36,690 nucleotides of DNA from Acidobacteriota bacterium (GTDB taxonomy: Bacteria > Acidobacteriota > Terriglobia > Bryobacterales > Bryobacteraceae): the NCBI GenBank assembly GCA_025350695.1, contig JANXXI010000024.1:1-36690 (forward strand), written 5' to 3'. The stretch's first letter is position 1. The number at the start of each line of letters is the position of its first letter. The notes under the pieces were generated by a model, which saw only the letters and a program-made list of their open reading frames with translations, made no database searches and had not been told where the DNA came from. A program made the position numbers and the translations under genes. This document shows positions 1 to 36,690 of the stretch, one piece after another.

Positions 1-32
1 TTTTGCTTCCAGCCATCAGGGCAAGGACCGCT

Positions 33-674
33 ATGAGTTCAATATTTTCGTGGCGGATTGGAAAAAGTAGTAAGCTGATTTTCTTTTTCCCCGTTGCCTT
101 GATGGGTAGGGATTTTTACCTGCTGCCGTCATCGTTTGAGGCGGCAGTGGGCGAACGATTAACCGTTCGAGTGCATTACGGGGCACACTTCCCTAACAGC
201 GACAGTGCGCCTGTTCTGGCCGATTCTGGTATCTACACAACGAAGGCCGCCTACAGTCTGGTGAACGCTCACGCAGAGGGCAATTCGCTTGTGTTGGAAG
301 GTAACCTGAAGGCTGCGGGCGTTGCGATTCTTGCGGCAGAATCAAAACCAAGAACCGAAAATGGTATCCGCTATCTGGACTTTGCCAAGGCAATCGTCGT
401 TGTCGAGAAAGCCGACAGCAATGCCACAAAACGACTGGGCGCCATTCTTGAAATCGTCCCCATGGCTTTGCCGAAACTGGGTGACGTTCAATTCCGTGTC
501 TTGTTTCTGAAAAAGCCGTTGGAAACTCCGCTGGAGATAAGTATCGCATCCGACCGAATAACCAACGCCAACGGCCTTTTTCATTTCGACGCGCACCAAC
601 GCTATTTGCTGCGCGCCAGACATACCGAAGGCGATACCGTCTACTCCGCCACGCTAACCTTTGAAGTCCGATAA
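33..674 (+). CDS. Secreted DUF4198-like protein
   Basis: The ATG at 33 gives about 213 residues beginning with a basic stretch and a hydrophobic segment (IFFFPVAL), which looks like a signal peptide. The mature part opens with DFYLLPSSF, followed by GERLTVRVHYG and FPNSD. This resembles, from memory, the start of DUF4198 proteins (related to the NikM-like accessory proteins of Co/Ni uptake), which usually begin with an A-H-D-F-W-type motif; here the position before D is G-R, not A-H. The remainder is beta-rich, with no catalytic motif I recognise. The reading frame is also open upstream to position 3 (TTG), so the start could lie outside the window. The 3' end overlaps the convergent ATPase gene by 21 bp. 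A periplasmic location is likely; a role in metal handling is only a family-level guess. Confidence 0.6.
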   Translation: MSSIFSWRIGKSSKLIFFFPVALMGRDFYLLPSSFEAAVGERLTVRVHYGAHFPNSDSAPVLADSGIYTTKAAYSLVNAHAEGNSLVLEGNLKAAGVAILAAESKPRTENGIRYLDFAKAIVVVEKADSNATKRLGAILEIVPMALPKLGDVQFRVLFLKKPLETPLEISIASDRITNANGLFHFDAHQRYLLRARHTEGDTVYSATLTFEVR

Positions 675-3035
675 CGGCCCGGGGCTCCAACCCAAAGCGA
701 ACAATCGAACTGCCACATTCGTTTTCTTCGGGGCAATAGAGACCTTCTGGAACTCCTCCTTCCGCACGTCGTATTTGGTTTGCAGCGCGGCGATTTCCGC
801 CTGAACCTCCGTCTCCATATCGGTTTTCTGTTTGGCCATTGCCGTGGCGTCTTCTTCGGCTCTGCCAACATCGCCTTGTTCCTTTACTGTTCTTCCGATT
901 GATTTCGCCGCTGTGGCGACGCGGCCCATTTCAGTTGCGGTGATTGCTTTTTTGCCCAGGAACGCACCCAACAACGACGTGCCTACCGCAAGCACCGTGG
1001 AGAATGCCTGCGACTTCACTTGCGATTTTTCCACTTCCGTTTTTTCTTGAGCCCTCCGAATCTTCTCGTCCAATTTGGCTAGCTTGTCCGCGTAGTCGTT
1101 GCGCAGATCCGCTACTGCCTGATCGCGCTGCACGCGGGCCTCATTCGAAATTCGAATTCGGAAATCGCCTTCACTCTCACCGGGTTCCGACTTCTTGCCG
1201 GTACTAGAGCTGACGAACAGTTCAAGCCTCCGGTTGGCGCAAATGTAAGTGATCAGGTCCTTGGTCCAGCCAGCGTAACTCTTGGGTTTAGTAGCGACCG
1301 GGGCTAACTCTTCGTAGTTCGCGTCGGCGACGCCCGCCTTCTCCAAACTTTCCAGGTCGAACGACATTACCTCGGCATCTTCCCACTTCACGGGGATTAC
1401 TTCCGTTGTCACCGGCGTGCCAATCGTCACGTCTTCGGTGAAGTCTATTCCTGATTTATCGTCCACGTAACGCGCTTGCAAATGGGCCAGCAGCACGGGT
1501 TGATAAACCGGCGGCGTCGAACTTTTGGTGGGCAGGAAGTATTGCGGGATCTCTCCGGGCAGAACAGGGCGGGCAACTGCGACTGCTGCCGACATCGCTT
1601 CAGCGGCCGAGGCCGCTTTGTCCTTCGCGCCATCTGCCGGTGCTGGCTTTCGTCCCGCCATCAAGACTCTGATTTGCGCTTTAGTAACAGGACCGGCTAG
1701 GTAACTTAACGCCCATCGAGTCTCGAACACTTCCATTTCACCGGTGTGGATGTTGTTTATCAGGAAGACGCGTTTGGCTAAAGAGGAGAGTAGTTTGTCC
1801 AACGCCGCCGGGTCAGCCTTGCCACCCGATGCCGTTGCCGCGCCCACCAACCCTTCAACTAAACGCGCCTTATCGCGTTCGGTTTGCAAGCGGCCAATCA
1901 GCCATGTACCGCAATTGGAAAGTCCCTTGTAATCGAGGTCAACGGGATTTTGAGTAGCCAGCACAACACCAACGCCGAAGGCGCGCGCCTGCTTCAACAT
2001 CGTCAGTAATGGCTGCTTTGATGGCGGATTTGCGACCGGCGGGAAGTAGCCAAAAATTTCGTCCATGTAGACAATGGCGCGCAGGCTTGAGGTTCCCGGT
2101 TGGGTCCGCATCCAACTCAGCGTTTGGTTCAGCAGCAGCGAGACGAAGAACATGCGTTCGGGGTCGCTCAAATGCGCGATAGAAAAAATGGAGATGCGGG
2201 GCTTGCCCTTCGATGTATAAAGCAGTGACTTAATGTCGAGGGGATCGCCTTCGAGCCAAGCCTCAAATCCGGGCGAGGCGATCAGGTTGTTCAGTTGCAC
2301 CGCCAACGCAAAACGCTCCTTCGAAGGAAAGAAGGCATCCAGCTCCATCACGCCGATGCGTGTGATAGGCGGGTTTTGAATTTGGCCGATGATTGCCGGT
2401 AAATCCAGGTTGTTCCCTTTCACCCAAGCCGTTTCAAGGATCTTCGAGATTAAAATATGCTCGCGGCTTTGCAGCGGGTCGGCGTCAATCTGCAATAGGC
2501 CGAGCAAGGCGGTGACGGTGGATGCAATCTGTTCGCGGAAGGCCTCGCGATCGTCGCGAGTTTCTGGTGGGGGCGTATCGAACGATCGCAATACGGAGAC
2601 AGAAAGACCCGCGTTGCTACCTGGAGTGTAGATGGAAAAATCCGCTGAGTCTTTCAGGCGCTGGATGCGATCGCCGTCTTCACCCCACTTGGCCAACCCA
2701 TCTTTCCAGTTTTGCGCCGTATTGGTCGCTAGCTGTTCTTTCGATATACCTTGTCGCTGCGCTTCTTCTTCACCGACCCACGGTTCAAAGTCCGAGCCCT
2801 TCAGGTCAGGGAATTGAAGCAGGAGGTTTGAGAGGTCGCCCTTGGGGTCGATCACTATTGCCGGCACGCCGTCGATGGCGGCTTCTTCCAGCAGGCTGAT
2901 GCAGAGACCTGTTTTGCCACTGCCGGTCATACCGACGCAGATGGCGTGAGTAACCAGATCCTTTGAGTTATAGAGAAGTGCGCCATTGTCGGTGTGGCCC
3001 AAGTAGAAGGCGCCAAGTTTTTCAAAATCCTGCAT
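654..3035 (-). CDS. HerA/FtsK-type P-loop ATPase of a conserved uncharacterised family
   Basis: A 793-residue protein. A canonical Walker A (GMTGSGKT, residues 35-42) is followed by a second strand with IDPKGD (62-67), a Walker B with acidic pair (IVYMDE, about 321-326) and a sensor-like ATQNP (360-364). That order is typical of the DUF87/HerA/VirD4 branch of RecA-fold hexameric motors. After about residue 614 the protein becomes charged and helical: a probable coiled coil (about 628-678), a short hydrophobic Gly/Ala/Leu segment (about 677-694), then a second coiled coil (about 720-765). From memory this is a strongly conserved stand-alone ATPase in soil bacteria with no assigned function. 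The hydrophobic segment between coiled coils could be a membrane or self-association element. The gene is monocistronic: it is divergent from the beta-lactamase-like gene and convergent with the DUF4198 gene. No nuclease partner (NurA) is adjacent. Confidence 0.85.
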   Translation of the reverse strand: MQDFEKLGAFYLGHTDNGALLYNSKDLVTHAICVGMTGSGKTGLCISLLEEAAIDGVPAIVIDPKGDLSNLLLQFPDLKGSDFEPWVGEEEAQRQGISKEQLATNTAQNWKDGLAKWGEDGDRIQRLKDSADFSIYTPGSNAGLSVSVLRSFDTPPPETRDDREAFREQIASTVTALLGLLQIDADPLQSREHILISKILETAWVKGNNLDLPAIIGQIQNPPITRIGVMELDAFFPSKERFALAVQLNNLIASPGFEAWLEGDPLDIKSLLYTSKGKPRISIFSIAHLSDPERMFFVSLLLNQTLSWMRTQPGTSSLRAIVYMDEIFGYFPPVANPPSKQPLLTMLKQARAFGVGVVLATQNPVDLDYKGLSNCGTWLIGRLQTERDKARLVEGLVGAATASGGKADPAALDKLLSSLAKRVFLINNIHTGEMEVFETRWALSYLAGPVTKAQIRVLMAGRKPAPADGAKDKAASAAEAMSAAVAVARPVLPGEIPQYFLPTKSSTPPVYQPVLLAHLQARYVDDKSGIDFTEDVTIGTPVTTEVIPVKWEDAEVMSFDLESLEKAGVADANYEELAPVATKPKSYAGWTKDLITYICANRRLELFVSSSTGKKSEPGESEGDFRIRISNEARVQRDQAVADLRNDYADKLAKLDEKIRRAQEKTEVEKSQVKSQAFSTVLAVGTSLLGAFLGKKAITATEMGRVATAAKSIGRTVKEQGDVGRAEEDATAMAKQKTDMETEVQAEIAALQTKYDVRKEEFQKVSIAPKKTNVAVRLFALGWSPGPLSDFKG

Positions 3036-3084
3036 AGAGTCTATTAGTGTATCGGAGTCGCGAATGGCGATAACATGGGGAACT

Positions 3085-3966
3085 ATGCGAGCTCTGATTC
3101 CTGAACTCTTTTTGCTTTCCGCCGTTGGATTTGGCCAAGCGCGGCAAGTTGATGCACTTCTTGAAAAGAAGACAATGAGCGCTCTTCAGGAACTTGCAGG
3201 CAAGCTGGATGGAGTGATGGGCGTCGCGGCGATTGATCTTACTACAGGCCATACCATTGCGATGAATGCCACAACTGTTTTCCCGCAAGCCAGTTCCATT
3301 AAGATCCCTGTGATGATTCAGGTGTTTCGCGATATCCGGCGAGGGAAATTACGAATGGAGCAGGAAGTTGCCGCCGATGCGAAGAAACTTGTCGATAGTA
3401 GTCCGCGTTTTAAAGCCGCGGCTGAAGCCACCGGCAAGATGACGATTCGGCAACTGATTGAGGCCATGATTGAAGTGAGCGACAACGCCGCAACTAACGT
3501 TCTGATCCAGCTTGTAGGGATGGCCAACGTCAACGCCTGGCTGGATTCCGTGCAACTGAAGCAGACGCGGCTGCGGCGCAAGATGATCGACATCGCGGCG
3601 GCCACGCGGAATGAGGAAAATGTTTCAACCCCGCTTGAGATGGCGGCGTTAGTGGCCAAGTTGTATCGCGGTGAAGTGATCGACAAGGCTGCTTCGGCCG
3701 AGATGATTGAAATCCTGTCGCGCGTGAAGGGTGACTTCCGCGGTGCGATTCCCGAAGGCGTTGGTGTGGCGGCGAAACCTGGGGAACTGACTGGGGTCCG
3801 GTGTGAGACGGGCATTGTTTATCTAGACAAAAGGCCTTTCGTGCTCAGTGTCACCAGCGCCTTTCTAGGAGAGAAAATGAACCCCGTGCCGGAAGTTGCC
3901 AAAATCATATTTCGTCATTTTGAAATGCTGGCCAAGTCAAATCGCTACGGGCGCAGTCTACAATAG
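3085..3966 (+). CDS. Class A beta-lactamase-like serine hydrolase, secreted
   Basis: I prefer the ATG at 3085 over the in-frame ATG at 3064 because it begins a good signal peptide (MRALIPELFLLSAVGFG), giving about 293 residues. Motifs of the penicillin-recognising fold appear in order: SxxK as SSIK, SDN as VSDNAATN, and the third box as KPGELTG. The third box therefore has Pro where active class A enzymes have Thr or Ser (K-T/S-G), and no clear ExxxN omega-loop glutamate is seen beyond NEEN. Many such homologues are annotated as class A beta-lactamase-related serine hydrolases without shown resistance activity, so a cell-wall or other amide/ester substrate is as likely. It is the first gene of a tightly packed operon; the next gene begins 6 bp after its stop. 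Confidence 0.85.
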   Translation: MRALIPELFLLSAVGFGQARQVDALLEKKTMSALQELAGKLDGVMGVAAIDLTTGHTIAMNATTVFPQASSIKIPVMIQVFRDIRRGKLRMEQEVAADAKKLVDSSPRFKAAAEATGKMTIRQLIEAMIEVSDNAATNVLIQLVGMANVNAWLDSVQLKQTRLRRKMIDIAAATRNEENVSTPLEMAALVAKLYRGEVIDKAASAEMIEILSRVKGDFRGAIPEGVGVAAKPGELTGVRCETGIVYLDKRPFVLSVTSAFLGEKMNPVPEVAKIIFRHFEMLAKSNRYGRSLQ

Positions 3967-3972
3967 GTTCTT

Positions 3973-4500
3973 ATGGAACTTAAGGGCAAGCGAGTTGCAG
4001 TGTTGGTGGACAACGTCTACCAGGAAATGGAAGTTTGGTACCCGCTCTATAGGCTGCAGGAAGCCGGTGCGGAAGTAGTGACGGTTGGAGCAGAGAAGGG
4101 AAAGACATACACAAGCAAGCTAGGCTACCCGTGCGTTGCCGGCATTTCTTATGACGAAGTGAACTCTGCCCATTTCGATGGCGTGGTTGTACCAGGCGGC
4201 TTTGCCCCGGATCATATTCGCCGTCACCCGAAGGCGACTCAGTTCGTACACGACATGGATGCGCAAAACAAACTCGTAGCCGCGATCTGTCACGGGCCTT
4301 GGGTTTTGTGTTCGTCGCGCATGTTGAAAGGCCGCAAGCTCACGTGCTTCTTTGCGATCAAGGATGATTGCATCAATGCCGGAGCGGAGTGGAGCGATGC
4401 GGAAGTGGTTGTAGACCGCAATCTGGTCACCAGCCGCAAGCCAGAGGATTTGCCGGCCTTCTGCCGCGCAACAATTCAAGTTCTTCAAAAACAGGGGTAA
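3973..4500 (+). CDS. DJ-1/PfpI family protein
   Basis: A 175-residue single-domain protein of normal family length. The nucleophile elbow is AICHGPW with Cys106 followed by His107, and the conserved acidic residue that lowers the cysteine pKa in the family is present near the N-terminus in the EMEVWYP motif (Glu20). A VVPGGFAPD loop (73-80) is the usual glycine-rich loop preceding the active site. The family includes PfpI-type proteases, class I glutamine-amidotransferase-like enzymes and DJ-1/YajL/Hsp31 stress proteins (glyoxalase and disputed deglycase activities). There is no signal peptide, so it is cytoplasmic, unlike its two flanking genes. Its position between secreted enzymes suggests co-expression, possibly for carbonyl stress from the dehydrogenase reaction, which is inference. 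Confidence 0.9.
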   Translation: MELKGKRVAVLVDNVYQEMEVWYPLYRLQEAGAEVVTVGAEKGKTYTSKLGYPCVAGISYDEVNSAHFDGVVVPGGFAPDHIRRHPKATQFVHDMDAQNKLVAAICHGPWVLCSSRMLKGRKLTCFFAIKDDCINAGAEWSDAEVVVDRNLVTSRKPEDLPAFCRATIQVLQKQG

Positions 4501-4504
4501 GATA

Positions 4505-6145
4505 TTGAAACAGTTTTTGACCTTCCTTTGCGCTTCAACTGTGTTGCTGGCGCAGCATGCCACTAAGGATGATTGGCCGCACTATGGAGGTGAGCGTAGC
4601 TCGTGGCGCTACAGCGAACTGAACCAAATCAACGCCGCCAACGTGAAGAAATTGGTCCCAGTGTGGGTCTTTCAACCGGGTGAGATCGACGGCGGCTTGC
4701 AGGCCACGCCTCTCGTCATTGATGGAGTGATGTATCTAATCACGTCGAAAGCGAAGGTGTTCGCCATTGATGCCGTCACAGGCAAGGAATTGTGGCACTA
4801 CAACTACCAACTTCCTGCCGGCTTCACTATTTTCTATGGACCTTGGAATAGAGGAGTGGCCGTTGCGGGCGGTCGCGTTTTCTTTGGGACGCTCGACAAT
4901 TTTGTGGTGGCGCTTGATCAGAAGACGGGCAAGGAATTATGGAAAGTGAATGTTGAGGATGCCGGGCAGTGCGGTTGCAATATTACGTCAGCCCCGCTCA
5001 TCGCTAAGGACAAAGTGTTGGTTGGCGTCACTGGCGGTGATTCGGCCCATCGCGGTTACATCAACGCGTTCGACCAAAAGACGGGCCGCCATGCGTGGCG
5101 ATTCTGGACCATTCCAGGCCCTGGCGAAAAGGGCGCGGAAACATGGTCAGGCGATAGCTGGAAGTATGGCGGCGGGTCCACTTGGATGACCGGCAGCTTT
5201 GATGCTGATCTTGGCCTTGTGTATTGGGGCGTTGGCAATCCCGCGGCTGATTTTTACGGCGGGTCTCGTAAGGGCGACAACTTGTATACCGATAGCATTG
5301 TGGCGCTGGATGCTGATTCGGGCAAGTTGAAGTGGCATTTCCAACAGGTCCCGCATGATGTTTGGGATTGGGACGCTGCCTACGAATGCGTGTTGTTCGA
5401 TGCCGACGTGAAGGGAGTGAAGCGCAAGCTTTTACTTAACGTCAACAAGGGCGGCTACACCTTTGTGCTCGATCGCGTTAGCGGTGAATTTATTTCTGCC
5501 TGGCCGGTGGCGCGCAATATTAATTGGATCAAAGGCGTCGATGCTAAGGGCCAACTGATTGGCCGCAACGAACCTGAGGTAGGCAAGGCAAAGACGATTT
5601 GTCCCTCAATCGGCGGCGGTCGTAGTTGGAATCAAGGCGCGTATTCACCTCGCACGGGACTGTTCTACACGACTGGGCAGGAGTGGTGCCAGGAAGTGAT
5701 AGCGCGCGAAGAGAAACCACAGGAAGGGAAAGAATTTTTCGGCGGAACCTTCACATTGAAACGCACTCCGGTTGGCTCGGTAGGTAGCCACCTGGATGCT
5801 TACGACCCGATTACGGGCGAAAAGAAATGGGGCTTCGAGTATAAATATTTGCTGTTGGCCTCGGTGCTTGCCACTGCTGGGGATTTGCTTTTTACCGGAG
5901 ACCCTGAAGGCAACTTTTTCGCGATGGACGCAAAGACGGGAAAGAAGCTGTGGAATTTCCAGACCGGTTCTGGTCATCGCGGCAGCTCCATTTCTTATGG
6001 CGTAAAAGGGCGGCAGTACGTTGCGACGCCCAGCGGATTTGGATCGGCGTTAGCCGGCTTGATGGCGCAGCTTTGGCCTGAGGCGGAGAATTTCAAACCT
6101 GGATCGGCCGTGTTTGTATTCGCACTGCCAGAGGAAGGGCAGTGA
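4505..6145 (+). CDS. PQQ-dependent alcohol-type dehydrogenase (quinoprotein)
   Basis: Starts at a TTG four bases after the previous stop, supported by an AGGGGT Shine-Dalgarno tract just upstream, and begins with a signal peptide (residues 1-17), so it acts in the periplasm. The 546 residues form an eight-bladed propeller with repeated W-docking motifs such as TGKELWHY, TGKELWKV and SGKLKWHF. Active-site features: a Cys pair as QCGCN (C156/C158, one residue between, whereas methanol dehydrogenase has adjacent cysteines), GGDS (D179 where calcium enzymes have Glu), GVGNPA (N245) and HDVWDWD (D288 and D290). It should oxidise an alcohol or sugar and pass electrons to the cytochrome c encoded next, whose start overlaps its stop by 4 bp (GTGA). 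Substrate unknown. The second Asp of the DWD motif is discussed as a finding. Confidence 0.92.
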   Translation: MKQFLTFLCASTVLLAQHATKDDWPHYGGERSSWRYSELNQINAANVKKLVPVWVFQPGEIDGGLQATPLVIDGVMYLITSKAKVFAIDAVTGKELWHYNYQLPAGFTIFYGPWNRGVAVAGGRVFFGTLDNFVVALDQKTGKELWKVNVEDAGQCGCNITSAPLIAKDKVLVGVTGGDSAHRGYINAFDQKTGRHAWRFWTIPGPGEKGAETWSGDSWKYGGGSTWMTGSFDADLGLVYWGVGNPAADFYGGSRKGDNLYTDSIVALDADSGKLKWHFQQVPHDVWDWDAAYECVLFDADVKGVKRKLLLNVNKGGYTFVLDRVSGEFISAWPVARNINWIKGVDAKGQLIGRNEPEVGKAKTICPSIGGGRSWNQGAYSPRTGLFYTTGQEWCQEVIAREEKPQEGKEFFGGTFTLKRTPVGSVGSHLDAYDPITGEKKWGFEYKYLLLASVLATAGDLLFTGDPEGNFFAMDAKTGKKLWNFQTGSGHRGSSISYGVKGRQYVATPSGFGSALAGLMAQLWPEAENFKPGSAVFVFALPEEGQ

Positions 6146-6900
6146 TCGTATTGGCCCTGTTGATGGCGGCGCAGACTGCGCCGGTGGTTCAGGGCGAAAA
6201 GATCTTTAACCAGAGTTGCGCGGTTGGCTATTGCCACGGCACGGGCGGCGCGGCGTCACGCGGACCAAGGTTGCGCGGCAGAACGTTAGCGCGGGACTAT
6301 CTGGTGAAGGTGACAAGTGACGGTGTTCCGAACACGGCTATGCCGGCGTGGAAAGGGCGGCTTGGCGAGGTTGAAATCCAGGCCGTAACGGATTACATAA
6401 TGAGCTTGGCCAACGCTACTGGTGAGGCTAGCGGCTCGCAACCGGTACAAGAGCCCGTGGTGCTTCGCGGAGCCGATGGCCCAGCCGGCGTTGAACTGGG
6501 CCGGGAACTGTTTTTCGATCCAGTTCGCCAGAACCGATGCTCGACCTGTCATCGCATCGCAGGCGTGGGCGTGGCGGTCGGCCCCGATCTTACTAAGAGA
6601 CGCCCTCAAAAACTTTCAACTGTTCTGCGCAACACAAAACTGAGGTCCGTTTCAGTGGTCAAGTTGAAAGATGGAGAAACTTTGACCGGTGTTATTGCCG
6701 AACGAACCACGCAGGCTGTTCGTATCTTTGACATGACGGGGGCGGCGCCTCCCGTGTTGCGAAGTTTCAGTCCGGGCGACGTGGTAACCATCACGCTTGC
6801 GCGCCAGTGGGCGCATGCCGGCGCTTTGAAGGATTACAAGGGAAATGAATTGGAAGCAATTAGCAAGTACCTCAATTGGATGGCGGTCGGCAAAAAATGA
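6142..6900 (+). CDS. Di-haem cytochrome c, probable electron acceptor of the PQQ dehydrogenase
   Basis: A GTG start overlapping the dehydrogenase stop gives 252 residues with a short N-terminal hydrophobic signal. The first domain (about 18-92) has a haem motif CAVGYCH (26-32), that is CX4CH instead of CXXCH, with a likely axial Met in TAMPAW (M67). The second domain has a standard CSTCH (133-137) followed by GPDLTKR and KDGETLTGVI, which matches the haem-binding domain type seen in Planctomycetes, Verrucomicrobia and Acidobacteria proteins (TIGR02603-like). The gene order, dehydrogenase then cytochrome with a 4-bp overlap, supports the electron-transfer role. The next gene's ATG overlaps its stop in an ATGA. 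Confidence 0.9.
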   Translation: MIVLALLMAAQTAPVVQGEKIFNQSCAVGYCHGTGGAASRGPRLRGRTLARDYLVKVTSDGVPNTAMPAWKGRLGEVEIQAVTDYIMSLANATGEASGSQPVQEPVVLRGADGPAGVELGRELFFDPVRQNRCSTCHRIAGVGVAVGPDLTKRRPQKLSTVLRNTKLRSVSVVKLKDGETLTGVIAERTTQAVRIFDMTGAAPPVLRSFSPGDVVTITLARQWAHAGALKDYKGNELEAISKYLNWMAVGKK

Positions 6901-7823
6901 CGACGCCATCTATAACTGTTGAAAACCTGCATAAGTCGTACGGCGCTTTTGAAGCAGTAGGCGGCATCAGTTTTGAAGTGCAACCAGGCGAAGTGTTTGG
7001 GCTGCTTGGCCCCAACGGCGCTGGTAAAACCACCACGGTTGAAATCCTGGAGGGGCTCCGTCCGCGCACGTCGGGTAACGTCAAGGTGTTGGGTTTTGAT
7101 CCGGGCGTTGACGTCAAGGCGTTGAAGGATCGCATCGGTGTTTGCCTTCAATCGACCAACTTGCCGGAGAAGATCAAACTTCATGAGGCGATGACGCTCT
7201 TCGCCTCGTTTTACTCTCACACGGTGGATGCGAATAAGCTGCTTGACCGGCTGCAATTGACCGAAAAGCGTAACGCCTTTTACAGCGTGCTTTCCGGCGG
7301 CCAAAAGCAACGCTTGCACATTGCGCTGGCGATGATCAATGACCCACAACTGATATTCCTTGATGAACCAACAACGGGTCTTGACCCGCAAATCCGTCTG
7401 GAGATTCACGGGCTGATTCAAGAACTCCGCGACGACAAACGGTCAATTGTTTTGACCACTCACTACATTGAGGAAGCCGAACGTTTGTGTGATCGGGTCG
7501 CGATCATCGACGCCGGAAAAATCATCGCGCATGGCACACCGAAACAGTTGATGGCGGAAACGCTTGGCGCATCTGTCGTCGAAGTCAAAATTGAAAAGCC
7601 GCTGCCGCCGGGTGATTTGCCGTCGGGGATTGGCGCCGATCACATTGACATCAGCGAAGATCGGAAGGAAATCAAGATCACGGCGAAGAAGCCCGCCAGA
7701 GCCATGGTGGAACTGGTGAAGTACATCGATCAATTGGGGCTGGAACTGGTTGACATCCATCTAAAACGCGGAACCCTTGAGGATGTATTCCTGCAGTTGA
7801 CCGGCAAGAAGCTACGCGAATGA
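6897..7823 (+). CDS. ABC transporter ATP-binding protein (ABC-2 / drug-export type)
   Basis: I choose the ATG at 6897, which overlaps the cytochrome stop (ATGA), over an in-frame TTG at 6876. The 308-residue protein has Walker A GPNGAGKT (38-45), Q-loop near QSTN (85-88), signature LSGGQ (132-136), Walker B LIFLDE (152-157) and a switch His in LTTHYIEEAERL. The C-terminal about 80 residues form the regulatory extension seen in CcmA/DrrA-type exporters. It pairs with the permease encoded next, whose ATG again overlaps this stop by 4 bp. One ATPase plus one six-helix ABC-2 permease would be expected to form a homodimeric exporter. The substrate cannot be read from the sequence. Confidence 0.93.
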   Translation: MTTPSITVENLHKSYGAFEAVGGISFEVQPGEVFGLLGPNGAGKTTTVEILEGLRPRTSGNVKVLGFDPGVDVKALKDRIGVCLQSTNLPEKIKLHEAMTLFASFYSHTVDANKLLDRLQLTEKRNAFYSVLSGGQKQRLHIALAMINDPQLIFLDEPTTGLDPQIRLEIHGLIQELRDDKRSIVLTTHYIEEAERLCDRVAIIDAGKIIAHGTPKQLMAETLGASVVEVKIEKPLPPGDLPSGIGADHIDISEDRKEIKITAKKPARAMVELVKYIDQLGLELVDIHLKRGTLEDVFLQLTGKKLRE

Positions 7824-10030
7824 ACAAGTACATCGTAAATATTCTGACCAATCTGAAGCTGACCTCGCGCGACCGCATGGCCTTGTTTTTTGGGTATGCG
7901 TTTCCGTTGGTATTCTTCTTTATCTTTGCGCAAGCGAACGGCAGTGGGTTAGGCGGGGCCATCTCCGTTGTCGTTTCAAGCGTACTCATCATCGGCGTGT
8001 TGGGAAACGGATTGTTCGGCGCTGGGATCAGGGCCGTTTCTGATCGCGAGGCGGGCATCTTGCGCCGGTACAAGGTGGCCCCCACTACAGCTGCGCCGAT
8101 TGTTGTGTCTTCGCTGGTAACCGGTTGCGTGAACTATGTTCCTTCCGCCACGCTCATTGTTGTACTCGCTCACTTCGTGTACGGCATGCCGTGGCCCGAG
8201 CGTTGGCTGTCTCTCATTCTCTTCATGATCTTCGCGGTAATGGCCTTCCGGGCGCTTGGCATGATTGTAGCCAGCGTCGTCAATTCCATGCAGGAAAGCC
8301 AGATTGTGATTCAGATGCTCTACTTGCCCATGCTGTTCTTGAGCGGCGCTACCTTTCCCGTGGAGGCCATGCCGGTCTGGTTGCAAAAGGTAGCCGGCTT
8401 TCTTCCCGCTTCGCATTTGAAGATTGGCTTGGATGGCATTCTGGTGAAGAACGAAACGTTACTTGAAAATCGGACGGCCCTCGTGGCCATGATCGCGACG
8501 ATTGCGCTGGCTTCGTTTCTTGCGGTCAAGCTTTTCCGTTGGGAAAAAGAGGACAAGATCAAAACATCCGGAAAGCTGTGGCTGCTGGCTTCGTTAGTCC
8601 CCTTTATGGTGCTTGGCGCCTATCAGGTTAAGTCGGAAGGAAACATCGCAAAGAACAAACAGTTGAGCCGGTCGCTCCGCCGGAGTCACAATTGGCTGAT
8701 TCGCGGCGCCCGCATATTCACGGGAGACGGAAAGGTTATCGCCAAAGGCGCGGTGCTGATCAAGAATGGCAAGATCGCTCAAATATGGGAGGGCGATGGG
8801 CCAGAGCCAAAGTCGGTTCAAGCGGATGCGATTGAAGCCTATGGCAAGACGATTATTCCGGGCTTGATCGATACCCACGTTCATCTGGGCGCCCCAGGCG
8901 GCATTCCTGACAAGTATGGAACCGACGCAAAGGCCTACAGGAAATCCGTGGCTCGTGAATTGGCAGCCTACCTATATTCAGGCGTCACTGCCGTGAAGAG
9001 CGTTGGCGATTCGCTCGATTTGATGCAGGACATGGCCAAGCTCACCGGCAGCGGTGAAAAGTTAGGCGCGGAATTGTTCTATGTTGGGCCGATGTTCACC
9101 ACCGAAGGCGGCCACGGAACGGAATTTTTCAAGAATGTACCTGAGTTCATGAAGAAGCAGATAGAAGGGTCCATGCTTCGATTGCCCAAGACTCGCGAAG
9201 AAGCTACGCGAATGGTAGTGGAACTCAAACCGCAAGGTGTAACCGGAATCAAGGCGATCCTTGAAGCCGGCGGTGGCAGCTTTCACTTCAATCGAATGGA
9301 CACGCTGGTGCTGGCTGGAATCGCCGATGGCGCCAAAGCCAGCGGCTTGCCCCTAGTTGTCCACACTGGCGACGACACCGACATCGACGATGCCCTAAAG
9401 GTTGGCGCCAGCGGTATTGAGCACGGATCGATTCGCGACAAAATAAGTGATGCGCATTTAGCGCTAATGGCTGGCCGTCACGTGTTTTTCGCGCCAACTA
9501 TCACGGTTGTCGATTCGATCAATGCGCTTCGCGCCGGAAACATGGACATTCTTTCGCGTCCGCTATTTGAACAATCCGCGCCCAGGGGACTGCTGGATGC
9601 CACGCGCAAAGCGCTTGCTAAGAATGCCGGCAATGAAAAAAAGGGTCCGGCGTTTGACCAGGAAATGATCGTATCGAACCTGCGGCGGGCCGCGGCTGCC
9701 GGGGTGCCTATCGTCACCGGAACCGATTCCGGGAACGTTCCACTAATTCATGGACCGGCGGTTCACCGCGAAATGCAATTGCTGGTGGCGGCGGGGCTCA
9801 CGCCAACCCAAGCGTTAATTGCCGCGACATCCAATGGCGCTCAGCTACTGGGTGTATCCAACCGCATTGGCTATATCAAGGCTGGCTATGAAGCCACGTT
9901 GCTTATTGTTGATGGGAATCCGCTTGAAGATATTAGCGCCACCGAACGCGGTTTGATCGTGTTTTTTAAGGGGGAGCGAGTTTCAAGAGGGGATCTGTTT
10001 GACGATGACAATGAAGCGCCGTCAAAATAA
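7820..10030 (+). CDS. ABC-2 permease fused to a metal-dependent amidohydrolase
   Basis: One uninterrupted 736-residue reading frame contains two unrelated domains. Residues 1-240 are an ABC-2 type permease with six hydrophobic segments (about 22-37, 48-66, 93-120, 130-155, 161-180, 220-237). A seventh hydrophobic segment (about 253-269) and a short basic linker lead to residues 292-725, an amidohydrolase of the imidazolonepropionase/Xaa-Pro dipeptidase-like group. All metal ligands are present: HVH (H353, H355), candidate carboxylated Lys K478, H515, H535 and D636 in GTDSG. If the permease core has both ends in the cytoplasm, the seventh helix would place the enzyme in the periplasm. The gene overlaps the ATPase gene by 4 bp. 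A frameshift artefact is unlikely because both domains and the linker share one frame. Substrate unknown. Confidence 0.9.
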   Translation: MNKYIVNILTNLKLTSRDRMALFFGYAFPLVFFFIFAQANGSGLGGAISVVVSSVLIIGVLGNGLFGAGIRAVSDREAGILRRYKVAPTTAAPIVVSSLVTGCVNYVPSATLIVVLAHFVYGMPWPERWLSLILFMIFAVMAFRALGMIVASVVNSMQESQIVIQMLYLPMLFLSGATFPVEAMPVWLQKVAGFLPASHLKIGLDGILVKNETLLENRTALVAMIATIALASFLAVKLFRWEKEDKIKTSGKLWLLASLVPFMVLGAYQVKSEGNIAKNKQLSRSLRRSHNWLIRGARIFTGDGKVIAKGAVLIKNGKIAQIWEGDGPEPKSVQADAIEAYGKTIIPGLIDTHVHLGAPGGIPDKYGTDAKAYRKSVARELAAYLYSGVTAVKSVGDSLDLMQDMAKLTGSGEKLGAELFYVGPMFTTEGGHGTEFFKNVPEFMKKQIEGSMLRLPKTREEATRMVVELKPQGVTGIKAILEAGGGSFHFNRMDTLVLAGIADGAKASGLPLVVHTGDDTDIDDALKVGASGIEHGSIRDKISDAHLALMAGRHVFFAPTITVVDSINALRAGNMDILSRPLFEQSAPRGLLDATRKALAKNAGNEKKGPAFDQEMIVSNLRRAAAAGVPIVTGTDSGNVPLIHGPAVHREMQLLVAAGLTPTQALIAATSNGAQLLGVSNRIGYIKAGYEATLLIVDGNPLEDISATERGLIVFFKGERVSRGDLFDDDNEAPSK

Positions 10031-10139
10031 GTTTTGATTCGATCGGCGAATTTTAAGCAGGCCGCGCTTCGCCCAATAGTTGCAATTTGGGAAGAAATAT
10101 GGGATAAAACTCAGAAATACATTTTTTCTGGCCTTTTCT

Positions 10140-10973
10140 ATGCCGACCACGAAGAAACCCATCCATCGGAAGCCTGTCTCAAAGAAACATCCAGTGACTC
10201 CTTCGAATTCGACCAGTACCAAACCGACGGGCAAAGGAGCGAAAAAACAAATGCCCCCGCCGAAGAAACAGGGGGTGAACGTGAAGCAAAAAACTGTTTT
10301 GGCGAAAGCGGCTCCTCCAGTTAAAGGTACACCCAAGCAAGCAACCCCCATCGTGCGGCATACTATGGAGAAGGTTGCGAGGGTGATCAAGAAAGCAACG
10401 GTAACGCGCAAGGTTGTCACAAGCCGTTCTTCCGTTGGCGCCCCTCGAACCTCAGTTACTACTTCTGTTAACAACATGGCCGCAGCTAACGAAGTTCAAA
10501 AACAAAAAGATACGTTTGAGAAAGCAAATAAGCTTTTCCATGCCCGCGGTTTTTCGGAGGCGTTGAAATTATTTCAAATTGCCATCCAAGGGCCTTCCAT
10601 CGATATTGGGCATGTGGCCCGGCTCCATGTGAAGATGTGCGAGCAGCGCTTACAAACAGAAGCAGTGCCTCTTGAAACTCCCGAGGACAAGTACAACTTT
10701 GCCGTTTCTCTACTGAATCAGAAGTTGAATCTTGAGGAAGCCGAAAAGCACCTCAGGGCCGCTGTTCAAGCCAAGGATTCAGCCGACCACTATCATTATG
10801 CGCTTGCCCTCTGTTTGGGCCTCAAAGGCGATTTTGCCGGTTCCAGCCAGCACTTGGCGCGCGCTATCGCCTTGGCCCCCAACAACCGCGCCATCGCCAG
10901 AAACGATCCCGACTTCAGAGAAATTTTGCAGTCTCAGCCAATGCGTGAGTTGCTTGCTCCTCGGTCCGCCTAA
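10140..10973 (+). CDS. Hypothetical lysine-rich protein with a TPR-like C-terminal half
   Basis: I start it at the ATG at 10140 (277 residues), but the frame is open from a TTG at 10080 and neither start has a clear Shine-Dalgarno, so the N-terminus is uncertain. The first about 120 residues are low-complexity, rich in Lys, Pro, Thr and Gln, and probably disordered. From about residue 125 the protein is alpha-helical with repeated features typical of tetratricopeptide repeats: ANKLFHARGFSEALKLFQIA, YNFAVSLLNQKLNLEEAEKHL and YHYALALCLGLKGDFAGSS. No enzyme motif is visible. The basic tail could bind nucleic acid or acidic surfaces. It ends 17 bp before yvcK on the same strand, so the two are probably co-transcribed. 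Confidence 0.7.
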   Translation: MPTTKKPIHRKPVSKKHPVTPSNSTSTKPTGKGAKKQMPPPKKQGVNVKQKTVLAKAAPPVKGTPKQATPIVRHTMEKVARVIKKATVTRKVVTSRSSVGAPRTSVTTSVNNMAAANEVQKQKDTFEKANKLFHARGFSEALKLFQIAIQGPSIDIGHVARLHVKMCEQRLQTEAVPLETPEDKYNFAVSLLNQKLNLEEAEKHLRAAVQAKDSADHYHYALALCLGLKGDFAGSSQHLARAIALAPNNRAIARNDPDFREILQSQPMRELLAPRSA

Positions 10974-10990
10974 AGTGTACAGATCGTTCC

Positions 10991-12025
10991 ATGCCTGACA
11001 AATCAGCTCTGCGTATCGTTGCTATCGGTGGAGGCACTGGATTATCTACACTGCTACAGGGGTTGAAGCGCTACGCTTTGCCTACCGGTGGCAATGAACC
11101 CAGGCCGCCCGTAGCCGAGATCACAGCCATTGTCACAGTGACCGACGATGGCGGCAGCTCCGGTCGCCTTCGCCGCGCCTTCGATATACTGCCTCCCGGC
11201 GATATCCGCAACTGCCTGGTAGCTCTTTCCGAAGATGAAGCCATGCTCGCCAAATTGTTCCAATACCGTTTCCAGGAAGGGACCGGACTGAAGGGACACA
11301 GCTTTGGCAATCTGTTCCTTGCCGCATTGACAAACATTACCGGCGATTTTGCGCATGCCGTTCGCTTTGCTTCGGAAATCCTCGCGATCGCCGGCCGTAT
11401 CTATCCGTCCACCGCCGACAATGTAGTGCTGGAGGCGACTCTCGAAAACGGAGATAAACTGGTGGGGGAGACTCGTATTAGCCGCAGTAGCGTTCGCATT
11501 AAGCGTCTCAACTTAGTTCCAGCGCATCCCAAGCCGATTAAAGATACCTTACGGGCCATTGAACAGGCTGACTTGATCACGCTCGGGCCGGGCTCTTTAT
11601 TCACCAGTGTCATTCCCAATTTGCTGGTAGATGGGATTCCCGAAGCCATGGCAAAATCACGGGCGCTAACAGCCTACTTCACGAATCTAATGTGGCAGCC
11701 CGGAGAGACGGAACATTTTTCCGCCGCCGACCATTTACAGGCCATTCGCGATCATTCAAGGCCGGATCTGGTGGATTACATCGTTGTGAATACAAAAACC
11801 ATGACGAGCACTGATGTGCTGGGCCGGTATGCCGCGCAGCGAGCCTTGCCAGTGGAAACCGATCATGCCCGTCTGAAGAAGATGAACGTGTCGGTTGTAA
11901 GTGAAATGCTATTGGCTGAAACCGAAAAGATTCGCCACGATTCCGCGCGCTCTGCTGAGGTCGCTATCAAATTAGCCCGGCTCGGCAGACGCCGATGGTC
12001 GATTGACGAAACGAAGACCAAGTAA
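10991..12025 (+). CDS. yvcK: YvcK/GlmR (CofD-like) UDP-GlcNAc-binding regulator
   Basis: The 344-residue protein opens with the family's signature loop IGGGTGLS (12-19), followed by VTDDGGSSGRLR and PPGDIRNCL, then GHSFGNLFL. These are hallmarks of the YvcK/CofD-like family. In Bacillus subtilis the protein (renamed GlmR) binds UDP-GlcNAc and regulates carbon flow into cell-wall precursors through GlmS; that role is known for the family and inferred here. The fold is related to the F420 enzyme CofD, but no other F420 biosynthesis gene lies nearby, so YvcK is the better call. It lies 17 bp downstream of the TPR-like gene and about 130 bp upstream of glmU, which makes the product of its neighbour its likely ligand. 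Confidence 0.92.
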   Translation: MPDKSALRIVAIGGGTGLSTLLQGLKRYALPTGGNEPRPPVAEITAIVTVTDDGGSSGRLRRAFDILPPGDIRNCLVALSEDEAMLAKLFQYRFQEGTGLKGHSFGNLFLAALTNITGDFAHAVRFASEILAIAGRIYPSTADNVVLEATLENGDKLVGETRISRSSVRIKRLNLVPAHPKPIKDTLRAIEQADLITLGPGSLFTSVIPNLLVDGIPEAMAKSRALTAYFTNLMWQPGETEHFSAADHLQAIRDHSRPDLVDYIVVNTKTMTSTDVLGRYAAQRALPVETDHARLKKMNVSVVSEMLLAETEKIRHDSARSAEVAIKLARLGRRRWSIDETKTK

Positions 12026-12046
12026 CTCTGGAAATCCCTGTCTGCA

Positions 12047-12104
12047 GTAGGGCGGACCCCTGGCCCGACTCTTCAGCAACGGAACTCCCTGTCGACCCGA
12101 GGGA
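12047..12104 (+). repeat. Degenerate copy of a dispersed palindromic intergenic element
   Basis: In the gap between yvcK and glmU, 12047-12067 closely matches 26281-26302 (both read GT-A/G-GGGCGGACCCC followed by TGG-C/T-CCG). A weak inverted repeat TCCCT/AGGGA lies at about 12086-12104. The copy is too degraded to form the clean hairpins seen at the other sites. Confidence 0.45.
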
Positions 12105-12154
12105 CACTTCCTAAAGTTACCTCTTCCTACAGGCGATAAACTGGTAGAAGAGTG

Positions 12155-13546
<1,392 letters not shown>

Positions 13547-13663
13547 CTGGTATTTATTTCCATCACTGTTTTGTTTCCGAAAGACGATGTTCGAGTCATA
13601 CAATCTGCATTCAGCCACGGCATTCTCTACTTGAGATTGATCACAAAGCGCGAACGGCGATAG

Positions 13664-13959
13664 GCGGCCCATGCCGCTGTACGTGGGATGCCGCATCTCT
13701 CGTGCCGCGCGATTCCAATTGCGCCAAAAGTGCCAGCGCCCGGAGTGCCCGTCTTGGAATATCGAAGTGACAACAACAACCCGCCAAAGGTCTATCGAGC
13801 GCTTGCCCCTTCACTTGGCTGTGAAATCACGGACATCTCGAACTTCGATTCGGAAAATTCGGCGTCCCCCAATACGTGATTCGATACCGGATCACTCCTT
13901 ACAAACTAGAAGAGCCCGATAAAAAGCTGTTCGAATTGTCGGTCGGCTACAAGCATTAA
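13664..13959 (+). pseudogene. Frameshifted gene remnant of unknown function
   Basis: Two protein-like segments sit in adjacent frames. The frame through 13688-13860 encodes a stretch including GVPVLEYRSDNNNPPKVYRA and ends soon after at a TGA. The neighbouring frame continues with FGVPQYVIRYRITPYK and LFELSVGYKH to a TAA at 13957-13959. Adding one A to the AAAA run at 13854-13857 would join them as ...DSEKFGVPQ.... No start codon with a Shine-Dalgarno is visible, and a TAG at 13661 closes the frame upstream, so the 5' part is missing or also shifted. This is either a decaying gene or a single-base sequence error. I recognise no family. The rest of the gap (13547-13663 and 13960-13983) holds nothing I can identify. 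Confidence 0.35.
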
Positions 13960-13983
13960 AAACCGGCCGCTAGCCGCACCAAC

Positions 13984-14451
13984 CTAAACAACCATGTGCG
14001 GAGAATGATGCTGCCGCAATTCCCGAACAACCGGCAGACCCATCGATGCCACATCCACAATATGATTCAGGCAATGCACGCCAATGTGACGGAACGGTCG
14101 CTCCGCCGTTGTCGCTAGTGAAACATAATCCAGAAACCGTGATGTCGAATAGACGCACACCACCCGGCCGGATTCGATTACATCGTAAGGCTCAAACGCC
14201 GCCACCGATTCGTCCCTCACCGTGTAGGCAATGTACGAATCCCAGGTCACCTCAAACAGTCTGCTGAACTCAGTAGATTCCAAAGCTCGAAGGTCTGAAA
14301 ACTTCACCCCTTCCACCACCACGGTTTCCAACTTCCTTGCTGGAGTTGCCTCCTCAAGTACTAAGCGCAATTGTTTGTTCCCCGGCTCGGATACCTCGCG
14401 TAAGTAAACGTACTTACAGAAATTCAGTTCTGAAAAGATTTCCATGACCAT
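13984..14451 (-). CDS. Small hypothetical protein downstream of truB
   Basis: A 155-residue soluble protein with no signal peptide or membrane segment. It begins 2 bp after the truB stop on the same strand, so it is probably translated from the truB transcript; an alternative ATG lies at 14445. Readable features are a run FEVTWDSYIAYTVRDES, then VCVYSTSRFLDYVS and GVHCLNHIVDVAS. I have an impression of similar small proteins of unknown function that carry a DSYIAY...RFLDYV...CLNHIVDV pattern and occur sporadically in many phyla, but cannot name the family. No catalytic motif is evident. Confidence 0.7.
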   Translation of the reverse strand: MVMEIFSELNFCKYVYLREVSEPGNKQLRLVLEEATPARKLETVVVEGVKFSDLRALESTEFSRLFEVTWDSYIAYTVRDESVAAFEPYDVIESGRVVCVYSTSRFLDYVSLATTAERPFRHIGVHCLNHIVDVASMGLPVVRELRQHHSPHMVV

Positions 14452-14453
14452 AG

Positions 14454-15335
14454 CTACAAAACCAAAATCGGGTGATAGAGATTCGGCAACCGAGCCTCGC
14501 CAATTGCAATAATCTCGCCATCGCCATCCACTGCCTTCACATATTTGGCATCCCGCGGCACGTTGAATGGAGAAGTATTGAAATCCCGGCCGTGCCGGAT
14601 CTGCCGCGCCACTTCTTCGTTCACGCGCTCCATCGCAAAGTCCGGCAACAAGTCCGCCGTCGAAACCAGTGCTTCTGACAATCGCCCCTCGGCGCTCAAG
14701 TGCGTCAATTGCGCCATGGTCCTAGCCTGGCCAATTCCGAACTCCCCTGACCTCACACGCCTAAGGCTTCCCAGATGCGCGCCACACCCCAGCGCCACCC
14801 CCAGATCATGCGCGATGCTCCGCACGTAGGTTCCTCCGGTGCACTCAACATACACGCGCAGTTGGTTGCCCTCAAACCCCAGCATCTCCAGCTTACGGAT
14901 CGTAACCTGCACCGCCGACAGCACCACAGGCTTATTCTGCCGGGCCAATTTGTATGCCGGAACTCCACTAATCTTTTTTGCTGAAACCGCTGGAGGCATC
15001 TGCTGAATCACACCCCGAAATTTTGTCAATTGCTCTTCAATTTCCGCCATGTTGAATGAGCAAGCAACCGCCTCGCCAACAGGTTCGCCATCGGCGTCGT
15101 AACTATTGGTGGCTTGGCCAAGAACAATCGTTCCCTCATAGGCCTTGTCCGCCTTCATGTAAAATTGGCTGAGCCTGGTGGCTTTGTTCAGCACCAAAGG
15201 CAGCACGCCGGTCGCCATCGGATCCAGTGTCCCCAAATGGCCTATAGCTTTTGTTCCCGCCAGGCGTCTCATCTTCCCCACCACATCGTGCGACGTCCAC
15301 CCCTGCGGCTTGTCGACTACTATCACGCCATTCAT
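14454..15335 (-). CDS. truB: tRNA pseudouridine(55) synthase TruB
   Basis: The 293-residue protein has the TruB hallmarks: GVIVVDKPQGWTSHDVV at the N-terminus, the catalytic motif GHLGTLDPMATGVLPL with nucleophilic Asp38, then QMPPAVSAKKISG and GTYVRSIAHDLG. It isomerises U55 in the T-loop of tRNAs. The C-terminal about 50 residues are a PUA-like tail (GEIIAIGEA). A short unnamed gene follows 2 bp downstream; the amidase gene ends 38 bp upstream on the same strand, so truB may be part of the ftsK-amidase transcript. It is not in the common rbfA-truB-rpsO arrangement. Confidence 0.96.
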   Translation of the reverse strand: MNGVIVVDKPQGWTSHDVVGKMRRLAGTKAIGHLGTLDPMATGVLPLVLNKATRLSQFYMKADKAYEGTIVLGQATNSYDADGEPVGEAVACSFNMAEIEEQLTKFRGVIQQMPPAVSAKKISGVPAYKLARQNKPVVLSAVQVTIRKLEMLGFEGNQLRVYVECTGGTYVRSIAHDLGVALGCGAHLGSLRRVRSGEFGIGQARTMAQLTHLSAEGRLSEALVSTADLLPDFAMERVNEEVARQIRHGRDFNTSPFNVPRDAKYVKAVDGDGEIIAIGEARLPNLYHPILVL

Positions 15336-15373
15336 GTCTCTCTAATCTAGCACTCCGCCGCTAAGCATCTTGC

Positions 15374-16774
15374 CTAAAAGCGGCGTTGCGCAACGCCCGC
15401 CGCCTGCTCATAGCCGTAGGCAATCTCCAGCAAACGCCGCTCTCCCTGATGCCGCCCTACAATCTGCAATCCCACCGGCAAACCATCTTCGGAATATCCG
15501 GCGGGAACCGAAATCGCCGGATGACCTGTCGCCGAAATGAAATAACAGGAACGCATCCAATCAATGTAACTTTCAAGCGCCACGCCATTGATCTCGTTCA
15601 CGTATGGTTGTTCAACAGGGAAGGGAAGCACTTGCACCGTCGGCAGAACGAAGGCGTCATAGCGATCAAAGAAAGCCCGCATGCGATGGTAAAGCTCCGT
15701 TCGTAACTTCTCGGCCCTAGCGATCTCCGCGCCACCCAGCGACATTCCTTGTTCCACTTCGCGCGCCAGCGTCGCCTTCAACATTCCCGGATATTGCGCC
15801 ATTCGGCCCGAATGATTCAGCGCCGAATACCAAGCCCGCAACGTACGAAAGGATTCGTCGGCGTGCAAAAAATCGGGTTCGGCGCTCTCTACAACGCATC
15901 CGATTGCTTCAAAAGTCTTGCGCTGCGAATCTACAATCCTTCGTACTTCCGGTTCAAAAGGCATTCCCGCAAGTTCCTGGAACCACGCCACCCGCACGCC
16001 CCTTAAATCGGATGGAAGCGATGCCGCGAAGATGTCCCCCGACTCAGTCAGCGCAATCGGAGACCGTTTGTCCGGCCCGGCAATTACCGAAAGCAGCAGC
16101 GCCAGATCGTCCACCGATCGCGCCATCGGCCCATCTACGTCGAGTGAAAACCAGCCGGCCGAACTCGGCCACTTTGGCACGCGCCCCGCCGCTGGACGCA
16201 TTCCCACGACACCGCAAAAGCTCGCCGGGTTCCGTAATGACCCGCCAAGATCCGATCCGTTGGCCAATGCCACCATGCCGCCCGCAAGCGCCACGGCGGA
16301 CCCGCCACTACTGCCCCCGCATGTCTTCGATGGATCATGCGGGTTCCGCGTCGCTCCGAATATCTCGTTGAATGTTTGCGACCCCGCCCCGAATTCCGGT
16401 GTGTTCGTCTTGCCAAGGCTGATAGCGCCCGCCGCTTCCATTCGCTCCACCACCAGCGCATCCGCTTCAGGCGTGTAATGCTCGTAAATCAGCGATCCAT
16501 ACGTAGTGCGCACGCCACGAGTATCGAACAGATCCTTGTGCGCCACCGGCAGCCCGTGCAGTGGCCCTTGAAACTCCCCGCAGCCTGCCAATCGATCCAG
16601 CTTCATCGCGCGTTCCAACGCCTGCGCAGGCGTAATCGTGACAATGGCGTTCAACGATGGGTTCAGCCGCGCCACTTGGTCTAAGTGCGCAGCCGTAACC
16701 TCAACTGCTGAAACCGAACGCTGCCTTAATAAGGCGGCCAGCTTCCTCGCCCCCAGGTAACAGAGTTCGCTCAC
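15374..16774 (-). CDS. Amidase-signature family hydrolase
   Basis: A 466-residue cytoplasmic-looking protein with the complete amidase-signature triad: Lys80 in PVAHKDLF, cis-Ser155 in CGGSSGGSA and nucleophile Ser179 in GSDLGGSLRNPA. Length matches stand-alone amidases and GatA. No gatB or gatC is adjacent, and the C-terminal half lacks features that would make me call it GatA, so I favour a small-molecule amidase (for example aryl or aliphatic amides) of unknown substrate. It starts 2 bp after the ftsK stop on the same strand, which makes co-transcription likely though no functional link is apparent. Confidence 0.9.
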   Translation of the reverse strand: MSELCYLGARKLAALLRQRSVSAVEVTAAHLDQVARLNPSLNAIVTITPAQALERAMKLDRLAGCGEFQGPLHGLPVAHKDLFDTRGVRTTYGSLIYEHYTPEADALVVERMEAAGAISLGKTNTPEFGAGSQTFNEIFGATRNPHDPSKTCGGSSGGSAVALAGGMVALANGSDLGGSLRNPASFCGVVGMRPAAGRVPKWPSSAGWFSLDVDGPMARSVDDLALLLSVIAGPDKRSPIALTESGDIFAASLPSDLRGVRVAWFQELAGMPFEPEVRRIVDSQRKTFEAIGCVVESAEPDFLHADESFRTLRAWYSALNHSGRMAQYPGMLKATLAREVEQGMSLGGAEIARAEKLRTELYHRMRAFFDRYDAFVLPTVQVLPFPVEQPYVNEINGVALESYIDWMRSCYFISATGHPAISVPAGYSEDGLPVGLQIVGRHQGERRLLEIAYGYEQAAGVAQRRF

Positions 16775-16776
16775 AG

Positions 16777-19227
16777 CTACCGTACCTGTGCTTCAATTTC
16801 ATACAACCAATCCGGCTTCTTCAATACCTCACGCGCCTTCGATCCATCTGGCGGACCCACAATCCCTTCGCGCTGCATCATGTCCAGAATTCTCGCCGCG
16901 CGCCCGTAACCCAACTTCAACCGCCGCTGTAGCACCGAAGTCGAAGCCTTGCCCACTTCCAGAATCACCCTCACCGCGTCCTGATATAGCGGATCTTCCT
17001 GGCCATCCACAATCTCCGCCGGCTCGTCAATATCGTCGCTAGGCGGCGCGATCAGGAAGCTCTGATCGTAGTCAGGCTCAGCTTGCGCTTTCCAGAATTC
17101 CACCACCTTCTGCGTTTCATCCTCGCTAACAAACGCGCCGTGCACGCGCACCAAACGTGAAGATCCCGGTGGCAGGAATAACATATCGCCTTTGCCCAGT
17201 AAATGCTCCGCTCCCATCACGTCCAAAATGGTACGGCTGTCCACGCGCGTCGCCACGCGGAAACTCATACGCGCGGGGAAGTTGGCCTTAATCAATCCAG
17301 TGATCACGTCCACCGAAGGCCGTTGCGTCGCCAGCACCAGGTGCATACCCACGGCGCGCGCCATCTGCGCCAGCCGCGTCACGTTTTCCTCAACACCCGC
17401 CCGCTCCAACATCATCAAATCGGCCAACTCGTCAATCAAAATTAAGATGTAAGGAAGCGGTCGCAACTCCTCCAACTCAGGCGCATTCTGCTCTTGTTCA
17501 AACAAGCTGCGCGGCTGGGCAAGAATCGCTTTTACTTTTTTGTTGTACTGGTCAATGTTGCGCACCTGTTGCGCCGCTAGCAGTTTCAGCCGCCGCTCCA
17601 TCTCCAGCACCGCGTTGCGAAGCGCGTAAGTCGCCTTCTTCGGATCCGTGATCACCGGCGTCAGCAAATGCGGAATACCTTCATACAATCCCAACTCAAG
17701 CTTTTTCGGATCCACCATGATCATCCGCACTTCATCCGGCGTCGACTTGTACAGGATCGACATGATCAGCGTATTCAGCATCACCGACTTTCCGGCGCCC
17801 GTGGAACCAGCAATCAACAAGTGGGGCATGGTATCTAACGTCGCCACTTTAATGCGACCGCTGATGTCCTTACCCAGCGAAATCGTCAGCCTGGAAGCTG
17901 AATTGTTAAACTCGTCGCTCTCCAGTACCTGTCGCAGGCTGATCACTTCGCGCTTAGAGTTCGGTACTTCAATGCCAATGGTTGGCTTGCCGGGAATGCG
18001 TTCAATCAATATGCTCTCTGCCTGCAACCCCAGGCACAAGTCTTCATTCAGATTGATAATCTTGCTGTACTTGATTCCCGCCTCTGGCTTGTATTCAAAC
18101 GTAGTCACCACAGGGCCGGGATTGATCTGCGTCACCGACCCCAGCACATGAAATTCCTCGAACTTCGCCTTAATCCTGCCCGCCGTCTCCTTCAGTTCCT
18201 GTTCGTCGTAAGCGCTACGTTCTGGCGCCTCACACAATAGGTTTGTCGGAGGCATGCGGAACGCCGGCGTATTGCTCCGTCGCTTTCTGGTTTCTACTTC
18301 CACCGCAGGCGCCGCCGCAGGAGGATTGAATTGCTGACTCGGCGGCTCAAAGTCCGCCAGCACGCGAATCGGAATGTCGTCGTCAACTTCTCCTGCATGC
18401 GCCGGCTTTGCGTCCTCCCATGGCAGCGTTTCGCGAATCGGAATATCGTCGGAATCGGCGCCTCGGCTTGCGCCCGCTGCCCCGGCCATCGCCGTCTGCG
18501 GTAAGTCGTCAGAATCATCAATACTGGCCTCATCCTGCTTGCGACGGCGGCCATTCTTCTTCTCCGCCTTCTCAACGCGCCGAGCCTCGGCAACGGCCGC
18601 CGCCTTTTCCTTGCGACGCTCTTCAGCCACCTTTCGCCGCTCTGCCCGCCACGCACTCCAACGTTCGCCCAAACTCTGCAGCCAAGCCACGGGCCTCGCA
18701 AACCAACTCTCGAATTGCGTGAGCGAGAAACTTGAAATTAGGTAAAGCGACAGGATCGCCCCCATCGACAGCAGCAGCAAGGAACCAGTCAGATTCAACG
18801 ACTCTTCCATATACCCAGCCGTCGCCAACCCCAACACTCCCCCAGCCATAACGCTACCGGAAAAGAAGCGCCAATCAGGCCCCAAACCAAGCAGTGCCGA
18901 AACGCACAGAAATAGCGACGCCCATCCAATGAAGCGAATCCACGGCGTTTCCACCGCTTCAGATCGGAACCATTTCCACGCGATGACGCCCAGCAACGCA
19001 GGCATCAGCACCGCCGTCAACCCGAAGGCGGTATAGCTTAGGTCAGCAAACCAAGCCCCGGGCCGTCCGATCTTATTTTGCGCTTTGAGGTATGTAGCGG
19101 TGTTCCACGAAGGATCCCATGGTGAGTAGGTCGCAAGCGCCACCACCATCGCTACGGCAGCGAAAAACAATACGATTCCTACGACCTCATTGAGTCTGGG
19201 CCGATCGGTAGGTGTTAATAATCTCAT
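16777..19227 (-). CDS. ftsK: DNA translocase FtsK/SpoIIIE
   Basis: I take the ATG at 19227 (816 residues, beginning MRLLTPTDRP), which precedes the first membrane helix by about a dozen residues; upstream in-frame starts would run into the divergent gene. There are about four to five hydrophobic segments between residues 14 and 166, then a charged, probably disordered linker (about 185-330), then the RecA-like motor with Walker A GSTGAGKS (474-481), Walker B ILILIDELADL and ATQRP. The last about 65 residues form the winged-helix gamma domain (VLQRRLKLGYGRAARI) that reads KOPS-type polarity sequences. It pumps chromosomal DNA at the closing septum. The linker carries a repeated acidic DDIPIR motif (258-265 and 282-288). 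A perfect TATAAT on the minus strand at 19261-19266 lies upstream. Confidence 0.96.
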   Translation of the reverse strand: MRLLTPTDRPRLNEVVGIVLFFAAVAMVVALATYSPWDPSWNTATYLKAQNKIGRPGAWFADLSYTAFGLTAVLMPALLGVIAWKWFRSEAVETPWIRFIGWASLFLCVSALLGLGPDWRFFSGSVMAGGVLGLATAGYMEESLNLTGSLLLLSMGAILSLYLISSFSLTQFESWFARPVAWLQSLGERWSAWRAERRKVAEERRKEKAAAVAEARRVEKAEKKNGRRRKQDEASIDDSDDLPQTAMAGAAGASRGADSDDIPIRETLPWEDAKPAHAGEVDDDIPIRVLADFEPPSQQFNPPAAAPAVEVETRKRRSNTPAFRMPPTNLLCEAPERSAYDEQELKETAGRIKAKFEEFHVLGSVTQINPGPVVTTFEYKPEAGIKYSKIINLNEDLCLGLQAESILIERIPGKPTIGIEVPNSKREVISLRQVLESDEFNNSASRLTISLGKDISGRIKVATLDTMPHLLIAGSTGAGKSVMLNTLIMSILYKSTPDEVRMIMVDPKKLELGLYEGIPHLLTPVITDPKKATYALRNAVLEMERRLKLLAAQQVRNIDQYNKKVKAILAQPRSLFEQEQNAPELEELRPLPYILILIDELADLMMLERAGVEENVTRLAQMARAVGMHLVLATQRPSVDVITGLIKANFPARMSFRVATRVDSRTILDVMGAEHLLGKGDMLFLPPGSSRLVRVHGAFVSEDETQKVVEFWKAQAEPDYDQSFLIAPPSDDIDEPAEIVDGQEDPLYQDAVRVILEVGKASTSVLQRRLKLGYGRAARILDMMQREGIVGPPDGSKAREVLKKPDWLYEIEAQVR

Positions 19228-19260
19228 GCGGGCAATATAGCCGCGCGCTAGGGTCCTTTT

Positions 19261-19266
19261 ATTATA
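19261..19266 (-). promoter_or_regulatory. Candidate -10 box for ftsK
   Basis: Read on the minus strand these bases are TATAAT, placed so that transcription would begin about 27 nt before the ftsK ATG at 19227. The 55-bp gap is shared with the divergent DinB-like gene. No good -35 hexamer is found at 16-18 bp spacing, so the call is tentative. Confidence 0.3.
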
Positions 19267-19282
19267 TGGCATAATTGTTCCC

Positions 19283-19798
19283 ATGAAACTGATACTAATC
19301 ACCCTTGCCGCAACCACTGCTTTGCTTGCGCAAGCACCAGACATGAAGTCCGCCAGCGGCTACGCCCGCACCCTGCAATCCACCTTGCGCAAGAACGTGG
19401 AAAAAGCTGCCGAAAAGATGCCTGAAGAAAGCTACGGATTCAAACCCAGTCACGACGTTCGCTCCTTCGCCGAACTTCTTGGCCACATCGCCAACGCGGA
19501 ATACAACATGTGCGCCGGTGTGGCCGGCGAAAAGAGTCCCAATACAGTCAACATCGAAAAGGAGAAAAAGACCAAGGCCGAAATCACCGAAGCTCTGAAG
19601 GGCGCCTTCGCCTATTGCGAAAAAGTCTATGCCGGCGCGACCGATGCCAGCGCCACGGAAACCGTCAAGTATGGCAACAGCGATCGCAACAAACTCGGCC
19701 TCATGTGGTACAACAACACCCACACCAATGAGCACTATGGCAACCTGGTTACCTACATGCGCATCCGTGGCTTCGTGCCTCCGTCAAGCGAACGTTAA
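19283..19798 (+). CDS. Secreted DinB-superfamily protein
   Basis: The 171-residue protein begins with a clean signal peptide (MKLILITLAATTALLAQ). The mature part is a four-helix bundle of the DinB/YfiT type: the metal-ligand histidines are His68 in ELLGHIANAEY and His147/His151 in NTHTNEHYG, matching the H...HxxxH arrangement of the superfamily. The family includes thiol-dependent (for example bacillithiol or mycothiol) transferases and DNA-damage-induced proteins, nearly always cytoplasmic; a secreted form is less usual, though from memory several acidobacterial homologues carry leaders. It starts 55 bp from ftsK on the opposite strand and is followed by pyk. Substrate is unknown. Confidence 0.85.
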   Translation: MKLILITLAATTALLAQAPDMKSASGYARTLQSTLRKNVEKAAEKMPEESYGFKPSHDVRSFAELLGHIANAEYNMCAGVAGEKSPNTVNIEKEKKTKAEITEALKGAFAYCEKVYAGATDASATETVKYGNSDRNKLGLMWYNNTHTNEHYGNLVTYMRIRGFVPPSSER

Positions 19799-19854
19799 TC
19801 AAGTGTATTCAAACATTTAATCGACTTTTCATACGGCAAGCCCTCGCCTATTGC

Positions 19855-19888
19855 GATAATGGAAGGGAGTTTTTCCCCTTCCATTATC
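19855..19888 (+). promoter_or_regulatory. 13-bp perfect hairpin immediately upstream of the pyk start
   Basis: The left arm 19855-19867 (GATAATGGAAGGG) pairs perfectly with 19876-19888 around an 8-nt loop. Its base is 3 nt before the pyk ATG at 19892. The only Shine-Dalgarno-like purine tract (GGAAGGGAG, 19861-19869) lies in the left arm and is paired with CCCTTCC in the right arm. No U-run follows, so it is not a canonical terminator. It may control pyk translation. Confidence 0.7.
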
Positions 19889-19891
19889 CCC

Positions 19892-21316
19892 ATGAGAACA
19901 ACCAAAATCGTCGCCACTTTAGGACCTGCCAGTGATACCGACGAAATCGTCGCAAAGCTAATCGACGCCGGCGTCGATATCTTCCGTCTGAATGCCTCGC
20001 ATGGCACTCAGGACGATCATGCGCGGCGCATCGCGCGCATCCGTGAAGTCAGTAAGTTGATGGGTAAAACGGCGGGTATTCTCGTCGATCTCCAAGGCCC
20101 AAAAATCCGCCTTGGCAAATTTGAGCAAGGCAAAGTCCGCCTCGAAGTCGGAGCCAATTTCGAGATCACCACCGACACTTCCATCCTCGGTAATGAGCAT
20201 CGCGCCTGCACCGGCTATTCCCATTTCGCAAGCGACGTTCATCCTGGCGATAGAGTTCTACTGGCCGATGGAACCGTGGAACTTCGCGTGTTGAAAAGCG
20301 ATGGCCTCAGCGCCCACCATGAGGTTGTCTCCGGCGGTTGGATCGGCGACAACAAGGGCATTAATCTTCCTGGCGTCGCCGTCAGTGCCCCTTCGCTCAC
20401 CAAGAAAGACATGTCTGACTTGGGCTTCTTCATCGGCCAGGATATCGACTTCATCGCCCTAAGCTTTGTCCGCAAACCAGCCGACTTGGTGCGCTTGCGG
20501 CTCTACTTGGAAGAGAAGGAAAAGACCATCCCGATCATCGCCAAGATCGAAAAGCCCGAAGCCGTGGAACAACTGAACGCCATTCTGGAGGAAGCCGACG
20601 GTGTTATGGTGGCCCGCGGCGATCTCGGTGTTGAGATGGCGCTCGAACAAGTGCCGTCCATCCAGAAGTCGATCATCGAACGCGCCCGCCAGCATGGGAA
20701 ATTCGTAATCACCGCAACCCAGATGCTCGAATCGATGATCGAAAACCCGGTGCCTACGCGCGCCGAAGTCAGCGACATTGCCAACGCAATCTACGATGGC
20801 ACCGACGCCGTAATGTTGTCCGCCGAAACCGGGGCAGGGAAGTATCCGGTGGAAAGCGTCAAGATGATGGCCCGCATTTCCGTCTCCGCCGAAGGATCCC
20901 TACATCATCAGGGTTTCAAGGAACTGCCACTGAAGGCTTCTCCTTCGATAGCCGAAATGATTGCCGACGGCGCCTATCACACAGCTCGCACGGCGGGAGT
21001 CGCGGCCATCGTCGTGTTCACCTCCACCGGTTCAACGGCGCGTCTCATCGCCCGCTACCGCCCCCCGGTGCCAATCTACGCCTTCACCGGTTCAGAAGCA
21101 GTAGCCCGCCAATTAACGCCCGTCTACGGAGTTAGAGGCATCGTAGCTCCAATGGTGACCTCGACCGACGAGATGCTGGCGCAAATGGACCGCATGCTGC
21201 TCGACCGCGGTTGGATGAAGATCCGCGACCTGGTAGTGATGGTCGCCGGTCAGCCAATCGGCAGGTCAGGCACGACGAATCTGATGAAGCTCCACCGCGT
21301 AGGCGAACTACGATAG
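19892..21316 (+). CDS. pyk: Pyruvate kinase
   Basis: The ATG at 19892 gives 474 residues beginning MRTTKIVATLGPAS, the standard N-terminus; an in-frame ATG at 19859 would put the hairpin arms into the protein and is not preferred. Diagnostic motifs are FRLNASHG, DLQGPKIRLG, the active-site signature IIAKIEKPEAVE, MVARGDLGVE and ATQMLESMI, with a C-terminal regulatory domain (VFTSTGSTARLIA). It converts phosphoenolpyruvate and ADP to pyruvate and ATP in glycolysis. Note DLQGPKIRLG and FRLNASHG, where many enzymes have S-H-G preceded by M-N or F-S. The 13-bp hairpin ending 3 nt before the start is the most striking regulatory candidate. Confidence 0.97.
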   Translation: MRTTKIVATLGPASDTDEIVAKLIDAGVDIFRLNASHGTQDDHARRIARIREVSKLMGKTAGILVDLQGPKIRLGKFEQGKVRLEVGANFEITTDTSILGNEHRACTGYSHFASDVHPGDRVLLADGTVELRVLKSDGLSAHHEVVSGGWIGDNKGINLPGVAVSAPSLTKKDMSDLGFFIGQDIDFIALSFVRKPADLVRLRLYLEEKEKTIPIIAKIEKPEAVEQLNAILEEADGVMVARGDLGVEMALEQVPSIQKSIIERARQHGKFVITATQMLESMIENPVPTRAEVSDIANAIYDGTDAVMLSAETGAGKYPVESVKMMARISVSAEGSLHHQGFKELPLKASPSIAEMIADGAYHTARTAGVAAIVVFTSTGSTARLIARYRPPVPIYAFTGSEAVARQLTPVYGVRGIVAPMVTSTDEMLAQMDRMLLDRGWMKIRDLVVMVAGQPIGRSGTTNLMKLHRVGELR

Positions 21317-21320
21317 CAGA

Positions 21321-21362
21321 AGTGGGGCTGGCCCAATTCCGGCGCGCGACTCGAAGTCGCGC
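21321..21362 (+). repeat. Palindromic intergenic element after pyk
   Basis: Five bases after the pyk stop, GTGGGGCTGGCCC (similar in opening to the elements at 26281 and 12047) is followed by a perfect hairpin: 21344-21351 GCGCGACT pairs with 21355-21362 around a 3-nt loop. It could end pyk transcription but lacks a strong T-run. Confidence 0.55.
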
Positions 21363-21466
21363 TCTACTTGAGCGACGAATAATTCGAAGCATCTTCAGAC
21401 TCCACAGCTACCGGAAACAGCATCGAATCACTATCAGTAGCGCAACAACCTCCAACAAAACTCGAA

Positions 21467-21625
21467 ATGATAAGTCCGATGCCACCCAATCCCATGCTCT
21501 ACATTGTCCTCGGAGGACTAACCGCCAGGACCCTCGACATACTATTCGCAATCGGATTTTGGGCCATCAAGGCCAACACACTGAAGTTTGCCTTCGCTTT
21601 GCCCGGGTCCCATTCGAATTATTAA
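21467..21625 (+). pseudogene. Truncated membrane-protein gene remnant
   Basis: A short frame from ATG 21467 to TAA 21623 encodes 52 residues, including MLYIVLGGLTARTLDILFAI and FWAIKA. This resembles, from memory, the first transmembrane hairpin of a common small uncharacterised membrane protein (G-G-x-x-A-G-T-L-D-I-L-x-A-I pattern). The similarity stops after about residue 37, and the usual later helices are absent, so I read it as a 5' fragment of a decayed gene. The rest of the 445-bp gap (21363-21466, 21626-21761) shows nothing I can assign. Confidence 0.35.
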
Positions 21626-21761
21626 CCAAATGCCGCCATACCCGTGCTTCATTCTCGCCCGCACCCAGCTCCGAAACAATCCGCACCTCAGCGATTCCCC
21701 AATCCCTAACAAACGCCCGCGCATTTCGCGACAACATGACGAGGGATAACGAGAAGTTACA

Positions 21762-22508
21762 ATGCAAGACCACCTCCGCGAGACCATCGAACGATTCGAA
21801 CTCTCCCCCGCCACATGCCGCGAACTGGATGAGGACGGCTTTACAATCATTCCCGGTCCAATACCAACCGAGGACCTTTCCCAACTCGCTGCCGCCTATG
21901 ACGCAGCCATAACCAGCGCCGATCCCGATGATGTCAAGGTTGGCAGTTCCACCACCCGTGTCAGAGACTTCGTGAATCGCGGACCGGAATTCGATACGCT
22001 ATATTTGCACCCGCCCCTTCTTAAGGCATGTTGTCGAATAATTAACGAGCCTTTCAGACTCAGCACCATGCACGCCCGCACATTAAGGCCAGACCTACCC
22101 CCTCAGAATCTTCATGTCGATTTCGCTTCCGACAGACGAGGCTGGACCATGGTCGGCTTTATCTTCATGGTGGATGAATTCCGCCATGACAATGGCGCAA
22201 CCCGCTTCCTGCCAGCGTCGCACCTGTGGTCCACCATTCCAACAGCCCTCCTGGGCGACCCGAAGGCAGAGAACCCCGGACAGGTTCTGGCATGCGGTCC
22301 GGCGGGTTCCATGATCGTATTCAACGGGTCCGTCTGGCATGGGCACACAGTGAATCGCTCCGGTCAATCCCGACGCTCCCTGCAAGGCGCCTACATCCGC
22401 CGCGACGCAGAGTCCAGCGAAAACCTACCCGCGCGAATGCTTCCCGAAACGCTCTCTCGCCTGAGTCCGCTGGCCAAGTACCTGTTAGGTCTTCCAACGC
22501 CAGACTAA
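21762..22508 (+). CDS. Phytanoyl-CoA dioxygenase (PhyH) family Fe(II)/2-oxoglutarate oxygenase
   Basis: The 248-residue protein begins with an N-terminal FELSPATCRELDEDGFTIIPG typical of PhyH proteins and has the metal triad His118-x-Asp120 (NLHVDFA) and distal His193 (VWHGHTVNRS), followed by Arg204/205 to bind the 2-oxoglutarate carboxylate. A GAGAAG tract about 8 nt upstream supports the ATG. The family hydroxylates many small molecules, so no substrate is proposed. It is convergent with an alpha/beta hydrolase gene (16-bp gap) and stands alone after the pyk region. Confidence 0.88.
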   Translation: MQDHLRETIERFELSPATCRELDEDGFTIIPGPIPTEDLSQLAAAYDAAITSADPDDVKVGSSTTRVRDFVNRGPEFDTLYLHPPLLKACCRIINEPFRLSTMHARTLRPDLPPQNLHVDFASDRRGWTMVGFIFMVDEFRHDNGATRFLPASHLWSTIPTALLGDPKAENPGQVLACGPAGSMIVFNGSVWHGHTVNRSGQSRRSLQGAYIRRDAESSENLPARMLPETLSRLSPLAKYLLGLPTPD

Positions 22509-22523
22509 TACGACTCTCATCGG

Positions 22524-23348
22524 TCACAATCCACTTGAGCAGGTCTGTCCGGTCAAGAAATCCGCAATCACGCCGGCTACTTCGTCGCTCTTCTCAATCG
22601 GAAGGATGTGCGTTTCCCTCTTGAACAGATGAAGCCGTGCGTTGGGAATCAAGTCGGCCGTCTCCTCGAAAGATTCACGATCAAATAATTGATCCGCCGT
22701 ACTTCCCACCACCAGTGTCGGGTTTACGATACGCCTGGCGTATTCAGCGTTCTTTTTGAAATCCGGCCCGAAAAGTTGTCGGTAATCGCTGAGGATCGCA
22801 GCCGCGTCGCGGAAATCAGCGGTCAGCCGCTTGTCATCCTTCCAAAGTTTCAACTGGACCAACCAGTTGTACCAAGGCCGGCGGAATAGCAGGGCGTTTT
22901 CGCGAACGAGTGTTCGCAAGTCCCCTCCCTCCAAAGCCTCGAATTGGCGTTCTATCATTCGCCATCCGCCCGGTGAGAAACGATGTGCCGAGACCCGCAG
23001 CACCAAGCACTTAACCAACTCCGGATGCTGGGCTGCGAATCGCATTGCCACGAAACCGCCAAAGGAAATCCCCAACACAACGTCCGGCGCGGTACCGATT
23101 GCGTGCGCCACATCCCGCACTATCTCCTCGAAGTCACAGCCCGCGTAACCTAGAATCGTGAACCTGTGTCCGGGAAGCAGACGTGAAACCTGATTCACAT
23201 AGCGTTCGGGTTTGGAACTCTTGTCAAGACGTTTAAAAAGGGCATTCACACCGAAAAAGACAACCGCTTCCCGTTGGCCTGACCCGCCGCGGATGTACGG
23301 TACCTTGTCTCCAAGCAAGCCGGTTTCAAAGTTCGTCATCTTCATCAT
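22524..23348 (-). CDS. Alpha/beta-fold hydrolase
   Basis: The 274-residue protein has the nucleophile elbow GISFGG (Ser95 at the centre), a candidate acid in STADQLFDRE and the catalytic His in ETHILPIEKS near the C-terminus, completing a Ser-Asp-His triad. An FFGVNALF segment at about residues 31-38 lies where the oxyanion loop of the family usually is. No signal peptide, so likely cytoplasmic. The ATG at 23348 and another at 23345 or 23339 are alternative starts. It is divergent from the degenerate primase-like gene. Substrate (ester, lactone or similar) cannot be told. Confidence 0.85.
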   Translation of the reverse strand: MMKMTNFETGLLGDKVPYIRGGSGQREAVVFFGVNALFKRLDKSSKPERYVNQVSRLLPGHRFTILGYAGCDFEEIVRDVAHAIGTAPDVVLGISFGGFVAMRFAAQHPELVKCLVLRVSAHRFSPGGWRMIERQFEALEGGDLRTLVRENALLFRRPWYNWLVQLKLWKDDKRLTADFRDAAAILSDYRQLFGPDFKKNAEYARRIVNPTLVVGSTADQLFDRESFEETADLIPNARLHLFKRETHILPIEKSDEVAGVIADFLTGQTCSSGL

Positions 23349-23478
23349 TCACTACGTATCGGAAAAATCTTTTGATGCCCTAACCACCTCAATCCAAACC
23401 ACCGCGCCCCCAAAATCCCCCACCCACCCCGCCGAGCGCTTGCACCAGCCAGCTACGCTTGAATTGAGAGAAATTCTC

Positions 23479-24546
23479 ATGGAACCGAAGCCCTACAACA
23501 CGCTGCTCGCGATCGCCCGCGAACTCAAACTCTGGCTAACCCCCTCGCGCCAGACCTACGTCCAACTCCCGGGCGCTCATAACCCCGCAAGCGCCGTTCC
23601 CCTCTGGTCCGAGGAATTCTTCACCTGGTGCTTCGCCAAATTCAACTTCGAAAATTTCCCGGCCCCAATCACCTATAACCGCGTCCTCCGTCAACTCGAC
23701 GAAGACGCCCGCGCCCAACCCCGCGAAACGGTGCAACCATCCAATCTCCGCGCAACGGCGGTAAAGGGCGGCTACCACATCGATCTAGGCGGCCCAATAA
23801 TTCACCTAACCGGCAAACAATGGACACTGCTACCACCGGCCCCCGATGAAAATCGGGGGATCCGCTCAGGCCAGGACCCGGCCTTCCTTCGCCCCGCCGC
23901 CAACCACACCCTCCCCCATCCAACCGAATCCACTAAAGAACTCCGCGACTACCTCCGCGACGCCTTCGGCATTGACGAAGAGCCCGCCGGCAAGTTAGGG
24001 CAATGGCTCGAACTGGCCCTCCGCCCCGACACAAAGTGCCCCACCCTCGTGCTAACCGGCGAACTCCGCGATGAAGCCGCCCGGGCCATTCGCGATCTCA
24101 TCGACCCGTCCAACTGCGCTATGTTCCCCTTCCCGCTAAGCCGCGGAGAAGCCGGCTGGATGGCAGTCTACAATCGCGTGCTCGCTTTTCCTATCTATGG
24201 AAAAATCTCCGAATTTAAGCGAACCGTATTGAAGTCACTCGCCAACGGGACCTTCGCGGTCCGCCTTCGTCAATCCGACAAGAAGCTTCCCCCGATCACG
24301 GAATTTATCAGCCGTCCCGTTATTATTGCAGCCGATACCGCTCCGGAAATCAGCCGTAACCAAATCACAATCGAAATCAAAAGATGCTCTCCACTTCCCC
24401 AACAAGAAGTGTTAGCCGCGCTGTTCACGCAAATGGCGTGCAGTCTTCACGATGAAAAACAGTCCTCGGAACGGATCGATTTTCAGGCCCCGGAGTCAAT
24501 CGCAATACAACCCATTGCAACGCATGCCGACGCACCCGTTCCTTGA
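23479..24546 (+). CDS. Degenerate primase/helicase-like protein without Walker motifs
   Basis: The ATG at 23479 gives 355 residues (MEPKPYNTLL...). The overall plan matches, from memory, the bacterial and phage family of D5/primase-type ATPases that have VPVxGxxxxxPLRSxxFRRWL near the N-terminus and L-V-L-T-G-E-x-G-x-G-K-S later. Here the first part is present (VPLWSEEFFTWCFAKF, about 40-56), and the later part reads TLVLTGELRDEAARAIRDLI (189-208), so the P-loop glycine-lysine-serine is replaced. The expected Walker B (VLAFDN) reads VLAFPIYG (234-241), so its Asp is also gone. Flanking positions remain alignable (LANGTFAVRL, SRPVII). I read it as a domesticated, non-ATP-hydrolysing relative. 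It is isolated from any other mobile-element gene. Confidence 0.6.
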   Translation: MEPKPYNTLLAIARELKLWLTPSRQTYVQLPGAHNPASAVPLWSEEFFTWCFAKFNFENFPAPITYNRVLRQLDEDARAQPRETVQPSNLRATAVKGGYHIDLGGPIIHLTGKQWTLLPPAPDENRGIRSGQDPAFLRPAANHTLPHPTESTKELRDYLRDAFGIDEEPAGKLGQWLELALRPDTKCPTLVLTGELRDEAARAIRDLIDPSNCAMFPFPLSRGEAGWMAVYNRVLAFPIYGKISEFKRTVLKSLANGTFAVRLRQSDKKLPPITEFISRPVIIAADTAPEISRNQITIEIKRCSPLPQQEVLAALFTQMACSLHDEKQSSERIDFQAPESIAIQPIATHADAPVP

Positions 24547-24631
24547 ACGCGCCCGGTGCGGAGGGCAACCCGCAATGGCGATGCACCGGCGCCAGAGGAA
24601 CAAGCGCTCGATTCGTGGGTCTTTGACAATT

Positions 24632-26164
24632 TCATACTGAATAAAAGCGAGGCGCCATTGTGCGGCAATCGCTGGCAACTTCAGGGCGAAAGCCCATCTG
24701 GCCGAACACGTCGCGCGATAGGTCTATTTCGGCGGCCACCTCCACCAACGTAAGGCCAGCAGGGGTTAAGCGAAACACCGCGCGCTCGGTCACATACATT
24801 ATTTGTTGCCCGTTCCTCAGCGCTGTGGCCGCGCTGAACGAGACCTGCTCCACGCGCCGCACAAACTTGCGCGAACTCCCCTCGCGCGCAATGCGCATCC
24901 GGCCCTCCGCGAACTCCGCCTCAAATCCGCCCGCTGTGAATGTCCCCAAAAATACAACCCGCTTCGCCGTATGCGCAATGTTCATGAATCCGCCAATCCC
25001 CGGCATGCGCCCACCGTAGCGGCTAACATTCACGTTGCCCTCGGCATCGCATTCCGCCATCGATAGAAAAGCAACGTCCAACCCGCCGCCGTCGTAAAAA
25101 TCAAACATCGAAGGCTGGTCAATGATCGCTTCCGGATGAAAGCTTGACCCAAAGCTAAGCCCACCAGCAGGTACGCCGCCAATCGGTCCCGCCTCCACCG
25201 TAAGCGTCACCGAATCCAGCAAGCCCTTCTCGCAGGCAAGTGGCGCCATGCCTTCCGCCATACCGATCCCCAGATTCACAACATCGCCCGCGCGCAGTTC
25301 TTCCAGGCACCGCGCCGCAATCCATCGTCGCGGTCCAAGGGGAAGGGGTTGCAGGTCCGCCATCGTCACCGCTCCCTGCCTCACATAGCTCGCGTTGAAC
25401 GCACCATCGTATGTCTGCCAATGATTCTCCGCCGCTGCCACCACCACCGCATCTACAAAAATGCCCGGAATTCGGATCGACTTCGGATCGCGGCTATGAT
25501 CCGGCACAATGCGCTCCACCTGTACGATCACAGGACCGCCATTGCGCCGCGCCGCCTGGGCAATCGCCAGCATCTCGCCAGTGATCGTCTCATGTTCCAT
25601 CGAAATATTGCCGCAAGAATCACTCGACGTACCGCGCAGCAATGCAGCGGAAATCTTTGGTGCTCGATACCACAGCATCTCCACGCCATCGATAGTCATC
25701 TGCGCCACCAAATCTTCCGACGTCAGATCTCCAATTTTCCCGCCGCCATTCTTCGGATCGACAAATGTTCCCGGCCCAACCCGGCTAAGCATTCCGGGAT
25801 TTCCTGAAGCCGCCTCCCGAAATAGTTTCGAGACCACGCCCTGAGGAAAGTTGTAGGCTTCAATCTTGCCTTCAATCGCCAGCTTGGCCAAACTTGGAAC
25901 CAGATTCCAATGGCCGCCGATGACTCGCTTCAACAATCCTTCGTGCCCAAGATGGTTTAGCCCGCGCAGCTTCCCGTCACCCTGTCCAGCCGCGAAGACT
26001 AAGGTCAATCCGCGCGGCTCGTTCGTAGTAAGAAAACGTTGTTCAAGAGCAGCAGCAAGTTCTTCCGCTTGACCGCACCCAACGAATCCACCCGTACCAA
26101 GGACGGCCCCATTTGGAATCAACCGGATTGCTTGGGATGCGGAGAGAAATTGAGGACGAGACAT
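24632..26164 (-). CDS. Family I CoA-transferase (propionate/acetate CoA-transferase type)
   Basis: A single 510-residue chain combining the alpha and beta halves of family I CoA-transferases. The N-terminal half has the CoA-binding glycine motif (VLGTGGFVGCG); the second half has NLGIGMAEGMAP and the catalytic-glutamate motif TVEAGPIGGVPAGG with Glu324, the same number as the catalytic Glu324 in the well-studied propionate CoA-transferase from memory. Architecture matches YdiF/Pct: swaps CoA between a short-chain acyl-CoA and a free acid. It stands alone and is convergent with the preceding gene (86-bp gap), so its substrate is open; acetate, propionate or acetoacetate are family options. Confidence 0.92.
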   Translation of the reverse strand: MSRPQFLSASQAIRLIPNGAVLGTGGFVGCGQAEELAAALEQRFLTTNEPRGLTLVFAAGQGDGKLRGLNHLGHEGLLKRVIGGHWNLVPSLAKLAIEGKIEAYNFPQGVVSKLFREAASGNPGMLSRVGPGTFVDPKNGGGKIGDLTSEDLVAQMTIDGVEMLWYRAPKISAALLRGTSSDSCGNISMEHETITGEMLAIAQAARRNGGPVIVQVERIVPDHSRDPKSIRIPGIFVDAVVVAAAENHWQTYDGAFNASYVRQGAVTMADLQPLPLGPRRWIAARCLEELRAGDVVNLGIGMAEGMAPLACEKGLLDSVTLTVEAGPIGGVPAGGLSFGSSFHPEAIIDQPSMFDFYDGGGLDVAFLSMAECDAEGNVNVSRYGGRMPGIGGFMNIAHTAKRVVFLGTFTAGGFEAEFAEGRMRIAREGSSRKFVRRVEQVSFSAATALRNGQQIMYVTERAVFRLTPAGLTLVEVAAEIDLSRDVFGQMGFRPEVASDCRTMAPRFYSV

Positions 26165-26234
26165 TTGGAGTCAACATTCATTCTATGTCGTCGACAACCT
26201 CCATTCTAAATTCCTCTGGAACCCAGGTTTGAGT

Positions 26235-26275
26235 CCTCCGTAAAACCCAGTCCTGGTCCCTCCGTAAAACCCAGT
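26235..26275 (+). repeat. Short tandem direct repeat of 17 bp
   Basis: CCTCCGTAAAACCCAGT occurs at 26235-26251 and again at 26259-26275, separated by 7 bp. It lies directly upstream of the palindromic cluster at 26281, in the gap between the CoA-transferase and DMT permease genes. Confidence 0.75.
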
Positions 26276-26280
26276 TCGAA

Positions 26281-26343
26281 GTGGGGCGGACCCCCTGGTC
26301 CGCGGCGGGCCCCTCGGCCAGCCCGCGCTCGCCTAAGGCGAGC
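26281..26343 (+). repeat. Cluster of three tandem hairpins (REP/BIME-like)
   Basis: Three inverted repeats lie side by side: GCGGACC 26286-26292 with GGTCCGC 26297-26303; GCGGGC 26305-26310 with GCCCGC 26321-26326; GCTCGCC 26327-26333 with GGCGAGC 26337-26343. The cluster begins GTGGGGCGGACCCC, shared with the element at 12047. It ends 10 bp from the stop of the DMT permease gene, so it may also act as a 3' mRNA structure. Confidence 0.7.
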
Positions 26344-26353
26344 CAGTCCGCCG

Positions 26354-27202
26354 CTAGCCGCTAGCCCGCTTCATCAACCAAGCCCCCACCAAGCAAACCG
26401 CTCCACCCACAAGCGACAGCGGCGCCACCTGCTCCCCACGCACCGCAACACCCAGCACTAACGCAACAACCGGAATCAAAAAAGTAGTCGACGAAGCCCG
26501 TGCCGCACCGAAGCGCCCCGCCGCCGAGGCCATCACTACGTTCGCAATAGCCGTGCCGAAAACGCCCAACGCAAGCAACGATAGTAACGGCGCGGCCGTC
26601 CAATGCGCGGCCTCCAAATCAGGAAATCCCAGCGGAGCAGTTAGCACGAGGCCCACCGCTTGCGCCCGCCAGATAACCGGCACGGCCCCATACTTCTGTT
26701 GCAAGGATCGAGCCAAGTTCAACGCAATGCCGTAGGAGACCAGCGCCGCCAAAATCATCGCAATCCCAATTGCGGAGCTTCGCCCTTCGCTCATCGCCGG
26801 CAGCGCCATCAACACGGCTCCGCCAATGCCTACCGCAAGACCAACTGCCACGCCGTGGGAAGGCGCGCATCGTGCTATGAGCGAGGCCACGAGTGTTGCA
26901 AATAGCGGATTGGCCCCATTCAACATGCCAGTCAGAGCGGAAGACACGCGTTGCTCGGCAAACGGAAACATGCTCAGGGGGAATGCGAACCAAAGAATGC
27001 CGAGCCACACCACAGCCGCCCAGTCGGAACGCTCGACCGGTTTTCGCGCCGCGGGAAAGAATGCCAGAGTGGCGAACCCGATGCAGATGCGAACGAACGT
27101 AACCCCATTTGGGCCGATGGATCGCAGGGCTTCGGCAATAAACAAAAAGGAGGCGCCCCAAATGAGGCCGGGGATGATGAGAAGATACCAACCTGAAGTC
27201 AA
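26354..27202 (-). CDS. DMT-superfamily (EamA) permease
   Basis: The 282-residue protein is almost wholly hydrophobic with about ten predicted transmembrane helices in two EamA repeats. The first begins with LLIIPGLIWGASFLFIAEAL, a classical start of this family (P-x-x-W-G-x-x-F); the second repeat starts near IGIAMILAALVSYGIALNLA. A short basic C-terminus (MKRASG) suggests the cytoplasmic side. Family members export amino acids or metabolites, or take up small solutes; the substrate cannot be named. It is flanked by palindromic elements on both sides, at its 3' end (26281-26343) and 5' end (27231-27267). Confidence 0.93.
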   Translation of the reverse strand: MTSGWYLLIIPGLIWGASFLFIAEALRSIGPNGVTFVRICIGFATLAFFPAARKPVERSDWAAVVWLGILWFAFPLSMFPFAEQRVSSALTGMLNGANPLFATLVASLIARCAPSHGVAVGLAVGIGGAVLMALPAMSEGRSSAIGIAMILAALVSYGIALNLARSLQQKYGAVPVIWRAQAVGLVLTAPLGFPDLEAAHWTAAPLLSLLALGVFGTAIANVVMASAAGRFGAARASSTTFLIPVVALVLGVAVRGEQVAPLSLVGGAVCLVGAWLMKRASG

Positions 27203-27230
27203 CAGTCCATCTTCGCATCAATACAGTTGG

Positions 27231-27267
27231 GCCGACGCTCCGTCGGCGGGCGACCCCAAGGTCGCCC
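27231..27267 (+). repeat. Tandem double hairpin (REP/BIME-like)
   Basis: Two perfect inverted repeats abut: GCCGACG 27231-27237 with CGTCGGC 27241-27247 (3-nt loop), and GGGCGACC 27248-27255 with GGTCGCCC 27260-27267 (4-nt loop). TGGGC at 27228-27232 and GCCCA at 27269-27273 could pair around both. It lies between the divergently read ends of the DMT permease start and the aldolase stop. The rest of the 203-bp gap (27274-27405) shows nothing recognisable. Confidence 0.75.
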
Positions 27268-27405
27268 TGCCCAGGTGTCGGTAATCACCACGGAATTCGG
27301 AGTCTCTAGTCTGCCGAAATAACTAGCGACCGTGGCAGGGCAAGGGAAAAGCCACCATCTCCGAAGAGCGCTCCCAAGCCCGATTCCATATGCCGGTCGC
27401 CGCCC

Positions 27406-28296
27406 CTATTTTGCTTTAGGAGCCTTCTTCGCTCCCGGCGCCGGGCCATCTTCCTCACCTGGAGGCGGTGCATTCGGATTCAACCCACGGGCTGCCGGCG
27501 GTACCCAACCATCCTTCGAAGGACCGTTCTGGAAGAAGAACGAGTCACTGCTTAGCGGGTGCCCCTTGTGATACGTCGCGTTGGCTTGACCGAAGATTTT
27601 GCCCGCGCGCACCGTCTCGTCGTGAATCTTTTTCACCATCGCCTGATAGCGGTCGTCCGTCTGCGCGAAGCCGGAAAATACACTCAGGTCATTGTTTCCG
27701 ATAATGACCACGTCCACACCGGCCGTCGAGGCAATGTCATAAACATTAGCCACACCTGTCGGCGATTCAATCATCACCACCACCAGCATGTTGTCGTTGA
27801 AAGTCTTGGCGTAATCAATGCCATTGATTCCCCAAATGGTTCGCGCCTGACCAGCTCCTGAACTGCGCCTGGCTACTGGCGGAAATCGCGACCACTTCGC
27901 CCCTTCACGCGCCCGTTCCACATCATCAACCGTTGGAATGATTACACCCAACGCGCCAATGTCAGTTGCATGCTGGATGTGCCATTCCTGTGCATCAGGC
28001 AAACGCACCATCGGAATCGCCCCAGCCCGCGGGCACGCCGCAATCATCGCTTCCACATCCTTGAATTCAAGAGTGCTGTGTTGCATCTCAAACCATGCGT
28101 AATCGTAGTGCTTGGCGGCCTCGCAGTATCCGGCAATGTCAAATTTGCTTTGTGTGAAGCTGAAAACTTGCTTGCCTTCCAATAGCTTCTGCTTAGCCGT
28201 GTTATACAGCGGCGCCTTGCTCTGCGCCAGCGATATCGTCGGAATACTTACTAGCATAGCGGACAACATCAATCTGACAGCGAATGAAAACCTCAT
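27406..28296 (-). CDS. Secreted HpcH/HpaI-family aldolase-like protein
   Basis: The ATG at 28296 is preceded by AGGAAGG at 8-nt spacing and starts a 296-residue protein with a signal peptide (MRFSFAVRLMLSAM...SLAQ). The mature domain aligns with HpcH/HpaI class II aldolases: His73 in MQHSTLEF (family base near EH), Arg98 in MVRLPD, Glu177 in MIESPTGV and Asp203 in GNNDLS as metal ligands, and an ARRSSG motif where R-G/S is expected. A residue usually Gln before the metal Glu is Met here (VVVMIES). The C-terminus is Pro/Lys-rich and unlike the family. Known members cleave or form 2-oxo-acid aldol products in the cytoplasm, so export is unusual. No catabolic partners are adjacent. Confidence 0.85.
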   Translation of the reverse strand: MRFSFAVRLMLSAMLVSIPTISLAQSKAPLYNTAKQKLLEGKQVFSFTQSKFDIAGYCEAAKHYDYAWFEMQHSTLEFKDVEAMIAACPRAGAIPMVRLPDAQEWHIQHATDIGALGVIIPTVDDVERAREGAKWSRFPPVARRSSGAGQARTIWGINGIDYAKTFNDNMLVVVMIESPTGVANVYDIASTAGVDVVIIGNNDLSVFSGFAQTDDRYQAMVKKIHDETVRAGKIFGQANATYHKGHPLSSDSFFFQNGPSKDGWVPPAARGLNPNAPPPGEEDGPAPGAKKAPKAK

Positions 28297-28382
28297 CGTT
28301 CTACCTTCCTTTATTTCCCAATTTGGCGGATACTCCACGCCATCCGGTCGAAACTAATATATAACGCTTGGCGTCACTCTTG

Positions 28383-29159
28383 TTAGAGTCGGCCATTCAG
28401 CCTCGCAATTCGGCACTGCATCTGAGCATCCGCTACGCCCCGTTCCTCGCCGCTCAAATGAAGGGAAAGCAGTCCGCAGAAAAGCATCCAAAGGGTGTCC
28501 ACCACGGGAAAGTACGCGCGAGCTCGCGATGCCATGCTTTGGTCCCATTGTTCGTAACCAGCGAGTATCGGATCTGCTGAATCGATGTTGAAGCTCAGAC
28601 ACCAGGTCGCCAAATCAAAGGCGGGGTCGCTCGGTCCGGCGAACTCGAAGTCGATGAGACGCACTTCCCCGTTGGGCTGAAGAATCCAATTCTTCGCGAC
28701 GCAGTCATTGTGACAAAGGCAAAGCTGGCCTTCTTTTTCTAGTTGCCCTGAGACTCGAGCGTGGTGCAGGCACGATTCCTCAAAGGCCTGCGGTACAGGA
28801 TTCAGCCCCAAGTAGCGGCGAATCATGCGAGCGGCTGAAAACGGAGTGCCAATGGCCGGTTGGCGATGCAAGACCGAAAGCACCCTTAAAGTGCGCGCCA
28901 GCGTGGATTGGTCTATCGAAGATGGATCAAGCGGTGATCCTGGAATTGCCCGAAAGATCGAGCGATCGCAGGCGGCATCCAAATGCAATAGATCCGGACC
29001 GATTCCCAGATGTTTGATTTGATTCAGTACGGATGCTTCTCGGCTACGGTCGATACCTAAGACCTTGGCAATGTGTCTGCCTTGCCGCGTTATGGTCGGC
29101 ATTCCGTCAACGTCGGTTAGATGAACGATGTTGGTGAAGCCTGGAAGTAACGTTGTCAA
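28383..29159 (-). CDS. Choline/ethanolamine-kinase-like (APH-fold) phosphotransferase in the cobalamin operon
   Basis: The 258-residue protein has the APH/choline-kinase signatures: LLPGFTNIVHLTD (nucleotide-loop region), a conserved ATP-binding Lys (K32) with Glu41, the catalytic loop HNDCVAKNW (His150, Asp152, Asn157) and the metal motif IDFEFAG (Asp170, Glu172), followed by DPAFDLATW. It should phosphorylate a hydroxyl group of a small alcohol, amine or nucleoside. Its start overlaps the cobT stop by 4 bp, making it the last gene of the cobalamin operon, where a kinase is needed to make threonine phosphate (before CobD) or aminopropanol phosphate, since no PduX- or BluE-like gene is seen in this window. 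That link is inference. Confidence 0.88.
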   Translation of the reverse strand: MTTLLPGFTNIVHLTDVDGMPTITRQGRHIAKVLGIDRSREASVLNQIKHLGIGPDLLHLDAACDRSIFRAIPGSPLDPSSIDQSTLARTLRVLSVLHRQPAIGTPFSAARMIRRYLGLNPVPQAFEESCLHHARVSGQLEKEGQLCLCHNDCVAKNWILQPNGEVRLIDFEFAGPSDPAFDLATWCLSFNIDSADPILAGYEQWDQSMASRARAYFPVVDTLWMLFCGLLSLHLSGEERGVADAQMQCRIARLNGRL

Positions 29160-30175
29160 AGTGCGCTCTCTTTAGATTCTGCCACGGCTGCTTGTTCGAA
29201 GGTCGCCATGTTTGTGTACAGTCCATGGGCCTGCGCGATCAGATTGATGGCCAGGGCGGCGCCCGACCCTTCTCCCAGGCGCATACCCAAATCAAGAATG
29301 GGCTCGGCACCAAGGATTTCCAAAACCCGGCGATGGGCGCGTTCCGCCGAACAGTGCGAATAAAATAAGTAGTTCACCACATCGGGTGACAACGCCCTTG
29401 CCGCCAGCACCGCGGCCGATGTAATGAAGCCGTCTACAACAATAGGGCGCCGTAGGGCCGCGCTTTCCAAAACGAAGCCTGCCATGGTGGCAATCTCAAA
29501 ACCACCAACCGCCGCGAGCGTATCCAAGGGATCGGCGAACGCAGCTTTGTGACGCGTAAGAGCCGCTTCAACAGCGGCCCTCTTGCGCAGCAGTCCTTCG
29601 GCGGAAACACCGGCGCCGTGACCAACGGTGTCAGCCGGAGTGAGCCCTGTAAAGGCCGATATAAGCGCGCTTGCCGACGCTGTGTTGCCGATACCCATTT
29701 CGCCCACGCCCGCGATGTCAGCCTGGCACTCCCCCGCCAGCGCAGCGCCGTGATCCAGAGCTTGCTGAGCTTGGGCGCGTGTCATGGCAGGTTCCTGGAC
29801 GAAGTTGCGCGTACCCTGCGCGATCTTGCGGTTAACAGCGCCAGCGATCGGCGGTCCAAGCACTCCGCAATCGACCACCGTAAGTTCAAGGCCCGTCGAT
29901 TTGCCAAGCACTGAAATCGCCGCGCCGCCGCGCAGGAAGTTACGGACCATTTGAGCCGTAACTTCAGATGGCCATGCGCTGGTCCCTTCCACCGTGGAGC
30001 CGTGGTCGCCGCAGAAAATGTACATCGCCTTGCGGTCTAGCTTGGGTTCCGGGGTCCCCTGCATTTCCGCCAGATCGGCGACTAGTGTTTCGAGACGACC
30101 GAGCGAGCCGGGAGGTTTGGTCAGCGAATTCCATCGCTCCTCCACGATACGGCGGACGTCAGTCCGGGTATGCAT
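29156..30175 (-). CDS. cobT: Nicotinate-nucleotide:dimethylbenzimidazole phosphoribosyltransferase
   Basis: The 339-residue protein has CobT landmarks: the N-terminal KPPGSLGRLE, FCGDHGSTVEG, VGEMGIGNTASASAL, VDGFITSAA and the catalytic-glutamate motif RLGEGSGAALA (Glu302). It joins the lower-ligand base (5,6-dimethylbenzimidazole or other) with nicotinate mononucleotide to give alpha-ribazole phosphate. It overlaps cobC by 17 bp and the terminal kinase by 4 bp. Length is typical. No bluB or bza gene is in the window, so the source of the base is unknown. Confidence 0.97.
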   Translation of the reverse strand: MHTRTDVRRIVEERWNSLTKPPGSLGRLETLVADLAEMQGTPEPKLDRKAMYIFCGDHGSTVEGTSAWPSEVTAQMVRNFLRGGAAISVLGKSTGLELTVVDCGVLGPPIAGAVNRKIAQGTRNFVQEPAMTRAQAQQALDHGAALAGECQADIAGVGEMGIGNTASASALISAFTGLTPADTVGHGAGVSAEGLLRKRAAVEAALTRHKAAFADPLDTLAAVGGFEIATMAGFVLESAALRRPIVVDGFITSAAVLAARALSPDVVNYLFYSHCSAERAHRRVLEILGAEPILDLGMRLGEGSGAALAINLIAQAHGLYTNMATFEQAAVAESKESAL

Positions 30176-30659
30176 AAGTCTTCACCTCCAGATAGTCTTG
30201 TTGGTAGGCGATTGCCGGAGAGCCGGTCAGCAGTTGCCAAAGTATGGCGTTAATTCCCGCATGTGCCACGATGGCGGCAGGATGCGCCGATTGCCGAACG
30301 ACGGCCAATGCAGTTCTGGCTCGCCGAAGAACTACCTCGTGATTCTCGCCGCCAGGCGATGTCACGCCGAACCAATCTTCCACTTTTCTGGCCGCAATCT
30401 TTGGATCCCGCTGCTCAACCTCAGCCCACGTCAACCCGTCCCATTCGCCCAATGAGATCTCCGCGAGTTCTTCGAGAGCAGTAGCCTGAATCGAAGGAAA
30501 CATCGAGGACGCGGTGTCGCTTGCTCTTCGTAGCGGGCTCGTAAACACGGAGCTCACCGCCAGGGCTGATGGGGGCGGAATGGATCGCAGCGGTGGATCG
30601 AGACGACCCAGCAGAACGCCTGAAACTGTAGGCTCGGCATGCCGGATCAAGTAAATCAT
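30159..30659 (-). CDS. cobC: Alpha-ribazole phosphatase (histidine phosphatase superfamily)
   Basis: I set the ATG at 30659, overlapping the cobS stop by 4 bp (ATGA); an ATG two codons earlier (30665) is possible. The frame is open much farther upstream, but that part is antisense-frame noise inside cobS. The 166-residue protein has the phosphohistidine motif YLIRHAEP (His7), FTSPLRRA, EISLGEWDGLTW and the second catalytic His in IVAHAGINA. In this operon it should dephosphorylate alpha-ribazole phosphate or cobalamin 5'-phosphate. Shorter than many CobC proteins by some tens of residues but with all key motifs. Confidence 0.9.
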   Translation of the reverse strand: MIYLIRHAEPTVSGVLLGRLDPPLRSIPPPSALAVSSVFTSPLRRASDTASSMFPSIQATALEELAEISLGEWDGLTWAEVEQRDPKIAARKVEDWFGVTSPGGENHEVVLRRARTALAVVRQSAHPAAIVAHAGINAILWQLLTGSPAIAYQQDYLEVKTYAYPD

Positions 30660-31339
30660 GCCCATGAAAAAACCACCAGGGTCACCGCCTCGGAAAGTTG
30701 ACTCGCAAAGCCGAGGCAATCCCCTGTAACCCCTCCCAGTCTGGTCAAGAACCAGCGTCGAACGCCAGCCAGTATTGCCAATTGCAGCGGGATCAAAATC
30801 AGTGCTGCGCGCCAGCCCCCGGCGAAACATAGAGCGATCATTTGGAACGCGACTAGCCATGCCGCTGCCGTCGGAAGACTGTCCCGAAAACTGCGGCCGA
30901 GACCTGAGCCCGCCGCCGGCGTCCACGCTGCCAGAAGCACCATGATGCCGCGAGAGATGCCAAGTGCGGCTGGAACCCGAAGCCAAGCTTCGCCGGTAAG
31001 TCGATCGAGAGCTTGCCAGCGAATGAGAATAGAAAAGACGATGGCAACAGCGCCATGCGCGCCGATCCGGCTGTCGTGAAGAATCTCCATCATCCTTTCG
31101 CGGCTGCGATAGACGCGAACAGCATCGCACACATCGGCAAGTCCGTCCTCGTGCAGTCCGCCTGTAAGCACGGTGACAAGCAGCAATGCAAGTACGGCCC
31201 CTTGCGGCAGATGCAGCGCCGCAGCGGCGGCGAGTCCAAGCAGGCAACCAACGAACGGGAACCACACGGCAGATGCGCCCGGCTGGCCGTTCGATGCGCG
31301 CACCGGAAGAATGGTCAGAAATTGAAGGGCGGCTGTCAT
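30656..31339 (-). CDS. cobS: Adenosylcobinamide-GDP ribazoletransferase (cobalamin synthase)
   Basis: The 227-residue membrane protein begins ALQFLTILPV, the usual CobS start, and has the metal/substrate motif HEDGLADVCDAV, then ILHDSRIGAHGA, and several hydrophobic helices. It joins adenosylcobinamide-GDP with alpha-ribazole (phosphate) at the inner membrane, the last assembly step. It starts 2 bp after the cobU stop and overlaps cobC by 4 bp. Homologues are about 245-260 residues, so this is on the short side. Confidence 0.94.
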   Translation of the reverse strand: MTAALQFLTILPVRASNGQPGASAVWFPFVGCLLGLAAAAALHLPQGAVLALLLVTVLTGGLHEDGLADVCDAVRVYRSRERMMEILHDSRIGAHGAVAIVFSILIRWQALDRLTGEAWLRVPAALGISRGIMVLLAAWTPAAGSGLGRSFRDSLPTAAAWLVAFQMIALCFAGGWRAALILIPLQLAILAGVRRWFLTRLGGVTGDCLGFASQLSEAVTLVVFSWA

Positions 31340-31341
31340 GT

Positions 31342-31845
31342 CTACTTTAGTTTCGTGGGGATGCCGAAGGTCAGGAAATAGACCTCTTGTGCAGCCTTAG
31401 CCATTTCCTGATTCAGGCGTCCGGCCAGATCGCGGAAGCGCCTCGCCATCGGGTTGTCTGGCACTACGCCGCAACCGACTTCGTTGGTGACGAAGATGCA
31501 AAGTGCCTTGCTGGCGGCGGCTACGCGCACCAGCTCCGCTCCTTTTGCGTCGATGTCCGGTTCCTCCTGCATCATAAAATTGCTGACCCAAAGCGTAAGG
31601 CAGTCGATCAGCAGCACGTCGCAATCACTTCGGGAGATAACTCCGGCTACGTCGAGCGGCTCTTCGACAGTTGTGAAGGCATGATCCCGCTCCGCCTGAT
31701 GGCGGGCGATTCGCTCGGCCATCTCTTGGTCGAGGGCTTGAGCTGTGGCGACGAACGCTCGTCGTGTTCCACGCTCCCTGGCCAACTCCAACGCAAATGA
31801 ACTCTTGCCGCTTCGGCTTCCTCCTCCCACTAAAATCAAGGGCAT
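31342..31845 (-). CDS. cobU: Adenosylcobinamide kinase / GTP:adenosylcobinamide-phosphate guanylyltransferase
   Basis: The ATG at 31845 shares one base with the btuC stop (TAATG). The 167-residue protein begins LILVGGGSRSGKS (P-loop, Lys14), with FVATAQALDQEM, the ARHQAERDH motif containing the likely guanylylated His (His49), LLIDCLTLWVSN and a C-terminal VGCGVVPDN...LGxxN-type run (LAGRLNQEMA). It phosphorylates adenosylcobinamide and then forms the GDP derivative used by CobS. An open frame extends upstream inside btuC but is noise. Confidence 0.97.
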   Translation of the reverse strand: MPLILVGGGSRSGKSSFALELARERGTRRAFVATAQALDQEMAERIARHQAERDHAFTTVEEPLDVAGVISRSDCDVLLIDCLTLWVSNFMMQEEPDIDAKGAELVRVAAASKALCIFVTNEVGCGVVPDNPMARRFRDLAGRLNQEMAKAAQEVYFLTFGIPTKLK

Positions 31846-32804
31846 TAGACCGCCCCCTTTTGTTCGCGAGAGAGAATCCACACGAGGCCGGGGCCGCCGA
31901 TGATGGCCGTGATCACACCGGCGGGGATATCGGAAGGTGACATGACGGTGCGGCCCAGCGCATCGCAGACGGCCAAAAACGCCGCGCCGAACAGCGTGGC
32001 CGATGGGATCAGAGTCCGATGATCCGGACCGCCGGCCTCGCGTACAAAATGAGGGACGAGCAATCCGATGAACCCAATGGGACCGGTGAAAGACACGGTC
32101 AGCGCGGCAAGCCATGAACCGGCCAGGTAGCCGAGGACGGAGAATTTCTTGACCGGTAACCCGCGCGCTTCAGCCCAGGTATCGCCGAACGAAAGCAGAT
32201 TCCAGGCCGGCGCATACCAGGCAAGCAGCACCCAAACGGGAACGACGGCAACCGTAAACCAAGCGAGGGTCGTAAAGCTCAAAGCATCGATTCCACCAAT
32301 GAGCCAGGAGGTTATGGAGAACGATTGGGAGAAGCCCGCATAACTGTGCAAGACAGTGATGAGCGCTCCGCAAACGCTAGTAACGCTGACGCCGGCGAGG
32401 ATTAGAGCGTGGGCCGAAAATGGCGCACCGCGTCCGGCAAGTCTTAGCACAAGTAGCAGCACCGCAAGGCCACCGGCTAGCGCGCACAGCGAGATGGCGG
32501 GGATACGAAAGCAGATTGCGAGTACTGCGCCAAGAGCCGCGCCGCTCGAAACGCCAAGCGTGTACGGTGTAGCCAGGGAGTTGCGTAATAGGGCCTGGAA
32601 TACTGTTCCGGCGGCAGCCAAGCTTCCACCGGCGAGTAGCGCGAGAATGGTCCGCGACACTCGGAGTTCAAGAAAAATATTCCACTCCGCGGGGTCACAG
32701 TGCAAGAGCGCTTGCGTGTTGAGCGGCTCCGGACCAAGCCACGGCGAAAGCAGCAGCGCCAGCAAGGCGCAGACGATTGCCAACCCGATGGTTCGAAGGT
32801 TCAT
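31845..32804 (-). CDS. btuC: Vitamin B12 / corrinoid ABC transporter permease (FecCD family)
   Basis: The 319-residue protein is a FecCD-type permease with about nine to ten hydrophobic helices. Family landmarks are ELRVSRTILALLAGGSLAAA (near 47-66), NSLATPYTLGVSSGAALGA and, near the end, GPIGFIGLLVPHFVR with DALGRTVMSPSDIPAGVITA. BtuC and Fe-siderophore permeases look alike; the surrounding cobalamin genes make corrinoid the likely substrate. It overlaps btuD by 4 bp and cobU by one base. Functions as a homodimer with BtuD and BtuF. Confidence 0.92.
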   Translation of the reverse strand: MNLRTIGLAIVCALLALLLSPWLGPEPLNTQALLHCDPAEWNIFLELRVSRTILALLAGGSLAAAGTVFQALLRNSLATPYTLGVSSGAALGAVLAICFRIPAISLCALAGGLAVLLLVLRLAGRGAPFSAHALILAGVSVTSVCGALITVLHSYAGFSQSFSITSWLIGGIDALSFTTLAWFTVAVVPVWVLLAWYAPAWNLLSFGDTWAEARGLPVKKFSVLGYLAGSWLAALTVSFTGPIGFIGLLVPHFVREAGGPDHRTLIPSATLFGAAFLAVCDALGRTVMSPSDIPAGVITAIIGGPGLVWILSREQKGAV

Positions 32805-33586
32805 GCTTGCAGCCTCTGTGAGTATGCGGCAAAGCTACGGCCCGCCGTATCCTGAAGCACGGTAATTTGTGGCCCAAACACCGCAGCGAATGCCTTGGAT
32901 GCGAGTAATTCGTCAACCTTGCCGTCATAGATAACGCCGCCCCCATGAAGCAGAACGACTCGCGTGGCGAACGCGACGGCGAGATTGATGTCGTGGACAG
33001 CGGCGATGCACAAGTTTCCTTGACTGGCTCGATCGCGCAGCAAAGAAAAGAGGGACGCCTGCAGTGGCGGGTCGGCATGCGCGGACGGTTCATCGAGTGC
33101 GAGGATCTTGGTCTCCTGAGCCAACGCTGATGCCAGCAGTGCGCGTTGCCGCTCGCCGCCGCTGAGTGTTTGAAATCCGCGATCAGCCACGTGGGCGCAC
33201 TGGCATGCTTCAAGCGCGGCGTTGATAGCGCGTTGATCTTCGGGCGACTCCGTCCAGCCGGCAGAATGGGGATAGCGGCCCATCGCCACGATTTGCCGCA
33301 CGGAGAAACCGGTGGGGCCAAACTGCCATTGTGGTAGAAACGAAACTTGGCGGCTAAGATCGCGGCGGGCGTAGTCGCGCAGTTCCTTTTCTTGGACGAT
33401 ACAGCTACCGCCATACCCGGCAAGCAGACCGGCCAACGTTTCGAGCAACGTGCTTTTTCCCGCTCCATTTAATCCGAGCAGCGCAACGAATTCCCCGGCA
33501 TGCAGATCAAACGTGACGCCAGTTAGGGCACGCCGCATTCCACGAAATACGCTAAGGTCTCGAATTTGAATTACGGGCCTGTTCAC
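32801..33586 (-). CDS. btuD: Vitamin B12 / corrinoid ABC transporter ATPase
   Basis: A 261-residue ATP-binding protein with Walker A GLNGAGKS (38-45), Q-loop near FLPQWQ, signature LSGGERQR, Walker B KILALDEPSAHAD and switch AAVHDINLA. That order and length match FepC/BtuD importers. It overlaps btuF by 4 bp on one side and btuC by 4 bp on the other. The substrate is inferred from the operon. Confidence 0.93.
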   Translation of the reverse strand: MNRPVIQIRDLSVFRGMRRALTGVTFDLHAGEFVALLGLNGAGKSTLLETLAGLLAGYGGSCIVQEKELRDYARRDLSRQVSFLPQWQFGPTGFSVRQIVAMGRYPHSAGWTESPEDQRAINAALEACQCAHVADRGFQTLSGGERQRALLASALAQETKILALDEPSAHADPPLQASLFSLLRDRASQGNLCIAAVHDINLAVAFATRVVLLHGGGVIYDGKVDELLASKAFAAVFGPQITVLQDTAGRSFAAYSQRLQA

Positions 33587-34437
33587 CGTGCTCCCTCAGG
33601 GTGGAGTAGATTCGCGAACTCTTCGGCGGCGTCAACCATGCGAGGACCGGGGACGACGAAAATATCCGATGCGACAGCATACACGCGCTTTTCGCGGACA
33701 GCGGTAAGCGTCGACCGTGTCCCCCACAAATTGACGACTCTTTGCTTGGCCGCCTCAGTTACTCCGGTAGTTTCGGCCATCTCACCCATGTCGATCAACA
33801 CTTCAGGATTGCGGCGCAGAAGCGATTCGAGGCTAACTTTCACGTAGGCCTGTTTGGAGTCGGCGAAGATATTTTTGCCGCCGGCGATTTCAAGTAGCTC
33901 CGACAAATACGAACCGGCGCCCACCACCACCAGACCTTGCAACTCGCCAGGATTGCGGCCAACGATAAAAACCACCGAGCGAGGCTTTGCGCCGGCGCTC
34001 TTGGCGCGTACCGCCGCAAGCCGTCCTTCCATGCGAGCGATCAAGGCGCGCGCAGCGGGCTCCGCGCCCGCGGCCTTTCCAATGCTCAGAATGGAATCGA
34101 GACTTTGGCGAAGGTCACCCTTTGTATCGAATTCGGTTACGGGGATGGAGAGCCCTTGCAGTTGTTCCCGCACCGGATTTGGCAGTCGCTGCACGATGAC
34201 CAGATCGGGCTTCAAGCGTGCTATTACCTCTACATTGGGTTTTAGGAACGTTCCTACTTTCGGCAGACGATTCACTTCTGCCGGGAAGTGGCAATAGGTG
34301 GAAACGCCGACTACACGAGTACCAAGGCCGAGTGCGAACAAGATCTCGGTAATGCTGGGCGAGGTGGATACGATGCGTTGTGGTTGCTGGGCGGCGAGGG
34401 AGCAACCCGCTACGAGCAACGCGACTAGAATTCGCAT
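33583..34437 (-). CDS. btuF: Vitamin B12 / corrinoid substrate-binding protein
   Basis: The ATG at 34437, preceded by a GGAG tract, gives 284 residues with a leader MRILVALLVAGCSLAAQ. VAGC at 9-12 resembles a lipobox, so it may be a lipoprotein, but cleavage after SLAA is also possible. The domain matches periplasmic-binding-protein class III (BtuF/FhuD): RIVSTSPSITEILFALG, VGVSTYCHFPAEV, KPDLVIVQ, VSLESLLRRNPEVLIDMG. The gene overlaps cobD by 13 bp and btuD by 4 bp. It captures corrinoid in the periplasm for BtuCD. A TonB-dependent outer-membrane receptor (btuB) is not in the window. Confidence 0.9.
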   Translation of the reverse strand: MRILVALLVAGCSLAAQQPQRIVSTSPSITEILFALGLGTRVVGVSTYCHFPAEVNRLPKVGTFLKPNVEVIARLKPDLVIVQRLPNPVREQLQGLSIPVTEFDTKGDLRQSLDSILSIGKAAGAEPAARALIARMEGRLAAVRAKSAGAKPRSVVFIVGRNPGELQGLVVVGAGSYLSELLEIAGGKNIFADSKQAYVKVSLESLLRRNPEVLIDMGEMAETTGVTEAAKQRVVNLWGTRSTLTAVREKRVYAVASDIFVVPGPRMVDAAEEFANLLHPEGAR

Positions 34438-35426
34438 GAGAACTCCTTCCATTGGGCGATCAACCTCTCGTTGTCGGGACGCGTGCGCACTGCCACGCGG
34501 ACCGCGTTGCCGACGTCGAAGCCGGGCCATCTGGTGCAATCGCGAATCAAGATCTTGTGGTCTTCAAGAAACGCGGTAAGTGATGCGGACGGATATTGCA
34601 GACGTGCGAAGAGGTAGTTTGCGGCGCTGGGACTTACTGTTACACCGGGTAGGGATCTCATGGCCTCGGCAAGCCACGCGCGTTCCGACCGGACGGTTTC
34701 AAGCGTGCGGCGGCTATGTTCCGTATCGGCCAGAGAAGCACAGGCGGCTCGGATGGCGAGCACGTTGACACTCCACGGATCGCGCAGTTGTTTCCAATTC
34801 TCAAGCGTCTCTGGCGCCGCAAGTAAGGCGCCTACACGCAGGCCGGGGATGCCGTGAAACTTGGTGAGAGAACGCAGGACGAAAAGGTTCGGGCGTGAGC
34901 CGATGAGGTTGGAAAGTGAAGGGACTTCGGCGAAGTCGATGAACGACTCGTCGACTATTACGGGATGTGTTGTGTCGGCGAGCCAGCTGTCGAAAGATAC
35001 CAATTCGCCCGTAGGATTCGCCGGCCGCGTGACCACCGTGAGTCCGTTGGACGGCCACGCCTCCGGTTGATTGAGTTCAACGATTTGCGCCTGCGGAAAT
35101 ACACGATGGAACTCCGAGAAGACGGGGGTGCACAAAGTGGGAGGTTGATCCCGGAACGCTGTTCCTAGAAAGTGAATCAAATCGGTAGCGCCGTTGCCCA
35201 GTAGGATTTTGTCCGCGCCGACGCCCCATGAGTCAGCCAGAGCGGAAACAAGCTGCCGTGGATGCGATTCCGGGTAGTGAACGATTTCGCCAGCGGCTGC
35301 GCGAATCGCTTCAAACACGGCCGGCGATGGACCTAGCGGATTTATGCTGGCGCTGAAATCGATGAGGTCGCGCCAATTCCAGCCGCGTGCACGAGCGATC
35401 TCGAAAAGCCGGCCGCCATGTGTCAT
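34425..35426 (-). CDS. cobD: L-threonine-O-3-phosphate decarboxylase (HisC-like, PLP)
   Basis: A 333-residue fold-type I PLP enzyme. Key points are HGGRL near the start, DFSASINPLGPS, GNGATDLIHFL, RPANPTGEL, DESFIDFAE and the PLP-binding Lys189 in RSLTKFHGIPGLRVG, with the C-terminal RTRPDNERLI. These match the CobD/CobC branch rather than histidinol-phosphate aminotransferase, and the operon agrees. It produces (R)-1-aminopropan-2-ol phosphate for CbiB, which is encoded just upstream (4-bp overlap). Its substrate, threonine phosphate, needs a kinase that is not otherwise identified here. Confidence 0.93.
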   Translation of the reverse strand: MTHGGRLFEIARARGWNWRDLIDFSASINPLGPSPAVFEAIRAAAGEIVHYPESHPRQLVSALADSWGVGADKILLGNGATDLIHFLGTAFRDQPPTLCTPVFSEFHRVFPQAQIVELNQPEAWPSNGLTVVTRPANPTGELVSFDSWLADTTHPVIVDESFIDFAEVPSLSNLIGSRPNLFVLRSLTKFHGIPGLRVGALLAAPETLENWKQLRDPWSVNVLAIRAACASLADTEHSRRTLETVRSERAWLAEAMRSLPGVTVSPSAANYLFARLQYPSASLTAFLEDHKILIRDCTRWPGFDVGNAVRVAVRTRPDNERLIAQWKEFSCEF

Positions 35427-36337
35427 CGAATGGTGCTCCAGGTTATCGCCACGGCTAAGAGGGCAACTGCGTAGAGGATGGCTCTGGTTTTTCTATACAA
35501 GTCGAAAGAAAGCGGCTCGATCGAGTCGCCCAAGAATTGCTTGATGCTTTCACGCCCTTGATAGTAGTTCACTCCGCCAAGCTGCACGCCCAATGCGCCC
35601 GCCATGGCTGCCTCGGGCCATCCGGAGTTTGGACTTGGTTGTTTGGCGGCATCGCGAAATGTAATTCGAATAGCATGCTCGAAGCGGAGGCCGGGGGCAA
35701 GCGCACAGATCCAAATCAGAAGAGCGGTGAGACGCGCCGGGACTAGGTTGGCCCAATCATCCGCGCGCGCTGAGAACCAACCGAACTCCCGGTAGCGTTC
35801 GTTTTTGTATCCAACCATACTGTCTAGGGTGCTGACGGCTTTGTAGGCGGCCATCAACATTGGTCCGCCAAGAGCCAGGTAGAACAGTGGGGCCACAATC
35901 GCGTCGGCCAAATTTTCGGCGAGGGTTTCTATTGCGGCGCGCACGATGCCGAAGTCGCTTAAGTGAGCAGTGTCGCGCCCCACCACCATGCTGATGGCCT
36001 GTCGCGCGCCGGTGAGGTTTCCATTTTGCAGCATGTGAACGGCGCGGGAAGTTTCCTGGTCGAGACTGCGGATTGCGAGAAATGAGTAGATCCAATAGAT
36101 GGAAATCCAACGGCTTGTCAGAGCCATTGTGGCCCATACTAGAACAGCCACAGGCGCGACGACAAGGAGCCAGAGAAGAGTTCCAGCTAGACGGCGCGCG
36201 GCGAAGCCGTTTAGCATTGTCTCAACCTTCGAGGCCCACCACCCTATGGCGCGAACAGGGTGCGGGAGCCATGGCGGGTCACCCAACGCCAAATCCAGCG
36301 CCACGCCCGCGAGCAGTTCTGGGGCGGTGAAGCTCAC
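35423..36337 (-). CDS. cbiB: Adenosylcobinamide-phosphate synthase
   Basis: A GTG start at 36337 overlaps the cobQ stop (GTGA) and begins MSFTAPELLAG, 304 residues; a start farther upstream would run into cobQ. It is a membrane protein with DLALGDPPWLPHPVRAIG, the family's N-terminal motif, then several helices, SMVVGRDTAHLS and ETLAENLADAIVAPLFY followed by VSTLDSMVGYKNERY. It condenses adenosylcobyric acid with aminopropanol phosphate. Overlaps cobD by 4 bp. Also called cobD in aerobic-pathway nomenclature. Confidence 0.95.
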   Translation of the reverse strand: MSFTAPELLAGVALDLALGDPPWLPHPVRAIGWWASKVETMLNGFAARRLAGTLLWLLVVAPVAVLVWATMALTSRWISIYWIYSFLAIRSLDQETSRAVHMLQNGNLTGARQAISMVVGRDTAHLSDFGIVRAAIETLAENLADAIVAPLFYLALGGPMLMAAYKAVSTLDSMVGYKNERYREFGWFSARADDWANLVPARLTALLIWICALAPGLRFEHAIRITFRDAAKQPSPNSGWPEAAMAGALGVQLGGVNYYQGRESIKQFLGDSIEPLSFDLYRKTRAILYAVALLAVAITWSTIR

Positions 36338-36690
36338 AAATAAATCTCCTGAAACAGCGGGAGGTTGGCGGAGGCGCGGAACCAATCCGCTAAACGGTCG
36401 TAGTGGATGGAGGATGGCAGCACCTGCACTTCGATGCCGAACAGTTCGCGCAGTACGCCGGGACTTTCCAAAGCTCCGTGCAGGTAAGTTCCAAATACTC
36501 TTTCCGTCCGGGCTCCGTCAACGCCATCGTCCAGAGTCGCGAATGGCGGAAGACCTGCGTCCCCGGTGGTTGCGCCCATGTGAATTTCATAGGCGCCGAA
36601 CTGGTGGCCTTGCGGCGTTCGGGCCGAAACAACACGGGTAACTTTTGTTTTTTCGAGAATTGTGCGGACGGGGAGCAGCCGCAAGCCTTC
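36334..36690 (-). CDS. cobQ: Cobyric acid synthase, C-terminal part (cut by window end)
   Basis: The last 118 residues of a longer protein whose start lies beyond 36690. The sequence has GLRLLPVRT, GHQFGAYEIHMG and the catalytic histidine motif GTYLHGALESPGVLREL of the class I glutamine-amidotransferase domain of CobQ; CbiP is the equivalent name. The enzyme amidates adenosylcobyrinic acid a,c-diamide. Its stop overlaps the cbiB GTG by 4 bp. The upstream control region, possibly with a cobalamin riboswitch, is outside the window. Confidence 0.9.
   Translation of the reverse strand, partial: EGLRLLPVRTILEKTKVTRVVSARTPQGHQFGAYEIHMGATTGDAGLPPFATLDDGVDGARTERVFGTYLHGALESPGVLRELFGIEVQVLPSSIHYDRLADWFRASANLPLFQEIYL

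Follow-up and report, generated by a model that had tools for sequence, protein, structure and literature searches.

A DrrAB-like ABC-2 permease fused to an amidohydrolase domain whose catalytic residues were repeatedly lost in the Bryobacteraceae

INTRODUCTION

What does an enzyme contribute when it is joined to the membrane subunit of an export pump, and is its catalysis the reason for the union? The question is raised by a gene of a Bryobacteraceae bacterium (Acidobacteriota), located in a stretch of 36,690 nucleotides (contig JANXXI010000024.1, analyzed at its full length and hereafter called the window), that encodes an ABC-2 permease followed by a metal-dependent amidohydrolase. To our knowledge, no export pump with a fused amidohydrolase has been described, and our literature search returned no such fusion among the matches listed, which were judged partly by the title or the start of the abstract. 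The initial annotation of this gene had proposed that an additional helix places the hydrolase in the periplasm, where a transported substrate could be hydrolyzed.

RESULTS

A permease and an amidohydrolase in one reading frame

The gene is a single ORF (7820-10030, forward strand) of 736 residues with an ATG start and zero internal stops. Pfam recognizes, in this same frame, ABC2_membrane at residues 7 to 200 (PF01061, 4.5e-22) and Amidohydro_1 at residues 344 to 718 (9.3e-27). ORF, Pfam, and alignment agree with the initial claim that one frame encodes a permease and an amidohydrolase with all ligand residues. The features are as follows.

6897..7823, + strand: ABC ATPase (DrrA-like NBD); ABC_tran, 4.9e-29; TIGR01188 drrA, 259 bits (cut-off 312)
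7820..10030, + strand: fused ABC-2 permease/amidohydrolase, 736 residues (ORF list, Pfam)
7820..8536, + strand: six-helix ABC-2 permease, residues 1-239 (Pfam, hydropathy)
8573..8629, + strand: seventh hydrophobic helix, residues 252-270, after a conserved RWEKEEK-like loop (hydropathy)
8630..8692, + strand: positively charged juxtamembrane segment, residues 271-291 (alignment, charge count)
8693..8854, + strand: presumed N-terminal half of the amidohydrolase beta-sandwich, residues 292-345, retained in short forms
8855..9874, + strand: amidohydrolase barrel, residues 346-685 (Pfam, alignment)
8876, 8882, 9251, 9362, 9422, and 9725, + strand: ligand positions H353, H355, K478, H515, H535, and D636, respectively
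9095..9484, + strand: segment 426-555, wholly or partly absent from 38 short relatives (alignment)
9500..9619, + strand: residues 561-600; the equivalent block, with an SLVQQ-like motif, is retained in short forms
9875..10027, + strand: presumed C-terminal half of the beta-sandwich, residues 686-736, retained in short forms

Six hydropathy peaks (Kyte-Doolittle, 19 residues, above 1.2) mark the permease, at 20-38, 43-61, 99-117, 132-150, 162-180, and 221-239, with a weak additional one at 191-209 (1.31). The extra hydrophobic segment initially placed at 253-269 corresponds to a further peak at 252-270 (1.45), here called helix 7. A single-sequence AlphaFold2 model of the protein had a mean pLDDT of 37 and was discarded.

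The hydrolase part holds the four histidines, one lysine, and one aspartate of an amidohydrolase metal site. The roles of the six ligands, assigned by sequence, and the presumed beta-sandwich halves follow what is typical of the superfamily. The ligand roles agree with those in a secreted, distantly related enzyme, compared by ligand set, in which alanine at any of the six positions (four His, Lys, and Asp) is reported to abolish activity (PMC13081902, preprint). In the Protein Data Bank, the closest entries to the hydrolase part are 2qs8, 3mtw, and 2p9b (best 3.2e-22), titled Xaa-Pro dipeptidase, L-arginine carboxypeptidase, and possible prolidase, respectively; 3mkv and 3feq are similar as well. 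The best NCBIfam matches of the whole protein are an Xaa-Pro dipeptidase model (NF051886, 145.6 bits) and drrB (TIGR01247, 65.2 bits), both far under their cut-offs (500 and 223 bits), and the Pfam scan at E 0.001 gave zero matches to C39 peptidases.

Directly upstream lies the ATPase gene, whose stop codon overlaps the permease start (ATGA at 7820-7823). The locus combines a six-helix ABC-2 domain with its own adjacent ATPase gene, bearing Walker A, signature, and DEPT motifs, as ABC-2 exporters do. The ATPase ORF is listed from a TTG at 6876, but the ATG at 6897 is the likelier start.

The fusion is the rule in the family

The initial annotation had asked whether a mis-assembly at 8570-8700 could have created the fusion. 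A congeneric genome that was assembled independently, G013, has the same fusion (residues 1-734 are 79% identical). From the loci analyzed, we collected 153 permease-bearing ORFs, of which the 141 with at least 500 residues were aligned (12 rows were dropped: L037, L054, L060, L061, L062, L063, L065, both of L100, L146, L172, and L173); since L033 and L072 are the same gene, these represent 140 distinct genes. All of them carry the permease and a hydrolase-like part in a single frame, and mis-assembly is excluded because 139 come from other genomes. Nor are homologues always two genes, the state that would have spoken against a genuine fusion: separate, adjacent genes as the only arrangement were rejected, the fused state being the rule in the family and a separate enzyme gene adjoining an ABC-2 permease and an ATPase gene in three distant genomes (G291, G622, and G640). 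As to a stop or frameshift in the linker, the window ORF has none, whereas in L037 (genome G130) a stop near 2274, at the end of helix 7, splits the permease from the hydrolase; its close relatives L040 and L102 are unsplit. In another fused gene, L146, the break falls near residue 464; the genome concerned (G158) is listed as 98% complete.

The window protein matches 96 of 150 genomes of its own family at 1e-40 and 159 of 257 genomes of its order at 1e-50, and the permease part alone matches 162 of these 257 at 1e-25. Across the phylum, 6 of 396 genomes, its own included, match at 1e-50. Fused forms outside the family were found in G707, G724, G726, G631, and G455. Other phyla were covered through a scan of GTDB contigs, which yielded a single distant permease and nothing else, and through plasmid records, of which 391 had a match and none aligned to 80% of the query at a single site. 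As to whether a free-standing enzyme copy might replace the fused domain where that is dead, matches to the enzyme alone within the family (1e-40) occur in G105 and G061, where the fusion is intact, in G003, where it ends at the contig end, and in G076 and G121, where no fusion was matched.

Catalytic residues were lost many times, and the remainder stayed constrained

Of the 140 genes, 82 have the complete set of six ligands. At least one is absent from the other 58, which fall into two groups: 20 full-length point-mutant genes (15 of them without two or more ligands) and 38 short forms of 567 to 690 residues, none with six ligands, in which part or all of the mid-barrel is gone. The largest gap in the short forms starts between residues 421 and 537 and ends between 457 and 560, depending on the gene. 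What they retain is helix 7, the juxtamembrane segment, residues 292-345, the SLVQQ-like block, and residues 640-730, and the same blocks are kept across separate short lineages. Judging from the missing ligand residues, the short and mutant relatives have presumably lost activity.

The permease tree requires 20 changes to account for the dead state and 11 for the short form. If regain is disallowed, the minima (the least number over seven rootings) with branches below 0, 80, and 95 support collapsed are 21, 18, and 12 for any ligand loss, 19, 16, and 10 for the loss of at least two ligands, and 12, 11, and 8 for the short form. Catalysis was thus lost at least 12 to 21 times and the barrel shortened 8 to 12 times on this tree, the exact number being subject to the limited support of single-gene trees. 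A single loss spread by recombination was considered and judged unlikely: a tree built from the retained hydrolase blocks likewise explains the short form with no fewer than 12 changes, which argues against such a spread, although its starred branches force only 4.

The dead hydrolase domains remain under purifying selection. Omega was computed by the Nei-Gojobori method for the 103 pairs whose permeases are more than 80% identical, eight of them mixed; the pairs overlap, the counting method is simple, and dS is near saturation in some. In the hydrolase part, median omega was 0.19 between short forms (36 pairs), 0.12 between mutants (11 pairs), and 0.12 between intact genes (48 pairs), compared with 0.08 to 0.09 in the permease part of all three groups. 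The highest single short pairs reached 0.44, so constraint is looser in some short lineages. Loss of catalytic residues under continued purifying selection, the marks of a pseudoenzyme, thus characterizes the short and mutant relatives and not the window protein.

The ATPase gene persists alongside. Where a locus extends 700 bases or more upstream, an ATPase gene with a Walker A motif precedes the permease in 77 of 79 cases with an intact hydrolase, in 18 of 20 with a point-mutant one, in all 35 with a short one, and in all 3 without a hydrolase; a stricter pattern (Walker A, signature, and DEPT) is found in 59 of the 79 intact and 31 of the 35 short loci.

The proposal that the transported substrate is hydrolyzed therefore finds no support as a general rule: with 58 of 140 genes lacking at least one ligand, 38 of them without part or all of the mid-barrel, and permease, helix 7, and ATPase all kept, hydrolysis cannot be the sole reason for the fusion. 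It could still be argued that hydrolysis at the exit is the conserved purpose and that the dead versions are recent, useless remnants, as the 82 intact sites and the three genomes with an enzyme gene beside unfused ABC-2 genes might suggest. We consider this unlikely, since one clade of 18 genes is short throughout, which means that the dead state is not only recent, and since dead domains are under purifying selection and separate short lineages have retained the same blocks.

The C-terminal domain can be exchanged or lost

Seven-helix permeases also occur with other C-terminal arrangements. Fourteen rows have no extra domain (L060, L061, L062, L182-L188, and L192-L195), and six carry a CIA30-like domain in place of the hydrolase (L176-L181; Pfam confirms five, all but L179). 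L063, L189, and L190 combine the permease with an amidohydrolase and CIA30; others have the amidohydrolase alone. L060 lies within a starred clade of 20 rows, 17 of them intact fusions, and this nesting points to a secondary loss of its hydrolase. In L064 (3426-8712), a gene for an amidohydrolase-CIA30 protein, an ATPase gene, and a gene for a larger, only distantly similar ABC-2 permease stand in a row, so that the enzyme is associated with ABC-2 permeases of more than one type.

Such exchanges are what would be expected if helix 7 were the functional element and the C-terminal domain passive cargo, freely swapped or dropped. We find this quite improbable, because a hydrolase-like match is present in 145 of 149 family rows (from loci retrieved with the full-length query; the exceptions are L060, L061, the split L037, and the second frame of L100) and because the domain is constrained even when dead.

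Helix 7, the side of the membrane, and the reliability of the residue losses

After six ABC-2 helices, one more crossing is needed to bring the C terminus out of the cytoplasm, and helix 7 would provide it. Its hydropathy across the family has a median of 1.64 to 1.71 in the three groups and a minimum of 1.09. In the window protein, a barrel stretch (496-514) scores 1.50, above helix 7, so hydropathy alone is no proof of a membrane helix. The enzyme's unfused relatives point to the outside, their N termini resembling signal peptides, lipoboxes, or anchors. Among the best 30 loci (from 165 matching genomes), 25 hold one, and 24 of these carry an N-terminal hydrophobic export-like segment (hydropathy of at least 1.29 over 17 residues, with provisional start codons), the 25th being cut off; by eye, 3 of the 24 readable relatives have a lipobox and the enzyme paralogues of the window's own genome look secreted. 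The charges do not help: in intact genes, the segment behind helix 7 averages 5.6 K+R and 2.3 D+E against 4.9 and 2.9 in the preceding loop and, being at least as positive, leaves the proposed orientation unsupported by the positive-inside rule. Of the initial placement in the periplasm, then, the export-like N termini speak in favor and the charges after helix 7 against, and we infer that the hydrolase domain is probably extracytoplasmic.

The opposite topology, in which residues 252-270 lie in the membrane plane or re-enter as a helix without crossing and the positive stretch after them remains cytoplasmic, draws on that net charge and on the modest hydropathy of the window's own helix 7. 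We regard it as very doubtful in view of the family-wide hydropathy of this helix and the export-like segments of all readable unfused relatives.

Signal-peptidase cleavage after helix 7 was also considered and rejected, the alignment rows showing, by eye, a conserved G-x-W/Y-Q and no regular A-x-A. Since helix 7 is present in permeases without any hydrolase, an origin from the enzyme's signal anchor is not required.

That errors of assembly, sequencing, or alignment account for the ligand losses can be set aside as extremely improbable: many of the assemblies are fragmented, a stop or frameshift interrupts two loci, and in 5 of the 20 point-mutant genes a single ligand is changed, but short forms form whole clades and occur in genomes of one to three contigs (G098, G143, G144, and G099), and raw counts of the H-x-H motif, which is found in all 82 intact genes, in 8 of the 20 mutant genes, and in 6 of the 38 short ones, match the alignment.

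Genes around the exporter

Across 96 loci, no widely common neighbor besides the ATPase was found, so the neighborhood does not point to a substrate. Relatives of DJ-1/PfpI lie upstream of the exporter in 22 of the 96 loci, 16 of which have dead forms. In both the window (3064-4500) and L174, from the same genus, the exporter is preceded by one gene resembling class A beta-lactamases and one of the DJ-1/PfpI type, and relatives of the former are found near it in 8 of the 96 loci. In the window, genes for a PQQ-dependent dehydrogenase and a cytochrome c (4505-6900) separate the DJ-1/PfpI gene (3973-4500) from the ATPase gene; in L174, a 91% identical DJ-1 gene directly precedes the ATPase gene. 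Relatives of the dehydrogenase and cytochrome c genes again precede the exporter in L058 and L070. Upstream of the cluster, on the reverse strand (654-3035), lies a HerA/DUF87-like ATPase gene, with an 82% identical counterpart on the same side in L174.

DISCUSSION

We favor, with some confidence, the view that these proteins belong to a DrrAB-like exporter with an extracytoplasmic cap, which would be enzymatic in many lineages and would have become a pseudoenzyme in many more. Within such an ABC-2 exporter, the window protein would be the membrane subunit, present in two copies that pair with the ATPase encoded directly upstream. Six helices would form the permease, and the seventh would take the C terminus out of the cytoplasm, placing two amidohydrolase-derived domains beside the pump exit. 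With its complete binuclear metal site, the window protein is a putative amide or peptide hydrolase of the Xaa-Pro or N-acyl-amino-acid type, probably active, whose target may be the compound being exported or else something close to the exit. In relatives with a dead domain, the remainder would most likely serve as a structural or gating cap.

Regarding evolution, we think the chances about even that the enzyme domain was turned repeatedly, through some 8 to 12 removals of overlapping barrel parts and 12 to 21 catalytic losses, into a noncatalytic cap still needed by the exporter, with intact members keeping both roles. A parallel may be found in Pseudomonas, whose aspartate transcarbamoylase is described as requiring an inactive dihydroorotase homologue (PMC7053772), that is, a catalytically dead homologue needed by its partner enzyme. 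The window hydrolase belongs to a different subgroup of the superfamily and is part of a pump. The Pseudomonas enzyme is a soluble complex of separate chains.

Like DrrAB and NodIJ-type ABC-2 exporters, the locus has an ATPase gene directly upstream of a six-helix ABC-2 permease, and its best NCBIfam matches are drrA for the ATPase and drrB for the permease. It differs from them in its scores, which stay below the curated cut-offs for both subunits, and in the seventh helix and C-terminal enzyme domain of the permease. Members of the amidohydrolase superfamily (prolidase, Xaa-Arg carboxypeptidase, and aminoacylase) resemble the hydrolase part in sequence and in the H-x-H, K, H, H, and D ligands, but they are stand-alone enzymes, whereas the family described here is fused to a pump and has often lost the site. 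Peptidase-containing ABC transporters likewise have a hydrolase as part of an export pump; their C39 domain, a cysteine protease, is N-terminal and cytoplasmic, whereas the metal hydrolase of the window protein is C-terminal and probably outside. Fusions of ABC permeases with M1 aminopeptidases exist as an annotation name, and our literature search found no paper combining both terms; judged by that name, they also place a metal peptidase on an ABC permease, but one of another enzyme family.

The kind of pump and the enzyme's relatives, which are described as cleaving Xaa-Pro dipeptides and N-acyl amino acids (PMC11511702), together suggest by analogy that the exported compound may be an amphipathic acyl- or peptidyl-amino acid.

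The evolutionary point is stronger than the novelty of the fusion itself. A single family, with the same kind of ATPase gene, comprises intact, point-mutated, and shortened-barrel enzymes as well as bare seven-helix forms, and thereby makes it testable why a catalytic domain persists after catalysis is gone and which of its parts the pump uses. If the repeated conversion into a cap is true, the family would offer a natural replicate series for the change of an enzyme into a transporter part.
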